From Desulfurellaceae bacterium (GTDB lineage: Bacteria; Desulfobacterota; Binatia; Bin18): 53,873 nt of DNA. The stretch lies in NCBI GenBank assembly GCA_021296095.1, contig JAGWBB010000006.1, positions 2,730-56,602 on the forward strand, in the 5' to 3' direction. The position numbers and the translations under genes are program-made. The notes under the pieces are model-generated. The model had not been told where the DNA came from. It saw only the letters and a list, made by a program, of their open reading frames with translations, and did no database searches. Positions within the stretch are counted from its first letter, which is position 1, and the number at the start of each line of letters is the position of its first letter. Shown piece after piece: positions 1 to 53,873 of this stretch.

Positions 1-2073
1 GCCGTGCCCGACACGCCAAGCGCCCTGGACAGTCTCAAACGCAGCCTGTTCGCCAACAGCATGTTCGTCAATTGGGTCGTGTCCCAGGACGGCACCGGGC
101 TGCTGATTATGGCCAAGATGGAGCCAGGGGAAGGCACGCAGGAAAGCTCGGCCCAACGCATAGCGGTGTATACCACAATCCGTGACATGGTTCAGGAAAA
201 AAAAGCGGCCGGTGTGCCTGAATCCTTCCACGTGGCCGGTCGCGGCGCGCTTGAGGTCAACTTTGAACGAGAGGGTCAGCGCGACTTGCAGACCTTCCTG
301 CCCCTGATTCTGGTGGTGATTGTCACCACCCTGTACTGCACCTATCGCAGCCTGCGCGGCGTCCTGCTGCCCCTGGCTGTTGTCGTGGCGGCGGTGATCT
401 GGACCCTGGGCATCATGGCCGCCACCGGCTTCCCGATGTTCTTCGTCACCTCAATGATGCCGGTCGTGCTGATGGCGGTCGGAGTCGCCGACGGCATTCA
501 TATTCTGAGCCGCTATTACGACGAACTGTTGGAACACCCGGACACGTCCTCGTCCGAAGCCGTAATCGCCGCCATGCGCGAGATGTGGCAACCCGTCATT
601 CTGACCTCCTTGACCACCGCCGCCGGCTTCCTATCCTTTCTGACTGCGGCCATGGTCCCGGTGCGTTATTTTGGCGTCTTTACCGGGGTCGGATGGTCTT
701 CTCGCTGACCCTGCTGCCGGCCCTGCTGAGTCTGCTGCCGCCGACCGTCAGCCGCGGCTTGCGCCAGCAGATGCTCCGCAGCGGCGACCTGACCGCCACC
801 GGCTGGGCGGCCAGCCTGCTGTCACGCCTGGGGCGAGGCGTGGCCCGTCGTCCGGCAGCGGTGTGGGTCCCGACCGCGCTCGTCGTCGGGCTGTGCCTGT
901 TCGGCGCCCAGCGCAGCGTCTGTCATCCGCATGTTTGACGCGCACCACGAATTGCGCGTCGGCGACACCATCTTGCGCGACAAATTTCAGGGTACCGTGC
1001 CCATCTATGTGGCGATTGAGGGCCAGCAACCGGACCGCCTCAAAGACCCACAGCTGCTGGCTCAACTCGACCGCCTCCAGGCCACGGTCGAGCAAGACCC
1101 CCAGGTTGGCGGCTCGCTGTCGCTGGCCGAATACATCAAACGCATGAACCGGGTCATGAACGAGGACCGGCCCGAGATGGAAGTCGTCCCCAGCTCACGT
1201 GACCTGGTGGCCCAGTATCTGCTGCTGTACTCGTTCTCCGGCGACCCCGACGACTTTGATGAGATCGTCGACTATGACTACCGGCACGCCAATGTCACGG
1301 TCTATCTGCGGTCCGATACAACCCGGGATGTCGAGCGGGTGGTGGGGACGATCCGAGACTTTGCCATCCAGGAATTTGGCCATAATGGAGACACCGACGC
1401 GGCCGCCCACGACGCACCGATGATCCGCTTTGGCCGCTGGCTGGCCGGCATTCAGCCCACCGTCCTGGGCTGGGAAACCGACAGCGGTTTTCGGATCGGC
1501 ATTGCCGGCAACGGCTATATGCTGAACCGCATGAACGAGCTGGTTGTGTCCGGCCAGCTGGCGAGTCTGGTCACCTCACTGGGCGCGGTCTTTGTGCTGA
1601 CTACCCTGATGTTCCGCTCGTGGGTCGCGGGCCTGATCAACGTCATTCCGATCAGCCTGGTCATGGTGTTCAGCTTCGGTCTGCTGGGGCTGCTCAACAT
1701 CCCGCTGGAGGTCGGCAAATCGCTGACCGCGTCCATGGTCATTGGCATCGGCATTGACTACACGATTCACTTTCTCAACAAGTATCGGGTCAAAGTCCGG
1801 GACGGCCTGACCGACCCGGTAGACATTACGGCCGCGACCATGGCCACCTCGGGCAAAGCCATCTTTTTTAATGCGGTGGTCGTCATCGGCGGCTTCCTGG
1901 TCTTTCTGACTTCGAGCTTCCGCCCCAACTTCTACCTCGGCGCCATGCTGTCGCTGAACATGGGGGCGTGTTTGCTCGTCTCAATGACGGTGCTGCCGGC
2001 GATCCTGAACAGGTTCCGGCCCCGCTTTGTGTACGGCCCGCCCTCGGCCTCGCCCGACGTGCCACGTCCCTAA
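1..2073 (+). pseudogene. RND/MMPL-family transporter, 5' truncated, two frameshifts
   Basis: This is the 3' part of an RND-superfamily exporter of the MMPL/hopanoid-transporter type, an inner-membrane permease. It is cut by the window edge. The first segment (to 708) has membrane helices and the motif GVADGIHILSRYYDE. The last segment (about 925-2073) has the second-half equivalent GIGIDYTIHFLNKYR, and the two repeated halves are typical of RND permeases. Reading moves to another frame near 690, where MVFSLTLLPALLSLLPP continues the expected helix, and returns near 925 at IRMFDAHHELRVGD. The two shifts compensate (-1, +1) and the stretch between them still reads as plausible membrane protein. 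This suggests recent damage or sequence error, not ancient decay. Substrate is unknown. Confidence 0.75.
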
Positions 2074-2087
2074 GGGGGTCAAGTGAT

Positions 2088-2327
2088 TCACCATTCGTCG
2101 CGCCCCTCACGCATCAACTCTTCTGCGGGCGTGTGTGCGCGCCCCTGGGTCAGCTGGCGAAGTTGTGCCGCGAGTTCTCCAAATGTCGGTTCAAGCTCGC
2201 TGAAAAGAGCCTGACGCAAAATCTCCCGGTGCTCAGCCTCAACCGACCGCCCGTGTCGTGCAGCGCGCCGTTTCAGACGAATGATGAGGTCGTCATCGAG
2301 ATTTCGGACGTGTAGATTTCCAGGCAT
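2088..2327 (-). CDS. FitA-like ribbon-helix-helix antitoxin, orphan
   Basis: A 79-residue protein with an Arc/FitA-type N-terminus: HVRNLDDDLIIRLKRRAARH, then GRSVEAEHREILRQAL. In this family it is a DNA-binding antitoxin that represses its own operon and neutralises a VapC/FitB PIN toxin. The chosen ATG has GGAG six bases upstream; upstream in-frame ATGs lack this. No PIN-domain gene follows: the gene ends 14 bases from the transporter's stop on the other strand, so it is either an orphan or the remains of a pair. Confidence 0.8.
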   Translation of the reverse strand: MPGNLHVRNLDDDLIIRLKRRAARHGRSVEAEHREILRQALFSELEPTFGELAAQLRQLTQGRAHTPAEELMREGRDEW

Positions 2328-2410
2328 GAGATGCTCCATTGAGATATATGGGAGCATTGACCTCAACTTTTTTGCTCTTTTTCAAGCGTTTTCAAGTCAG
2401 TCCGCCCGGC

Positions 2411-2460
2411 AAAGGCAATCGTAATAACAACAGAGAGCAAAAGGACATCACGATTGCCTT
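2411..2460 (+). repeat. Class A palindromic element, copy A1
   Basis: A 50-base imperfect palindrome. Its arms AAGGCAATCGTAAT (2412-2425) and ATCACGATTGCCTT (2447-2460) pair with one mismatch. It is in the opposite orientation to A2, A3 and A4 and aligns with them over its whole length after reverse-complementing. It contains the stop codon of the TusA-domain gene (TGA at 2450-2448). Confidence 0.85.
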
Positions 2461-3146
2461 CGGCGCCGGATCCAATAGTAGGGATGCGCGGCTGCGACCA
2501 GGCTGTGGCGGGTCAAACGACACCAGGCCGGGATATCCTGGGGCGCGCCGGGGTCGCGGGCGGTCAAGGCCAGCAGCTGGTCGGCCTGGAGTCGCTTCAT
2601 CCGCAGCCGAAGCTCCAAGACCAGGTCGCCACAGCTCATGTCCCCGGCATCCCACACCGCGTCGGGTTTCAGCTCGGTTTCAGGCTGAGGCTCAGCCTCC
2701 TCTGGTCCAAGCGCCGTCTCGGGCGGACTGCCGTCGGACCAGAGACAGGCGGGCCGCTCCAGGTTCCGGGCCTGGCCCTCGTGTCGGTTGGCCCACCGCC
2801 AGCCGCTCCAGTAGCACGGGTGACGCCGAATGTAGCGCACGGCGTCGGCCAGGAACTCCGGCACCGGCCGCTCATAGCCGGCGGCAATACAGGCGACACA
2901 GCGCGGGGTGGTTTTGAATCCGGACGCCACACAGATGACGTAGGCGTGGCTGCATAAGACGCGCCCACAGCTCATACACGTCAATGCGCCCAAGCGCTCC
3001 AGCTCGGCCAGCAACGCGACCCGACGCCGTTCTTCGGCCTCCTCATCGCCGTCACCCTCGTCTTCAAGGGCAATCGTGATGTCCTTTTGCTCTCTTCTGT
3101 TATCACGATTGCCTTTGTCAAACAGACTATCGAACTCCTTGTCCAT
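2448..3146 (-). CDS. TusA-family domain protein with N-terminal cysteine cluster
   Basis: A 232-residue protein. The C-terminal 75 residues look like a TusA/SirA sulfurtransferase domain: WDAGDMSCGDLVLELRLRMK has the single catalytic-type Cys, followed by ALTARDPGAPQDIPAWCR and the terminal motif HPYYWIRRR. The middle part carries LTCMSCGRVLCSHAYVIC and RCVACIAAG, cysteine pairs that could bind zinc. TusA proteins relay persulfide sulfur; this role is inferred from the fold only. Residues 12-27 (GNRDNRREQKDITIAL) are encoded by palindrome A2, and the last residues and stop lie in palindrome A1, so the gene has one element at each end in opposite orientation. Confidence 0.7.
   Translation of the reverse strand: MDKEFDSLFDKGNRDNRREQKDITIALEDEGDGDEEAEERRRVALLAELERLGALTCMSCGRVLCSHAYVICVASGFKTTPRCVACIAAGYERPVPEFLADAVRYIRRHPCYWSGWRWANRHEGQARNLERPACLWSDGSPPETALGPEEAEPQPETELKPDAVWDAGDMSCGDLVLELRLRMKRLQADQLLALTARDPGAPQDIPAWCRLTRHSLVAAAHPYYWIRRRRQS
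3067..3116 (-). repeat. Class A palindromic element, copy A2 (inside a coding region)
   Basis: A 50-base palindrome with a perfect 12-base-pair stem: GGCAATCGTGAT (3069-3080) and ATCACGATTGCC (3102-3113). It is read in frame near the N-terminus of the TusA-domain protein and contributes GNRDNRREQKDITIA. The nucleotide sequence is nearly identical to A1 inverted and to A4. Confidence 0.9.
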
Positions 3147-3159
3147 GGTGTGTCTTCTT

Positions 3160-4389
3160 TTAATCCACCAGCGCCTGATAGCTCAGCACACGCAGGTCAC
3201 GACGAATCGGGTAGGAGGACGAAGGCATCAGCTGGGTCAGGAAGAGGACGCTCATATCTTCGACCGGATCGATCCAAAACGCCGTGCTCGCCGCCCCGCC
3301 CCAGGCATATTCCCCGGGCGAGCCGACAATGCCACTCTTGGCCGGATCGAGCACAACCGAAAAACCGAGCCCAAAGCCGATTCCGTCAAACGGCATTTCG
3401 CTGAACACCTTCTGACCGATGCCGGCCAGATCGGTATTGCCGGGCAGGTGATTGATGGTCATGAATTCGACCGTCTTGCGACCCAGAATACGCTCGCCGT
3501 TCAACTCGCCTTTATTTCGCAACATGCGCATGAAGCGCAGATAGTCGGCAGCGCTGGACACCAGCCCGCCGCCACCCGACAGAAAGCTGGGTTTGCGGCA
3601 GTACGGACTGTCCGGCGGGCTGTCGGCCAGCCGCAGCCCGCCTGCGTCGTATTCATAGTTGGCGCCGAAGCGGGAGACTTTATCCTCGGGCACGAAAAAC
3701 CCCGTGTCGGTCATGCCCAGCGGGGCGAAAATGTGTTCGGCCAAGTAGGCGTCCAGGCTCATACCGGACAGGACCTCCACCAGGTAGCCCAGGACATCGG
3801 TCGCCACGCTGTAGCTCCAGCGCGTGCCCGGCGAGAACAGCAGCGGCAGCTCGCCCAGCGTTTCGACCATGTCGTGCAAGGTTCCGCTGGAGCGGGAGCC
3901 TTCCACCCCACGCGCCCGGTACATGGCGTCAACGGGATGGAGGTTCATGAAACCGTAGGTCAGGCCGGAGGTGTGGGTCAGCAGATCGCTGATGCGCATC
4001 TTACGCTCGGCCGGAACGCTGCGGTAGTCATCGCGGTCGCCGGACTCGAACACTTCGAGGTGCTTAAAGGCCGGGATGAAGGCCGAGACCGGGGTATCGA
4101 GCTGAAAGACGCCCCGCTCGTACAGGCTCATGAGGGCGACGCTGGTGATGGGTTTGGTCATTGAGTAGATACGAAAAATGGTATCGTCTTCGACTGGAAC
4201 CCGGGCTTCAACATCCCGCCACCCATACCGGTCGAGATAGACCGGCTGGCCGCGTCGGGCGACGACTACCAGATAGCCGGGCAGCTTGCCGCTCTCGACA
4301 TAGTCTTTGAGGTAGACGGCAATCCGCCCCAGGCGGGAAGAACTCAGGCCCAGGCTTTCAGGGGCGACACACTCAATGCACGTACTCAT
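3160..4389 (-). CDS. Beta-lactamase-family serine hydrolase (class C/EstB type)
   Basis: A 409-residue protein of the class C beta-lactamase/esterase/D-alanyl-D-alanine peptidase-like fold. The nucleophile motif SMTK is at residues 76-79, the second motif reads YSV (193-195) in place of YxN, and HTSGLTYGF is the usual conserved segment. GGGGLVSSAADYLRFMRML is also typical. No signal peptide is visible, so it is probably cytoplasmic. Homologues are esterases or hydrolases of unknown substrate; the sequence does not show antibiotic resistance. The ATG has AGGAG upstream. The gene stands alone. Confidence 0.85.
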   Translation of the reverse strand: MSTCIECVAPESLGLSSSRLGRIAVYLKDYVESGKLPGYLVVVARRGQPVYLDRYGWRDVEARVPVEDDTIFRIYSMTKPITSVALMSLYERGVFQLDTPVSAFIPAFKHLEVFESGDRDDYRSVPAERKMRISDLLTHTSGLTYGFMNLHPVDAMYRARGVEGSRSSGTLHDMVETLGELPLLFSPGTRWSYSVATDVLGYLVEVLSGMSLDAYLAEHIFAPLGMTDTGFFVPEDKVSRFGANYEYDAGGLRLADSPPDSPYCRKPSFLSGGGGLVSSAADYLRFMRMLRNKGELNGERILGRKTVEFMTINHLPGNTDLAGIGQKVFSEMPFDGIGFGLGFSVVLDPAKSGIVGSPGEYAWGGAASTAFWIDPVEDMSVLFLTQLMPSSSYPIRRDLRVLSYQALVD

Positions 4390-4705
4390 GGGAGCTGCTC
4401 TCCTGTCACGATCTCCAGATCATGGCCAAAAGTGCGCGGCTTGGCAACACAAGACAGCCGCCTGGGCGGAGAAGTCGGGCGCTCGGCTATTTCAAGGTCA
4501 AAGGCAGGATGTGTACGGAGCAGGACCTTTCTCAAGAAGATGCCGGGACGAAGGGGTTCCGAAGCCGTACACTCCCATACAAGGCTTTTCGGGAAAGCGA
4601 GGATCGTAACGATTCGCCATAGTGCAGGAACTGGCGGCCAAGCTCCCGCAGCAAGTGCACATTTTAGGGTAGTTGCCGAAATCGACACCACGACATGACA
4701 ACGTC
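4390..4705. other. Intergenic region, no gene seen
   Basis: About 316 bases between the divergent serine hydrolase and the CopG-like gene. Open frames here are mutually overlapping, lack family features and have no ribosome binding sites. Promoters for the two flanking genes should lie here, but none stands out. Confidence 0.5.
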
Positions 4706-4972
4706 ATGATGGTGTCAGTCATATACACGGAGGCGGCTATAAGCAAATTATCAAAACGCTCAACTGTCTACTTTGAACCGTCCATTCATCAAGCCTCAAA
4801 ATTGAAGGCTGCTACATCAGACCTTTCAATCTCTGCCATCGTTGATAAAGCCGTGCGTCTCCTGATGCGTGAGGACCAGGAAGACCTCGCCACCTTCGCA
4901 GAAAGAGCCAAGGAGCCCAAAATCAGCTACGAAGCCCTGCTCAATGACCTCAAAAAGCACGGCAAAATATAA
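4706..4972 (+). CDS. CopG/RHH-like antitoxin, orphan
   Basis: An 88-residue protein whose recognisable part begins KRSTVYFEPSIHQASKLKAA and continues DLSISAIVDKAVRLLMREDQ, a ribbon-helix-helix strand and helices. It ends ISYEALLNDLKKHGKI, a tail common in CopG-type antitoxins. The start is uncertain: the family usually begins just before KRSTVYF, but there is no ATG, GTG or TTG there. The nearest are the tandem ATGs at 4706/4709, while GGAGG lies further downstream. No toxin gene adjoins; the next gene converges from the other strand two bases away. Confidence 0.65.
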   Translation: MMVSVIYTEAAISKLSKRSTVYFEPSIHQASKLKAATSDLSISAIVDKAVRLLMREDQEDLATFAERAKEPKISYEALLNDLKKHGKI

Positions 4973-4974
4973 GA

Positions 4975-6819
4975 TCACTTTCTTCTGGCCGGGGGTTTTC
5001 CCAGCAGGACGGCGGCCAGGGCGGGTTTGTGGAGGCGCTCAAGGGTGCGGCGAATCCAGGCCCGATTCTCTTTTTTATACCAGAAGAAAAAGCGGTTCTG
5101 GTCTCTCTTGGCCTGGGCCGTGCGGGGGGTGCTGACCGGCTCCAGGCTATACGGGTGGTAGCCCGAATAATACATGACCGTGGCAACCGTCATCGGGGTG
5201 GGCGTGAAGTCTTGCACCTGTTCGAGCTGAAAACCCAATTCCTTGGTCTGACAGGCCAACTCAGCCATGTCTTCCAGGCCTGAGCCGGGGTGGCTGGAGA
5301 TAAAATACGGAATCAGCTGCTGGGCCAAGCCGGCCTTGTGGCACCACTGCTCAAATTTCTGCTGAAACTCCTTGAACAGCCGAAACGACGGTTTGCGCAT
5401 GACCTTGAGCACCGCATCCGAGGTATGCTCGGGCGCCACCTTGAGCCGACCGGAGACGTGCTGGGTCACCAGCTGACGGGTGTATTCCTCGTAATGCTTG
5501 TCTTTTTCCTCTTGCCCGTTTTTCGCCACCAGCAGATCGTAACGCACGCCGCTGGCCACAAAGGCTTTCTTGACTTCGGGATGGGCGGCCGCGCTTTTGT
5601 AGATGTCGATCAAAGGCGCGTGATCGGTCTCGAGGTTGTAACAGACGCTGGGATGAATACACGACGGGCTGACACAGTTGTCGCAGATGGACTGATCCTT
5701 GCCCTTCATTTTGTACATATTGGCCGAGGGGCCGCCCAGGTCACTGATATAGCCCTTGAAACCCGGCATGTGGGTGACCTGCTCGACTTCCTTCATGATC
5801 GAGGCTTTGGAGCGGCTGGCAATCATCTTGCCCTGATGGGCCGAGATGGTGCAAAAGCTGCACCCGCCAAAACAGCCGCGGTGCAGGGTGACCGAGAATT
5901 TCACCGTTTCAAAGGCTGGTATCGGACCGCGTTTAATGTATTTGGGATGGGGCAGACGGGTGTAGGGCAGATCGAACGCGCCGTCAATCTCGGCCTCGCT
6001 CATGGTCTGAAACGGCGGATTAATGACCACGGTCTGGTCCCCGACCTGCTGAACGAGACGCCTGGCAAACTGCTTGTTGGACTCCTGCTCGATGTGTTTG
6101 AAGTTCCGGGCGAAGGTTTTCTTGTCGGCCAGACACGCTTCGTGCGAGGCCAAGCGCAGGGTCTGCCAGTTTTTATTCTTGGGCAGGGCGTGAGATCCGG
6201 TCTGCAAAAACGCCGTCTGCGGGATAGTCTTTAAGGACGAAAAGGGCACGCCTTTAGCCAGCAGACGGACCAGAGCCCGGAGAGACTGTTCGCCCATGCC
6301 ATACACCAGCAGGTCGGCGCCGCTGTCAACCAGAATCGAGGGCTTGAGTTGATCGGACCAATAATCGTAGTGGGTCACCCGCCGCAACGAGCCCTCAATA
6401 CCACCAAGCACGACCGGTACGTCGGGGTAGAACTGTTTCAGAATGCGGCAATACACGCTGGCGGCGTAGTCGGGGCGAAAACCGGCCTGTCCGCCGGGCG
6501 TATATGCGTCGGTCGAGCGGCGGCGCTTGGCTGCGGTGTAGTGGTTGACCATGGGATCCATGCAGCCGGACGAGATGCCGAAAAAGAGGCGCGGCGGGCC
6601 CAGCTTTGTGAAGTCGCGCAGATCGTCGCGCCAGTTGGGCTGGGGAACAATCGCGACCCTGAGGCCGGCCGATTCGAGAAGCCGACCCACCACCGCATGA
6701 CCAAAAGCCGGATGGTCCACATACGCATCGCCCGAGATAAGAATGACATCAAGCGCGTCCCAGCCCCGCAGCTCGACCTCTTTGCGGGTGGTGGGCAGCC
6801 AGTCGCTCAGTTGTCTCAT
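4975..6819 (-). CDS. ygiQ: YgiQ family radical SAM protein
   Basis: A 614-residue protein matching the YgiQ family throughout. The radical SAM 4Fe-4S motif is C316-FGG-C320-SF-C323, preceded by FETVKFSVTLHRG. Earlier signatures are DAYVDHPAFG and GGIEGSLRRVTHYDYWS, and late ones are LKVAPEHTSDAVLKVMRKPS and YFISSHPGSGLEDM. The family is widespread; its substrate is unknown to me. The C-terminus (ALAAVLLGKPPARRK) is complete. It converges on the CopG-like gene. Confidence 0.92.
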   Translation of the reverse strand: MRQLSDWLPTTRKEVELRGWDALDVILISGDAYVDHPAFGHAVVGRLLESAGLRVAIVPQPNWRDDLRDFTKLGPPRLFFGISSGCMDPMVNHYTAAKRRRSTDAYTPGGQAGFRPDYAASVYCRILKQFYPDVPVVLGGIEGSLRRVTHYDYWSDQLKPSILVDSGADLLVYGMGEQSLRALVRLLAKGVPFSSLKTIPQTAFLQTGSHALPKNKNWQTLRLASHEACLADKKTFARNFKHIEQESNKQFARRLVQQVGDQTVVINPPFQTMSEAEIDGAFDLPYTRLPHPKYIKRGPIPAFETVKFSVTLHRGCFGGCSFCTISAHQGKMIASRSKASIMKEVEQVTHMPGFKGYISDLGGPSANMYKMKGKDQSICDNCVSPSCIHPSVCYNLETDHAPLIDIYKSAAAHPEVKKAFVASGVRYDLLVAKNGQEEKDKHYEEYTRQLVTQHVSGRLKVAPEHTSDAVLKVMRKPSFRLFKEFQQKFEQWCHKAGLAQQLIPYFISSHPGSGLEDMAELACQTKELGFQLEQVQDFTPTPMTVATVMYYSGYHPYSLEPVSTPRTAQAKRDQNRFFFWYKKENRAWIRRTLERLHKPALAAVLLGKPPARRK

Positions 6820-6944
6820 ACGGGCTTCTTTCTAGCACGATTCGGAGGGCGCGCAACGTTCTCCAGCCCACCCCCCATTGTCATACAGCCCGTTTTCCGC
6901 TCTAGAACGGGGGGAAGATCGCACATCAACAGGAGGACACCATT

Positions 6945-7661
6945 ATGGCAGACTCACCATCCCTTCCGGTTGCCGCCGTGCTCGGCGTTGGACCGGGCTT
7001 AGGCGCCGCCCTGGCCCGCCGCTTTGCCCAGACCTACGCGGTTGCCATTAACGCGCGCCGGGCAGCGTATCTCAGCTCGCTGGCCACCGACATCCGGGCC
7101 AGCGGTGGCCAGGTCTTAGAGGTTCCGGCCGATATCGGCGACCAGGCTCAGGTTGAGACCGTGTTCAAGACGATTCGGGAACAGCTCGGCCCACCCGAAG
7201 TCTTGCTCTACAACGCCGGCAACGGCTCGTGGGGCACAATCACCGATGTCACGCCGGAACAGTACGAGACCACTTGGCGGGTGAATGCCTATGGGGCGTT
7301 TCTGAGTGCCAAGGAAGTGGCGCCGGACATGATTGCCAAAGGCCGCGGCAGCATGCTGTTCACCGGTGCGACCGCAGGTGTCAAGGCCGGCGCTCGGTCG
7401 GTCGCCTTTGGTCCGGCCAAGTTTGCCCTGCGCGGGCTGGTGCAATCCATGGCGCGCGACCTGGGGCCCAAAGGGATTCACGTCGCCTGGATCAATGTTG
7501 ACGGGGTGATCGACATCCCCGGTCGGGACATCTCCGGGTTCACGGCGGAGGACATGCTGAAACCCGAGGCCATTGCCGAGACCTACTGGCATCTGGCCCA
7601 CCAGGATGCCAGCGCCTGGACCACCGAGCTGGAAGTACGGCCGTTCAAGGAGAAGTTCTAA
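6945..7661 (+). CDS. SDR family oxidoreductase lacking the catalytic tyrosine
   Basis: A 238-residue short-chain dehydrogenase/reductase. The nucleotide-binding glycine motif is LGVGPGLGAALARRF, and NAG appears in LLYNAGNGSWG. The catalytic YxxxK position reads FGPAK, so the usual tyrosine is phenylalanine; the serine region is FTGATAGVKAGARS. A subgroup of SDRs with FxxAKFALRGLxQSMAR is common, so the change is probably a subfamily feature. AGGAGG lies upstream of the ATG. No pathway neighbours are evident. Confidence 0.85.
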   Translation: MADSPSLPVAAVLGVGPGLGAALARRFAQTYAVAINARRAAYLSSLATDIRASGGQVLEVPADIGDQAQVETVFKTIREQLGPPEVLLYNAGNGSWGTITDVTPEQYETTWRVNAYGAFLSAKEVAPDMIAKGRGSMLFTGATAGVKAGARSVAFGPAKFALRGLVQSMARDLGPKGIHVAWINVDGVIDIPGRDISGFTAEDMLKPEAIAETYWHLAHQDASAWTTELEVRPFKEKF

Positions 7662-8183
7662 GCCGAAATTCTCAATCTGCAATGGAGCCGCATCGGTATC
7701 GGTACAGTCCACCTGCCGGACACGCGCAGCGTTCCCTTAGGACAACCCTCAGGGACGTTCTGGACGCGCCGCCCGGTAGGCAGGACGCCGATACATTCAA
7801 AAGAGGGGACAAAAACCTTCTTTTTATAAGCATTGTCTCGATTGAGTCCCGGAACTGCTGCTTCATACGTGCCTTTATCGAGATTCAGAGTATAAAAACA
7901 ATATGAAAACGTTGTTTTACTATGATATTATCGACAAAACAGGTTGTATCAGACACAAAATACGTCTCTTTCGTCCAATTTACCTCTCATATGAACCTTT
8001 CCTCCCTATTATGACTACGGAATCTCGAGTATTTGCTTGTGAAAAAGTTGGATACGGCACATTAGAGCCGAAAAACTTGACATAAACTTCAGATTTACCT
8101 TCTGTAAGAGAAGCACATAACCATACAGAGGCGTAAAACTTCCTTCAGTGACATTTTCCCGCCAAATTATTCTGTCATCTCCC
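7662..8183. other. AT-richer intergenic region, no confident gene
   Basis: About 520 bases with a marked shift to AT-rich composition from about 7800. Small open frames exist (for example 7903-8085), but none has family features or a good ribosome binding site. Together with the HsdM remnant and brnTA it looks like acquired and decaying DNA. Confidence 0.5.
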
Positions 8184-8447
8184 TCAGCAGACGGACAAGT
8201 TTCCTTCCATTTGCTTGAGATTGGCGTCTATTTTCGCTAACGAGTGCTGAGGAGTGTGCTTGTAGAAGTGTCGATTGAAGTTGATTTTGTAAGCGGCACG
8301 GATTTTATCTCTATCAATCCAGGCATCCGGTACGTGCGGCTCAACCTCGCAGCGGAAGTAGCGCACGATAGGGTTGAAGATAATCGCCCCAGCCACGAGC
8401 CGTACCTTGCGCTGCTCAGTGATCTCATCTGGATGATGATCGGTCAC
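8184..8447 (-). pseudogene. Type I restriction-modification HsdM, C-terminal remnant
   Basis: An 87-codon frame whose middle reads EPHVPDAWIDRDKIRAAYKI and NFNRHFYKHTPQHSLAKIDA. This matches the conserved tail of type I DNA methylase subunits (VPDAWID, then YEINFNRHFYKY, PRPLEEIDA). The N-terminal methylase domain with NPPY is absent, and no HsdS or HsdR lies nearby. It is most likely a leftover fragment of a lost restriction system. Family assignment is from memory of the tail motif. Confidence 0.6.
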
Positions 8448-8499
8448 AGACGTGGCTGGAATTTTCTTATCTCGTCACACGACAACATGACGACCGCCC

Positions 8500-8751
8500 T
8501 CACTGATGGGCGGAGAGTTCTTCCCGCACGATCTGACGAATGAGATCCGGCGTCAAAGGGTGCTCGGTCCGTCCTAGATGGGCGTGCAGAGCCTCATTGA
8601 TGAGCGTTTGGTAGCCCTTCCCTGTCTTTTCGGACTGAGCCTTGAAATGTTGGACAATCGTCTCATCAAGATAGATGGTGATTCGCGTCTTGCCGGTCAA
8701 AGGAACGACAGTCCCGCGCTTCCCTTTTGAAAAGTCATATTCCTTTTTCAT
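8500..8751 (-). CDS. brnA: BrnA-type antitoxin
   Basis: An 83-residue ribbon-helix-helix antitoxin: KTRITIYLDETIVQHFKAQ, then SEKTGKGYQTLINEALHAHL, ending in LIRQIVREELSAHQ. BrnA binds the BrnT ribonuclease toxin and represses the operon. The start overlaps the end of brnT by 17 bases, the standard brnT-brnA order, suggesting translational coupling. Confidence 0.85.
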   Translation of the reverse strand: MKKEYDFSKGKRGTVVPLTGKTRITIYLDETIVQHFKAQSEKTGKGYQTLINEALHAHLGRTEHPLTPDLIRQIVREELSAHQ

Positions 8752-9007
8752 ATACTCGTCTTTCTTTTGGCTCAGCCTTCCGAACCGAAATCAAGCGGAC
8801 TTCGTCGTTCCGGTAGGTGTAGACAACAACCATCAATGTCCCAAAGAAGTTTGCACCCATCGAAACAAAACGCTGTTCTCCTTCTGCCACATCATCCTCA
8901 ATCGTCAAGGCCAAGGGGTCGTTCAAGACACCATCCCCATCTGCGAGAGAAACACCATGTTGACGAATATTCGTAGCGTTTTTCTTGGGATCGAAGACAA
9001 CTTTCAC
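8735..9007 (-). CDS. brnT: BrnT-type ribonuclease toxin
   Basis: A BrnT toxin of about 90 residues: KVVFDPKKNATNIRQHGVSL, ALTIEDDVAEGEQRF, and RLISVRKAEPKERRVYE, with the family's conserved histidine, glutamate and arginine positions. BrnT is a RelE-fold mRNA endonuclease. I chose the GTG at 9007, which gives family-typical length; the frame is open to an ATG at 9085, which would add 26 residues of low similarity. The toxin comes first in the operon. Confidence 0.82.
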   Translation of the reverse strand: MKVVFDPKKNATNIRQHGVSLADGDGVLNDPLALTIEDDVAEGEQRFVSMGANFFGTLMVVVYTYRNDEVRLISVRKAEPKERRVYEKGI

Positions 9008-9091
9008 GACCTCAATATATGTATATTGTGCATATATTGCAACGAGGCTGAAGAAAGCTGAGAGAGTACGCTCGCTCTTCGCCACACAATG

Positions 9092-9125
9092 AAAAAAGCC
9101 TTCCCAGGTTCACCTGAGAAGGCTT
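9092..9125 (-). terminator. Rho-independent terminator of the atp operon
   Basis: Read on the minus strand, CCTGAGAAGGCTT's partner arm AAGCCTTCTCAGG (9125-9113) pairs with CCTGGGAAGGCTT (9108-9096) over 13 base pairs with one mismatch. The loop is four bases and six T follow. It lies about 30 bases after the atpC stop. Confidence 0.9.
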
Positions 9126-9154
9126 CAAGAGGAAAAAAGCCTAGTTGAAGCTAC

Positions 9155-9562
9155 CTACTGCCCCCCAGCCACGTCAACCCGCGCCTGCGCCCACCGGCGG
9201 GTCTGGGAGGTTTCGGCATAGTCCGGGTCAGTCTCACCCAGTGTTTTCAGTTGCTCTTCGGCTTGGCTCAGGGCCGTGCGGGCAGCCTCAAGGTCAATCT
9301 CGTCGGCCAATTCTGCGCTATCGGCCAGAACGGTCATGACGTTGTCCACTACCTCGGCAAAACCGCCGCTGAGCGCCAAACGGGTGGGCTGATTGCCCCG
9401 CATATATTCCAGGCGACCGGCCTGCAGGGAGGACAGGAAGGTAATATGGTTGGGCAGGACGCCGAATTCCCCGACCGTACCGGGCGCCCTGACCTCATCG
9501 ACCTCTTCGTCGAGCAGGGTGCGTTCGGGGGTGACCAGCAACAGACGCAGGGTTTCTGCCAT
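9155..9562 (-). CDS. atpC: F1Fo ATP synthase epsilon subunit
   Basis: A 135-residue epsilon subunit of the F1 central stalk, which couples rotation and regulates catalysis. The N-terminal beta sandwich includes LLVTPERTLLDEEVDEVRAP and GEFGVLPNHITFLSSLQ. The C-terminal helical hairpin AARTALSQAEEQLKTL is present. It is the last gene of the operon, five bases after atpD. Confidence 0.95.
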   Translation of the reverse strand: MAETLRLLLVTPERTLLDEEVDEVRAPGTVGEFGVLPNHITFLSSLQAGRLEYMRGNQPTRLALSGGFAEVVDNVMTVLADSAELADEIDLEAARTALSQAEEQLKTLGETDPDYAETSQTRRWAQARVDVAGGQ

Positions 9563-9567
9563 AACCG

Positions 9568-11848
<2,281 letters not shown>

Positions 11849-11850
11849 CG

Positions 11851-13359
<1,509 letters not shown>

Positions 13360-13437
13360 TACACCCTCTTCATGTTGCGTTTCTCGTTTCCCTTCACACG
13401 TCTGCCAAACGTCTGCTGATGCGTCCCCGCGTGGCCT

Positions 13438-13974
13438 CTACAACCGCTCGGCCAGCGCCTGAGCGATGCGTTGGAGCTGGGACTTGAGGCTCGCGTCGTA
13501 GACTTGACCCTCAATTTCGACGGTCACCCCACCCAATAGTCCAGGATCATGCTCAACGACGGGGATGACGGTCTTGTTCGTCTTATGGCTGAAGGCGTCA
13601 ACAATGGCTTGCAGTTCGTCCTCGGACAGCTCGGCCGCCGATGTCACCCGCACCCTTACCCGGCCCAGCAGTTTCTCCAGCAGGCTGTGATAGCTGCTTT
13701 CAATATCGGCCACGACATTCAGACGGTCGTTCGCGGCCAGGACACGCAGGAAATTGGCCACCAGCGCCTGGGGTGCGGCGGCACCGATCAGGCTCTCGAC
13801 AATATCACTCCGTGTTCTGGGCGACAGGGTCGGCAGGGCCAGGGTACGGGCCAGGCTTGGCTCGGCCAGTACCCCGGCGATGTGGGTGAGTTCGGCTCCT
13901 ATCGCTTCCTCCTGGCCCGCCTCCTGGGCCAGGCTGAGCAGGGCTTTGGCGTATCGTCTGGCGGCTGCTGGCAT
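13438..13974 (-). CDS. atpH: F1Fo ATP synthase delta subunit
   Basis: A 178-residue delta subunit (OSCP-like) joining the peripheral stalk to F1. AARRYAKALLSLAQEAGQ is the N-terminal signature and DPGLLGGVTVEIEGQVYD the C-terminal one. It follows atpF with 29 bases between, part of them palindrome B1. Confidence 0.95.
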   Translation of the reverse strand: MPAAARRYAKALLSLAQEAGQEEAIGAELTHIAGVLAEPSLARTLALPTLSPRTRSDIVESLIGAAAPQALVANFLRVLAANDRLNVVADIESSYHSLLEKLLGRVRVRVTSAAELSEDELQAIVDAFSHKTNKTVIPVVEHDPGLLGGVTVEIEGQVYDASLKSQLQRIAQALAERL

Positions 13975-13988
13975 CGCTTACCTCATGC

Positions 13989-14038
13989 AGGTGGGTGATG
14001 ATCTCATTCTGCTCGGCTGAGGTCATCATCACCCACCT
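13989..14038 (-). repeat. Class B palindromic element, copy B1
   Basis: A 50-base palindrome with a perfect 13-base-pair core stem: GGTGGGTGATGAT (13990-14002) and ATCATCACCCACC (14025-14037). It spans the 3' end of atpF, encoding its last residues (VGDDDLSRAE) and its stop codon, and reaches to within 15 bases of the atpH start. Confidence 0.85.
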
Positions 14039-14669
14039 TATCAACAAGCTCGTTGACCAGACGGCGCTGGTCATCGGGACGCAGCTGGGCGCGAATCAGC
14101 TCGGTGGCGATGGCCACCGCCTGCTCGGCGACATCCTCACGCAAGGTTCGTCTGGCCTGTTCCACCTCCCGCTCAGCTATCTGTTGCGCCTCGAGTCGGG
14201 CACGCTCGGCCATACGGCCGGCCTCTTCCAGAATGCGCTCTTTCTCGCGTTGGGCGGATTCCAGGGCTTGGCTGCGCAGGGCTTGCTGCTCGGCCTCCAA
14301 GCCGGCGAGCTTCTCTTCGTACTCGCGACGGACCTGCTCGGCCTCGGCCTGGGCCAGCTTTGCCTCGTTGAGCGCCTGAACAATCGTCTCCTTGCGCTTA
14401 CGGAGCGCTTCTTTGACAAACGGCAGCGCGAATTTTCGCAGGACCAGGACGAACAGAACAAAATTAATGGTAAAAAAGAGGAGACCGAGCAGCTGATCTC
14501 CAGTCACCCCGTGGTGCTCATCGCCTGCGCCCTCTCCGGCCGCCCAGACAGCGGTCGTCAGCAGCAACGGAAAGAGGACGGCGAGGAGAAAGGTGAACGA
14601 TGAGGGCCATCTCATCAAGAAGAGATCAGCGTTCACCTTCCAGACCGTCTTGGCTACATATTTGCGCAT
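14004..14669 (-). CDS. atpF: F1Fo ATP synthase b subunit
   Basis: A 221-residue b subunit of the peripheral stalk. It has a signal-like hydrophobic leader (FLLAVLFPLLLTTAVWA), a membrane helix (LLGLLFFTINFVLFVLVL) and a long charged coiled coil rich in E, A, R and Q. Both ends are built from palindromes: residues 11-26 (KVNADLFLMRWPSSFT) come from B2 and the last ten from B1. The ATG at 14669 lies just after the upstream stop; an alternative ATG at 14612 lies inside B2, so the real start is open. Confidence 0.9.
   Translation of the reverse strand: MRKYVAKTVWKVNADLFLMRWPSSFTFLLAVLFPLLLTTAVWAAGEGAGDEHHGVTGDQLLGLLFFTINFVLFVLVLRKFALPFVKEALRKRKETIVQALNEAKLAQAEAEQVRREYEEKLAGLEAEQQALRSQALESAQREKERILEEAGRMAERARLEAQQIAEREVEQARRTLREDVAEQAVAIATELIRAQLRPDDQRRLVNELVDKVGDDDLSRAE
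14590..14639 (+). repeat. Class B palindromic element, copy B2 (inside atpF)
   Basis: A 50-base element with arms AAGGTGAACG (14590-14599) and CGTTCACCTT (14630-14639). The core CCATCTCATCAAGAAG is shared almost exactly with B9. It is read in frame near the atpF N-terminus, in the antisense direction relative to most coding copies. Confidence 0.85.
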
Positions 14670-14671
14670 GG

Positions 14672-15106
14672 TTACGTCAGAGACCTTCCCAGCAGACGCG
14701 CCGCAATCTCGTTGGAAAAGTCAGGAATGCGTTGTTCAAGGTCGTGGCGCGCCTCGGCAATCTCACGTTCGAGGCTCTGCCGCAGCTGGGCAAGCGTCTG
14801 ACTGGACTCTTCGCGGGCCTGTTCGATCAGCTCCCGCGACTGCTCCTGGGCCTCACGGTAGACGGCGTCAACCTCCTGCATGGCGCCCGAGCGCGCTTCG
14901 GCCAGCTGGGTGCGATACTCCTGGCCCTTGACCTCGGCGTCGGCCTTGATCTGGGTCGCCTCCTGGAGCGCCCCGGCGCTGTTGTGTTCCCGGTTGGCCA
15001 ACAGGACCAGGTTGGGCTCAAACAGCACGCGGCGCAAAACAGCCCACAGAACGAGAAACAGAACAATCTGGCAGAAGAAGGTCCAATCTGGAGGAAATGC
15101 TAGCAC
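14672..15106 (-). CDS. atpF': F1Fo ATP synthase b' subunit
   Basis: A 144-residue b-type subunit: a single N-terminal membrane helix (FFCQIVLFLVLWAVLRRVLF) and a coiled coil. A second b-like subunit next to atpF forms a heterodimeric stator in the lineages that have it. It is the first gene of this operon. Genes for the a and c subunits are absent and must be elsewhere, as in Geobacter-like genomes. Confidence 0.9.
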   Translation of the reverse strand: MLAFPPDWTFFCQIVLFLVLWAVLRRVLFEPNLVLLANREHNSAGALQEATQIKADAEVKGQEYRTQLAEARSGAMQEVDAVYREAQEQSRELIEQAREESSQTLAQLRQSLEREIAEARHDLEQRIPDFSNEIAARLLGRSLT

Positions 15107-15190
15107 GACCCGGAGCCTCCTGTGTCCGAACGAAGTCGGCGTGTAATATAGAGGGAATTCCGCATTAGGGCTAGGGCGTCTCGGGGGAGA

Positions 15191-16129
15191 TCAGACAAGC
15201 GGCTTGTGATTTGCGCCTCTCAGGCGGGCCAGCAGACCGTCAAGCTCCTGGTTGGAATAGTACTCAATCTCAATCTTACCGCCCTTTTTTCGGGGATGCA
15301 GGCGGACCTTGGTGCCCAGCTGACGCATTAGTTCCTCTTCAACTGCCTTTAAGTAAATATGCGCCTGGTCGGCCATTTTTTCCGGGCCGGGCGGCCGGTC
15401 GTGAGCCGCTGTCTGTTCGATGCCCTCCAAAGAGCGGGCGACCAGGGTCTCTGTTTCCCGGACCGATAAGCCCTGGCGGATGATCTGACGGGCCAGCTCA
15501 ATCTGCCTGTCGGGCGTTTCCAGGGCCAGCAGGGAGCGGGCATGGCCGACCGAAAGATTGCCGCGGTCCACGTCTTCCTTGATTTCCTCGGGTAAATTCA
15601 GCACCCGCAGCAGATTGGCGATGACCGGCCGACTCTTGCCGACCCGTTTGGCCACATCCTCCTGGGTCAGCTGAAACTCGTCCATCAGCTGACGGTAGGC
15701 CAGCGCCTCCTCAATCGGGGTGAGTTCTTCGCGCTGAATGTTCTCCACCAGGGCCATCTCCAGGCTCTCGGCGTCGCTGACCTCCTTGACGATGACCGGC
15801 ACACGCTCAAGGCCGGCCCGCTGCGCCGCGCGGAAGCGACGCTCGCCGACAATCAACTCGTAGCCGGAGTCGGCTTTGCGCACTACCAGCGGCTGTAACA
15901 CGCCCTGCTGACGAATGGAGTCGGCCAACTCGGCAATCCGCTGCTCGTCAAAATAGCGCCGAGGCTGACGTGGGTTGGGGCGGATTTCGGACACATGCAC
16001 GCGCCGTTCGGCGGCCGGCGGCGCCATGGACACGCCTTCGGGTATCAGCGCGCCCAGCCCGCGGCCGAGGCCGCGACGTTTTGGGACTGACTTGGGACTC
16101 GCACCAGTGTTGACCGCTACTTCACTCAT
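15191..16129 (-). CDS. parB: Chromosome-partitioning protein ParB
   Basis: A 312-residue ParB CTPase/DNA clamp. The N-terminus has RRGLGRGLGALIP (the usual ParA-contacting region), the CTP-binding GERRFR is at residues 95-100 after VRKADSGYELIV, and the helix-turn-helix region LTQEDVAKRVGKSRPVIANL binds parS. The C-terminal dimer domain contains HPRKKGGKIEIEYYS. The start overlaps the parA stop by eight bases. Three parS-like sites lie just upstream of parA. Confidence 0.96.
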   Translation of the reverse strand: MSEVAVNTGASPKSVPKRRGLGRGLGALIPEGVSMAPPAAERRVHVSEIRPNPRQPRRYFDEQRIAELADSIRQQGVLQPLVVRKADSGYELIVGERRFRAAQRAGLERVPVIVKEVSDAESLEMALVENIQREELTPIEEALAYRQLMDEFQLTQEDVAKRVGKSRPVIANLLRVLNLPEEIKEDVDRGNLSVGHARSLLALETPDRQIELARQIIRQGLSVRETETLVARSLEGIEQTAAHDRPPGPEKMADQAHIYLKAVEEELMRQLGTKVRLHPRKKGGKIEIEYYSNQELDGLLARLRGANHKPLV

Positions 16130-16997
16130 CTATTCCTCCCCGTGTCGTTTCCACACAGGCGAACGCTGGGTTCTTCTCGGACAGAGATTCATCAGCGTTC
16201 GCCTTTTCCTCAGAAGCAGCCTGGGCGACGACGGGCGTCGACGTCCGTGTGCGGATTTCCTGGGCCAAGGCCACATAGCTCTGTGCACCCCGGCATGACG
16301 GATCGTACAGGATAATGGGCAAGCCATGACTCGGGCTCTCGCCGAGCCGCACATTGCGCGGGATAACGGTATGAAAGACCTGATCGGGAAAAAATTGCCG
16401 AACCTCTTCCTCGACCTGTCGGGACAGGCGATTTCTCTGGTCAAACATGGTCAGCAGCAGGCCCTCAATTACCAGGTCAGGATTGAGACGGGCGCGCAGC
16501 AGATCAATCGTCTCCAACAGCGAGCGTAGCCCCTCAAGGGCGTAGTACTCGCACTGGAGCGGAATCAGGACACTATCGGCGGCGGTCAGGGCGTTGACCG
16601 TCAGCAGACCCAGGGACGGCGGGCAGTCGAGCAGGATATACTCATACTGGGCCAGACGACGCAGCAGGCCGTGCAGCACGTACTCGCGGTTGTCGATATT
16701 CAGCAGCTCAACTTCCACGCCGATCAAATCATGCGTGGCGGGCAGGACATCAAGATGCTCGATTGTGGTTTTGGCGAGGGCGTCCTGGAGCGGGCACTCC
16801 CCCAACAGCACCTCGTACAGGGTCGCGCTGTCTTGTTCAATGCGCACCCCAAGACCGCTCGTGGCATTGGCCTGAGGATCGCAGTCGACCAATAAGGTTG
16901 GCGCTTTGACAACACCGAGGCAGGCGGCAAGATTGATCGCGGTTGTCGTCTTCCCCACCCCACCCTTCCGGTTGGCTATACAGATAACCCTTCCCAC
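16122..16997 (-). CDS. parA: Chromosome-partitioning ATPase ParA
   Basis: A 291-residue ParA/Soj ATPase. The deviant Walker A motif is KGGVGKTTTA at residues 11-20, with DCDPQANATSGLG, LLDCPPSLGLLT and QCEYYALEGL. It acts with ParB in origin segregation. I start it at the GTG at 16997 with AGGAA upstream; the frame is open to a TTG at 17027. Near the C-terminus the stretch ANADESLSEKNPAFA is encoded by palindrome B3 and is not part of the usual family sequence. Confidence 0.95.
   Translation of the reverse strand: MGRVICIANRKGGVGKTTTAINLAACLGVVKAPTLLVDCDPQANATSGLGVRIEQDSATLYEVLLGECPLQDALAKTTIEHLDVLPATHDLIGVEVELLNIDNREYVLHGLLRRLAQYEYILLDCPPSLGLLTVNALTAADSVLIPLQCEYYALEGLRSLLETIDLLRARLNPDLVIEGLLLTMFDQRNRLSRQVEEEVRQFFPDQVFHTVIPRNVRLGESPSHGLPIILYDPSCRGAQSYVALAQEIRTRTSTPVVAQAASEEKANADESLSEKNPAFACVETTRGGIDE
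16157..16204 (-). repeat. Class B palindromic element, copy B3 (inside parA)
   Basis: A 48-base palindrome with a perfect 12-base-pair stem: AGGCGAACGCTG (16157-16168) and CAGCGTTCGCCT (16193-16204). It is in frame within the last 25 codons of parA. Confidence 0.85.
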
Positions 16998-17050
16998 TGC
17001 GGGTTTCCTAGCATAGCTTCCCCACAAAAAATAGCACTTGAGCTGGAAAA

Positions 17051-17066
17051 TGTTTCACGTAAAACA
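17051..17066. promoter_or_regulatory. parS-like site 1
   Basis: TGTTTCACGTAAAACA, one mismatch from the bacterial parS consensus TGTTTCACGTGAAACA. It lies 50 bases upstream of parA; it is probably a ParB loading site. Confidence 0.85.
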
Positions 17067-17081
17067 TTTTCGGCTCTGCTT

Positions 17082-17097
17082 TGTTTCACGTTAAACA
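17082..17097. promoter_or_regulatory. parS-like site 2
   Basis: TGTTTCACGTTAAACA, one mismatch from parS consensus, 31 bases from site 1 (close to three helical turns). Confidence 0.85.
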
Positions 17098-17148
17098 TGG
17101 CCGATATGCCGGCTCCAGATCCGGTCGAAGTAATGGATCGGGGCTCGG

Positions 17149-17164
17149 TGTGTCACGTGAAACA
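17149..17164. promoter_or_regulatory. parS-like site 3, overlapping the rsmG 3' end
   Basis: TGTGTCACGTGAAACA, one mismatch from consensus with an intact CACGTG centre. It contains the rsmG stop and its last codons, so the C-terminus of RsmG is set by the ParB site. Confidence 0.85.
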
Positions 17165-17827
17165 TTGTCCGGCAAAGGTGAGCAGGGTCCGCCTCTCGGT
17201 GCCGAACGGCAGGGTGTAGTCGTAGCGGGAGTACAGGACAAACGGACCCGCCTGAGCCGGGAGGTGACGCAACTCGTCTCCGACACCCGGGCCTTTCATC
17301 GCAATCGCCCAGCCGTCGGGCTCAACAAATCCCTGGGCGACGGACAAAAACCGCGCCAGATTCCAGGTCGCCCGCGATACCGCAACCCGATATGCGGCCC
17401 GAAACCGTTCCTGTTGCACGAGAGCTTCGGCTCGGCCCTCATACACCGCCACATTTCGCAGCTCCAGCCGCCTGACCACCGCTTTGAGGAAATGCGCCCG
17501 TTTCCGGCGGGCTTCAATCAGATCGATCGGACGCTCGGGGTCAAGCATGGCCAGGATCAGGCCCGGAAAGCCGGCTCCGCTGCCCAGATCGACCAGGCGT
17601 CCCTCGAAAGAGAGCTGGGAGGCCAGGGCGAAGCAATCCACTACATGTTTACGGATGACGGTCTGGGGGTCGGGAACAGACACCAGGTTGACGATACGAC
17701 TCCAGCGCTGAAGCTCGTCGAGGTAGACACACACGCTGTCGAGCGTTGTGTGAGCCAGGGGCACGGCCAGGCGGGCAGCTCCTTGGCCCAGCACATGAGC
17801 GATGGCGTCTTGATGAGAAGCAGCCAT
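17153..17827 (-). CDS. rsmG: 16S rRNA (guanine527-N7)-methyltransferase RsmG
   Basis: A 224-residue GidB/RsmG methyltransferase. The SAM motif DLGSGAGFPGLILAML is preceded by the family's VNLVSVPDPQTVIRKHVVDC; RRKRAHFLKAVVRRLEL and AVSRATWNLARFLSVAQ follow. It modifies the 530 loop of 16S rRNA. The N-terminus MAASHQDAIAHVL overlaps what looks like a decayed class B palindrome. It is followed by mnmG upstream in the usual order, with palindrome B11 between. Confidence 0.95.
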   Translation of the reverse strand: MAASHQDAIAHVLGQGAARLAVPLAHTTLDSVCVYLDELQRWSRIVNLVSVPDPQTVIRKHVVDCFALASQLSFEGRLVDLGSGAGFPGLILAMLDPERPIDLIEARRKRAHFLKAVVRRLELRNVAVYEGRAEALVQQERFRAAYRVAVSRATWNLARFLSVAQGFVEPDGWAIAMKGPGVGDELRHLPAQAGPFVLYSRYDYTLPFGTERRTLLTFAGQCFT

Positions 17828-17868
17828 CAGCGTTCACCTTTACCGTGCAGGCAGCGTAATTGCGCCGG

Positions 17869-17922
17869 AAAGAGGCAACGTGTCAACTTTACTCATACGG
17901 ACGGACGACACGTTGCCTCTTT
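17869..17922. repeat. Class B-like palindrome, copy B11 (rsmG-mnmG spacer)
   Basis: Perfect 16-base arms AAAGAGGCAACGTGTC (17869-17884) and GACACGTTGCCTCTTT (17907-17922) around a 22-base centre. It fills the spacer and ends eight bases short of the mnmG stop. It could act as a weak terminator or RNA hairpin, but there is no long T run. Confidence 0.85.
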
Positions 17923-17930
17923 GTTCCGAG

Positions 17931-19805
17931 TCAGGCCGTGTGAGCCTGCAGGCTGCCCTTTTTCAGATGAATAGCCAACAGCGACACGGCCGCAGGGGTC
18001 ACGCCCGGGATGCGAGCCGCCTGACCCAGCGAACGGGGGCGTAGCGCGCTCAGCTTTTCCTGGATTTCGACCGACAGCCCACTCACACCGGTATAGTTCA
18101 GGTTGGCTGGAATCCGGGTGTGTTCGAGGTGGTGCAGCCGGGCGACTCCCTCCTCCTGGCGACGAATATAGCCGGCGTATTTGACCGCAATCTCTACCTC
18201 GGCGCCAACCTCACGGGCATACGCCTGCGGAGGGGGAACCAGAGTGGCCAGCACGGCGTAGGACAGTTGGGGCCGGCGCAACAGTTGGGCCAGCGAGACC
18301 GGATTTTTGAGTGGAGCGGTGCCAAGCTCGGTCAAGGTGGCGTTGGTCTCGGCGGTCGGTGCGACCATCGTCTGGTCATGACGCTGGATTTCGGCGGCAA
18401 TGGCGGCTTTCTTGTCTTGGGTGTGCTGGGCAGCGGCGGCGTCAACAAGACCCAACCGCTGCCCGTACTCGCGCAGCCTGAGGTCGGCATTATCCTCACG
18501 CAGCAACAGACGATGCTCGGCTCGTGAGGTAAACATGCGATATGGCTCGCCGCCTACCCCTTTGGTCACCAAGTCGTCTATCAAAACCCCGATATAGGCC
18601 TGATCTCGGCCCAAAATAAGCGGGTCTTCACCCCGCAGGCTCAAAACCGCGTTGATACCGGCCATCAGACCCTGGGCTGCGGCCTCTTCGTAGCCGGTCG
18701 TGCCGTTGATCTGACCAGCAAAATACAGGCCGGCCGTCAGTTTGGTCTCCAAACTCGGAAAGAGTTGGGTGGGGTCGGCATAATCATACTCAATCGCATA
18801 GCCGGGCCGCATGATTTCCGCCTCTTCCAGGCCGACTATGGAGCGGACCATTTGCAGCTGCACGTCGAGAGGCAGGCTGGTAGACAGCCCGTTGGGATAC
18901 ACCTCGACGGTATCCCGCCCCTCGGGTTCAAGAAAAATCTGGTGGCGCGGTTTGTCCTGAAAACGGACAATCTTGTCTTCAATAGACGGGCAATAACGCG
19001 GCCCGCGGCCCTGAATGGCGCCCGCGTACATCGGTGAGCGGTCGAGGCCGGCGCGAATGGCCGCGTGGGTCTGCCGATTGGTATAGGTCAGATGGCACGC
19101 CAGCTGACTCTGGCGAATAGTATCGCTCGAAAACGACAGCGGCGGCGGCGGTTCGTCCCCGTACTGGGGTTCGAGCCGGCTGTAATCAATCGTCCGGCTG
19201 TCGAGTCGCGGACAGGTGCCGGTTTTCAGGCGACCGAGCTGAAAGCCGAGCGTGGCGAGGTGGCCGCTCAGCCCCTCGACCGAAAAATCCCCCGCCCGGC
19301 CGGCGGCGTAGTGTTTGAGTCCCACATGAATCAGGCCCTTGAGAAAGGTGCCGGTGGTGAGAATGACCTTGGGCGCCAAAAAAATCTCGCCGATTTGGGT
19401 CTCTATGCCCCGGACCTGATGGTCTTCCACGAGCAGACGTTCGGCACTGCCCTGCCGCAGGGTGAGCGACGGCGTGGTTTCTACCCGTCGTTTCATGCGT
19501 TGACGGTAGAGCGCCTTATCGGCCTGGGCGCGAGTCGCCCTGACCGCCGGACCTTTGCGCGTGTTGAGCACCCGGAACTGTATGCCTGTCTCGTCAATAG
19601 CCCGGGCCATTTCGCCGCCCAGCGCGTCAATCTCGCGAACCAGATGGCTCTTGCCGATGCCGCCAATGGCGGGATTACACGACATGTGCCCAACGTGGTC
19701 GAGGTTGAGCGTCAACATCAGCGTTTTTGCGCCTGAACGGGCGGTAGCCAGGGCCGCCTCAATACCGGCGTGACCAGCCCCAACAACGATAACGTCATAG
19801 TCCAT
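17931..19805 (-). CDS. mnmG: tRNA uridine-5-carboxymethylaminomethyl modification protein MnmG
   Basis: A 624-residue GidA/MnmG flavoprotein. The FAD-binding N-terminus has [19 protein letters not shown] and the family signature [31 protein letters not shown] and [16 protein letters not shown] are further family segments, and the C-terminal helical domain ends [20 protein letters not shown]. With MnmE it modifies U34 of certain tRNAs. It is adjacent to mnmE, 29 bases apart. Confidence 0.97.
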
Positions 19806-19834
19806 GGGAACTCCTCGTTCAGGGTGTTTCCGCG

Positions 19835-21253
19835 CTACTTTCCGATACAGAATTCACCAAAGATGCGGTCCAGGATATCCTCACTACTCACCTGACCGGT
19901 GATTTCCCCAATATGATCCAGCGCCGCCCGCAGGTCCACCGCCACGAGGTCGAGCGGCAGGCCGCTGCGAAGGCTGTCACGCGCGCTTGTCAGACACTGC
20001 TCGGCTTTTATCAACGCGTCCCGGTGGCGGAGGCGGGTGACGAGCAGGCCACCTCCGTTCTCAGCCGGCTCGGCGGGCCGGGCCGGACCGTTCTGCCCGG
20101 CCGGACCAGCGCCGAAGACCAGGCCGGTGATGCGGTCGGCCAGACCTGCAAGGCCGGTCCCGTTTTGGGCCGAGATGGCGACTGGCGGGCCGACCCTCAG
20201 CCGGGCCTCAAGCTCGTCAGGAGTCGTCTGGGCCGACAGGTCGATTTTATTGAGAATGGGAACCACCTGTTTGCCGTCGATGTATTCACAAACAGTTTTG
20301 TCTTCGGCGTCGAAGGCACGGCTGGCGTCAAACACGGCCAGCACCAGCTCGGCCTGCTCAATCCCGGCCCGGGTGCGCTCAATGCCCCGCCGCTCCACCT
20401 CGTCGCGGCTGGCGCGCAGGCCGGCGGTATCCCAGACGACCAAAGGAATGTCACCAATAGTGACTGTTTCCTCCAGCGTGTCGCGCGTCGTACCCGGCAC
20501 CGGGGTGACAATCGCCCGGTCGGTTCCGGTCAGGGCGTTCAACAGACTCGACTTGCCGACGTTCGGCTTGCCGACGATGACCGTCCGCAGTCCGTCTCGA
20601 TAGACCTTGCCCTGGGCGAAGCTGGCGTGGAGGCGGCCGACCGCTTCAATCAGCCCGGACAGGTCGCGACCGATCTCGGCCTGGGTGCGAGCCGGAATAT
20701 CCTCGTCCGGGAAATCGAGGAAGGCCTCGATATGCGCGGTCAGACCGAGCAGCTGCTCACGCAGCCGTCCGCACTGCTCGGACAGACGGCCCGACACCTG
20801 TTCCCAGGCCAGCCGGAGGCCGCCCGCACTCTTGGCCTGGATCAGGTCAAGGACCGCCTCGGCCTGCGACAGGTCGAGCCGACCGTTCAGAAAGGCGCGC
20901 CGGGTGAACTCGCCCGGCAGGGCCAGCCGCGCCCCGTGCTTGAGCACGGTTTCCAGAATTCGCCGGGCCAGAAAACTGCCGCCGTGGCACTGGATTTCGG
21001 CCACATCCTCGCCGGTATAGCTGTGAGGAGCACGCATCAGCGCCAGCAGCGCCTGGTCAAGGGTCTGGCCTGTCAGTGGATCGGTCACCCGCCCCACATA
21101 CAGGTGGTGGGAGTGGAGGTGTGCCCAGGGCTGGTCGGGCTGAAACACCGCCCGGACAACAGGTTCAGCCCGCTCACCGCTGATACGGACAATGGCCACG
21201 CCCCCCGAACCGGCCGGCGTGGCAATTGCCGCTATCGTATCGTGTTCGTACAC
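19835..21253 (-). CDS. mnmE: tRNA modification GTPase MnmE
   Basis: A 472-residue MnmE/TrmE GTPase. It has the N-terminal folate-binding domain ([20 protein letters not shown]), the G domain with [14 protein letters not shown] (G1) and [11 protein letters not shown] (G3), and the C-terminal FCIGK matching the conserved CxGK. The switch segment [13 protein letters not shown] is intact. It is MnmG's partner. Confidence 0.97.
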
Positions 21254-21258
21254 TCACT

Positions 21259-22188
21259 TTACTCAACCGACGCGCGCGATCCGGCTCGGCCGCGGCGCGC
21301 CGCCTCTTCCGGCACGATGCTGAGCCGCCGCAGATAGCCCCGGCCCAGGCTTTTCGTGGTCACCAGCGGATCGTCCTCCAGCACCAGATGGATGATACGC
21401 CGGTCGCGCGGATTGAGCGGACTCAGGGTAACCGGCCGGCGGCGCCGCTTGGCCCGCTCACCCAGGCGCATGGCCAGACTCTCCAAGTTCTGGCGGCGCC
21501 GGTCGCGGTAGCCGGCCGCATCGAGCAACAGATGGGTCTCGTTGTCATCATTTCTGGCGATAATGCGATTCACCAGGTACTCCAGGGCGTCGAGCGTCTG
21601 CCCCTTGCGTCCGATCAGCAGCCCGTCGGTGGCATCCTCGAAGCTGAGCACCACTTCGCTGTCCTGGACGGTGGACGACACGTCCGTCTGCATGCCCATC
21701 TGGGCCAGGATCTCCTGGAGCAACTGGCTGGCGCGTTCGACCAGCTCGGGCGATGGAGCCGCAGTTGGAGCGAGGTCGTGGTTCGCCTCTCGCACAGCCT
21801 GGGGAGGGGCGGTCACCGTGCGACCTGACGGGACATAGGGGTCGTCTTGTCGGGAATCTTGTCGGCGGGCGGCTCGGGGCTCTTGCCGGGGTTCTTCCCG
21901 AGCCTCCTTTCGGGGCTCTTGTCGGGGTTCTTGCCGGGGCTCTTGCCGGGGCTCTTGTCGGGGCTTCTGGCGCCGGCCGCCAGAGGCGGGCGCCGGCTTG
22001 GGCGCGACCTCGGCCGGGCTGCGCAGGCTGGCCCGGACTCGAGCCCGTCTGCCACCAATACCGAGAAAGCCCTTGGTCGACTGTGACATCACCTCAATCT
22101 CGGCCTGCTCCCGCTCCACGCCGAGCTGCCTGAGCGCAACGGCAACGGCTTCCTCAACCGTCCGTCCTTCAGCTTCTACCGCATTCAT
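21259..22188 (-). CDS. khpB: KhpB/Jag RNA-binding protein
   Basis: A 309-residue Jag/KhpB protein. The Jag_N domain begins NAVEAEGRTVEEAVAVALRQ and has the segment SQSTKGFLGIGGRRARVRA. The KH domain has GLLIGRKGQTLDALEYLVNR, and the R3H-type end is RDRRIIHLVLEDDPLVTTKS. The linker between them is a long low-complexity run of R-Q-E-P units. It is an RNA-binding protein linked to envelope growth in other bacteria. It starts after yidC with 36 bases between. Confidence 0.93.
   Translation of the reverse strand: MNAVEAEGRTVEEAVAVALRQLGVEREQAEIEVMSQSTKGFLGIGGRRARVRASLRSPAEVAPKPAPASGGRRQKPRQEPRQEPRQEPRQEPRKEAREEPRQEPRAARRQDSRQDDPYVPSGRTVTAPPQAVREANHDLAPTAAPSPELVERASQLLQEILAQMGMQTDVSSTVQDSEVVLSFEDATDGLLIGRKGQTLDALEYLVNRIIARNDDNETHLLLDAAGYRDRRRQNLESLAMRLGERAKRRRRPVTLSPLNPRDRRIIHLVLEDDPLVTTKSLGRGYLRRLSIVPEEAARRGRAGSRASVE
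21875..21970 (-). repeat. 12-base tandem repeat in khpB encoding R-Q-E-P units
   Basis: Imperfect tandem copies of a 12-base unit (GGGGCTCTTGCC on the plus strand) encode repeats of RQEP with occasional RKEA and REEP. The unit length keeps the frame, so repeat number could change without a frameshift. Confidence 0.85.
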
Positions 22189-22224
22189 ACCGGCTTCTTC
22201 CTTTCCCAGGTAGGGACTGCATCC

Positions 22225-23871
22225 CTACGACGAGGCGTGCTGAGCATTATACCAGTACTGCTGGGTGATACTCAGCACATTATTCACCAACCAATACAGC
22301 ACCAGTCCAGAAGGAAAATTAACAAACATCACGGTGAAGATCACCGGCATCAGCATCATCATTTTCTGCTGGATCGGATCTCCGGTTGTCATGGGCATCA
22401 TCCACTGCTGCAGCAGCATCGATCCGCCCATGAACAGGGTCAGGATGGGCAGGCCAGGAGGATCGACAAAGGGAATCGCCAGGCTGCCGAGTCGGTCGGG
22501 GCTGGACAGGTCGCTGATCCAGCCGAAAAACGGCGCCTGACGCAGCTCAATGGCGTACAGCAAGCCCTGGTACAGGCCGATGAAGACCGGAAACTGGACC
22601 AGCATGGGCAGACAGCCGCCCAGGGGATTCACCTTGTTGCGCTTGTACAGCTCCATCGTCTCCTGGTTGAGCTTCTGACGGTCGTCCTTATACCGCTCCC
22701 GGAGCCGCTCCATCTGGGGTTGCAGCTTTTTCATGGCCGCCATGGACTGAAAGCTCTTATTGCTGAGGGGAAAAAAGAGGAGTTTGACCAGGACGGTCAG
22801 CAGAATGATGTCAAGCCCGTAATTGCCGGTCAGGCTGTGCGACAGGCGCAGCAGGGAGATGAGCGGACGGGCGATGAAATGGAACCAGCCAAAATCAATC
22901 GCCCGGTCGAAGACCGGATCAACAGCGTTGAGCGCCTGCGTTTCTTTGGGACCGACATACAGGGTGTAGGTGACGCTCTCCCCAGTCCAGGGCAGGATCA
23001 GGCTGGTCCGCGCCGTATTATTCACCAGCCTGAACGTCGAGCGGTAATTATCCCCGGGTGGAGGCATCATGGCGGCCAGAAAGTAGGAATCGGTGAAGCC
23101 GGCCCAGCGGATCTGGCCCGGTCCGAGGTTTTCCGGCTCATCCAAGCCCGACGCGCCCTCATAGACGAACTTACGGCCCACCAGCGCCACCGGACCGTAG
23201 GTGGTGTAGAAATCATCGGTCTGGGTCGGATCGAGGGCCTCAATCCACACCAGAGACAGAGCCGAGATGTCCGGCGGGGCTTGCCTGACCCGAACGGCCA
23301 GCTGTATGCCGTAGCTGTCCGCAGCAAAGGTGAACGCTTTGGTAATCGGCGTCCCGTCGGACAGGCTGCCGTGAAAGCTCAGCGTCGCCTGGTCTTGAAA
23401 GCTCCCGGCAAACTCGATGTTGCCGCCCTCAACCGTGTACATCACCTCTGTATCATCCAGAGGCGTGCCGTTGCCCTCCAGGCGCACCTCGAGCGGAGCG
23501 GCATCTCCAGGACCCTGACGGACCATTTCACGCGGCGGACTGTGTTCACCCGCGTCTCCGGGGTAGTCTTTGAGGATCAGGCTCTTCAAGCGCGCCCCAC
23601 GCGAACTCAATACAGCGCGGTAGACAGCATTTTCGACCGTGATTTCCTGCTCTTGGGGCGGGGCGACGGACGAAACCTCAGGACTCGTCCGGGGGGCGGC
23701 TTCAGGCACGGGGGCGGGCGGAGGCGGGACGGGGGAGGAGACGACCTGCTCGGACGGGACGGAGGGCGCCTGGCGCGGAGGCGGGGTCGGATACAGATAG
23801 CCGATAAACTCCTGATAGCCAATCAGGATGATCAGAGACAGGACGATTGCGAGCAGACTCCTTTTATCCAT
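22225..23871 (-). CDS. yidC: Membrane protein insertase YidC
   Basis: A 548-residue Gram-negative-type YidC. It has an N-terminal helix (LLAIVLSLIILIGYQEFIGY), a proline-rich linker, the periplasmic P1 domain, and the conserved insertase core with GNYGLDIILLTVLVKLLFFP, MQRLRERYKDDRQKLNQE-like and NPLGGCLPMLVQFPVFIGLY, ending in helices with FPSGLVLYWLVNNVLSITQQ. The stop lies in a small hairpin (GTAGGGA/TCCCTAC, 22210-22228). No yidD is visible between it and rnpA. Confidence 0.97.
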   Translation of the reverse strand: MDKRSLLAIVLSLIILIGYQEFIGYLYPTPPPRQAPSVPSEQVVSSPVPPPPAPVPEAAPRTSPEVSSVAPPQEQEITVENAVYRAVLSSRGARLKSLILKDYPGDAGEHSPPREMVRQGPGDAAPLEVRLEGNGTPLDDTEVMYTVEGGNIEFAGSFQDQATLSFHGSLSDGTPITKAFTFAADSYGIQLAVRVRQAPPDISALSLVWIEALDPTQTDDFYTTYGPVALVGRKFVYEGASGLDEPENLGPGQIRWAGFTDSYFLAAMMPPPGDNYRSTFRLVNNTARTSLILPWTGESVTYTLYVGPKETQALNAVDPVFDRAIDFGWFHFIARPLISLLRLSHSLTGNYGLDIILLTVLVKLLFFPLSNKSFQSMAAMKKLQPQMERLRERYKDDRQKLNQETMELYKRNKVNPLGGCLPMLVQFPVFIGLYQGLLYAIELRQAPFFGWISDLSSPDRLGSLAIPFVDPPGLPILTLFMGGSMLLQQWMMPMTTGDPIQQKMMMLMPVIFTVMFVNFPSGLVLYWLVNNVLSITQQYWYNAQHASS

Positions 23872-23947
23872 AGTGTCGTCGCTACCTTATCCGAAGAATC
23901 CGGGCTGGAAGAGTGGGCGGGCGGAATACGACGGGATACGTCATTGG

Positions 23948-24490
23948 CTATTCCTGGTGTACGCCGAGGCGGGTTTTCTCAGCAAGAGACAGCGCCCGGC
24001 CAAGCTCTCGGCTGATGTGGTGGAAAGACAGCCGTCCGGCTCCCGACTTGGGAATGATCAGGATATCCTGGCTGGGAGCAAGGTCGGCCCGGTGACGGCG
24101 AAAAAATTCGCGCAGCTGTCTTTTTATCCGGTTTCGCATCACCGCATTGCCAAAACGGCGGGTGGCTGTAATCCCCAGACGGGAGCAGCCGGTGTGTCTC
24201 GGTCGCGTGATCACCACGAAGTGCGGAGTGTGCCGGCGCCGACCCTTACGCTGCAGGACTAGGAACTCACGGCGGACCAGGATACGAACCGCTTTGGGAA
24301 ACGTATACCGGCCAGTGTCTAGCGTCGCGCCTGTTTGGGGGGGATTTGGACACTCAGACGTTTGCGTCCCTTGCTGCGGCGCCTGCGTATGACGGCGCGA
24401 CCAGCCGGCGTGCTCATCCGGCTCAGAAAGCCGTGTGTGCGCTTGCGGCGGACATTGCTGGGTTGGTAGGTTCTTTTCATTGACCTTCAT
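23948..24490 (-). CDS. rnpA: RNase P protein component with N-terminal extension overlapping rpmH
   Basis: A 180-residue frame. The RnpA core begins [19 protein letters not shown] and contains the signature [19 protein letters not shown] plus [13 protein letters not shown]. The core would be about 115 residues, but the frame has no ATG, GTG or TTG between the ATG at 24490 and the core. The only canonical start is therefore ten bases upstream of the rpmH start, and the first 65 or so residues are encoded by rpmH DNA in another frame. A stop codon lies six codons further upstream. The same nesting is known from Thermus. Confidence 0.85.
24319..24480 (-). CDS. rpmH: 50S ribosomal protein L34
   Basis: A 53-residue L34: [20 protein letters not shown], then [20 protein letters not shown] and RLSV. 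It carries nine extra C-terminal residues (QIPPKQARR) beyond the usual end. GAAGG lies six bases before the ATG, inside the second and third codons of rnpA. The gene is wholly contained in the rnpA frame. Confidence 0.95.
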
Positions 24491-24534
24491 CCGTATATGT
24501 CTAATTCAACCGGCAGGGCTGTTATCCCACCATG

Positions 24535-24590
24535 AAAGACAAACGACGATCTCTTCCTGATGAGGTAGGTAGTCATCATCGTTTACCTTT
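24535..24590 (-). repeat. Class B palindromic element, copy B4 (rpmH-gpsA spacer)
   Basis: Arms AAAGACAAACGACGAT (24535-24550) and ATCATCGTTTACCTTT (24575-24590) pair over 16 bases with three mismatches. On the minus strand the core CTCATCAGGAAGAGATCG matches other class B copies. It lies between the gpsA stop and the rnpA start. Confidence 0.8.
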
Positions 24591-24604
24591 TCGGGCCGGA
24601 TATG

Positions 24605-25627
24605 TCAATTTCGGTTGCCGAACTCGGGTTTGACCTCGCGTGCGAGCAGGGCAGCGACCACCTCACGGGCGGGTTTGTTACGGTACAGGAGAGTGTGGAT
24701 CTGCTCGATGATCGGCATTTCAACCCCGTAGCGCTGGGCCAGGGCAAAGAGGGAACGACTGCTTGGGACGCCCTCGGCCACGCTGGACATGCTGTGCAGA
24801 ATATCTCCGACCGACTCGCCCTTGCCGAGACGCACCCCGACCCGGTAATTGCGACTCAGGGTGCTGGTACAGGTGAGAACGGCGTCTCCCAGGCCCGACA
24901 GGCCCGATAGGGTCTGGGGCAGGCCGCCCAGACGGTCGGCCAGGCGCGTCATCTCGACCAATCCTCTGGTAATGAGCGCGGCGCGGGCGCTCTGGCCATA
25001 GCCCAGGCCGTCGCTGACCCCGGCCGCCAGGGCAATGACATTCTTGGCCGCCCCGCCAATCTCCACCCCGGTCACATCGGTCGTGGTGTAGACGCGGAAC
25101 TGGGCGGTGGCAAAGACCTGCTGGACTTTCCGGGCCAGGGCTTGGGTTGTGGCGGCAACAGTGACCGCAGTCGGCAAGCCACGCACCACATCGACCGCAA
25201 AGCTGGGACCGGACAGGATGGCCAGCCGGGTCTGCACCTCGGGTCCCAACACCTCTCGGAGCACCCCGCTCATCGTCAGCAGGGTGTTTTCCTCGACCCC
25301 TTTGCTGGCGCTGACGAGGAGCGGAGCGACCGAGGCGGACGCAGTTGTGAACGGGACCAGCTCGGACACCACGGCCCGCATGGCCTGGGACGGAACGGCC
25401 AGGACCAGTAACTCTTTTTCGCCAGCCACAGCAGCCAGAGACGCGCTATAGGTCAGCTCTGCGGGAAGCCGGATGCCGGGCAAATAGCGGGTATTCTCGC
25501 CGGTCTTTTGCAGTTCGGCGCACCGCTCAGGTTTGCGTGCCCACAGGCATACCGTATGGCCGGCGCGTACCAGCAAGGCCGCCAGCGCCGTCCCCCATCC
25601 ACCCGCGCCGATGACACCAATACGCAT
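24605..25627 (-). CDS. gpsA: Glycerol-3-phosphate dehydrogenase [NAD(P)+]
   Basis: A 340-residue GpsA, which reduces dihydroxyacetone phosphate to sn-glycerol 3-phosphate for phospholipid synthesis. Motifs: GAGGWGTALAALL (dinucleotide binding), LSGPSFAVDVVRGLPTAVTV, the catalytic-lysine segment GGAAKNVIALAAGVSDGLGY, and LSGLGDAVLTCTSTLSRNYR. It is a soluble protein of full length. Confidence 0.97.
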   Translation of the reverse strand: MRIGVIGAGGWGTALAALLVRAGHTVCLWARKPERCAELQKTGENTRYLPGIRLPAELTYSASLAAVAGEKELLVLAVPSQAMRAVVSELVPFTTASASVAPLLVSASKGVEENTLLTMSGVLREVLGPEVQTRLAILSGPSFAVDVVRGLPTAVTVAATTQALARKVQQVFATAQFRVYTTTDVTGVEIGGAAKNVIALAAGVSDGLGYGQSARAALITRGLVEMTRLADRLGGLPQTLSGLSGLGDAVLTCTSTLSRNYRVGVRLGKGESVGDILHSMSSVAEGVPSSRSLFALAQRYGVEMPIIEQIHTLLYRNKPAREVVAALLAREVKPEFGNRN

Positions 25628-25725
25628 AACGGTTTCGTCTCACCAATACCGCCCACCAGGACCCTGAGCAGGCGTGCAGGCGCAAAAGGAAACGGGGCCA
25701 TCTGCCCGGTGAGCGGTGGCCATGG

Positions 25726-26577
25726 TCATTCCCTGTCCCAGCCGATGACGCTCAGCTGACGGCCGGCGCGACTTCCGTCTCTCCGATACGAGGACAGTGC
25801 CGCTCCTGAACAAAACGTACACGGCCCGACGTGTTGTATGTGTTGGGGGAGAACGCCCAGCTGTTCACACCGCAGGCGGTTGACCAGACGTAAATCCAGA
25901 AAGCCGGTGTCACCACAGGCAATCGTGGTCTCCTTGTGGGCGCTTTTGGTATTACGATTGCCTTTGCCGGTCGAAGGAGGAAACGTATCATCCGATACAT
26001 GCTGAGATGTTGATACGTTTCCTTCTTGTCGCCAGGCCAGCCGGCCGCGTGTCCCCACCTGTCGGCTCAGGTTTTCTCCGATGTCGCGACCGACCTCGTA
26101 GCAGCAGCCGCCAATGGACGGACCCAAGGCGATCAACAGGTCGGCGGGAGACACACCCCAGTCTGTTTTCAGCGCCTGGATGGCGCGCCCACAGATGTCT
26201 TTGGCCGTTCCCCGCCAGCCGGCGTGCAGGGCGGCAACGATGCGCTGCCGGGGCGCAACCATCAGGACAGGCACACAGTCCGCAGTGACAATACCTAGCA
26301 GCCGACCGGCTGCGGCGCTCAGCATGCCGTCCGCCTGGGGTCGTTCCTCAACGGAAGTGTCCGGGCCGACAACCCGGAGCGCGTTGCCGTGGACCTGGGT
26401 GAGCGTGTGGAGCGGCAGCTCGGTAGCGGACAGGACGGACAGGGCTGCGGCCTGATCGGATAGCCGACCGGAAAAGCCATGAATGAGATGGGGAATCCGC
26501 TCCCAGGCGGCGGCAGCGTACCAGGGAAACGACGATCTCTTGTTGGTGGGACGGCCCTCAGCGTTCATCCGGCTCAT
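25726..26577 (-). CDS. pgeF: PgeF/YfiH (multicopper oxidase-fold) family protein with inserted palindromes
   Basis: A 283-residue protein of the YfiH/PgeF family, linked in other bacteria to peptidoglycan editing and to purine nucleoside phosphorylase activity. The metal-site residues are visible: H64 in QVHG, C101 in TADCVPV and H118 in HAGWRGT; LGPSIGGCCYEVG follows. Residues 185-222 (from EGNVSTSQHVSDDTFP through GNRNTKSAHKETTIAC) are not family sequence and come from palindromes B6 and A3. Residues 4-18 (MNAEGRPTNKRSSFP) come from B5. Whether the enlarged protein folds normally is unknown; all three insertions keep the frame open. Confidence 0.9.
   Translation of the reverse strand: MSRMNAEGRPTNKRSSFPWYAAAAWERIPHLIHGFSGRLSDQAAALSVLSATELPLHTLTQVHGNALRVVGPDTSVEERPQADGMLSAAAGRLLGIVTADCVPVLMVAPRQRIVAALHAGWRGTAKDICGRAIQALKTDWGVSPADLLIALGPSIGGCCYEVGRDIGENLSRQVGTRGRLAWRQEGNVSTSQHVSDDTFPPSTGKGNRNTKSAHKETTIACGDTGFLDLRLVNRLRCEQLGVLPQHIQHVGPCTFCSGAALSSYRRDGSRAGRQLSVIGWDRE
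25916..25965 (-). repeat. Class A palindromic element, copy A3 (inside pgeF)
   Basis: Arms GGCAATCGTGGT (25918-25929) and ATTACGATTGCC (25951-25962) pair with two mismatches at the inner end. In frame it gives GNRNTKSAHKETTIAC. It lies only about ten bases from B6. Confidence 0.85.
25976..26025 (-). repeat. Class B palindromic element, copy B6 (inside pgeF)
   Basis: A perfect 12-base-pair stem: GGAAACGTATCA (25979-25990) and TGATACGTTTCC (26011-26022). In frame it encodes GNVSTSQHVSDDTFP. Confidence 0.85.
26524..26570 (-). repeat. Class B palindromic element, degenerate copy B5 (pgeF 5' end)
   Basis: The internal sequence matches B2 and B9 on the minus strand (AACGCTGAGGGCC, then CCAACAAGAGATCGTCGTTT), but the arms pair imperfectly. 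It encodes NAEGRPTNKRSSFP just after the pgeF start codon. Confidence 0.65.
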
Positions 26578-26594
26578 GCATCCGTCTCCACAGT

Positions 26595-26636
26595 GGTCGA
26601 TGATGCCATCTGGGGCAGAGAGCGGTCATCATCCTG
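26595..26636 (-). repeat. Possible class B element B14 at the rlmD 3' end
   Basis: GATGATG (26599-26605) and CATCATC (26627-26633) surround a centre resembling class B (GATGATGACCGCTCTC on the minus strand). It covers the rlmD stop. The short stem makes this a weaker call. Confidence 0.45.
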
Positions 26637-28098
26637 TCCGGCCTGTCCGATCAATCAGGACCAGCGTTTCCACCTTGTCGGTTTGGGGGAACATGTCAAA
26701 AGGCTGGACCTTGACCACCCGATAGCCGGCCTGTCCGAGGTGGTCGAGGTCACGGGCGAGGCTCAGCGGCTCACACGAGACATAGACCAGACGCGGCGCA
26801 GCTACCGCCTCGAGTGCGGCAAAGGCGTGGGAACTCAAGCCCGCGCGGGGAGGATTGACGACAATGCAGTCGATCCGAGCCAGCTGGCTGGCCGTCTGTC
26901 TGAGTTGACGAGCCGCATCGCCGGCGAAGAAGCGAGTGTTGTGATAGCCGTTGCGGCGCGCATTTTCTTTGGCCACCCGGATCGCCCGCGTATTATCGTC
27001 AATTCCAACCACGAGACTGGCTTGGCCGGCCAGATACAGGGCAATCGGCCCGATCCCGCAGTACAGATCGAGCGCAATGCGCTCCTTGCTCAGCTCGGCC
27101 CAGTCCACGACCGTCTGGTACAGCAGGTGGGCGACCGGTGGATTGATCTGGGTAAACGCATCGGCCGGGGAGTGCAGCTGCAGATGGCCCATCCGCTCGA
27201 GGAGCGAGTCGCGTCCGCGCAGCGGATGGAAGCGTTGTCCCCAAATACTGTTCCCCTCGCGACCGGGGGTGTCGTTAATATTCTGCACCACTCCGATCAG
27301 CTGTGGACAGAGTCGGCGAAGCTCACGGGTGAGATCCCGAACCTGCGGAAAATCCATATGACGGGTGACCAGGGTGAGGAGGAGGCGTCGCTGCCAGAAG
27401 CTGTACCGAATGTCGAGATAGCGCAGCTGGCCGATATCGTGCCGCTCGTCATACGGCGTGATGCCGAGTTGCTCAATCAGCTGTTTCAGGGTCTGGACCA
27501 ACGCGTTGACCGGCCGTGGATGGACCGGGCAAACCGAGGCGTCGATGACCCGGTGCGACTCTGGGCGATACAGCCCGATGACCGGCTTGCCTTTGATGCG
27601 TTGCACGGCCAGCTTGACCCGGGCGCGATAGCCAAAGCGATGAACGGACGCCACCGGAGCGGGAATGGTGACCGACCGCAGAGACGCATAGTCGGCAAAC
27701 GCCGCCGCGACCTGGGCCTGTTTTTTGTCCAGCTGCTGCTCGTAGGGGATGCCGATAAACGGACAGCCATAGCAGTCCGGGTAATGCGGGCAGGGCGGGC
27801 GGCGGGCGGCTGATGCCGGGCGGCCGGGCTGTTCGTGTCGAGGTGCGTTATCGCCCGAGCCGGACCTGGGTCGAGCCTCGTCCCGAAACTTTTTTCGGAG
27901 AGGTTGCGCCTGGAACGATGAGTTCTTCCTTTCAGAGGCAATCGTGTTCTCCTTCTGACCTCTTCTGTTATCACGATTGCCTTTGTTGCCGTGGCCCGGT
28001 TTTGTACCGGACGGCTGAGAATGAGAAGCGGAAGAACCCGGGCCGCCTGGCCGCGAGTTCCCCCGCCGAGACGCTGAGGGGGGTCGTCGGGATGCCAC
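26629..28098 (-). CDS. rlmD: RlmD/TrmA-type 23S rRNA (uracil-C5) methyltransferase
   Basis: A 489-residue class I methyltransferase of the RumA/TrmA family. A cysteine cluster CPHYPDCYGCPF near residue 105 suits the 4Fe-4S site. The SAM motif is LDLYCGIGPIALYLA, with VVNPPRAGLSSHA and the catalytic-cysteine segment LVYVSCEPLSLARDL. The first 100 residues are a basic low-complexity extension; residues 40-55 (GNRDNRRGQKENTIAS) come from palindrome A4. The precise target uridine is not shown by the sequence, so the symbol is a family-level guess. Confidence 0.88.
   Translation of the reverse strand: MASRRPPSASRRGNSRPGGPGSSASHSQPSGTKPGHGNKGNRDNRRGQKENTIASERKNSSFQAQPLRKKFRDEARPRSGSGDNAPRHEQPGRPASAARRPPCPHYPDCYGCPFIGIPYEQQLDKKQAQVAAAFADYASLRSVTIPAPVASVHRFGYRARVKLAVQRIKGKPVIGLYRPESHRVIDASVCPVHPRPVNALVQTLKQLIEQLGITPYDERHDIGQLRYLDIRYSFWQRRLLLTLVTRHMDFPQVRDLTRELRRLCPQLIGVVQNINDTPGREGNSIWGQRFHPLRGRDSLLERMGHLQLHSPADAFTQINPPVAHLLYQTVVDWAELSKERIALDLYCGIGPIALYLAGQASLVVGIDDNTRAIRVAKENARRNGYHNTRFFAGDAARQLRQTASQLARIDCIVVNPPRAGLSSHAFAALEAVAAPRLVYVSCEPLSLARDLDHLGQAGYRVVKVQPFDMFPQTDKVETLVLIDRTGRTG
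27935..27984 (-). repeat. Class A palindromic element, copy A4 (inside rlmD)
   Basis: Arms GGCAATCGTG (27937-27946) and CACGATTGCC (27972-27981) pair perfectly over ten bases. It is the closest coding match to A2 and gives GNRDNRRGQKENTIAS in the same reading frame. Confidence 0.9.
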
Positions 28099-28249
28099 CT
28101 GTGCAGCCTACAAAGCTGCTCAGCCGGCGTCAACGACTTCACCGGCGGAAAGAGGCAAGCCCTCGGCCAAGCCGGTTGAGTCCGTTCTGATCCGAATGGA
28201 GCATAGCTCAGCCCTCCCTTCCAAGGATTTGACCGTTGCGGGTTGTGAC

Positions 28250-28269
28250 TTGTAGTAATTTACCTACAA
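28250..28269. promoter_or_regulatory. Candidate operator upstream of phd-like gene
   Basis: An inverted repeat TTGTAG...CTACAA (28250-28269) lies 27 bases before the antitoxin ATG, the usual place for the autorepression site of Phd/YefM antitoxins. AACGGAGG follows as ribosome binding site. Confidence 0.5.
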
Positions 28270-28296
28270 TCGGACACAGAAACGGAGGTTCAGCCT

Positions 28297-28554
28297 ATGA
28301 GGGTCACAACCCTGACCAGCCGGGAGTTTAATCAAGACGTGAGTAAAGCCAAGCGGGACGCCGCGATGGGACCGGTTTTTATCACCGACCGTGGCCGGAC
28401 AGCGCATGTCTTGCTGACGATTGAGGACTATCTCAAGATCACCAAAACGGAAGAAAGCATTGTTGAGTTACTGGCCATGCCGGAAGCTACGGATATTGAT
28501 TTTGAGCCGCCCCGTCTGGACGACGAAATGGGGAGAACGGCAGACTTATCCTGA
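28297..28554 (+). CDS. Phd/YefM-family antitoxin
   Basis: An 85-residue antitoxin: TLTSREFNQDVSKAKRDAA, then GPVFITDRGRTAHVLLTIED, with an acidic C-terminal toxin-binding tail (DFEPPRLDDEMG). It binds DNA and neutralises a toxin. Its stop overlaps the ATG of the vapC remnant (TGATG), so the pair was an operon, but the toxin is broken. Confidence 0.9.
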   Translation: MRVTTLTSREFNQDVSKAKRDAAMGPVFITDRGRTAHVLLTIEDYLKITKTEESIVELLAMPEATDIDFEPPRLDDEMGRTADLS

Positions 28555-28787
28555 TGTATTTGCTCGACACCAATGTCATTACCGAATTGAGAAAAGCGAA
28601 GTCGCCCAGAGTCGATCATAACGTCCTGGCGTGGGCCGACAGCGTCTCGGCGGCAAGCCTATTCTTATCGGTCATTACGGTTTTGGAACTTGAAAAGGGG
28701 GTGCTTTTGGTCGAGCGTCGAGACCCGCCCCAGGGCGTCGAGTCCCCGCGCCGGGCAGACCACAACCGACGCCGAACCTCTCAATAG
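28554..28787 (+). pseudogene. VapC PIN-domain toxin, 3' truncated
   Basis: The frame starts like a VapC ribonuclease: MYLLDTNVITELRKAKSPRV with the first catalytic Asp, and FLSVITVLELEKGVLLVERR with the conserved Glu. After about residue 58 (DPPQG) the sequence no longer fits, and the remaining acidic residues of the active site are missing. The sequence then runs into the 3' end of a DprA-like gene on the other strand. It is probably inactive. Confidence 0.8.
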
Positions 28788-29051
28788 CAGGTCCAAACAC
28801 TCTTTCTCCATCGGCGATTGAAAACCGCCGACAATCGTTACGTCGGTTTCGCGCAGCGCTCGCGCAAGATCGTAGGTCTTGAGGATCACGTCGCCCGGAC
28901 AGCGCACGGAGCAGAAGAAGCCAAGCAGCCTTTTATCGAGTATGCCGAGGCCACCCTGTAATGTGACCGCAGATGCGCTTCCCATCTCAGCACAACGCCG
29001 CAATGCTGCCGGAGCGTCCGGGGCTTTCAGTTCGTAGTGTCTGATCTTCAA
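28665..29051 (-). pseudogene. DprA/Smf-like protein, C-terminally truncated
   Basis: The frame contains GILDKRLLGFFCSVRCPGD, LKTYDLARALRETDVTIVGG and FQSPMEKECLDLLLRGSASV, then VVCPARGLD. This looks like a short DprA-related Rossmann domain protein (nucleotide-binding, no HTH). The last 20 or so codons are antisense to vapC, so the true 3' end is lost at the junction near 28725. A TTG at 29051 is a plausible start; the frame is open further to 29168. Confidence 0.65.
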
Positions 29052-29139
29052 TCGTTCCCATCCGGTTTCGTCCTCAGCGTGCGGGCAGGAACAGTGATTT
29101 GGTGGTTCCGCTGTCTCGAATTCCAGGGCGTCGCATGGA

Positions 29140-29496
29140 TTATTCGCCGTCAACGCTCCGGTCGGCATCCATCAAGTCGTACAGCGCGACATTGCGGCCC
29201 GCTTGTTTCGCTTCGAGCCATCGCTTGAAGGAGCGCTGGCTTTCTCCAGACGGACGCCCCGCAATGAGTCCCTCGACACTGAGATCTTCGTCCAAGTCGG
29301 GCCATCTGATTCCCTGGCCCTCGCCTATTAGCTCCCAGTTGTCCCTCTCCTCCCGAGTGGCGTGGACGAGCCTTGGATACCAGGCCAGGGGTACAGAGAT
29401 GGTGCGCCCATCCGAGAGCTCAGCCCTGAGCGTGTCCTCCGTAACCCTCACTTCTTTCGCTTCCGGGACTCGGACCTCAATCGTCGAAGTAATCAT
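29140..29496 (-). CDS. DUF2442 domain protein
   Basis: A 118-residue protein with a DUF2442 core: VRVTEDTLRAELSDGRTISV, PLAWYPRLVHATREERDNWE, LIGEGQGIRWPDLDEDLSVE and GLIAGRPS. It pairs with the preceding DUF4160 gene, which it overlaps by 20 bases; such pairs behave like toxin-antitoxin modules, but the roles are not established. The start MITSTIEVRV is chosen because an upstream ATG at 29532 would extend far into DUF4160. Confidence 0.85.
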   Translation of the reverse strand: MITSTIEVRVPEAKEVRVTEDTLRAELSDGRTISVPLAWYPRLVHATREERDNWELIGEGQGIRWPDLDEDLSVEGLIAGRPSGESQRSFKRWLEAKQAGRNVALYDLMDADRSVDGE

Positions 29497-29713
29497 TCCA
29501 AGCCTCCATAAGTAATCTGTGATGTTTCTCAACTATCTGTTGAATCCGGTGTATCTCCGACCGTCTCAGTCCGCCGCTCCTCTGTAATCTCACCGGGTCC
29601 AGCCAGAACTTTGCTACTCGATTATCGTGTGTAACGTGTACGTGTTGGGGCTCATCACGGTCACTCGAATAGAAGAAGAAACGGTATGGCCCTTCTCTCA
29701 GTACTATGGGCAT
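29477..29713 (-). CDS. DUF4160 domain protein
   Basis: A 78-residue protein: MPIVLREGPYRFFFYSSDRD, EPQHVHVTHDNRVAKFWLDP and EIHRIQQIVEKHHRLLMEAW. This is a complete DUF4160 protein with the conserved HVHV segment. It is the upstream partner of DUF2442. Confidence 0.88.
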   Translation of the reverse strand: MPIVLREGPYRFFFYSSDRDEPQHVHVTHDNRVAKFWLDPVRLQRSGGLRRSEIHRIQQIVEKHHRLLMEAWNDYFDD

Positions 29714-29730
29714 TGCACTACGCGCCTTCG

Positions 29731-29905
29731 CATTTCAGTTCCGCCATTGTATGAACCGCGTGTTCAGCGAATTTCAGTATTGTTCGTTCGGCAGGTTAGT
29801 GTGATCTGACCCATGGCTTTTCTCCTCCGATAGCCTCTCCTTCCAAACTCTCTCGACCTATGTGGTATTTCATGTCGGAGTTGATGATAAAGTCCACCTC
29901 CTCAG
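29731..29905 (-). pseudogene. Degenerate duplicate of the methylase-tail/DUF4258 module
   Basis: Minus-strand translation of 29905-29856 gives TEEVDFIINSDMKYHIG, matching TDEELDFIINYDIKYRMG of the intact copy at 30376-30627. Further on (29790-29731), TILKFAEHAVHTMAELK matches the start of the DUF4258 gene (KLEFTKHAAHVMAERAV). Both pieces are in the same order as the intact copy and are no longer open frames. Confidence 0.65.
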
Positions 29906-29908
29906 TGG

Positions 29909-30109
29909 TTACGCCGTCTCAAATTCCAGGGCGGAGAGATTCAGATTGGGGGAGCGTTTTGAGAGATGGAGCATTTCTACACCCACCACTTCGTTCGCCT
30001 CGTTGTAATCGAGTACTACACCCGGCGAGACCTCTTTGGACTCGACGATGGAGGAATCGTCGAGACGCAGGTAAAGGGCGTCGGCTTCCTTATCGACGTG
30101 GAGTTTCAT
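29909..30109 (-). CDS. DUF2283 domain protein
   Basis: A 66-residue DUF2283 protein: MKLHVDKEADALYLRLDDSS, then SPGVVLDYNEANEVVGVEML and the usual tail LSALEFETA. Its ATG overlaps the stop of the DUF4258 gene (ATGA). DUF4258/DUF2283 pairs resemble toxin-antitoxin modules. Confidence 0.9.
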   Translation of the reverse strand: MKLHVDKEADALYLRLDDSSIVESKEVSPGVVLDYNEANEVVGVEMLHLSKRSPNLNLSALEFETA

Positions 30110-30389
30110 AATTCTCCTTTCATGTTGCGATCAAAGAATACGCTTACTACCCGCCAAGGCGAAACGCGGGTGTTGACAGCTACACGCAGCACTCGGTCGT
30201 CCCGCTCCGGGACGGGACAAAAAAACGCTCTACCTCGGGGTCGTTCGGGTCGGGCTCGCGCAGTGCCGGCTTGGCTACCGCTCGCTTGACCCACTCTACT
30301 GAGACCGCTCGTTCTGCCATTACGTGAGCCGCATGCTTGGTAAATTCCAGCTTTATCGCTTCGGATGGCGTAGCATCACTCCTCATCAC
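30106..30389 (-). pseudogene. DUF4258 domain protein with frameshift at a T7 run
   Basis: The first frame gives AIKLEFTKHAAHVMAERAV, EPDPNDPEVERFF and then breaks at seven T (plus-strand A7, 30219-30225). The second frame continues VPERDDRVLRVAVNT and WRVVSVFFDRN to the stop that overlaps DUF2283. One extra T would restore a normal DUF4258 protein of about 94 residues. This could be a sequencing error, decay, phase variation or transcriptional slippage. Confidence 0.8.
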
Positions 30390-30627
30390 GGTCCAGATTG
30401 TCCAGGCCCATGCGGTATTTGATGTCGTAGTTGATGATGAAGTCCAGTTCTTCGTCTGTGAAGCCGTAGTGAGGCGCCAGGACTCTGTCTATCCGGTCGA
30501 TGATAGGCTTGGATTTCTGAACTTTGAAAGATTGCGTTTCTGTCCTTCCAGTCTTCTTTTGATTCCGAACGAACATCGTGCTGTTCCTTCGCAAGTCTGC
30601 AATATATTCCCCTATGGTTTCCGCCAA
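30376..30627 (-). CDS. Small protein resembling the C-terminal tail of large DNA methylases
   Basis: An 83-residue frame ending in VLAPHYGFTDEELDFIINYD and IKYRMGLDNLDRDEE, a tail I associate with large type II/BREX-like restriction methylases. The N-terminal half (ETIGEYIADLRRNSTMFVRN) shows no methylase motifs. It overlaps the DUF4258 start by 14 bases, and a degenerate copy of the same pair lies downstream. It could be a remnant or a small gene in its own right. Confidence 0.55.
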   Translation of the reverse strand: MAETIGEYIADLRRNSTMFVRNQKKTGRTETQSFKVQKSKPIIDRIDRVLAPHYGFTDEELDFIINYDIKYRMGLDNLDRDEE

Positions 30628-30677
30628 CGCGGGCAGAAGACGCTGTTCGATATTGTCAAAATACGGGGCATGGGGGC

Positions 30678-31625
30678 TTACTGCACCGGCAGGGCGACGA
30701 AGGTGCCGCCGTTCTGGCGAGTCAGCTCGCGCATCAGGATGGGAAAATGGCCCTGGGTGTGGGGAGACACAAAGCCGACCGCGTGGACCTTGGCCAGGCG
30801 TTTGCCGGTGGCGGCGTCGGTATTGAGTCGGTGGAGGGCCTCAATGACCGGGTCGTAGGAACCACCGGTGTAATCGTCGCCGAAAATGTAGATGGACAGC
30901 TTGATGTTCGGCCGGGCGTAGCGCCGCAAGGCAACGTGGAGTCCTTCGACAGGGCTGCTGTTTGAGGTGCTGTTCCAGGTTCTGAACAGCCGGATGACGT
31001 TCTGACGGCGCCTCGGGGTATCAGGAATCCAGCGTCCGGCATAGCCAGAGATCAGATGCGCCCCGTTGTCGTTCAGAATCTGGAATCCGGTGATCTTGGG
31101 ATGAATGGTCATGACATTCTCAAGCTCCCGCGTCACCCGCCCCCAGATTTGCTGCATGCTTCCCGACGTATCAACAATAAAGACGACGTAGTCGCTGTCG
31201 ACCGGAATGCCGCCCACCTCCTCGTCGCTTTCCTGAGTCGTATCCTGTTGAACGGCGGCGCGTTTGACGGATTGTTCGACCAGCGTCAGCCCGGCCAGAT
31301 TTTTGTCCAGGACACGGTTTTCGTCTTTGCTCGTCCTGACGCTCCCGCGTGCCGCCTCGGCAGCCGCCCGCAATCTTGCCAGCGCGGCGGCACGCGCCGC
31401 CGCCTCGGCCTGCCGGTCGGAGAGATCGGCCCGCAGGTCGTCAGCCTCGGCCTCGGCACCCAGAATAGCCCGCAACAGGGCCTCCGTCCGGGCTTGGAGC
31501 TGGGGCGTAACTGCTTCTGAAAAATCCGAAATCAGGACCAGCAGGATCACCGCGCCGAAGCCGCACGACACCACGTCCAGAAACGACAGGCTGAAAATAT
31601 CAAAGGTCCGACGCTGGGGCTTCAT
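30678..31625 (-). CDS. Membrane-anchored von Willebrand A protein (second of two)
   Basis: A 315-residue protein. The N-terminal helix FSLSFLDVVSCGFGAVILLV is followed by a coiled coil rich in A, E, R and L, then a vWA domain with the MIDAS motif DTSGSMQQIW and IFGDDYTGG. The helix carries an Asp in the position ExbD/MotB-type anchors use for proton flow (inference). The ATG overlaps the stop of the upstream vWA gene (ATGA), so the two are translationally coupled. The ATG at 31676 would start inside that gene and is less likely. Confidence 0.85.
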   Translation of the reverse strand: MKPQRRTFDIFSLSFLDVVSCGFGAVILLVLISDFSEAVTPQLQARTEALLRAILGAEAEADDLRADLSDRQAEAAARAAALARLRAAAEAARGSVRTSKDENRVLDKNLAGLTLVEQSVKRAAVQQDTTQESDEEVGGIPVDSDYVVFIVDTSGSMQQIWGRVTRELENVMTIHPKITGFQILNDNGAHLISGYAGRWIPDTPRRRQNVIRLFRTWNSTSNSSPVEGLHVALRRYARPNIKLSIYIFGDDYTGGSYDPVIEALHRLNTDAATGKRLAKVHAVGFVSPHTQGHFPILMRELTRQNGGTFVALPVQ

Positions 31626-32686
31626 GGCCAGGTCTCCGCAGGCGTGATGAGCAGGCCGCCCGACAGGGCCGCCCACTGCCAGTACTCGAACGCCGCCCCG
31701 GGGTCGCCCTCAATCGGCAGCAGGATGACGTTGACCGGCAGGCGGTCGGTCTGCCAGGTGTCCTGAATCGTATGTCGGAAGAGTTTGGCCCGACATGCGC
31801 CGGAGATGTTGCTGGACCGGCCCCACAGCGCGCTACAGGCGGCAAACGGGTTGAGGCTGCTGTAGCCCGAACTGCCCTGCGTGGGCAGGCCATCGGTGAC
31901 AAGGTACAGGTGGGTGGGGCTCATCGCATAGATGGCTTTGAGGCCGGCCTGGAGATTGGTCGGACCCGAGGGAACAACCGCCTCAAGATCGCGCAGAATG
32001 CCCTCCAGACTACTCGGGTCACGACTCGGTTTCCACTGCTGTCCGCCCAAATGCCCGGCCTTCTCATTATAGGTCACGACGCTCACTTGCGAGCGGTCGG
32101 GCAGGCGGGCCAGCAGCCAGCTGACGATTTCCTTGGTGCGGCGCCATTTGGGGCCGGCTTTTTTGTCCAGGTCCGAAGAATTTTTGCGGCGAATGACCGC
32201 CAGCAGGGTCTCATCGGTCATCGAGGCGCTGACATCAATGAGCAGACCGATCTTCTGGCCTTCGACCTTGAGACCGATCAGGTAGGTTTCCTGGCCCGCC
32301 TTGGGAATTTCGATGACATCCGATTGGGTGGTGATATTCGTTTGGGTAATCGTCTCTTCGAGCGCCGCCAGCCGCTGTCGCTTGGCGTCTGCCGCGTCGC
32401 GGGTTTTGTTCGCCTCGTCCTGCAGACGCGACAGCTCCTGGGAGACGGACTGCAGGCGGCTGTCAGCCGCCCGGCTCTGGTCGCTGAGCGCCTGGATACC
32501 GCTGCGGAGTTCCTGGTGGAGTTGTTCGAGGCGGCTCAGGTCGGCCTGCAGCAGCGCGGTCTCGGGCTCGGCTCTCTCCGGGTTATCCTTGACCAGCATG
32601 AACACGAGCACAATCGCGCCCAACCCACAGGACATGATGTCCAGGAAGGCGATATTGAGCCCGGGTGTGACACGTCGTCGTTTCAG
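31622..32686 (-). CDS. Membrane-anchored von Willebrand A protein (first of two), probable CTG start
   Basis: A 354-residue protein. The anchor IAFLDIMSCGLGAIVLVFML resembles that of its neighbour. A coiled coil follows, then a vWA domain with LLIDVSASMTDETLLAVI and YLVTDGLPTQG. The ATG at 32635 lies inside the membrane anchor and would cut it. No ATG, GTG or TTG precedes it in frame, but CTG at 32686-32684 overlaps the upstream TGA (CTGA) and has TAGG spaced before it. I take CTG as the start, giving KRRRVTPGLN before the helix. Confidence 0.75.
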   Translation of the reverse strand: MKRRRVTPGLNIAFLDIMSCGLGAIVLVFMLVKDNPERAEPETALLQADLSRLEQLHQELRSGIQALSDQSRAADSRLQSVSQELSRLQDEANKTRDAADAKRQRLAALEETITQTNITTQSDVIEIPKAGQETYLIGLKVEGQKIGLLIDVSASMTDETLLAVIRRKNSSDLDKKAGPKWRRTKEIVSWLLARLPDRSQVSVVTYNEKAGHLGGQQWKPSRDPSSLEGILRDLEAVVPSGPTNLQAGLKAIYAMSPTHLYLVTDGLPTQGSSGYSSLNPFAACSALWGRSSNISGACRAKLFRHTIQDTWQTDRLPVNVILLPIEGDPGAAFEYWQWAALSGGLLITPAETWP

Positions 32687-33549
32687 TTTCGACCTACCGA
32701 CAAAGATGGTGATGATTCCAGCTTGACCGGGTGGGCATCATCACCACCTTTGCTGATGCGATTAAGCAGGAACGCCTCGCAGTAGTCCTGCGTATCGACA
32801 ACCAGATTATCTTGCAGCCGTTGGAGCTGATGCAGCATGAACATCAGGGCGATGCTGATCAGCAGCGCGACCAAGGTGGAATTGAACGCAATGCCCAGGC
32901 TCTCGGTCATCCCGGCGATATCACCGGCAAGCGCCTGATCGGCCTGAGACAGGGCCTGGCCGATGCCCCGCACGGTGCCGATGAATCCGATCGACGGGAT
33001 GGCCCAGATGAGATAGCGGATCATGGAATTCTCGGCATCCTGTTTGAGCGCCAGGGCCTCAACGCTGGACTCGATGGCGTCAGACGTGTTCTGGACATCC
33101 TGGGTGATCAGGAAGCGGCGCAGGCTCGTCATGAGGGTCTTGACCAGCGGCGTTTCGCGGATATCGGGGGGCAGAGTTTCGAGCGTTTTCAGGGCGCTGC
33201 TCAAGCCGTGGAATTCGCCCGGGGAGTCTTCGGCCGCCTCACCCTCGGCCGCCTCTTCGGGTTCTTGGGCGGGTTCTTCGAGCAGGTCAACGGAAAACAG
33301 GTACTGCTCGCGCAGAATGGCAAGGCATTTGCCGAGAATGAGAAACATCCCCCACAGCATCAGGATCAGACAAATTTCTTGCTCGTAATCCTTGAGGATG
33401 ACGACGAGATGGCGGGGAGCCGACTGGCCGGCCTGTCTGGACGCTTCGAGCACCAGCGACGCCTGTGGCCGGATGTAGCCGATATAGGTGATATGCACGG
33501 CCACCACAGACACCACCAGGGCGATAATGTTCGACAGGGTTTTCGTCAT
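32683..33549 (-). CDS. MotA/TolQ/ExbB proton channel family protein
   Basis: A 288-residue inner-membrane protein. Helix 1 is NIIALVVSVVAVHITYIGYI and helix 2 is ICLILMLWGMFLILGKCLAI. The conserved pair is IWAIPSIGFIGTVRGIGQAL and ITESLGIAFN-like MTESLGIAFNSTLVALLISI, the ExbB/TolQ signature for the stator pore. Near the C-terminus GGDDAHPVKLESSP is encoded by palindrome B7. No ExbD gene accompanies it; the next two genes have ExbD-like anchors fused to vWA domains. Confidence 0.88.
   Translation of the reverse strand: MTKTLSNIIALVVSVVAVHITYIGYIRPQASLVLEASRQAGQSAPRHLVVILKDYEQEICLILMLWGMFLILGKCLAILREQYLFSVDLLEEPAQEPEEAAEGEAAEDSPGEFHGLSSALKTLETLPPDIRETPLVKTLMTSLRRFLITQDVQNTSDAIESSVEALALKQDAENSMIRYLIWAIPSIGFIGTVRGIGQALSQADQALAGDIAGMTESLGIAFNSTLVALLISIALMFMLHQLQRLQDNLVVDTQDYCEAFLLNRISKGGDDAHPVKLESSPSLSVGRN
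32702..32751 (-). repeat. Class B palindromic element, copy B7 (inside the ExbB-like gene)
   Basis: Arms AAAGATGGTGATGAT (32702-32716) and ATCATCACCACCTTT (32737-32751) pair over 15 bases with one mismatch. In frame it encodes KGGDDAHPVKLESSP, in the same frame as B1, B3, B5 and B6. Confidence 0.85.
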
Positions 33550-33551
33550 AA

Positions 33552-33725
33552 TCAGATATCCACCGGGAATGAGGCCGGAGCATTCAGACTGAACGAGGCT
33601 CGGCCCGACTGGGCAACGGCAACCGCCAGCAGGCCGGCGCCGATCAGGCCGGCTACGACCAGGATGATGATAAGCCGACGGCTCTCCATGCGGTTCTTCA
33701 CAGTGAACAATGCTCTTTTCCTCAT
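33552..33725 (-). CDS. Small single-pass membrane protein
   Basis: A 57-residue protein with one helix (LIIILVVAGLIGAGLLAVAV) after a basic N-terminus, and the tail SLNAPASFPVDI. It fills the gap between the SUMF1-domain gene and the ExbB-like gene, two bases before the latter, on the same strand. No family recognised. An ATG at 33764 would overlap the upstream gene. Confidence 0.6.
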   Translation of the reverse strand: MRKRALFTVKNRMESRRLIIILVVAGLIGAGLLAVAVAQSGRASFSLNAPASFPVDI

Positions 33726-33735
33726 CGGACGATTA

Positions 33736-35811
33736 TTAGCGTGCGCCTGTCGCGTTTTCCTCATCGGCGTACAGGTATCTGGCTATTCTGAACCCAACAT
33801 CGTCGCGCCCCTCGCGCAGGCCGTCTCTATACGCCGCGCGCAGGGGGGTCAGAGAGCCCGAGCGCCAACTTGAGCCTTTGATGACGTGCGACTGGCCGGA
33901 AGCCGGGCCGAGCGGATCGACCGTGCCGGCAGCCGTCGGGTCGGCCACAATCGCATAATAGTCATGGACCCATTCGCTGACGTTGCCGGTCAGATCGTGG
34001 AGTCCGGACAACTCAGCCGGAAAACTCCCGACCGGAGCCAAACCGGCGTGTCCGTCGGTGTAATTCGGGACGTAGAACCGTGTGCTGCCCTGGGTGCTCT
34101 CATCCGCAACATTCCCGGTCCGGGGCGGCAGGACGGCTTCGTCGCCCCACGGGAAAACGGTCTCGGCCTTGCGTCCCGCCCGGCGCGCCAGCCACTCCCA
34201 TTCGGCCTCCGTCAGCAGCCGGTAGCCGTCCGAGGTCGTGTCAAGGCCGACCAGTTCGCCGTTCCTGATGCGGTAAAACGGCGGCAAATCTTCCTGGCGG
34301 CTCAGCCAGTTGCAGAACATCGCCGCATCCAGCCAGCCAATAGCGGTCACGGGCAACTCGGCCGTGCCGCGGTGGTCGGGCTTGAATTTCTGAAACTGGG
34401 CGTTGGTGATTTCGTATTTGCCCGAATAGAACGGTTTCCTGAGGGTCACCTGCCGCTCAAACTCGTTGGCCCGCTGGCCCTTCTGGTGACGTGGCGCGCC
34501 CATGGTGAAACGGGTTGGATGAAATAAGATCAGTTCCACACCGGCAGCGTTGGCATACCGCTTGGGCGCTTCTGCCAGACGCGCCGCAAACTCGGTAGCC
34601 AGGCTTTCGTCTATCACCGTTGTATGGGCGGGCGACGGCGTAATCTGTTTGTCAATCGTCCGGTGGCCCGGGCGCCTGAGGGAAATCGTTTGGGGTTTGG
34701 TCGCCAGACTCAGGCTTAGCGGCGTCGCGCCGTGTTCCGCGCCGTCGATGAACACGCGGGCCTGGGGCCGAGCCCGCACCTCTACCCGGCCGAACTCGGG
34801 CTGCAAGTGCAGTCGCACGCGGGTGGTTTGCTGGGCTGGAGCGACCAGCTTACGGCTCAGGCTGGTATAGCCTGGGCTGAGATAGGTGACATTGACCTGG
34901 GTATTGGCCGCCACGCTATGGTTCTGAGCGGGGTTAACCCGTTTGCCGTTGACCAGCAGGCTCCCGTTCGGCGGACTCACCTCAAAGGCCAGGGTCGCGG
35001 TTGGCCGCCGAAGACGGTAGGAGCGCTCGACCAGGGCCACGTCGTTGGTCAGCTCCAGGCTTTCGGAAACCCGTGCATAGCCGTCGAGTGCCACATCGAG
35101 CCGATGCGTGCCGCCGGCCAGACGGGTGCGCAGCGGCGTTGTTCCGGCCGCCACGCCGTTGAGGCTGACCGAGGCGCCGGTCGGAAGAGACTGAATGAAG
35201 ACCTCGCCCTCCACCTGCTGGAGCGGAATGTCGAGTTCAAGCCGTTCGCCCCGGCCAATGGTAATCCGCTGTTCAACGGTCTGGTAATAGGGATGATTGA
35301 CGCCAAGCCGGTATTCGCCCGGCAGGAGTTCGCGCTCGAACTCGGCGCCTGTGGCCAGCCGGTCGTCGTTCAGCGACCAGCGGGTGGTCTCACCCGCCGG
35401 GCTGGTTGAACACGGTACACGATGATCGCTTCCTGACGAGGTGGTCATCACCGTGCACCGTGCATATAAGTGGCCGGGTAACTCCTGAAGCGTGACGCTG
35501 ATCACACCGCCCCGTTCGTGGGGCTGAATCTGGCGGCTGGCGGTTTGAAAGCCGGGCGCGCTCACGGCAACCACGGGCTGTGAGCTTAGGGCATACACCA
35601 CGCCCGAGACGGCGACTGCAATGCCGGCCTCAGCGCTGACGGAGCCGGTCTGGGCCGCGTCCGCGGGTGCGATCTTGACCGAGGTTCCGGTCATGAAGAC
35701 GACAGTCAGTGCGACAACCAGCACGCCGCCCACCAGCGCAATTGCGATGGTCCCGTAGCGGCTGCGTTGGTAGTGTCGGGCGCTTTTAATGCGTTGCTCA
35801 AATCGGTTCAT
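33736..35811 (-). CDS. PEGA-repeat and SUMF1 (formylglycine-generating-like) domain protein
   Basis: A 691-residue protein. The N-terminal helix is TIAIALVGGVLVVALTVVFM. Several PEGA domains follow (for example GASVSLNGVAAGTTPLRTRL and ARVFIDGAEHGATPLSLSLA), then a SUMF1-type C-terminus: YEITNAQFQKF, AMFCNWLSRQEDLPPFYRI, LTEAEWEWLARRAG, DLTGNVSEWVHDYY and IKGSSWRSGSL, ending DDVGFRIARY. The paired cysteines of true formylglycine-generating enzymes are not seen, so sulfatase activation is unlikely. The start overlaps the upstream TPR gene by 14 bases. Palindrome B8 lies within it. Confidence 0.85.
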   Translation of the reverse strand: MNRFEQRIKSARHYQRSRYGTIAIALVGGVLVVALTVVFMTGTSVKIAPADAAQTGSVSAEAGIAVAVSGVVYALSSQPVVAVSAPGFQTASRQIQPHERGGVISVTLQELPGHLYARCTVMTTSSGSDHRVPCSTSPAGETTRWSLNDDRLATGAEFERELLPGEYRLGVNHPYYQTVEQRITIGRGERLELDIPLQQVEGEVFIQSLPTGASVSLNGVAAGTTPLRTRLAGGTHRLDVALDGYARVSESLELTNDVALVERSYRLRRPTATLAFEVSPPNGSLLVNGKRVNPAQNHSVAANTQVNVTYLSPGYTSLSRKLVAPAQQTTRVRLHLQPEFGRVEVRARPQARVFIDGAEHGATPLSLSLATKPQTISLRRPGHRTIDKQITPSPAHTTVIDESLATEFAARLAEAPKRYANAAGVELILFHPTRFTMGAPRHQKGQRANEFERQVTLRKPFYSGKYEITNAQFQKFKPDHRGTAELPVTAIGWLDAAMFCNWLSRQEDLPPFYRIRNGELVGLDTTSDGYRLLTEAEWEWLARRAGRKAETVFPWGDEAVLPPRTGNVADESTQGSTRFYVPNYTDGHAGLAPVGSFPAELSGLHDLTGNVSEWVHDYYAIVADPTAAGTVDPLGPASGQSHVIKGSSWRSGSLTPLRAAYRDGLREGRDDVGFRIARYLYADEENATGAR
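35411..35462 (-). repeat. Class B palindromic element, copy B8 (inside the PEGA/SUMF1 gene)
   Basis: Arms CACGGTACACGATGAT (35411-35426) and ATCACCGTGCACCGTG (35447-35462) pair over 16 bases with two mismatches. In frame it encodes CTVMTTSSGSDHRVPC, a different frame from the other coding copies. Confidence 0.8.
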
Positions 35812-37252
35812 CGCAAACAATCTCAACCTGAACGTCAAATGCGTCCGGTGGGACCCGAACCTGTACGATCTCCGATTTGTATCCGCTCCGACTGCCCTCG
35901 AAGCGGTACGCACCAGGCTTGAGGTGAATGAGCTTCGAGACGACCGCGCCGACCCGACCGACTCCCCTGACCGATATTTTTGTCTTGCCGTCGGAGACGA
36001 TCCGAACCGGAACCTGTCTGGAGTAGCGCTCAAGCGTGTGCTGGAGTTCGGCAGCCCGGGCGGCCAATTGCGGGCTGGCCTGTCCGGCTTCCCTGCCGTG
36101 GGCGATCAGCTCTCGGGCCTGGGCGGCAACGCTTGGCAACGTCAGCCGGTGCGGGGCATCGAGCTGAGCCGTGATGGCACCGAGCAGGGCGAGGAGGCGC
36201 TCGGCAGTCTGACGGCCCTGGATGGCCGGTGCGTGTCCGGGCCGGATCGCCTCGACCTGCCGATAGGCATCAAGCGCCGAAGACCAGTCGTCCGCCTGCT
36301 CGGCAGAGCGAGCCTGGTGGAGCAGACCTTCGACCTGCAACCCATGATCGAGCTCACGCACCTGTTTGGCCAGCAGGGCGGTTTCGGACCGATCAGGAAA
36401 GAGCTGGCGCGCATGGCTGAGATACTCCTGGGCACTGCCAAGATCGTTCTTTTCCAGGGCGGCAAACCCGCGGGCAATATGACGGCTGTAGCGGTCATCT
36501 TGAATCGTTGCCCTCAGGCTGGCCAGACGCTGACGGATGGCCGGCCGGGAGGGATCTCGCTTGACGACTTCCTCCAGCGCTTGCAGCTCAGCCTGGGTAT
36601 TGTTTTCCAGCCTGGCTATCCGCGCGGCTTCTACGTGGACCAGCACTTCTGGTAATGCCTCGATCTTGGCCTGCAGGCGCAGGGCATCGGGCGACTGCGG
36701 TCTGATGCGCAGGGCGTCGGTGATATGCAGGCTGGCGGCATCATAGTCGTCCTGCTCAAGGCTGGCGTCCGCAGCCGCAAGCGCGGTGGTGAACGCCGCC
36801 TCGCGTCGCTCCAGTGCGGTGCGTGCCTTTTTAAGCGCGGTGGTGAGCAGTGAGAGGGCGTCGGCGTGGTTTCCCTCGCTGAAGGCCTGCAGGGCGGCGG
36901 CCTTCATAGCCGTCAGATCGCGCTGGGCGACCGCATCCCAGCTGGCAAAGGCCGGGCTGTGGATGAGCGGCTCAACCTCGCGCACATACTCACCCAAGGT
37001 CTGCTTAAAGCGTTCGCGCGGGTCTGCATTGATTGACGGCTCGGCCTCCGAGAGCGCGTCCAAGCCCAGGATTGCAGCGTTGCTCGGCATTTCGGGGGCG
37101 GAACGGCCGACTTCGCCTGCCGGCTCACGGGGTATCACCAGCTCCGCCAGCCACAGCCCGAAGCCCGATATGCCGATGGCCACGACTGCGGCAGCCTTGA
37201 GCCACTTGTTCCACGCGTGCCGATTCGCGCCAGCGAGCCGCTCATCCAGCAT
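35798..37252 (-). CDS. TPR-repeat membrane protein with PEGA-like C-terminus
   Basis: A 484-residue protein. The membrane helix is AAAVVAIGISGFGLWLAELV. Tetratricopeptide-like helix pairs follow (for example DALSLLTTALKKARTALERR, FAALEKNDLGSAQEYLSHA and ALDAYRQVEAIRPGHAPAIQ), and a final PEGA-like segment HLKPGAYRFEGSRSGYKSEI. I start it at ATG 37252 with GGAG upstream; the frame is open to an ATG at 37288 inside palindrome B9. It is a likely scaffold in the envelope cluster. Confidence 0.75.
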   Translation of the reverse strand: MLDERLAGANRHAWNKWLKAAAVVAIGISGFGLWLAELVIPREPAGEVGRSAPEMPSNAAILGLDALSEAEPSINADPRERFKQTLGEYVREVEPLIHSPAFASWDAVAQRDLTAMKAAALQAFSEGNHADALSLLTTALKKARTALERREAAFTTALAAADASLEQDDYDAASLHITDALRIRPQSPDALRLQAKIEALPEVLVHVEAARIARLENNTQAELQALEEVVKRDPSRPAIRQRLASLRATIQDDRYSRHIARGFAALEKNDLGSAQEYLSHARQLFPDRSETALLAKQVRELDHGLQVEGLLHQARSAEQADDWSSALDAYRQVEAIRPGHAPAIQGRQTAERLLALLGAITAQLDAPHRLTLPSVAAQARELIAHGREAGQASPQLAARAAELQHTLERYSRQVPVRIVSDGKTKISVRGVGRVGAVVSKLIHLKPGAYRFEGSRSGYKSEIVQVRVPPDAFDVQVEIVCDEPI

Positions 37253-37266
37253 TCCTGCGCTCCGGG

Positions 37267-37318
37267 CAAGGGGAACGATGATGACCATCTCATCAAGAAA
37301 CGATCATCGTTCCCCTTG
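37267..37318 (+). repeat. Class B palindromic element, copy B9
   Basis: Perfect 16-base arms CAAGGGGAACGATGAT (37267-37282) and ATCATCGTTCCCCTTG (37303-37318). The centre CCATCTCATCAAGAA is shared with B2. It abuts the stop codon of the upstream lipoprotein gene (ends at 37319) with no spare base. Confidence 0.9.
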
Positions 37319-38530
37319 TTAGAGTTCCACCTCCGGTGTCCGCTCTTGTTCGTACATTTTCTTGAGAAAGGCGCGCCACTGACCGAACTGCTCTTTTGCC
37401 GTCCCGGTCAGCTTCTGGGTGTCTTGCTCAAACGCGACAACCTGGGGAGCGAGTTCAACGTCGATGGACTCGCCAAGCTCGTTGAGCGCATCGCGGTGGA
37501 CTTTGGCCTCCTTGTTCGTCTGAAAGCTTTTGCCGAGCATGACCGCACCGGCCACGCCGCTGGCGAGTCCTGCGGTTGTCGCGACCGTGCCAAGGCTGCC
37601 TTGGGGCGCCATGGCCATACCGGCAATGCCGAGGCCGACGAGCAGGGCGCCGGCGATCCCCTGAACGAGGGCTTTCCGCTTGGTCTGTCTCTCCGCCTCA
37701 CGTTCGGCCAAGCTGTGTTCCTGCCAGACCAGGTAGCTGGCGTCCATCTTATCGCTGAACACCCGGTAGTTGTCCTGCAGATCATCGACAAAAAGCTGAT
37801 CGCGGACACGAACGGCCTTAGTCCTCAGCAGCATCGGATCATCGCTGCTGGGATAACTGGCCAGAGCGAATTGACCGGCTTCCATTTTGAGATGTTCGGA
37901 GAAGGCTTCCTCGGTGAGGCTGACGCCAAAGCGGAGGTCGGTCAGCATTTTCAGCTGTTCCAGGGAGGCGGCCTGCCGCTGCTTGAGCTGTTCGACCAGG
38001 TAAGAGGCGGCGTTCCTGAACACCGGGTCGTAGGGGTCCAAGCCCGTGTTGCGGATGTTTGTGTGGAAACTGGAGGCGACCGTATGGCTGAAGGACTGGG
38101 CAAACCAGTCGGCGCCGGAGATATCCCGGACTTCCAGGTTGATGGCGACTTCCTCGCCGGTTGATTCCTGAATTGTGCCTATCACGTACAGGTCGCCGGT
38201 TGCGGTCGCATCGGGGGTGACCCGAACGGCCCCAAAGGCGCCAGTCTCTTCGAGCGCCAGTTTCAGTTTGTGGGCAAAGCGGTTGGCCTCGGCCCGTCGC
38301 AGTTCCGGCCATACCCCGTCCTCGGCGACACCCTCGGAGAGACCGGGATCAAAGACCGGAACAATAATGTCCAGTCTGGGTGCATTGCTGATCGGCTTGG
38401 GCGCGGGAGCGCGGGCTGAGGCAGACGAGGGTGGCAATCCGACGCTGTGAGTCGGCCTCAATCCTGGGCTGGCGGCGCAGCCTGAGAGCGTCAGGGCGAC
38501 ACACACCAGGTAGACGGTACACGTTTTCAC
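37319..38530 (-). CDS. Lipoprotein of unknown function with C-terminal glycine-rich helices
   Basis: A 403-residue protein. The signal peptide ends in a lipobox (LTLSGCAAS). A beta-rich region follows (LYVIGTIQESTGEEVAINLE, VRDISGADWFAQSFSH), then helices, then a hydrophobic Gly/Ala stretch (ALLVGLGIAGMAMAPQG). I use the GTG at 38530 with AGGTGG upstream, which gives a compact signal peptide; the frame is open to an ATG at 38602. No family recognised. It lies in the envelope cluster 26 bases after the next lipoprotein. Confidence 0.75.
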   Translation of the reverse strand: MKTCTVYLVCVALTLSGCAASPGLRPTHSVGLPPSSASARAPAPKPISNAPRLDIIVPVFDPGLSEGVAEDGVWPELRRAEANRFAHKLKLALEETGAFGAVRVTPDATATGDLYVIGTIQESTGEEVAINLEVRDISGADWFAQSFSHTVASSFHTNIRNTGLDPYDPVFRNAASYLVEQLKQRQAASLEQLKMLTDLRFGVSLTEEAFSEHLKMEAGQFALASYPSSDDPMLLRTKAVRVRDQLFVDDLQDNYRVFSDKMDASYLVWQEHSLAEREAERQTKRKALVQGIAGALLVGLGIAGMAMAPQGSLGTVATTAGLASGVAGAVMLGKSFQTNKEAKVHRDALNELGESIDVELAPQVVAFEQDTQKLTGTAKEQFGQWRAFLKKMYEQERTPEVEL

Positions 38531-38556
38531 CAATTCCACCTGGCACCTCAGCGCGC

Positions 38557-39276
38557 CTATTCTTGTACCGGCAGCCCCTTGTAGCGACGGTATTCGTTCC
38601 ATAACCGTTCCCGCATGTGCGGATCCTGTTCTTGCATGGCTGCCGCCCGGATCTGCGCCTCGAGGACGCTGTCGTTATCGGCAGCAGGAATGTCTTCCGG
38701 GAGCCTGCCGCTGCCAAGAACCGGCCGCCGTCCTATCGGCACCCGTCCGGCGGTCCTGTCCGGCGTTTCTTCCTCGCCACCCCCAGGCGGGCTCCCCAGG
38801 GCCGGGCCTAGCTCCGTCACGTCGGAGACCTGGGTTGAGCCTCCAAGCGCCCCAGCAGGAACCTGCGGATTCGTCTCGGTTCCCGATACCTCAGAAGAGG
38901 CGATTGAGCCGCCCGCTCCCAGCTCGGGAAAAGCGCCGCCACCAGCCCCTGGGACTGTATCGGCCACACCGCCGGCGGCGGCAGGGGACGATTCCCCACC
39001 AGCCTGGCTGTGGGCATTCCGGCGAGCGTCATATTTATTAAGCGAACGGGCCAGCGCCTGGTCCATGCGCTCGACGTTCTCTCCCTGGGTTAGCGATGGA
39101 TCGTTCTGGGAGCTGGCCTGGAGTTCCGGTTCGGTGATGGCGGGCGGTTGGGCCTGGGCTGAAGCCGGTGGCGGTCCGGGGGTCAGCGTTGAATTCTGTG
39201 TGCTCATTGAGGAGCATCCCGAGAGCATGAGGGCGAGACAGAGATGAGACACTGCTGCCTGCTTCGATACGTTCAT
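38557..39276 (-). CDS. Lipoprotein with long disordered Pro/Gly/Ser region
   Basis: A 239-residue protein. The signal peptide AAVSHLCLALMLSGCSS has a lipobox. The middle is low-complexity and rich in G, S, P, E and A, and the C-terminus is a short helix (LEAQIRAAAMQEQDPHMRER, LWNEYRRYKGLPVQE). The ATG at 39276 gives a normal signal peptide; the frame is open to 39357. First gene of the minus-strand envelope cluster; no family recognised. Confidence 0.7.
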   Translation of the reverse strand: MNVSKQAAVSHLCLALMLSGCSSMSTQNSTLTPGPPPASAQAQPPAITEPELQASSQNDPSLTQGENVERMDQALARSLNKYDARRNAHSQAGGESSPAAAGGVADTVPGAGGGAFPELGAGGSIASSEVSGTETNPQVPAGALGGSTQVSDVTELGPALGSPPGGGEEETPDRTAGRVPIGRRPVLGSGRLPEDIPAADNDSVLEAQIRAAAMQEQDPHMRERLWNEYRRYKGLPVQE

Positions 39277-39385
39277 ACAACACCTATGGGGGCCTGAGCG
39301 TGTGGTCCATCTCAGGGTATAACGTCTCATTCCTGTAATCAACATCGGCCTGTACACAGGCCAAGCGGATGATGAATGGGGACGC

Positions 39386-40465
39386 TCACTGAGATACGTG
39401 ACGGACGATGTCGGTGGCGCTCAGCAACTCAAAGCGAGTCTTTCCGAGCTGTTCGAGACACACGAATTTGACGCTGCCGGCCGAGACCTTCTTGTCTGCC
39501 TCAATGGCGGTGCGGAGGTACTGTTCGGCAATATCCGGCGGGATATCAACCGGTAAGCCGGCCCGTCTGATCAGGCGCACCAGACGGTCGCGGGTTTCCG
39601 CTCGGCACAGACCACGTTGCAGCGACAGCTTGGCGGCGAACGCCATACCGATGGCGACCGCCTCACCGTGCAAGAACCGTCCATAGCCGGTCGCACTCTC
39701 AACGGCGTGGCCCAGCGTATGGCCGAAGTTCAGGATTGCCCGGTAGTCGGCCTCTTGCTCGTCCGCCTCGACGACCTGCGCCTTGAGCTGACAGCAGGTC
39801 TTGATGATCGAGGTCAACAATACGGGCTCCAGTCCGAGCAGGCGGTCGAGTTGCTCTTCCAGGAGGACAAACAAGTCCGGGCTCAGAATCGCGCCGTACT
39901 TGATCACTTCCGCAAGGCCGGCCACAAACTCACGCTGGGGCAGGGTTGTGAGCGTATCAACATCAATGAGGACAAGACGCGGCTGGTAGAAGGCTCCGAT
40001 CAAATTCTTGCCGGCCGGATGATTGACGGCGGTTTTTCCGCCTACGCTGGCGTCAATCTGGGCTAACAGCGTTGTCGGCACCTGGATAAAAGGGACGCCG
40101 CGCTGAAACGTGGCGGCAGCAAACCCGGTCAGGTCCCCAATCACCCCGCCGCCCAAAGCGATCAGCGCAGAACGGCGCTCAATCCGTCCCTCGATCAGCT
40201 TGTCATACACCAGGGACAGCGTCGCAAGGTCCTTGCGCTGTTCACCGGGCGGCAGCACGATCACCCACGGTTCATACCCGGCCTCGCTCAGGCCGGTGAC
40301 CAGCGGCTCGCGGTAATACGGAGCGATATTGCTATCCGTCACCACCGCAACGCGCCTGGTGGTCAGGCCCCGCTCGCTCAGCAGCGAACCAAGGTTGGCC
40401 AGGACTCCGGACCCAATTCCGATGGGGTAGGAGCGTTGGCCGAGATCAACCGTAATGCTCTCCAT
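39386..40465 (-). CDS. aroB: 3-dehydroquinate synthase
   Basis: A 359-residue AroB, second step of the shikimate pathway, NAD-dependent with a metal. Motifs: ALGGGVIGDLTGFAAATFQR, VPTTLLAQIDASVGGKTAVN, and the metal-binding FGHTLGHAVE and HGEAVAIGM. It follows aroK by 28 bases. Confidence 0.97.
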   Translation of the reverse strand: MESITVDLGQRSYPIGIGSGVLANLGSLLSERGLTTRRVAVVTDSNIAPYYREPLVTGLSEAGYEPWVIVLPPGEQRKDLATLSLVYDKLIEGRIERRSALIALGGGVIGDLTGFAAATFQRGVPFIQVPTTLLAQIDASVGGKTAVNHPAGKNLIGAFYQPRLVLIDVDTLTTLPQREFVAGLAEVIKYGAILSPDLFVLLEEQLDRLLGLEPVLLTSIIKTCCQLKAQVVEADEQEADYRAILNFGHTLGHAVESATGYGRFLHGEAVAIGMAFAAKLSLQRGLCRAETRDRLVRLIRRAGLPVDIPPDIAEQYLRTAIEADKKVSAGSVKFVCLEQLGKTRFELLSATDIVRHVSQ

Positions 40466-40493
40466 ATGCAGCCGTGTGGATGGCCGGACTGTC

Positions 40494-41012
40494 TTAGACT
40501 CGGGCGTAGTCCCGATATGCGTTCAGCACGACCGCAACAACCTGTTCCACACTCTGCTGTGAGGTGTCAATAGTGAGCTGTGCCCTGGCATAGGCATCGG
40601 ACCGACGTGCCAGCAGGCTCCGAATTGTCGACAGGGGATCTTCGGCCTGTAAGAGCGGACGGTCGGTGTTCCCTCGTACCCGGGCGAAAATGACCTCAGG
40701 CGTCGCGGTCAGGCATATCAGCAAACCGCTGTTTTGCAGCTGCTGGGCGTTGGCCGGATCGACAATTGCCCCACCGCCGGTGGCGATCACGCACCGCTGG
40801 TCTTGACACACCCGGGCGATCACCCGCCGTTCCTGCCCACGGAAATAGGCTTCTCCCTTTTCTGCAAAGAGCTGTCGGATAGAGGTGCCGAGTTCCTGCT
40901 CGATAATGAGGTCTGTGTCGATGAACCGCCACCCCAACCGCTTGGCCAGACGTCTGCCGACCTGGGTCTTGCCAGTCCCCATGAAGCCGGTCAGTATGAT
41001 GTTGTCCGGCAT
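40494..41012 (-). CDS. aroK: Shikimate kinase
   Basis: A 172-residue AroK. Walker A GFMGTGKTQVGRRLA, shikimate-binding DTDLIIEQE and ATGGGAI, lid R's in RGNTDRPLL. Phosphorylates shikimate. It forms a pair with aroB after pilQ, a common order in proteobacteria. Confidence 0.96.
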   Translation of the reverse strand: MPDNIILTGFMGTGKTQVGRRLAKRLGWRFIDTDLIIEQELGTSIRQLFAEKGEAYFRGQERRVIARVCQDQRCVIATGGGAIVDPANAQQLQNSGLLICLTATPEVIFARVRGNTDRPLLQAEDPLSTIRSLLARRSDAYARAQLTIDTSQQSVEQVVAVVLNAYRDYARV

Positions 41013-41175
41013 ACAGACAGACCTTCAGGTCAGGAATCCCAACCACCATTCCTTGCCAGCCCACCGTCCTGACCTGAGGTCTGTTCCACCTCTCCACTCC
41101 CCCTCAACACTGATGTTTTCCTTCCTCTTGAGTAGGCACACCTGTGTCGTAATCTTGCCTTGAGGCAATTTTTCT

Positions 41176-41228
41176 GATAGGGGTGAGGACAACACTTAAG
41201 GGAAAGTTTCCCCCTCCTCACCCCTATC
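41176..41228. repeat. 53-base palindrome in the aroK-pilQ spacer
   Basis: Perfect 14-base arms GATAGGGGTGAGGA (41176-41189) and TCCTCACCCCTATC (41215-41228) around a 25-base centre. Size and structure fit class B; the sequence does not match the core well. Confidence 0.8.
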
Positions 41229-41276
41229 TCATCCCTGTCATTCCACAACCACCACTACCCAACCACCACATCGACA

Positions 41277-41374
41277 GGGACACTCGGAGGCTCGAAGTTA
41301 AGAAGCGTGTTGCCCCCGCTTCCGCCACTCCGCCGCCCCACCTCACCACTAACAGTCAAGCCTCCGAGTGTCCC
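41277..41374. repeat. 98-base inverted repeat at the pilQ 3' end
   Basis: Perfect 16-base arms GGGACACTCGGAGGCT (41277-41292) and AGCCTCCGAGTGTCCC (41359-41374) are separated by 66 bases. The right arm encodes the last residues of PilQ (WDTRRLDC) and the stop lies just inside. The larger spacing sets it apart from the other palindromes. The aroK-pilQ spacer (41013-41348) otherwise holds no gene that I can support. Confidence 0.8.
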
Positions 41375-43511
41375 AGCCACGCTCTCTTTCGCTCAGCCCT
41401 CCTTCCCGCCACACTCCCTCCGCGGCCGTTCCAGCGGCCGGCGGCAGCCTATCCGAAGCAGTCGCGCCCGGTCTTCGGGAACGTTTCTCCCACAGCTGTT
41501 GAGCCGTCGGCAAGCCGACGGGTGACACCCCAGCGGTCAATCGCGGGGTGGTAAAAACCAGCAGTTCATCTTTGGTTTTGCTCCGGTTTTTGCCACGGAA
41601 GAGCCAACCAAAGCCAGGCAGATTGCGCAGGTATGGAATCCCGGTTTCGTCCTGTCTGAGGTCATCCTGGAGAATGCCGCCCAAGACAAAGGTGTCTCCG
41701 GCTTTGATCAGAATGTTCGAACTCGCCGTCCGCGTCAGCACATCCGGGATCTGAGGAAACCCCGACCCGGCCGGAATGCTGGGGGTGGCAAGCTCACTGC
41801 TCTCGGCGTTGATTTCCAGCAGGATATATCCATCCGAAGAAATTTGAGGCACGACTTCGAGGGTAATACCCACATCAAACTCCTCAAACGCGTCGCTTCC
41901 GCCAGTCGTCCCCGGTCCGCCGACCACCGTGTTGCCGGAGATGATCGGAACCCGGACTTCGCGCCGATTCCGGATCTGGGCCGGGGTGTTGTTGATCGTC
42001 ACTACCCGAGGGCGGGAAATGACCCGGGCTTTACCCTGGGTTTCAAGCGCGCTGAGGCGCAGATTGAGGGCTTGCGAACCGTCGAGCGAACCCAGGAACA
42101 GATCCAGCGCCGGCGCACCAAGCGCGGCCGGAAAATCGGCGATAAACGGCACGCCACCGGTTCCGAGCGCCCCAACTCCACCCACGCCGAGGGTACCTGG
42201 AAAATTGACACCTGTGGGATTGCCGCTCGCCGGACCGGTCGCATAACGAGAGCCCCACTGAATCCCGAGGTCGCGCGCCAGATTTTCGCTGGCGGTGACA
42301 ATATACGATTCGATAATGACCTGGGGCGTCTGGATATCGATGTTTTTTATCAACTCCTGAACGGCAACAATATGCTCCGGTGTATCGCGCAGAATGAGAA
42401 CGTTTGAGGTGGAATCCGCAGCAATTGTGCCGCGTGGGGACATCAGCGCCACCCCACCCCCGTCGGAGTCGGCTTCGTGGCTGATCAATTCAACCACTTC
42501 GGTCGCTTTGACATAATTGATCGTCAGATAGACCGTCTCAAGATCAGCGAGCTGCTGTTCCACCTGTTTGGCCGCCAAACGCGCAGTGCGTTCCTGTTCC
42601 AGGCGTTGTGAGGTAGAAACCGTCACGACATTGCCCGACTGCATCTTCTCCAGCCCGTTGGCCTGCAACAGCACGTCGAGCGCTTGATCCCAGGGCACCT
42701 CAACGAGCTTCAGGGTCACCCGCGCCTGCACATCATCGGTGGCAATAATATTGAAACCGCTGACATCAGCCAGGATACGGAAAACATCGTGAATATCGGC
42801 GTTTCTGAAGTCGAGCGAGATGTGTGTTCCGGTATAGGCCGGTTCCGGGACTTCGGCACGAGCGATTAGGGCAGAGCTGCGCTGTCCGGATTCGGGTACC
42901 GCATCGGCCGGCAGCTGGGAGGGCTGGGGCTGCTGTCGCGCTGGGGCGGGCGTTCCAGGAATATCGGCAGAGGTGTCTTCGGCAGCCATCAGCACCTGGG
43001 TGTTCGACATCTGGGGCGTGGCAGACACGTCCTGCTTGTGGCCGAGATAGGCCGTGATCACACTCTCGCGCTGGTCGACCGAAAAGGGGGGGACCTCTTC
43101 GCTCTCCATATCGATGACCAGACGGATTCGGCCCTGGTAGGTGCTGATCCGCACGGCTGAAACCAGCTGGTCCAGCGTATCATAGGTTTCGACTTGGGGC
43201 TGGGACGCAATCGGCCCTTGGACATCAATCACCAGACGACTCGGGTCCCGTAAGGGGAAATAATCGATGCCGTGGGGCGGTTGGGAAAATTGAAACTGCA
43301 CGCGGCGCTGTCCGGCCGTTTCGGTCAGGCGCACTTCCTGGATCAGGAGCGGGTCGGCCGGTTCAACCTGGCGGGCAGACGCGGTGATGGCTGGGACAGC
43401 AGCCGGCGTCGGGCCGGGCACCTGGGCCGCACACGCGCCCAGGCCGAGAGCCAGACAGACTCCGACCGCTGTCCTTGACGCCTGTATCATCCATCCCTGT
43501 CGCATCGTCAT
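41349..43511 (-). CDS. pilQ: Type IV pilus secretin PilQ
   Basis: A 720-residue outer-membrane secretin. It has a lipoprotein-like signal (LALGLGACAA), an AMIN domain (VQFQFSQPPHGIDYFPLRDP), an STN domain (ISLDFRNADIHDVFRILADV), an N1-type domain (NYVKATEVVELISHEADSDG) and the secretin core with VISRPRVVTINNTPAQIRN-type beta segments and FVLGGILQDDLRQDETGIPY. It is the pore for the pilus. The last 60 residues are unconserved and end in the 98-base inverted repeat. Confidence 0.95.
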   Translation of the reverse strand: MTMRQGWMIQASRTAVGVCLALGLGACAAQVPGPTPAAVPAITASARQVEPADPLLIQEVRLTETAGQRRVQFQFSQPPHGIDYFPLRDPSRLVIDVQGPIASQPQVETYDTLDQLVSAVRISTYQGRIRLVIDMESEEVPPFSVDQRESVITAYLGHKQDVSATPQMSNTQVLMAAEDTSADIPGTPAPARQQPQPSQLPADAVPESGQRSSALIARAEVPEPAYTGTHISLDFRNADIHDVFRILADVSGFNIIATDDVQARVTLKLVEVPWDQALDVLLQANGLEKMQSGNVVTVSTSQRLEQERTARLAAKQVEQQLADLETVYLTINYVKATEVVELISHEADSDGGGVALMSPRGTIAADSTSNVLILRDTPEHIVAVQELIKNIDIQTPQVIIESYIVTASENLARDLGIQWGSRYATGPASGNPTGVNFPGTLGVGGVGALGTGGVPFIADFPAALGAPALDLFLGSLDGSQALNLRLSALETQGKARVISRPRVVTINNTPAQIRNRREVRVPIISGNTVVGGPGTTGGSDAFEEFDVGITLEVVPQISSDGYILLEINAESSELATPSIPAGSGFPQIPDVLTRTASSNILIKAGDTFVLGGILQDDLRQDETGIPYLRNLPGFGWLFRGKNRSKTKDELLVFTTPRLTAGVSPVGLPTAQQLWEKRSRRPGATASDRLPPAAGTAAEGVWREGGLSERERGWDTRRLDC

Positions 43512-43538
43512 ACCCGTGGCCGCCCTGGCACCGCCAGC

Positions 43539-44045
43539 CTAGCGCTGTGTCTCCCGGGCTGGGGCAGCCGTAGCCGCCATCAGTGTGAGTTCATGCTGGG
43601 TGCGCTGCGGCTTGCCGGACACGTTGGCCTCGTACTCCTCGATAATGATCCGGCGTGGTTCAATCGTTTTCACCACGCCTCCCCGTGGCCCGATCTGCGT
43701 TCCCGGACTCACAACGTAGGCAGAGCCGGTATGATCTTCGACCAGGGCTCTGGCGTGTTCGGTATTCATGACAATGCCAACCAGCCGGACCTGCTCCAGT
43801 TCAATCCCTTGCAGCGGGCTGTGGAGCTCGGCACTCGGCTCTGGAGACTCGCTCAGCTGCGAAAAAGGGGAAGAAAACGGGTCGCGTTTGCCCCTTGGAT
43901 CGTAAGCGTCCTGCGCATCTGCGGGTTCTGCCGGTCGGGGCTCCACCTGCGTCCACACCCAACCGGGGCAAATCAGCATGGCAAGGATTGCGCCCAGGCA
44001 CGCAACGCTCCGGGCGACGGCGGGTTCGGTCCAAGACACACACAT
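43539..44045 (-). CDS. pilP: Type IV pilus assembly protein PilP
   Basis: A 168-residue PilP-like protein between pilQ and pilO. It has an N-terminal hydrophobic signal (ACLGAILAMLICPGW), the PilP-type segments GKRDPFSSPF and LEQVRLVGIVMNTEHARALV, and VSPGTQIGPRGGVVKTIEPR. PilP links the PilNO inner-membrane complex to PilQ. The ATG at 44045 is chosen for a compact signal; the frame is open to 44153 within pilO. Confidence 0.88.
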   Translation of the reverse strand: MCVSWTEPAVARSVACLGAILAMLICPGWVWTQVEPRPAEPADAQDAYDPRGKRDPFSSPFSQLSESPEPSAELHSPLQGIELEQVRLVGIVMNTEHARALVEDHTGSAYVVSPGTQIGPRGGVVKTIEPRRIIIEEYEANVSGKPQRTQHELTLMAATAAPARETQR

Positions 44046-44067
44046 GGCGACTTTGTCCTTCCCCCTC

Positions 44068-44673
44068 TTATGCCCGCTCTTCATGCGTGGCCTGCTCGGC
44101 CAGTTCGTCTTCACTGAGCAGGCGATAGGTTGTGGCAAAAAAGGACGTTTCAACCTGACCGCCGGCCCCAGCCGTCTCCTGATCCGGTTTTTTCATGCTC
44201 AGGCTGCCGATATGCACGATCCGGTCGAGCTGCCTGACCCGGTCAAAGAACAGCGCGGTCTGGTGGTAGCCGCCTCTGACCGACATCTCGACAGGAATCT
44301 CGACATATACGGTTTTTTTGACCTCGGGCTGCTGCCGAAACAGAACCACCTCCAGGCCAGCAGCCTGGACGAGGCCCGCAACCTGACGCAGCAGCTGTGC
44401 GGTCTGAGTGTGTTCGGGCAACCGGGTCCTGAGTTCGGTCAAGCGGCGCTCGGTGGCGGCGACATTGTCCCGGATTGTCCCGTCCTGGGCCACCTGGATC
44501 TGGAGGCGGTGCCGCTCGGCCCGCAGGGCGGCGAGCTTCGTGTGGTAACGGGCGATCTGGTCTGCCTGCGGGAAATGGAGGCCAGACAGGTACCCCCCGG
44601 CCAGCAGGGCAACGGCTAAACCGTACACCAAGAGGCGGGTTTGCAGGCGCAGATCAAAAAAATCGTCCAACAT
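44068..44673 (-). CDS. pilO: Type IV pilus assembly protein PilO
   Basis: A 201-residue inner-membrane protein: helix LLVYGLAVALLAGGYLSGLH, coiled coil (YHTKLAALRAERHRLQIQVA), and the ferredoxin-like domain with VYVEIPVEMSVRGGYHQTAL. It forms the alignment subcomplex with PilN and follows pilN by 15 bases. Confidence 0.9.
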   Translation of the reverse strand: MLDDFFDLRLQTRLLVYGLAVALLAGGYLSGLHFPQADQIARYHTKLAALRAERHRLQIQVAQDGTIRDNVAATERRLTELRTRLPEHTQTAQLLRQVAGLVQAAGLEVVLFRQQPEVKKTVYVEIPVEMSVRGGYHQTALFFDRVRQLDRIVHIGSLSMKKPDQETAGAGGQVETSFFATTYRLLSEDELAEQATHEERA

Positions 44674-44688
44674 ATGGCCCCATCACGC

Positions 44689-45342
44689 TCAGCGTGTCTG
44701 TTCGATAAACTCCCGCAGCTGATCGGCTTTTTCCTGTGTCAATGGCCGCTCAGCAGCCTCGGCTGCCAGCCCGGCCGAGGTATTGCGCCCATCGGTCACC
44801 CCACTCTCAATCACAAAGCGGGTGAGCGACGGCGCTCCGGCCGGCACCTGCTCTCGGACCGTTTCGCGGATCTCAACGTTCTCAAAGTAGGCCGACTGGG
44901 CCAGATTATGGGCGAAGGAGGCAACCGTCTGGTTGTCAACCGCCCGCCCCTCAAGCCTGGCCGAGCCAGCGCGCTCGGCGAACTCCGTCAACCATGCAAA
45001 TTCAGGCGTATGGACGCTCAGATCGTCCAGAATCCGCACCGCCCTGGCCCGGCTTTGAGAGGACAGAAGTTCCTGAATAAGATTGATTTTCTCCTCCATC
45101 CGGGCTTGCTCTTGCCGGTGGCTGAGGAGAGCCGCGGCATGCTCACGCAGAGGACCCAATTCGCTTTCCAGACGGCCCTGCTGCGCGATGAGAGCCTGGG
45201 CTTGGCTCGACTGTGCGGTGTACATTGAGCCAAAGGTGCCCAGGCTTGCCACAAGCAGCGCGCCGGCAAGGACGCCCTCCGTTCGGTGTGAAGGGCTGAT
45301 CTCTTGGCCGACATCGGCGAGAAGATTGATCCGAATACTCAC
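44689..45342 (-). CDS. pilN: Type IV pilus assembly protein PilN
   Basis: A 217-residue PilN: cytoplasmic N-terminus IRINLLAD (the conserved PilM-binding motif INLL), one membrane helix (LAGALLVASLGTFGSMYTAQ) and a coiled coil/ferredoxin-like domain. It starts at GTG 45342, which overlaps the pilM stop (GTGA), so the two are coupled. Confidence 0.92.
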   Translation of the reverse strand: MSIRINLLADVGQEISPSHRTEGVLAGALLVASLGTFGSMYTAQSSQAQALIAQQGRLESELGPLREHAAALLSHRQEQARMEEKINLIQELLSSQSRARAVRILDDLSVHTPEFAWLTEFAERAGSARLEGRAVDNQTVASFAHNLAQSAYFENVEIRETVREQVPAGAPSLTRFVIESGVTDGRNTSAGLAAEAAERPLTQEKADQLREFIEQTR

Positions 45343-46439
45343 CTGTCCCCCGGTCGTCTGGTGGCCAGCCCAACACTGATGGCAAAGCTGGCGGCATGGC
45401 GGTCGAGCCATACGTCATCAACGTGTGGATGCACGTCCAGCAGGCGGAAGGGTGCAAAAATCTCGGTCTTTACCCCCAGACGTGCCGCCATGGTCGGAAC
45501 GAGGCCCGGCAGACGGGCGCTGGCCCCGCTGACATAAATCGTATGCAGTTGGTCCTGGCCCGTGTCCGACCAGGCAAAGCGCAGTCCACGCTGGACTTCA
45601 TCCACCAAGTGCTGGGCTGCTCGGGCGAGAAGGGGCTGGACGGCGTCCTGATCTTCAGCACCCAGCTTGAGCCTCTCGGCCTGCCCGTGGTCAATACCCA
45701 ACTCCTGGGTGAGGAAGTGAGTGAGGTGCTGCCCGCCAACTGGCACCTCGGCGGTAGACGCCGACTGCCCATCTTTGACGATATGAATGGCAGCGGACTG
45801 CGCGCCAATATCAATCAGGCCAATCGTCTCGTCGGGCTCGGCTTGGTAGTTAAGTTCAAACCCGTTTTCGAGGGCAAAATAGTCAACATCAACGATACGC
45901 GGCACGAGGCCGGCCTGACGCATCGCCGTCACATACCCCTCAAGCACGTCTTTGCGGACTGCAACGAGCAGAACATCGACAGTCTGGGCGTCTTCGGTCC
46001 GACTCAGTACCTGGTAATCAAGGCTCATATCTTCGAGGCTCTCGGGGATGACGTTGCCGGCCTCGAACAAAATGCTCTGGTGCAGCTCGCTCGGTTCCTG
46101 GGCTGGAAGAGTCAGACGCTTACTGACCACGACAGAGCCAGGCAGGGCCGTGACCACATCGGTGGTTTTGATCTGATGCGCCTCTATCAGGCCCTGGAGA
46201 GAAGCGGAAAGTCTGGCCGGATCGTGAATCAGGCCGGCCTGGACGGTGTCTGACGGGAGGGGCTCAATACCGGCCTGCATGACCTGCAGGGCGCCATCGG
46301 TGTCCTGTATTTCGAGCATTTTGACCGCGCTTGTCCCGATGTCCAGGGTCAGATAGGTTTTCTCCCCTCGGAATGAAACCGAAACGGGTCGGAGGACTTT
46401 TTGAAAGAAATCCCCTATGCCGCTCACAAGAGCCGTCAT
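45339..46439 (-). CDS. pilM: Type IV pilus assembly protein PilM
   Basis: A 366-residue actin-like PilM: LTLDIGTSAVKMLEIQDTDG, VVTALPGSVVVSKRLTLPAQ, IGLIDIGAQSAAIHIVKDGQ and IYVSGASARLPGLVPTMAAR, the phosphate-binding and connector motifs of the actin fold. It binds PilN in the cytoplasm. The ATG at 46439 gives family length; the frame is open to 46523. Confidence 0.94.
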   Translation of the reverse strand: MTALVSGIGDFFQKVLRPVSVSFRGEKTYLTLDIGTSAVKMLEIQDTDGALQVMQAGIEPLPSDTVQAGLIHDPARLSASLQGLIEAHQIKTTDVVTALPGSVVVSKRLTLPAQEPSELHQSILFEAGNVIPESLEDMSLDYQVLSRTEDAQTVDVLLVAVRKDVLEGYVTAMRQAGLVPRIVDVDYFALENGFELNYQAEPDETIGLIDIGAQSAAIHIVKDGQSASTAEVPVGGQHLTHFLTQELGIDHGQAERLKLGAEDQDAVQPLLARAAQHLVDEVQRGLRFAWSDTGQDQLHTIYVSGASARLPGLVPTMAARLGVKTEIFAPFRLLDVHPHVDDVWLDRHAASFAISVGLATRRPGDR

Positions 46440-46472
46440 AAAAGTTCCAAGTTCTAGTCTTTTCAGGCACTT

Positions 46473-46501
46473 AATATTGCAAACAAAAAGCATATTGTCA
46501 A
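46473..46501 (-). promoter_or_regulatory. Candidate sigma70-type promoter for pilM
   Basis: On the minus strand, TTGACA (46501-46496) is followed after 17 bases by AATATT (46478-46473), about 35 bases before the pilM ATG. The -35 box is consensus; the -10 is weak. Confidence 0.5.
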
Positions 46502-48847
46502 ATGCTTGAATCGAAAACTTCATCTTTTACTTTCGCTTTTGTGGTGGTCACCGCCCCGATCAGTCACCACGAAGAGTTGACCTACGCCATTCCCGAGGCG
46601 TTTCGGGCTCGCCTCACCCCTGGCATACGGGTTCTTGTGCCGGTTGGTCGTCGGAAAATGACCGGGGTGGTGACACGGGTCAGCACGTCGCATGACTTAA
46701 CTGACAAGGACTTGAAGGATATTCTTGATGTTCTTGATGAAGTCCCTGTTTTTTCTGAAGAGATGATGGAATTGTGGCAGTGGACAGCCAAGTACTATAT
46801 GGTGGCCTTGGGGGAAATGCTGAGCACGATGCTGCCCAGCGGCCTGCGTAGCGAGAGTACCCGGGTGGTGAGCCCGGTCAAACCGTCAAAAGTCAAAAGC
46901 CTGGCCCTTTCAGATACTTCGGACGTTCGTGAGCGGTCCTCAGCCGCTGCCGAGCCGAACCCGCCAGAGCTGAGTGGCGGAGAAAAAATGGTGTTGGATT
47001 TCGTGTTGGCCAAAAAACGGGTCACCACAAAGACCCTCGGCCGACGCTTTCCCGGCTTACCGATAGGAAAAATTCTGCACAGCCTCGAAGCCCACCAACT
47101 GCTCACCGTCCGAGAGCATATGCCGCGGACACGACAGCCCAAAGCCGCTTCGGCGGCTCCGGCCGGGGCTGCGGCCAGCGCCCCTCTTTTACGCCTTTCG
47201 GCCGAACAAATGGCAGCCTGCAGACAGATCACCGCAGGCTTCGAATCCGAAACTTTTCGGGTGTTTCTGCTGCACGGGGTAACCGGCAGCGGGAAAACCG
47301 AGGTGTATATCCACGCCGCGCAGACCGTCGTGCGCAGCGGCAAGCAGGTGCTGATGCTGGTCCCCGAGATTGGGCTGACCCACCAACTGGTCGAGCGCGC
47401 CCAACAACGTTTTGGATCGCAGGTCGCCGTTGTGCACAGCAGTATACGGTCCAGCCAGCGCCGGGCAGAATGGCAACGCATCGCACGCGGAGAGGCTCGG
47501 GTCATTATCGGTGCCCGCTCGGCGATTTTTGCTCCGGTAAGCCAACTGGGCCTGATCGTAGTCGATGAAGAGCACGACAGCGCCTACAAGCAGGAAGAGG
47601 GGGTCCGGTATAACGCCAGAGACCTGGCCGTGGTCCGTGGCAGGATATCCTCCTGTCCGGTGGTCCTGGGCTCGGCCACCCCATCGCTCGAAAGCTACCT
47701 GCATAGCCAGTCCGGGCGCTATACCCTGCTGAGTCTGCCCCAGCGGATTGCCTCACGTCCGCTCCCGGAGGTGCAGGTGGTGGACCTGCGCCGCCAGGGT
47801 CGGCCGCAATCGGACGCCCAGCCAAGCCGTGCGGATCGAATTTTTTCAGCCCCCCTCCAGCAGGCCCTGGTGGAAAACCACAAAGCCGGCCGGCAGAGTC
47901 TGGTGTTCATGAACCGGCGGGGGTATGCGAACTACCTCCAGTGTCAGCAGTGCGGGGAAGCGCTGCTCTGCCCGCACTGCAGCGTGACGCTCACCTGGCA
48001 TCGCACACACCACGCCTTGCGCTGTCATTACTGCGGCTTCTCCAAACCTCCACCGGAGCGCTGTCCGAGCTGTTCGAGTGCGTCGCTGAAAGATAGCGGA
48101 GTCGGGACCCAGCAGGTTGAGGAAGCCCTCGGCCAGCTGATGCCCGACGCACGGATCGGTCGTCTTGACCGCGACACGATCCGCCGGCGCGGCGCGCTGG
48201 AGCGGATTTTAGGCGCCTGGCGGGCGGGAGAACTGGACGTCCTGATCGGGACCCAGATGATTGCCAAGGGCCACGATGTGCCACGGGTCACCCTGGTCGG
48301 CGTCGTGCTGGCCGATGTCTCTCTCAACCTGCCTGACTTCCGAGCGGCCGAAAGGACTTTTCAGCTGCTGGCTCAAGTGGCGGGTCGAGCCGGTCGCGGA
48401 GACGAGCCGGGTCGGGTCATCATCCAGACCTACTCGCCCGACCATTACAGTATCCGGGCTGCGCTCCAACACGACTTCAGCCGTTTTGCCGACCAGGAGT
48501 TGGACTACCGCAGACAGCTCGACTACCCGCCGTTCGCCCGGGCGGTGAATATTCGATTTGAGGGCGCCGATAGCGAAGCAGTCGTGGCCTATGCCGAGCG
48601 CTTTGCCGAGTGTCTGCAGGCTCTCATCCAAGACCGCGTTCCAGAGGCGCTGGTGCTGGGTCCGGCGCCAGCGCCGATTGAAAAGATGAAAGGCCGGGTC
48701 CGCTGGCAGCTGCTGCTCAAGGGTGAACAGGCGCGCGCCCTGCACGGTCTGATCCGGCAGGTTCGCCACGCACTCGTCCAGGAATTCGGTCCGGCCAAGC
48801 CACGCCTACGGACAATCGTTGATGTCGATCCGTATAGCATGTTATAG
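46502..48847 (+). CDS. priA: Primosomal replication protein N' (PriA helicase)
   Basis: A 781-residue PriA, which restarts stalled replication forks. Walker A HGVTGSGKTEVYIHAAQ, DEEH box LIVVDEEHDSAYKQEEGVRY, zinc-binding cysteines in CQQCGEALLCPHC and CHYCGFSKPPPERCPSC, and the helicase C-terminal motif DVLIGTQMIAKGHDVPRVTL. The start is the first ATG of the frame; no ribosome binding site is evident, and the pilM -35 box lies directly against it. Confidence 0.96.
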   Translation: MLESKTSSFTFAFVVVTAPISHHEELTYAIPEAFRARLTPGIRVLVPVGRRKMTGVVTRVSTSHDLTDKDLKDILDVLDEVPVFSEEMMELWQWTAKYYMVALGEMLSTMLPSGLRSESTRVVSPVKPSKVKSLALSDTSDVRERSSAAAEPNPPELSGGEKMVLDFVLAKKRVTTKTLGRRFPGLPIGKILHSLEAHQLLTVREHMPRTRQPKAASAAPAGAAASAPLLRLSAEQMAACRQITAGFESETFRVFLLHGVTGSGKTEVYIHAAQTVVRSGKQVLMLVPEIGLTHQLVERAQQRFGSQVAVVHSSIRSSQRRAEWQRIARGEARVIIGARSAIFAPVSQLGLIVVDEEHDSAYKQEEGVRYNARDLAVVRGRISSCPVVLGSATPSLESYLHSQSGRYTLLSLPQRIASRPLPEVQVVDLRRQGRPQSDAQPSRADRIFSAPLQQALVENHKAGRQSLVFMNRRGYANYLQCQQCGEALLCPHCSVTLTWHRTHHALRCHYCGFSKPPPERCPSCSSASLKDSGVGTQQVEEALGQLMPDARIGRLDRDTIRRRGALERILGAWRAGELDVLIGTQMIAKGHDVPRVTLVGVVLADVSLNLPDFRAAERTFQLLAQVAGRAGRGDEPGRVIIQTYSPDHYSIRAALQHDFSRFADQELDYRRQLDYPPFARAVNIRFEGADSEAVVAYAERFAECLQALIQDRVPEALVLGPAPAPIEKMKGRVRWQLLLKGEQARALHGLIRQVRHALVQEFGPAKPRLRTIVDVDPYSML

Positions 48848-48881
48848 AAATCAGCAAACATCGTTCACCCATGGGGACCTG

Positions 48882-49418
48882 ATGATACGAGACATTCTGC
48901 ATTTTCCGGACCTGCGCCTGACCAAAACCTCGGCTGCGGTCGAGCACATGGACGGCGAGTTGGCGCGCCTGATCGAAGACATGGTGGAAACCATGTATGA
49001 CGCGCCGGGTGTGGGTCTGGCCGCCCCCCAACTCGGGACAACCCAGCGCGTTGTCGTTCTCGACGTGAATCATGAAGAACCCGGCAAGGAGCTGCTGAAG
49101 CTGGTCAACCCACGTGTCACCGCCAGGGAAGGCTCTGTGGTGTGGGAAGAAGGCTGTCTCAGCGTCATTGATTATACCGCCGAGGTCAAACGGGCCGCCA
49201 AAGTCGAGGTCAGCGCCTGGACGCTTGACCAGAAAGAAATCACCCTGCAGGCCGAAGACCTGTTGGCCGTGGCCCTGCAGCACGAAATCGACCATCTTGA
49301 CGGCAAACTGTTCATCGACCGCATCAGCCGGCTCAAGCGTGACATCTACAGCCGGCGGGTCAAGAAGCTGATCCGTGAAGGTCGCCCGCTCAAGCAGCAA
49401 TTTGACACCGAACGATGA
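48882..49418 (+). CDS. def: Peptide deformylase
   Basis: A 178-residue Def, which removes the N-formyl group from new proteins. All three motifs are intact: GVGLAAPQ, EGCLS and QHEIDHLDG with the metal-binding Cys and two His. The ATG gives MIRDILHFPDLRL, the family start. Its stop codon is inside palindrome B10, and fmt follows. Confidence 0.97.
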   Translation: MIRDILHFPDLRLTKTSAAVEHMDGELARLIEDMVETMYDAPGVGLAAPQLGTTQRVVVLDVNHEEPGKELLKLVNPRVTAREGSVVWEEGCLSVIDYTAEVKRAAKVEVSAWTLDQKEITLQAEDLLAVALQHEIDHLDGKLFIDRISRLKRDIYSRRVKKLIREGRPLKQQFDTER

Positions 49419-49452
49419 CGACCAGCGTGCCAGGCAGAACGCATCGTTCCCT
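49407..49452 (+). repeat. Class B palindromic element, copy B10 (def-fmt spacer)
   Basis: Arms GAACGATG (49410-49417) and CATCGTTC (49442-49449) around a centre beginning ACGACCAGCGTGCC. The def stop TGA lies in the left arm, and the element ends 13 bases before the fmt start. Confidence 0.7.
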
Positions 49453-49464
49453 TCTACGGACACG

Positions 49465-50409
49465 GTGAAACCCCTGCGTCTCGTCTTCATGGGCACGCCG
49501 GACTTCGCCGTGCCGTCACTGCGGGCTCTGATTGAGGGACCAGACACCCTCGTCGGTGTGGTCACCCAGCCCGACCAACCGGCCGGTCGAGGCATGGCGC
49601 TACGTCCCTCGGCGGTCAAAGCCTGCGCCCTCGAACACGACATTCCGGTTTTTCAGCCTGCCAAGCTGCGCCCGCCCGAGGTCGTGGCCCGGCTGCGCGA
49701 CTGGCAGCCCGACCTGCTGGTGATTGCGGCCTACGGCAAGCTGCTGCCCACGAGTCTGCTCGACCTGCCGCCCCACGGCTGCATCAATGTCCACGCTTCT
49801 CTGCTGCCCAAGTACCGGGGGGCGGCACCCATTCAGTGGGCGATTGCCAATGGCGAGCGGCAGACCGGCGTCACCATCATGCAGGTGAATGAACACATGG
49901 ACGCGGGCGCTATTCTGCTGCAAAAGACCTGTCCCATCGCCGACACCGAAACCGGCGGCAGCCTGCACGACACACTGTCCGTGCTCGGCGCCGAGTCGCT
50001 CGACCAGGCCCTGGAGCTGCTCAAGCACGGCCGGCTCGTCGCCCGACCGCAGGATGAGAGCCAGGTGACGTACGCTGCGGCGATCAAAAAAGAAGACGGC
50101 CGTATCGACTGGACCCAGGACGCGCTCAGCATCGAACGACGCATCCGGGCCTTCCATCCCTGGCCGTCGGCCTATACCAGCCTGCGGGGCAGGCTGCTCA
50201 AAATCTCCGCCGCCCGGGTGATGCCGTCTACAGTCTCGGGCGTGGCGCCGGGGACCGTCGTGCCGTCCGCCCCGGACCAGCTGCTGATCGCCACCGGCCG
50301 GGGCGTCCTGGCTCTCGAAGAAGTGCAGCTGGCCGGAAAAAAACGCCTGGCCATTACCGAATTCCTCAAGGGTCAGCCCCAAACGCCCGGTACGCGGCTC
50401 GGCACCTGA
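49465..50409 (+). CDS. fmt: Methionyl-tRNA formyltransferase
   Basis: A 314-residue Fmt. It begins KPLRLVFMGTPDFAVPSLRA, contains the formyl-folate site INVHASLLPKYRGAAPIQWA and MQVNEHMDAGAIL, and has the C-terminal OB-like domain (FHPWPSAYTSLRGRLLKISA). I use the GTG at 49465, which starts the family-typical sequence; the frame is open to 49375 inside def. It works with def in N-formyl-methionine handling. Confidence 0.95.
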   Translation: MKPLRLVFMGTPDFAVPSLRALIEGPDTLVGVVTQPDQPAGRGMALRPSAVKACALEHDIPVFQPAKLRPPEVVARLRDWQPDLLVIAAYGKLLPTSLLDLPPHGCINVHASLLPKYRGAAPIQWAIANGERQTGVTIMQVNEHMDAGAILLQKTCPIADTETGGSLHDTLSVLGAESLDQALELLKHGRLVARPQDESQVTYAAAIKKEDGRIDWTQDALSIERRIRAFHPWPSAYTSLRGRLLKISAARVMPSTVSGVAPGTVVPSAPDQLLIATGRGVLALEEVQLAGKKRLAITEFLKGQPQTPGTRLGT

Positions 50410-50518
50410 GCCGCCGGACGGCATGCTCTGTCTGTCCGGTCGCCCAGAGCGCCTCTGTGTCTTGACGCACGGCTGTCAGATATGGGAAGACAGGCGTTGA
50501 GCAAAAGGAGCGCAGGAT

Positions 50519-51472
50519 ATGGGACAACAATACTCAATGGCAGACATCGAAGCCCTGGCCCAAAAGTACAAAAACTGGGGTAAATGGGGCTCTGAGGATC
50601 AGCTCGGCACCCTGAACTACATCACCCCCGAGAAAGTGGTCAGCGCCGCCCAACTGGTCACCCAGGGCAAAACCATTTCACTGGCCATCCCCTTTGACGA
50701 TAAAGGTCCCCAGACCGGCGCCTTTGGTCGCTTCAATCCCATTCACTTCATGCTCCAGGACGGGGGTGACATCGCGGTCGGCGCCCAGAAACATCTGCCC
50801 AATCTGCAATATACCGACGACGCGGTGACCATGCCGCTCCAGTGCGCCACCCAGTGGGACGCCCTGGCCCATATCCTGTACAAAGACAAGATGTACAACG
50901 GCTACGGGGCGGAGGTCGTGACCAGCAGCGGAGCCAAAAGAAACGGCATCGAAAACGCCAAAAGCAAGATTATCTCTCGCGGCGTGCTGCTTGATATCCC
51001 CCGCTATAAGGGCAAAAACTGGCTGGAGCCCGGAGAAGCGATTCAACCAGAAGACCTCGACGGCGCGGCCGCGCTGGGACGGGTGAGTGTCGGGACCGGC
51101 GACATCGTCATTATTCGCACCGGCCAGATTGCCCAGGTCCGGGCCGAAAACGACTGGGGCACCTACAGCGGCGGCGATGCGCCGGGACTGGGTGTGGCGT
51201 GCGCGACGTGGCTGTGTGACAAGCAGGTCGCCGGCTATGCCACCGACACCTGGGGCACCGAGGTCATTCCAAATGAAACGCCCGATATCTTCCAACCCCT
51301 GCACATGATTCTGATTGTGCACGCCGGCATGCTGGTGGGCGAGATTTTTGACCTCGAAGAATTAGCCGACGACTGCGCGGCCGACGGGATGTACGAGTTC
51401 ATGTTTGTCGCCCCGCCGCTGACGATTACCGGAGCGGTCGGCTCGCCGGTGAATCCCCAGGCCATCAAATAA
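50519..51472 (+). CDS. Cyclase-family protein (kynurenine formamidase-like fold)
   Basis: A 317-residue protein of the putative cyclase family (metal-dependent hydrolases related to kynurenine formamidase). NPIHFMLQDGGDIAVGAQKH, then CATQWDALAHILYKDKMYNG, where QWDALAH is the family's active-site segment, and VGTGDIVIIRTGQ. AAGGAG precedes the ATG. The gene is followed 18 bases later by a conserved protein and then the UGSC selenoprotein, apparently one operon. Substrate unknown. Confidence 0.88.
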   Translation: MGQQYSMADIEALAQKYKNWGKWGSEDQLGTLNYITPEKVVSAAQLVTQGKTISLAIPFDDKGPQTGAFGRFNPIHFMLQDGGDIAVGAQKHLPNLQYTDDAVTMPLQCATQWDALAHILYKDKMYNGYGAEVVTSSGAKRNGIENAKSKIISRGVLLDIPRYKGKNWLEPGEAIQPEDLDGAAALGRVSVGTGDIVIIRTGQIAQVRAENDWGTYSGGDAPGLGVACATWLCDKQVAGYATDTWGTEVIPNETPDIFQPLHMILIVHAGMLVGEIFDLEELADDCAADGMYEFMFVAPPLTITGAVGSPVNPQAIK

Positions 51473-51490
51473 CTAAGGAGGGCCCGCAGC

Positions 51491-52579
51491 ATGGCAGCCT
51501 CAGCACACCTGGCCTCGCAACGCATTGAGGTCCAAGAAGACGATCCAGTTGAACTGCTGTATGGGCGGGGGGTAACGGACGGCCTGCCGGTTGTCCCGCC
51601 CACCCAGGAGCGGGTGGCGCGCATGCTGGCCGCCACAGCGCGTGATCCGAAAGAGGAAATCGGCACCATCGGTCCCAATTACGGCCGGGCAAGTGTGGAG
51701 AAGATTGCGATCAATGCGGTCATGGCGGGCTGTCACCCGTCGTATTTTCCGACGGTTCTGGCTGCGGTCGAGGCCATATGTGAAGAGCAGTTCTGCATTC
51801 ACGGTATCAATGTCACGACCTTCTCGGCCTCGCCAATGACGATTATCAACGGCCCGGTTCGTCACCAGATCGGGGTGAACTGCGGGCATAACGCAATGGG
51901 CCACGGCTTCCGGGCCAACGCGACCATCGGCCGCGCCCTGCGGCTGATGATTATCAACATCGGCGGCGCCAAGCCCCACGAAATCACCAAGGCAACCATG
52001 GGCCACCCCGCCCAGTACACCTTCTGCGTGGGTGAAAACGAGGAAGAGAGCCCCTGGGAGCCGCTGCACGTTGAAAAAGGCTTTCGCCCCGAGCAGAGCA
52101 CCGTGACCCTGTTCGGCGGCCACTCCCCGTTGCAGATCAACGATCACGCCAGCCGCAGCGCCGAGCAGTTGGCGCTGTCCCTGGGCTGGACCATGGCCGG
52201 ACTGTGGAACCATAAAAACTACCCGCTCTTTTCGGATACCGTTCTGGTCGTTTGCCCCGAGCACGCCAAAACCTTCGCCCAGGACGGCTGGTCAAAACAC
52301 GATCTGCGCCAGTTTCTGTACGAGAACATCCGCCGTCCGCTGCGTGAACTCCGCCCCGGCGTGAATGGCGGCGAGGGAGCCGGTGTCAGCATGCTCAGGA
52401 CGCCCAAGAAAGACCGTCCGCCGCCGACTGACGACACGCTGTTTCCCAAGTTTCCCAAACCGGAGAACATTGTTATCATTGTGGCCGGTGGCACGGCCGG
52501 TCGCTTTTCCGCAGCCGTCCAGGGCTGGGCCGGGTTTGACGCCGGCAGCCGTATCACCACCAAAGAAATTCAAACCTGA
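51491..52579 (+). CDS. Conserved protein associated with the UGSC selenoprotein
   Basis: A 362-residue soluble protein. It starts VELLYGRGVTDGLPVVPPTQ, with AVMAGCHPSYFPTVLAAVEA, TTFSASPMTIINGPVRHQIG and NCGHNAMGHGFRANATIGRA, and ends NIVIIVAGGTAGRFSAAVQG. It has Cys residues in AGCHP, EQFCIHG and NCGHN. I recognise it as a conserved protein found beside UGSC-type selenoproteins, but I know no biochemical function. TAAGGAGG precedes the ATG. It ends 15 bases before the selenoprotein start. Confidence 0.75.
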   Translation: MAASAHLASQRIEVQEDDPVELLYGRGVTDGLPVVPPTQERVARMLAATARDPKEEIGTIGPNYGRASVEKIAINAVMAGCHPSYFPTVLAAVEAICEEQFCIHGINVTTFSASPMTIINGPVRHQIGVNCGHNAMGHGFRANATIGRALRLMIINIGGAKPHEITKATMGHPAQYTFCVGENEEESPWEPLHVEKGFRPEQSTVTLFGGHSPLQINDHASRSAEQLALSLGWTMAGLWNHKNYPLFSDTVLVVCPEHAKTFAQDGWSKHDLRQFLYENIRRPLRELRPGVNGGEGAGVSMLRTPKKDRPPPTDDTLFPKFPKPENIVIIVAGGTAGRFSAAVQGWAGFDAGSRITTKEIQT

Positions 52580-52594
52580 ACAAGGAGGTGTTCA

Positions 52595-53140
52595 ATGGGA
52601 GATATATTACTTGACCCGACGGATGTCGTCGAACGCGAGCGGAAAGCCTTCGCCCCGCGGCTGGAGAGTCTGGCCGGCAAGACGGTCGGGCTGCTCGATA
52701 TCAGCAAGGCTAAAGGCGCCTTCTTCCTCGACCGAGTGGAAGAAGTCCTGCGTGAGCAGTACGGGGTAAAGGACGTCCTGCGTCGTATGAAGCCGACGGT
52801 CGCCCGGACCGCGCCCGAGCCGCTGAAAGCCGAGCTCAGCCAGAAGTGTGACGCCATCATCGAAGCCCTCAGCGATTGAGGGGGCTGCATTTCGTGCAGT
52901 TCGCACGATGTCGTCTACTTTGAAGAGCAGGGAATCCCGACCGCCAATGTAACCACCACCGAATTCATCGGGGCGGCCCACGCCCAGTGCACCGCGCTCG
53001 GCATGCCGGACTACGAGCCGATTCTGGTCCAGCATCCGATCCAGCCCAAAACCCGGGACGAGGTCCGCAGCCTGGCCGACCAGGTCATCGACCAGATCAT
53101 CGCCAAGCTGCTGAGAGACAAGGTCCAACAGGCCGCCTAG
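52595..53140 (+). CDS. UGSC-family selenoprotein, TGA read as selenocysteine
   Basis: The frame from ATG 52595 (AGGAGG upstream) reads 94 residues to a TGA (52877-52879), then continues in the same frame for 86 residues to TAG at 53138-53140, 181 residues in all. The sequence around the TGA is IEALSD-U-GGCISCSSHDVVYF. UGGC replaces the family's UGSC and is followed by CISC, giving both UxxC and CxxC redox-type pairs. The C-terminus (EPILVQHPIQPKTRDEVRSL) is the conserved tail of UGSC proteins. SEC is residue 95. Function unknown; a redox role is inferred. No selA, selB, selC or selD is in the window. Confidence 0.88.
52892..52908 (+). promoter_or_regulatory. Candidate bacterial SECIS hairpin
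   Basis: TCGTGC (52892-52897) pairs with GCACGA (52903-52908) over six bases with the loop AGTTC. The loop starts 18 bases after the TGA and has G in its second position, which suits the known bacterial SECIS pattern (apical loop about 16-37 bases after UGA, G among the first two loop bases). Confidence 0.7.
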
Positions 53141-53356
53141 CGAAGAAGCCGTCCAGTCTGGACAGAAAGGAGACGATGCCATGGAACGCGCCCCACCACG
53201 CTCTCTAAGTTGAACAGGGTAGCCCGTAAGTAAGAAGACTTTGACACAATCTCCTCGTTTCAGATCTTCGCCTTCTATCCTCCCCTGTCGTCACCTCTCT
53301 TCCTCCTCCTCTTGGCTGTAGGAAATGACGCAGACTCCTCCAGGGAGGGCAATACC
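53141..53356. other. Spacer between the selenoprotein and DUF1329 genes
   Basis: A 216-base spacer. It holds AAAGGAG followed by an open frame of only ten codons (MPWNAPHHAL, 53176-53208), which may be a leader peptide or a truncated gene. A short hairpin GTCCAG/CTGGAC lies before it. No longer gene is seen. Confidence 0.45.
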
Positions 53357-53873
53357 ATGAAGCTGAAAAAACTCTTGGGAACCGCCTGCGCCGCGCTGGC
53401 CGTTGGCGCGTTGGGCCTGGCGGCTCCTGTCAACGCCTATGATCAATGTACCCTGGTCGAATGTACCGGCCCTGAACACGAATATACCGGCGAGGTGTTC
53501 ACCAAAGACAATATGGCCGAAGCCGGCGAGCTGATCATCCCGGGGATCGCCTGGTACGTCAACGAGGGCATGGAGCTGAGGGTCATCAAGACGATCAAGA
53601 TCCCGCTGCCCAAGCTGTTCCAGGAAGCGACCGAGAAATACTCCGGCCAGGTCGAGATCTCGCCCGACGGGCGCGAGATGTTCAACTATGTGGCCGGGGT
53701 GCCCTTCCCCAATATCGACCTCAACGATCCGCTGGCCGGGGCCAAGGTCATGTGGAATCAGGAACAGAAGCCCCAGTATGTGGACAACGTCGGGACCGAG
53801 TGGATCACCGAGCTGGTCAACAGCAAGGGTGAACTGGAGCGGACCTACGGGTCGCAGTTCTGGCGGCGCATGA
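53357..53873 (+). CDS. DUF1329 family envelope protein, 3' truncated by window end
   Basis: The first 172 residues of a DUF1329 protein, an outer-membrane lipoprotein-sorting-like family. A signal peptide is evident (LGTACAALAVGALGLAAPVN, then AYDQC), followed by GELIIPGIAWYVNEGMELRV and YVAGVPFPNIDLNDPLAGAK, the family signature. GGGAGGG precedes the ATG. DUF1329 proteins in several lineages travel with RND/MMPL exporters, one of which opens this window, but no operon link is visible. Confidence 0.85.
   Translation, partial: MKLKKLLGTACAALAVGALGLAAPVNAYDQCTLVECTGPEHEYTGEVFTKDNMAEAGELIIPGIAWYVNEGMELRVIKTIKIPLPKLFQEATEKYSGQVEISPDGREMFNYVAGVPFPNIDLNDPLAGAKVMWNQEQKPQYVDNVGTEWITELVNSKGELERTYGSQFWRRM

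Follow-up and report, generated by a model that had tools for sequence, protein, structure and literature searches.

The stretch of DNA analysed here (the window, 53,873 nucleotides long) carries a gene at 52595-53140 whose product is, as far as sequence can show, a selenium-containing protein of the UGSC family. Just ahead of it lies a gene of no named family that is a near-constant companion of UGSC genes. Our best explanation, which we consider somewhat more probable than its competitors taken together, is that the two products form one enzyme, in which UGSC is the selenocysteine (Sec) subunit with a Sec domain distantly related to that of GrdB. The protein itself adds a member to a known family, and the pair that it forms with its unnamed partner is the part worth following. 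The UGSC family is still without an assigned function in recent reviews (PMC13188914), and the constant partner offers a first handle on this widespread selenoprotein. Together, the constant partner, the natural fusions of the two proteins and the link to the GrdB Sec domain yield a testable two-subunit enzyme. The relevant features of the window, all on the forward (+) strand, are as follows.

50519..51472, +: gene for a putative cyclase (PF04199) that precedes the pair
51491..52579, +: partner gene, 362 amino acids, separated from the start codon of UGSC by 15 bases
52582..52588, +: putative Shine-Dalgarno sequence (AAGGAGG, read from the sequence), 6 bases ahead of the ATG
52595..53140, +: gene for the UGSC-family selenoprotein (181 residues with Sec at position 95; stop codon TAG); matches PF24696 (162 bits) and NF041046 (148.8 bits)
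52877..52879, +: in-frame TGA for selenocysteine 95, the U in the motif U-G-G-C
52892..52908, +: stem-loop UCGUGC-AGUUC-GCACGA, the upper part of a SECIS-type element of the bacterial kind

The UGSC gene and its in-frame TGA codon

The reading frame starts at the ATG at 52595 and is stopped after 94 codons by the TGA at 52877-52879, beyond which the same frame continues for 86 further residues to the TAG at 53138-53140. These coordinates are exactly those of the original prediction, which had proposed a selenoprotein split by this TGA, with the local motif U-G-G-C followed by C-I-S-C, and had warned that conventional gene calling would report a truncated 94-residue protein. A standard annotator would indeed do so. 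The interpretation as a single selenoprotein is supported, and neither of the two findings that were to refute it was made: the Sec-decoding genes are present in the genome, and homologues join the downstream half to the upstream half.

UGSC-family profiles had been named as a check, and both were matched above their cut-offs by the read-through protein: PF24696 (UGSC; cut-off 25) with 162.2 bits across residues 5-172, and the equivalog NF041046 (UGSC family selenoprotein; cut-off 125) with 148.8 bits. Judged by these profiles, the protein clearly belongs to the already known UGSC selenoprotein family. This family was named UxxC in a 2008 description of marine metagenomes, which counted 255 Sec and 21 Cys members (PMC2398784). 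The copy in the window resembles the family (PF24696, NF041046; PMC2398784) in its full-length profile match and its UxxC motif, and here too the Sec form is dominant and the Cys form is rare. Of 147 members, 99-100% keep Sec or Cys at position 95 as well as G96 and C98, and position 97 varies. The motif in the window differs in reading UGGC, a Ser to Gly change that is common to other close Binatia copies. Also unlike the published descriptions of the family that were consulted, which mention neither, our UGSC genes have a constant partner and form seven paralogous pairs in one genome. The 2008 paper does mention a fusion to a domain called ‘Unknown_1’ (PMC2398784), which may be the same protein as the partner. 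None of the papers searched joins Binatota and selenoproteins.

A simpler reading would take the TGA as a true stop, with a truncated 94-residue protein followed by a pseudogene remnant or a sequencing error. Standard annotation would favor this reading, and the window probably derives from a metagenome assembly. However, each of the seven UGSC copies of the genome has exactly one in-frame TGA, at the same codon, and the same is true of nearly all copies that span the site among about 150 UGSC copies of relatives. A Candidatus Binatota MAG contig that is 99% identical has the same TGA. Cysteine homologues at position 95, another check that had been suggested, are present: two relatives (L062 and L063) carry a real Cys codon (TGC) aligned with the TGA. 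Conservation at the protein level extends into the downstream half, where C98, D105, G113, F124 and H147-P148 are kept at 94-100% in 147 sequences, and the hairpin that follows the TGA covaries (see below). We regard a true stop as extremely improbable.

The genome, a 4.3-Mb assembly that is 96.9% complete, encodes all four Sec-decoding components that had been listed as a check (selA, selB, selC and selD). Searches recovered tRNA-Sec (selC) at 72 bits, SelB at 383 bits, SelD at 385 bits and SelA at 517 bits, the last encoded by a gene that adjoins selC. The selD gene (L039; contig C46:5964-6899 of genome G000) adjoins selB and itself contains one in-frame TGA, and SelD of this genome is probably a selenoprotein. 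Two PrdB/GrdB-like genes, L203 (G000:C56) and L204 (G000:C17), also have an in-frame TGA, in the contexts VPV-U-PVC and TPV-U-PLC. Counting the seven UGSC genes, SelD and the two PrdB-like genes, the selenoprotein genes of the genome number at least ten, all of which ordinary gene calling would shorten. A partial match on contig C22 was considered as an eighth UGSC gene and was taken instead as the overlapping end of the copy on C177. The seventh copy (L035:1093-1812; G000:C160) has an apparent frameshift in its first third, due either to an assembly error or to decay.

Covariation in the SECIS-type hairpin

The original prediction had placed a hairpin downstream of the TGA and called for a test of its SECIS fold. 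The six pairs are formed by U52892-C52897 and G52903-A52908 and enclose the loop AGTTC (52898-52902); the helix starts 13 bases after the TGA and the loop begins at base 19. Because an Rfam search of the window finds no element, the hairpin was tested by covariation. The bases that follow the TGA at 146 UGSC places were reduced to 106 distinct 39-base stretches, which were aligned. The inner five pairs form in 96-99% of these sequences. Changes on both sides of a pair fill 41 cells, compared with 7.6 +/- 2.2 in shuffled alignments (0 of 500 shuffles reached 41), and no slid register of the helix comes near the covariation of the true one.

The loop-closing pair (pair 18-24) is C-G in 79 sequences, G-C in 25 and U-A in one. 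At the codon level, a Cys codon TGC is always accompanied by a G at the end of the codon two positions later, and a Trp codon TGG by a C (Fisher 6.8e-24). Since Val codons ending in G or C are used almost evenly in UGSC genes overall (GTG 954, GTC 914), this coupling points to selection at the RNA level inside the coding region. The local RNA also folds better than its dinucleotide shuffles (z -2.5). Judged by this covariation, which includes codon-silent changes, the hairpin is a real SECIS-type element, in keeping with what had been proposed. In the two Cys homologues the helix is imperfect, as expected, for a sample of only two sequences.

One divergent genome (G089), with 22 UGSC matches (L205-L223), lacks the hairpin in the standard register, and alternative hairpins exist there. 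Many of its matches lie in frames of 560-640 residues that are fused to the partner. Several copies lack the TGA and encode neither Sec nor Cys at this position, which suggests that they are diverged or inactive paralogues.

A near-obligate partner gene

All seven UGSC genes of the genome adjoin a copy of the partner gene, with the gene order reversed on contig C41. We surveyed 148 UGSC places in total, among which some loci were reached twice. At 130 of these the partner is no more than 1.5 kb away on the same strand; it comes before UGSC at 99, after it at 23 and is fused to it in frame at eight. At one further place it is 1.7 kb away, and at eight others, from Acidobacteriota and related records, it is divergently transcribed from about 0.5 kb away, which brings the paired places to 139 of 148. 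The available sequence has no partner at the remaining nine, which include four Poribacteria loci and some loci at contig ends. The upstream gene is a near-obligate partner of UGSC, and adjacency is not absolute.

The two genes also occur together at the level of genomes. Among 148 genomes sampled across the phylum, the same 18 have both partner and UGSC (Fisher 1.6e-23, a value that overstates independence because the genomes are related to one another). The protein distances of UGSC and partner correlate over 127 loci (Spearman 0.81; 0 of 500 permutations), as expected if the two genes move together. The original prediction was borne out as to the UGSC selenoprotein, and it had missed that this family had been described before, that the upstream gene is a constant partner and that the genome has seven such pairs.

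Many polar residues of the partner protein are invariant; the invariant residues include K71, C81, H104, R141, R148, E182 and E184. Sequence searches with it against Pfam, NCBIfam and PDB gave no match to a family or a solved structure, and a structure search with its model returned only weak and inconsistent matches (fumarase, cyanuric acid hydrolase, chorismate mutase), with Z at most 6.1.

No conserved third gene stands beside the pair, as the commonest family occurs in five of the 86 neighbours surveyed. The PF04199 cyclase gene upstream of the pair in the window is possibly co-transcribed with it. Only in close Binatia orthologues (L111, L115, L116, L118, L119 and L120) does it stay next to the pair, and the cyclase is not a constant part of the system. 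Downstream, a gene that matches DUF1329 (53357-53872) runs off the window and is not part of the pair.

A probable relation to GrdB and a possible two-component selenoenzyme

When the profile of 147 UGSC proteins was compared with that of six Binatia GrdB proteins, the two aligned Sec with Sec at a score of 54.8 (probability 93.6), and the helix and strand that follow Sec were matched as well. Column-shuffled GrdB controls scored at most 23.8 in 80 shuffles. The six GrdB proteins taken singly scored 35-45 each, versus at most 23.2 for 86 control proteins. With Sec masked, GrdB still ranks first, at HMMER E-values of only 1e-3 to 3e-2. From these comparisons it seems likely, though not proven, that the Sec domains of UGSC and GrdB are distantly homologous. 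The UGSC protein does not match the full-length GRDB profile PF07355.

The resemblance to GrdB (PF07355; glycine/sarcosine/betaine reductase) lies in this apparently homologous Sec domain, where Sec is followed by G-S/T and then by a GIPT-type strand. Relatives carry full-length GrdB genes (L191-L196) in which the TGA is read as U-G-T-S-T or, in one Binatia GrdB (L193), literally as U-G-S-C; a GrdE-like gene adjoins two of them. The differences are that UGSC lacks the approximately 330 residues that precede the Sec domain of GrdB, and that GrdB pairs with GrdE whereas UGSC pairs with an unrelated protein. The PrdB-like selenoproteins (short PF07355 relatives with U-P-V-C) are of roughly similar size and occur in the same genome (L203, L204), but a direct comparison of profiles shows no significant similarity between them and UGSC.

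The AlphaFold model of UGSC (pLDDT 92.6) alternates between strand and helix in five beta-alpha units; U95 follows the third strand and stands at the start of a helix. The structures that match it best belong to the widespread Rossmann- or flavodoxin-like kind and include no thioredoxin. A sequence search of solved structures with UGSC, partner and GrdB found nothing credible.

These data bear on what UGSC might do. One reading takes UGSC as a general thiol-disulphide oxidoreductase of the thioredoxin type, as suggested in 2008 (PMC2398784), and the partner as one of its client proteins. The similarity of UxxC to CxxC redox motifs fits such a role, yet the modelled topology and its Rossmann- or flavodoxin-like matches make a thioredoxin-like fold less likely; the supported sequence relative is the GrdB Sec domain, and a single constant partner speaks against a general reductase. 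We consider this role unlikely. Equally doubtful in our estimation is a substrate reductase built strictly like GrdB/GrdE, in which the partner would contribute a pyruvoyl group and Sec would form a carboxymethyl-selenoether in the manner of the reductases for glycine, sarcosine or betaine. The homology of the Sec domain to that of GrdB, the invariant polar residues of the partner and the true GrdB genes in the same class are all in line with such an enzyme. However, the partner shows no similarity to GrdB or GrdE-like profiles (GrdE probability 0.1, with two GrdE-like sequences compared), and no other glycine-reductase components were seen beside the pair.

A relationship to McrC/Mmp7, the iron-sulphur cluster holders of methyl-coenzyme M reductase activation, would make Sec, Cys and His ligands of a metal cluster. 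The top VIA-align match to the UGSC model is 8s7v chain H (Z 11.5, 135 residues, 17% identity), which we infer to be Mmp7 from its chain length and the paper. The rmsd of this match is 4.6 A, though, the next, unrelated matches reach Z 10.2, and the search of solved structures yielded no sequence match. This relationship is very unlikely in our judgement.

The preferred reading, a two-component oxidoreductase formed by UGSC and the product of 51491-52579, suggests the following course of events. SelB and tRNA-Sec would decode the TGA at 52877, helped by the stem-loop 13 bases downstream, to give an alternating alpha/beta Sec domain in which U95 stands at the N-terminal end of a helix and the near-invariant C98 lies one turn from it. 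With its many invariant polar residues, the partner would supply the substrate site and probably binds the substrate. The selenolate of U95 could then attack or reduce the substrate held by the partner, after which C98 would close a selenenyl-sulphide that a cellular thiol system would reopen. If GrdB is taken as the model, a reductive cleavage at an activated carbon may be the reaction, the alternative being a plain redox role. We infer complex formation, the reductive chemistry and the substrates alike; with several diverged pairs in a genome, the substrates may also be several.

A broader proposal, to which we give about an even chance, is that UGSC and its partner constitute a class of selenoenzymes not described before, with two components that are sometimes fused, which share the Sec domain of glycine reductase and have replaced its substrate-activating subunit. 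Such enzymes would have expanded into sets specific for different substrates, numbering between one and about 20 per genome, in many uncultured bacterial groups (Binatota, Rokubacteria, Entotheonella, Acidobacteriota, Actinobacteria and Chloroflexi).

Two further observations concern UGSC genes elsewhere. At one locus (L160:739-2921) a tandem of two partner genes lies ahead of one UGSC gene. UGSC genes that are 73-81% identical to the one in the window (L114 and L123) occur in a public record titled Klebsiella pneumoniae (isolate TH-08apr19-175), a title that is probably a mislabel.
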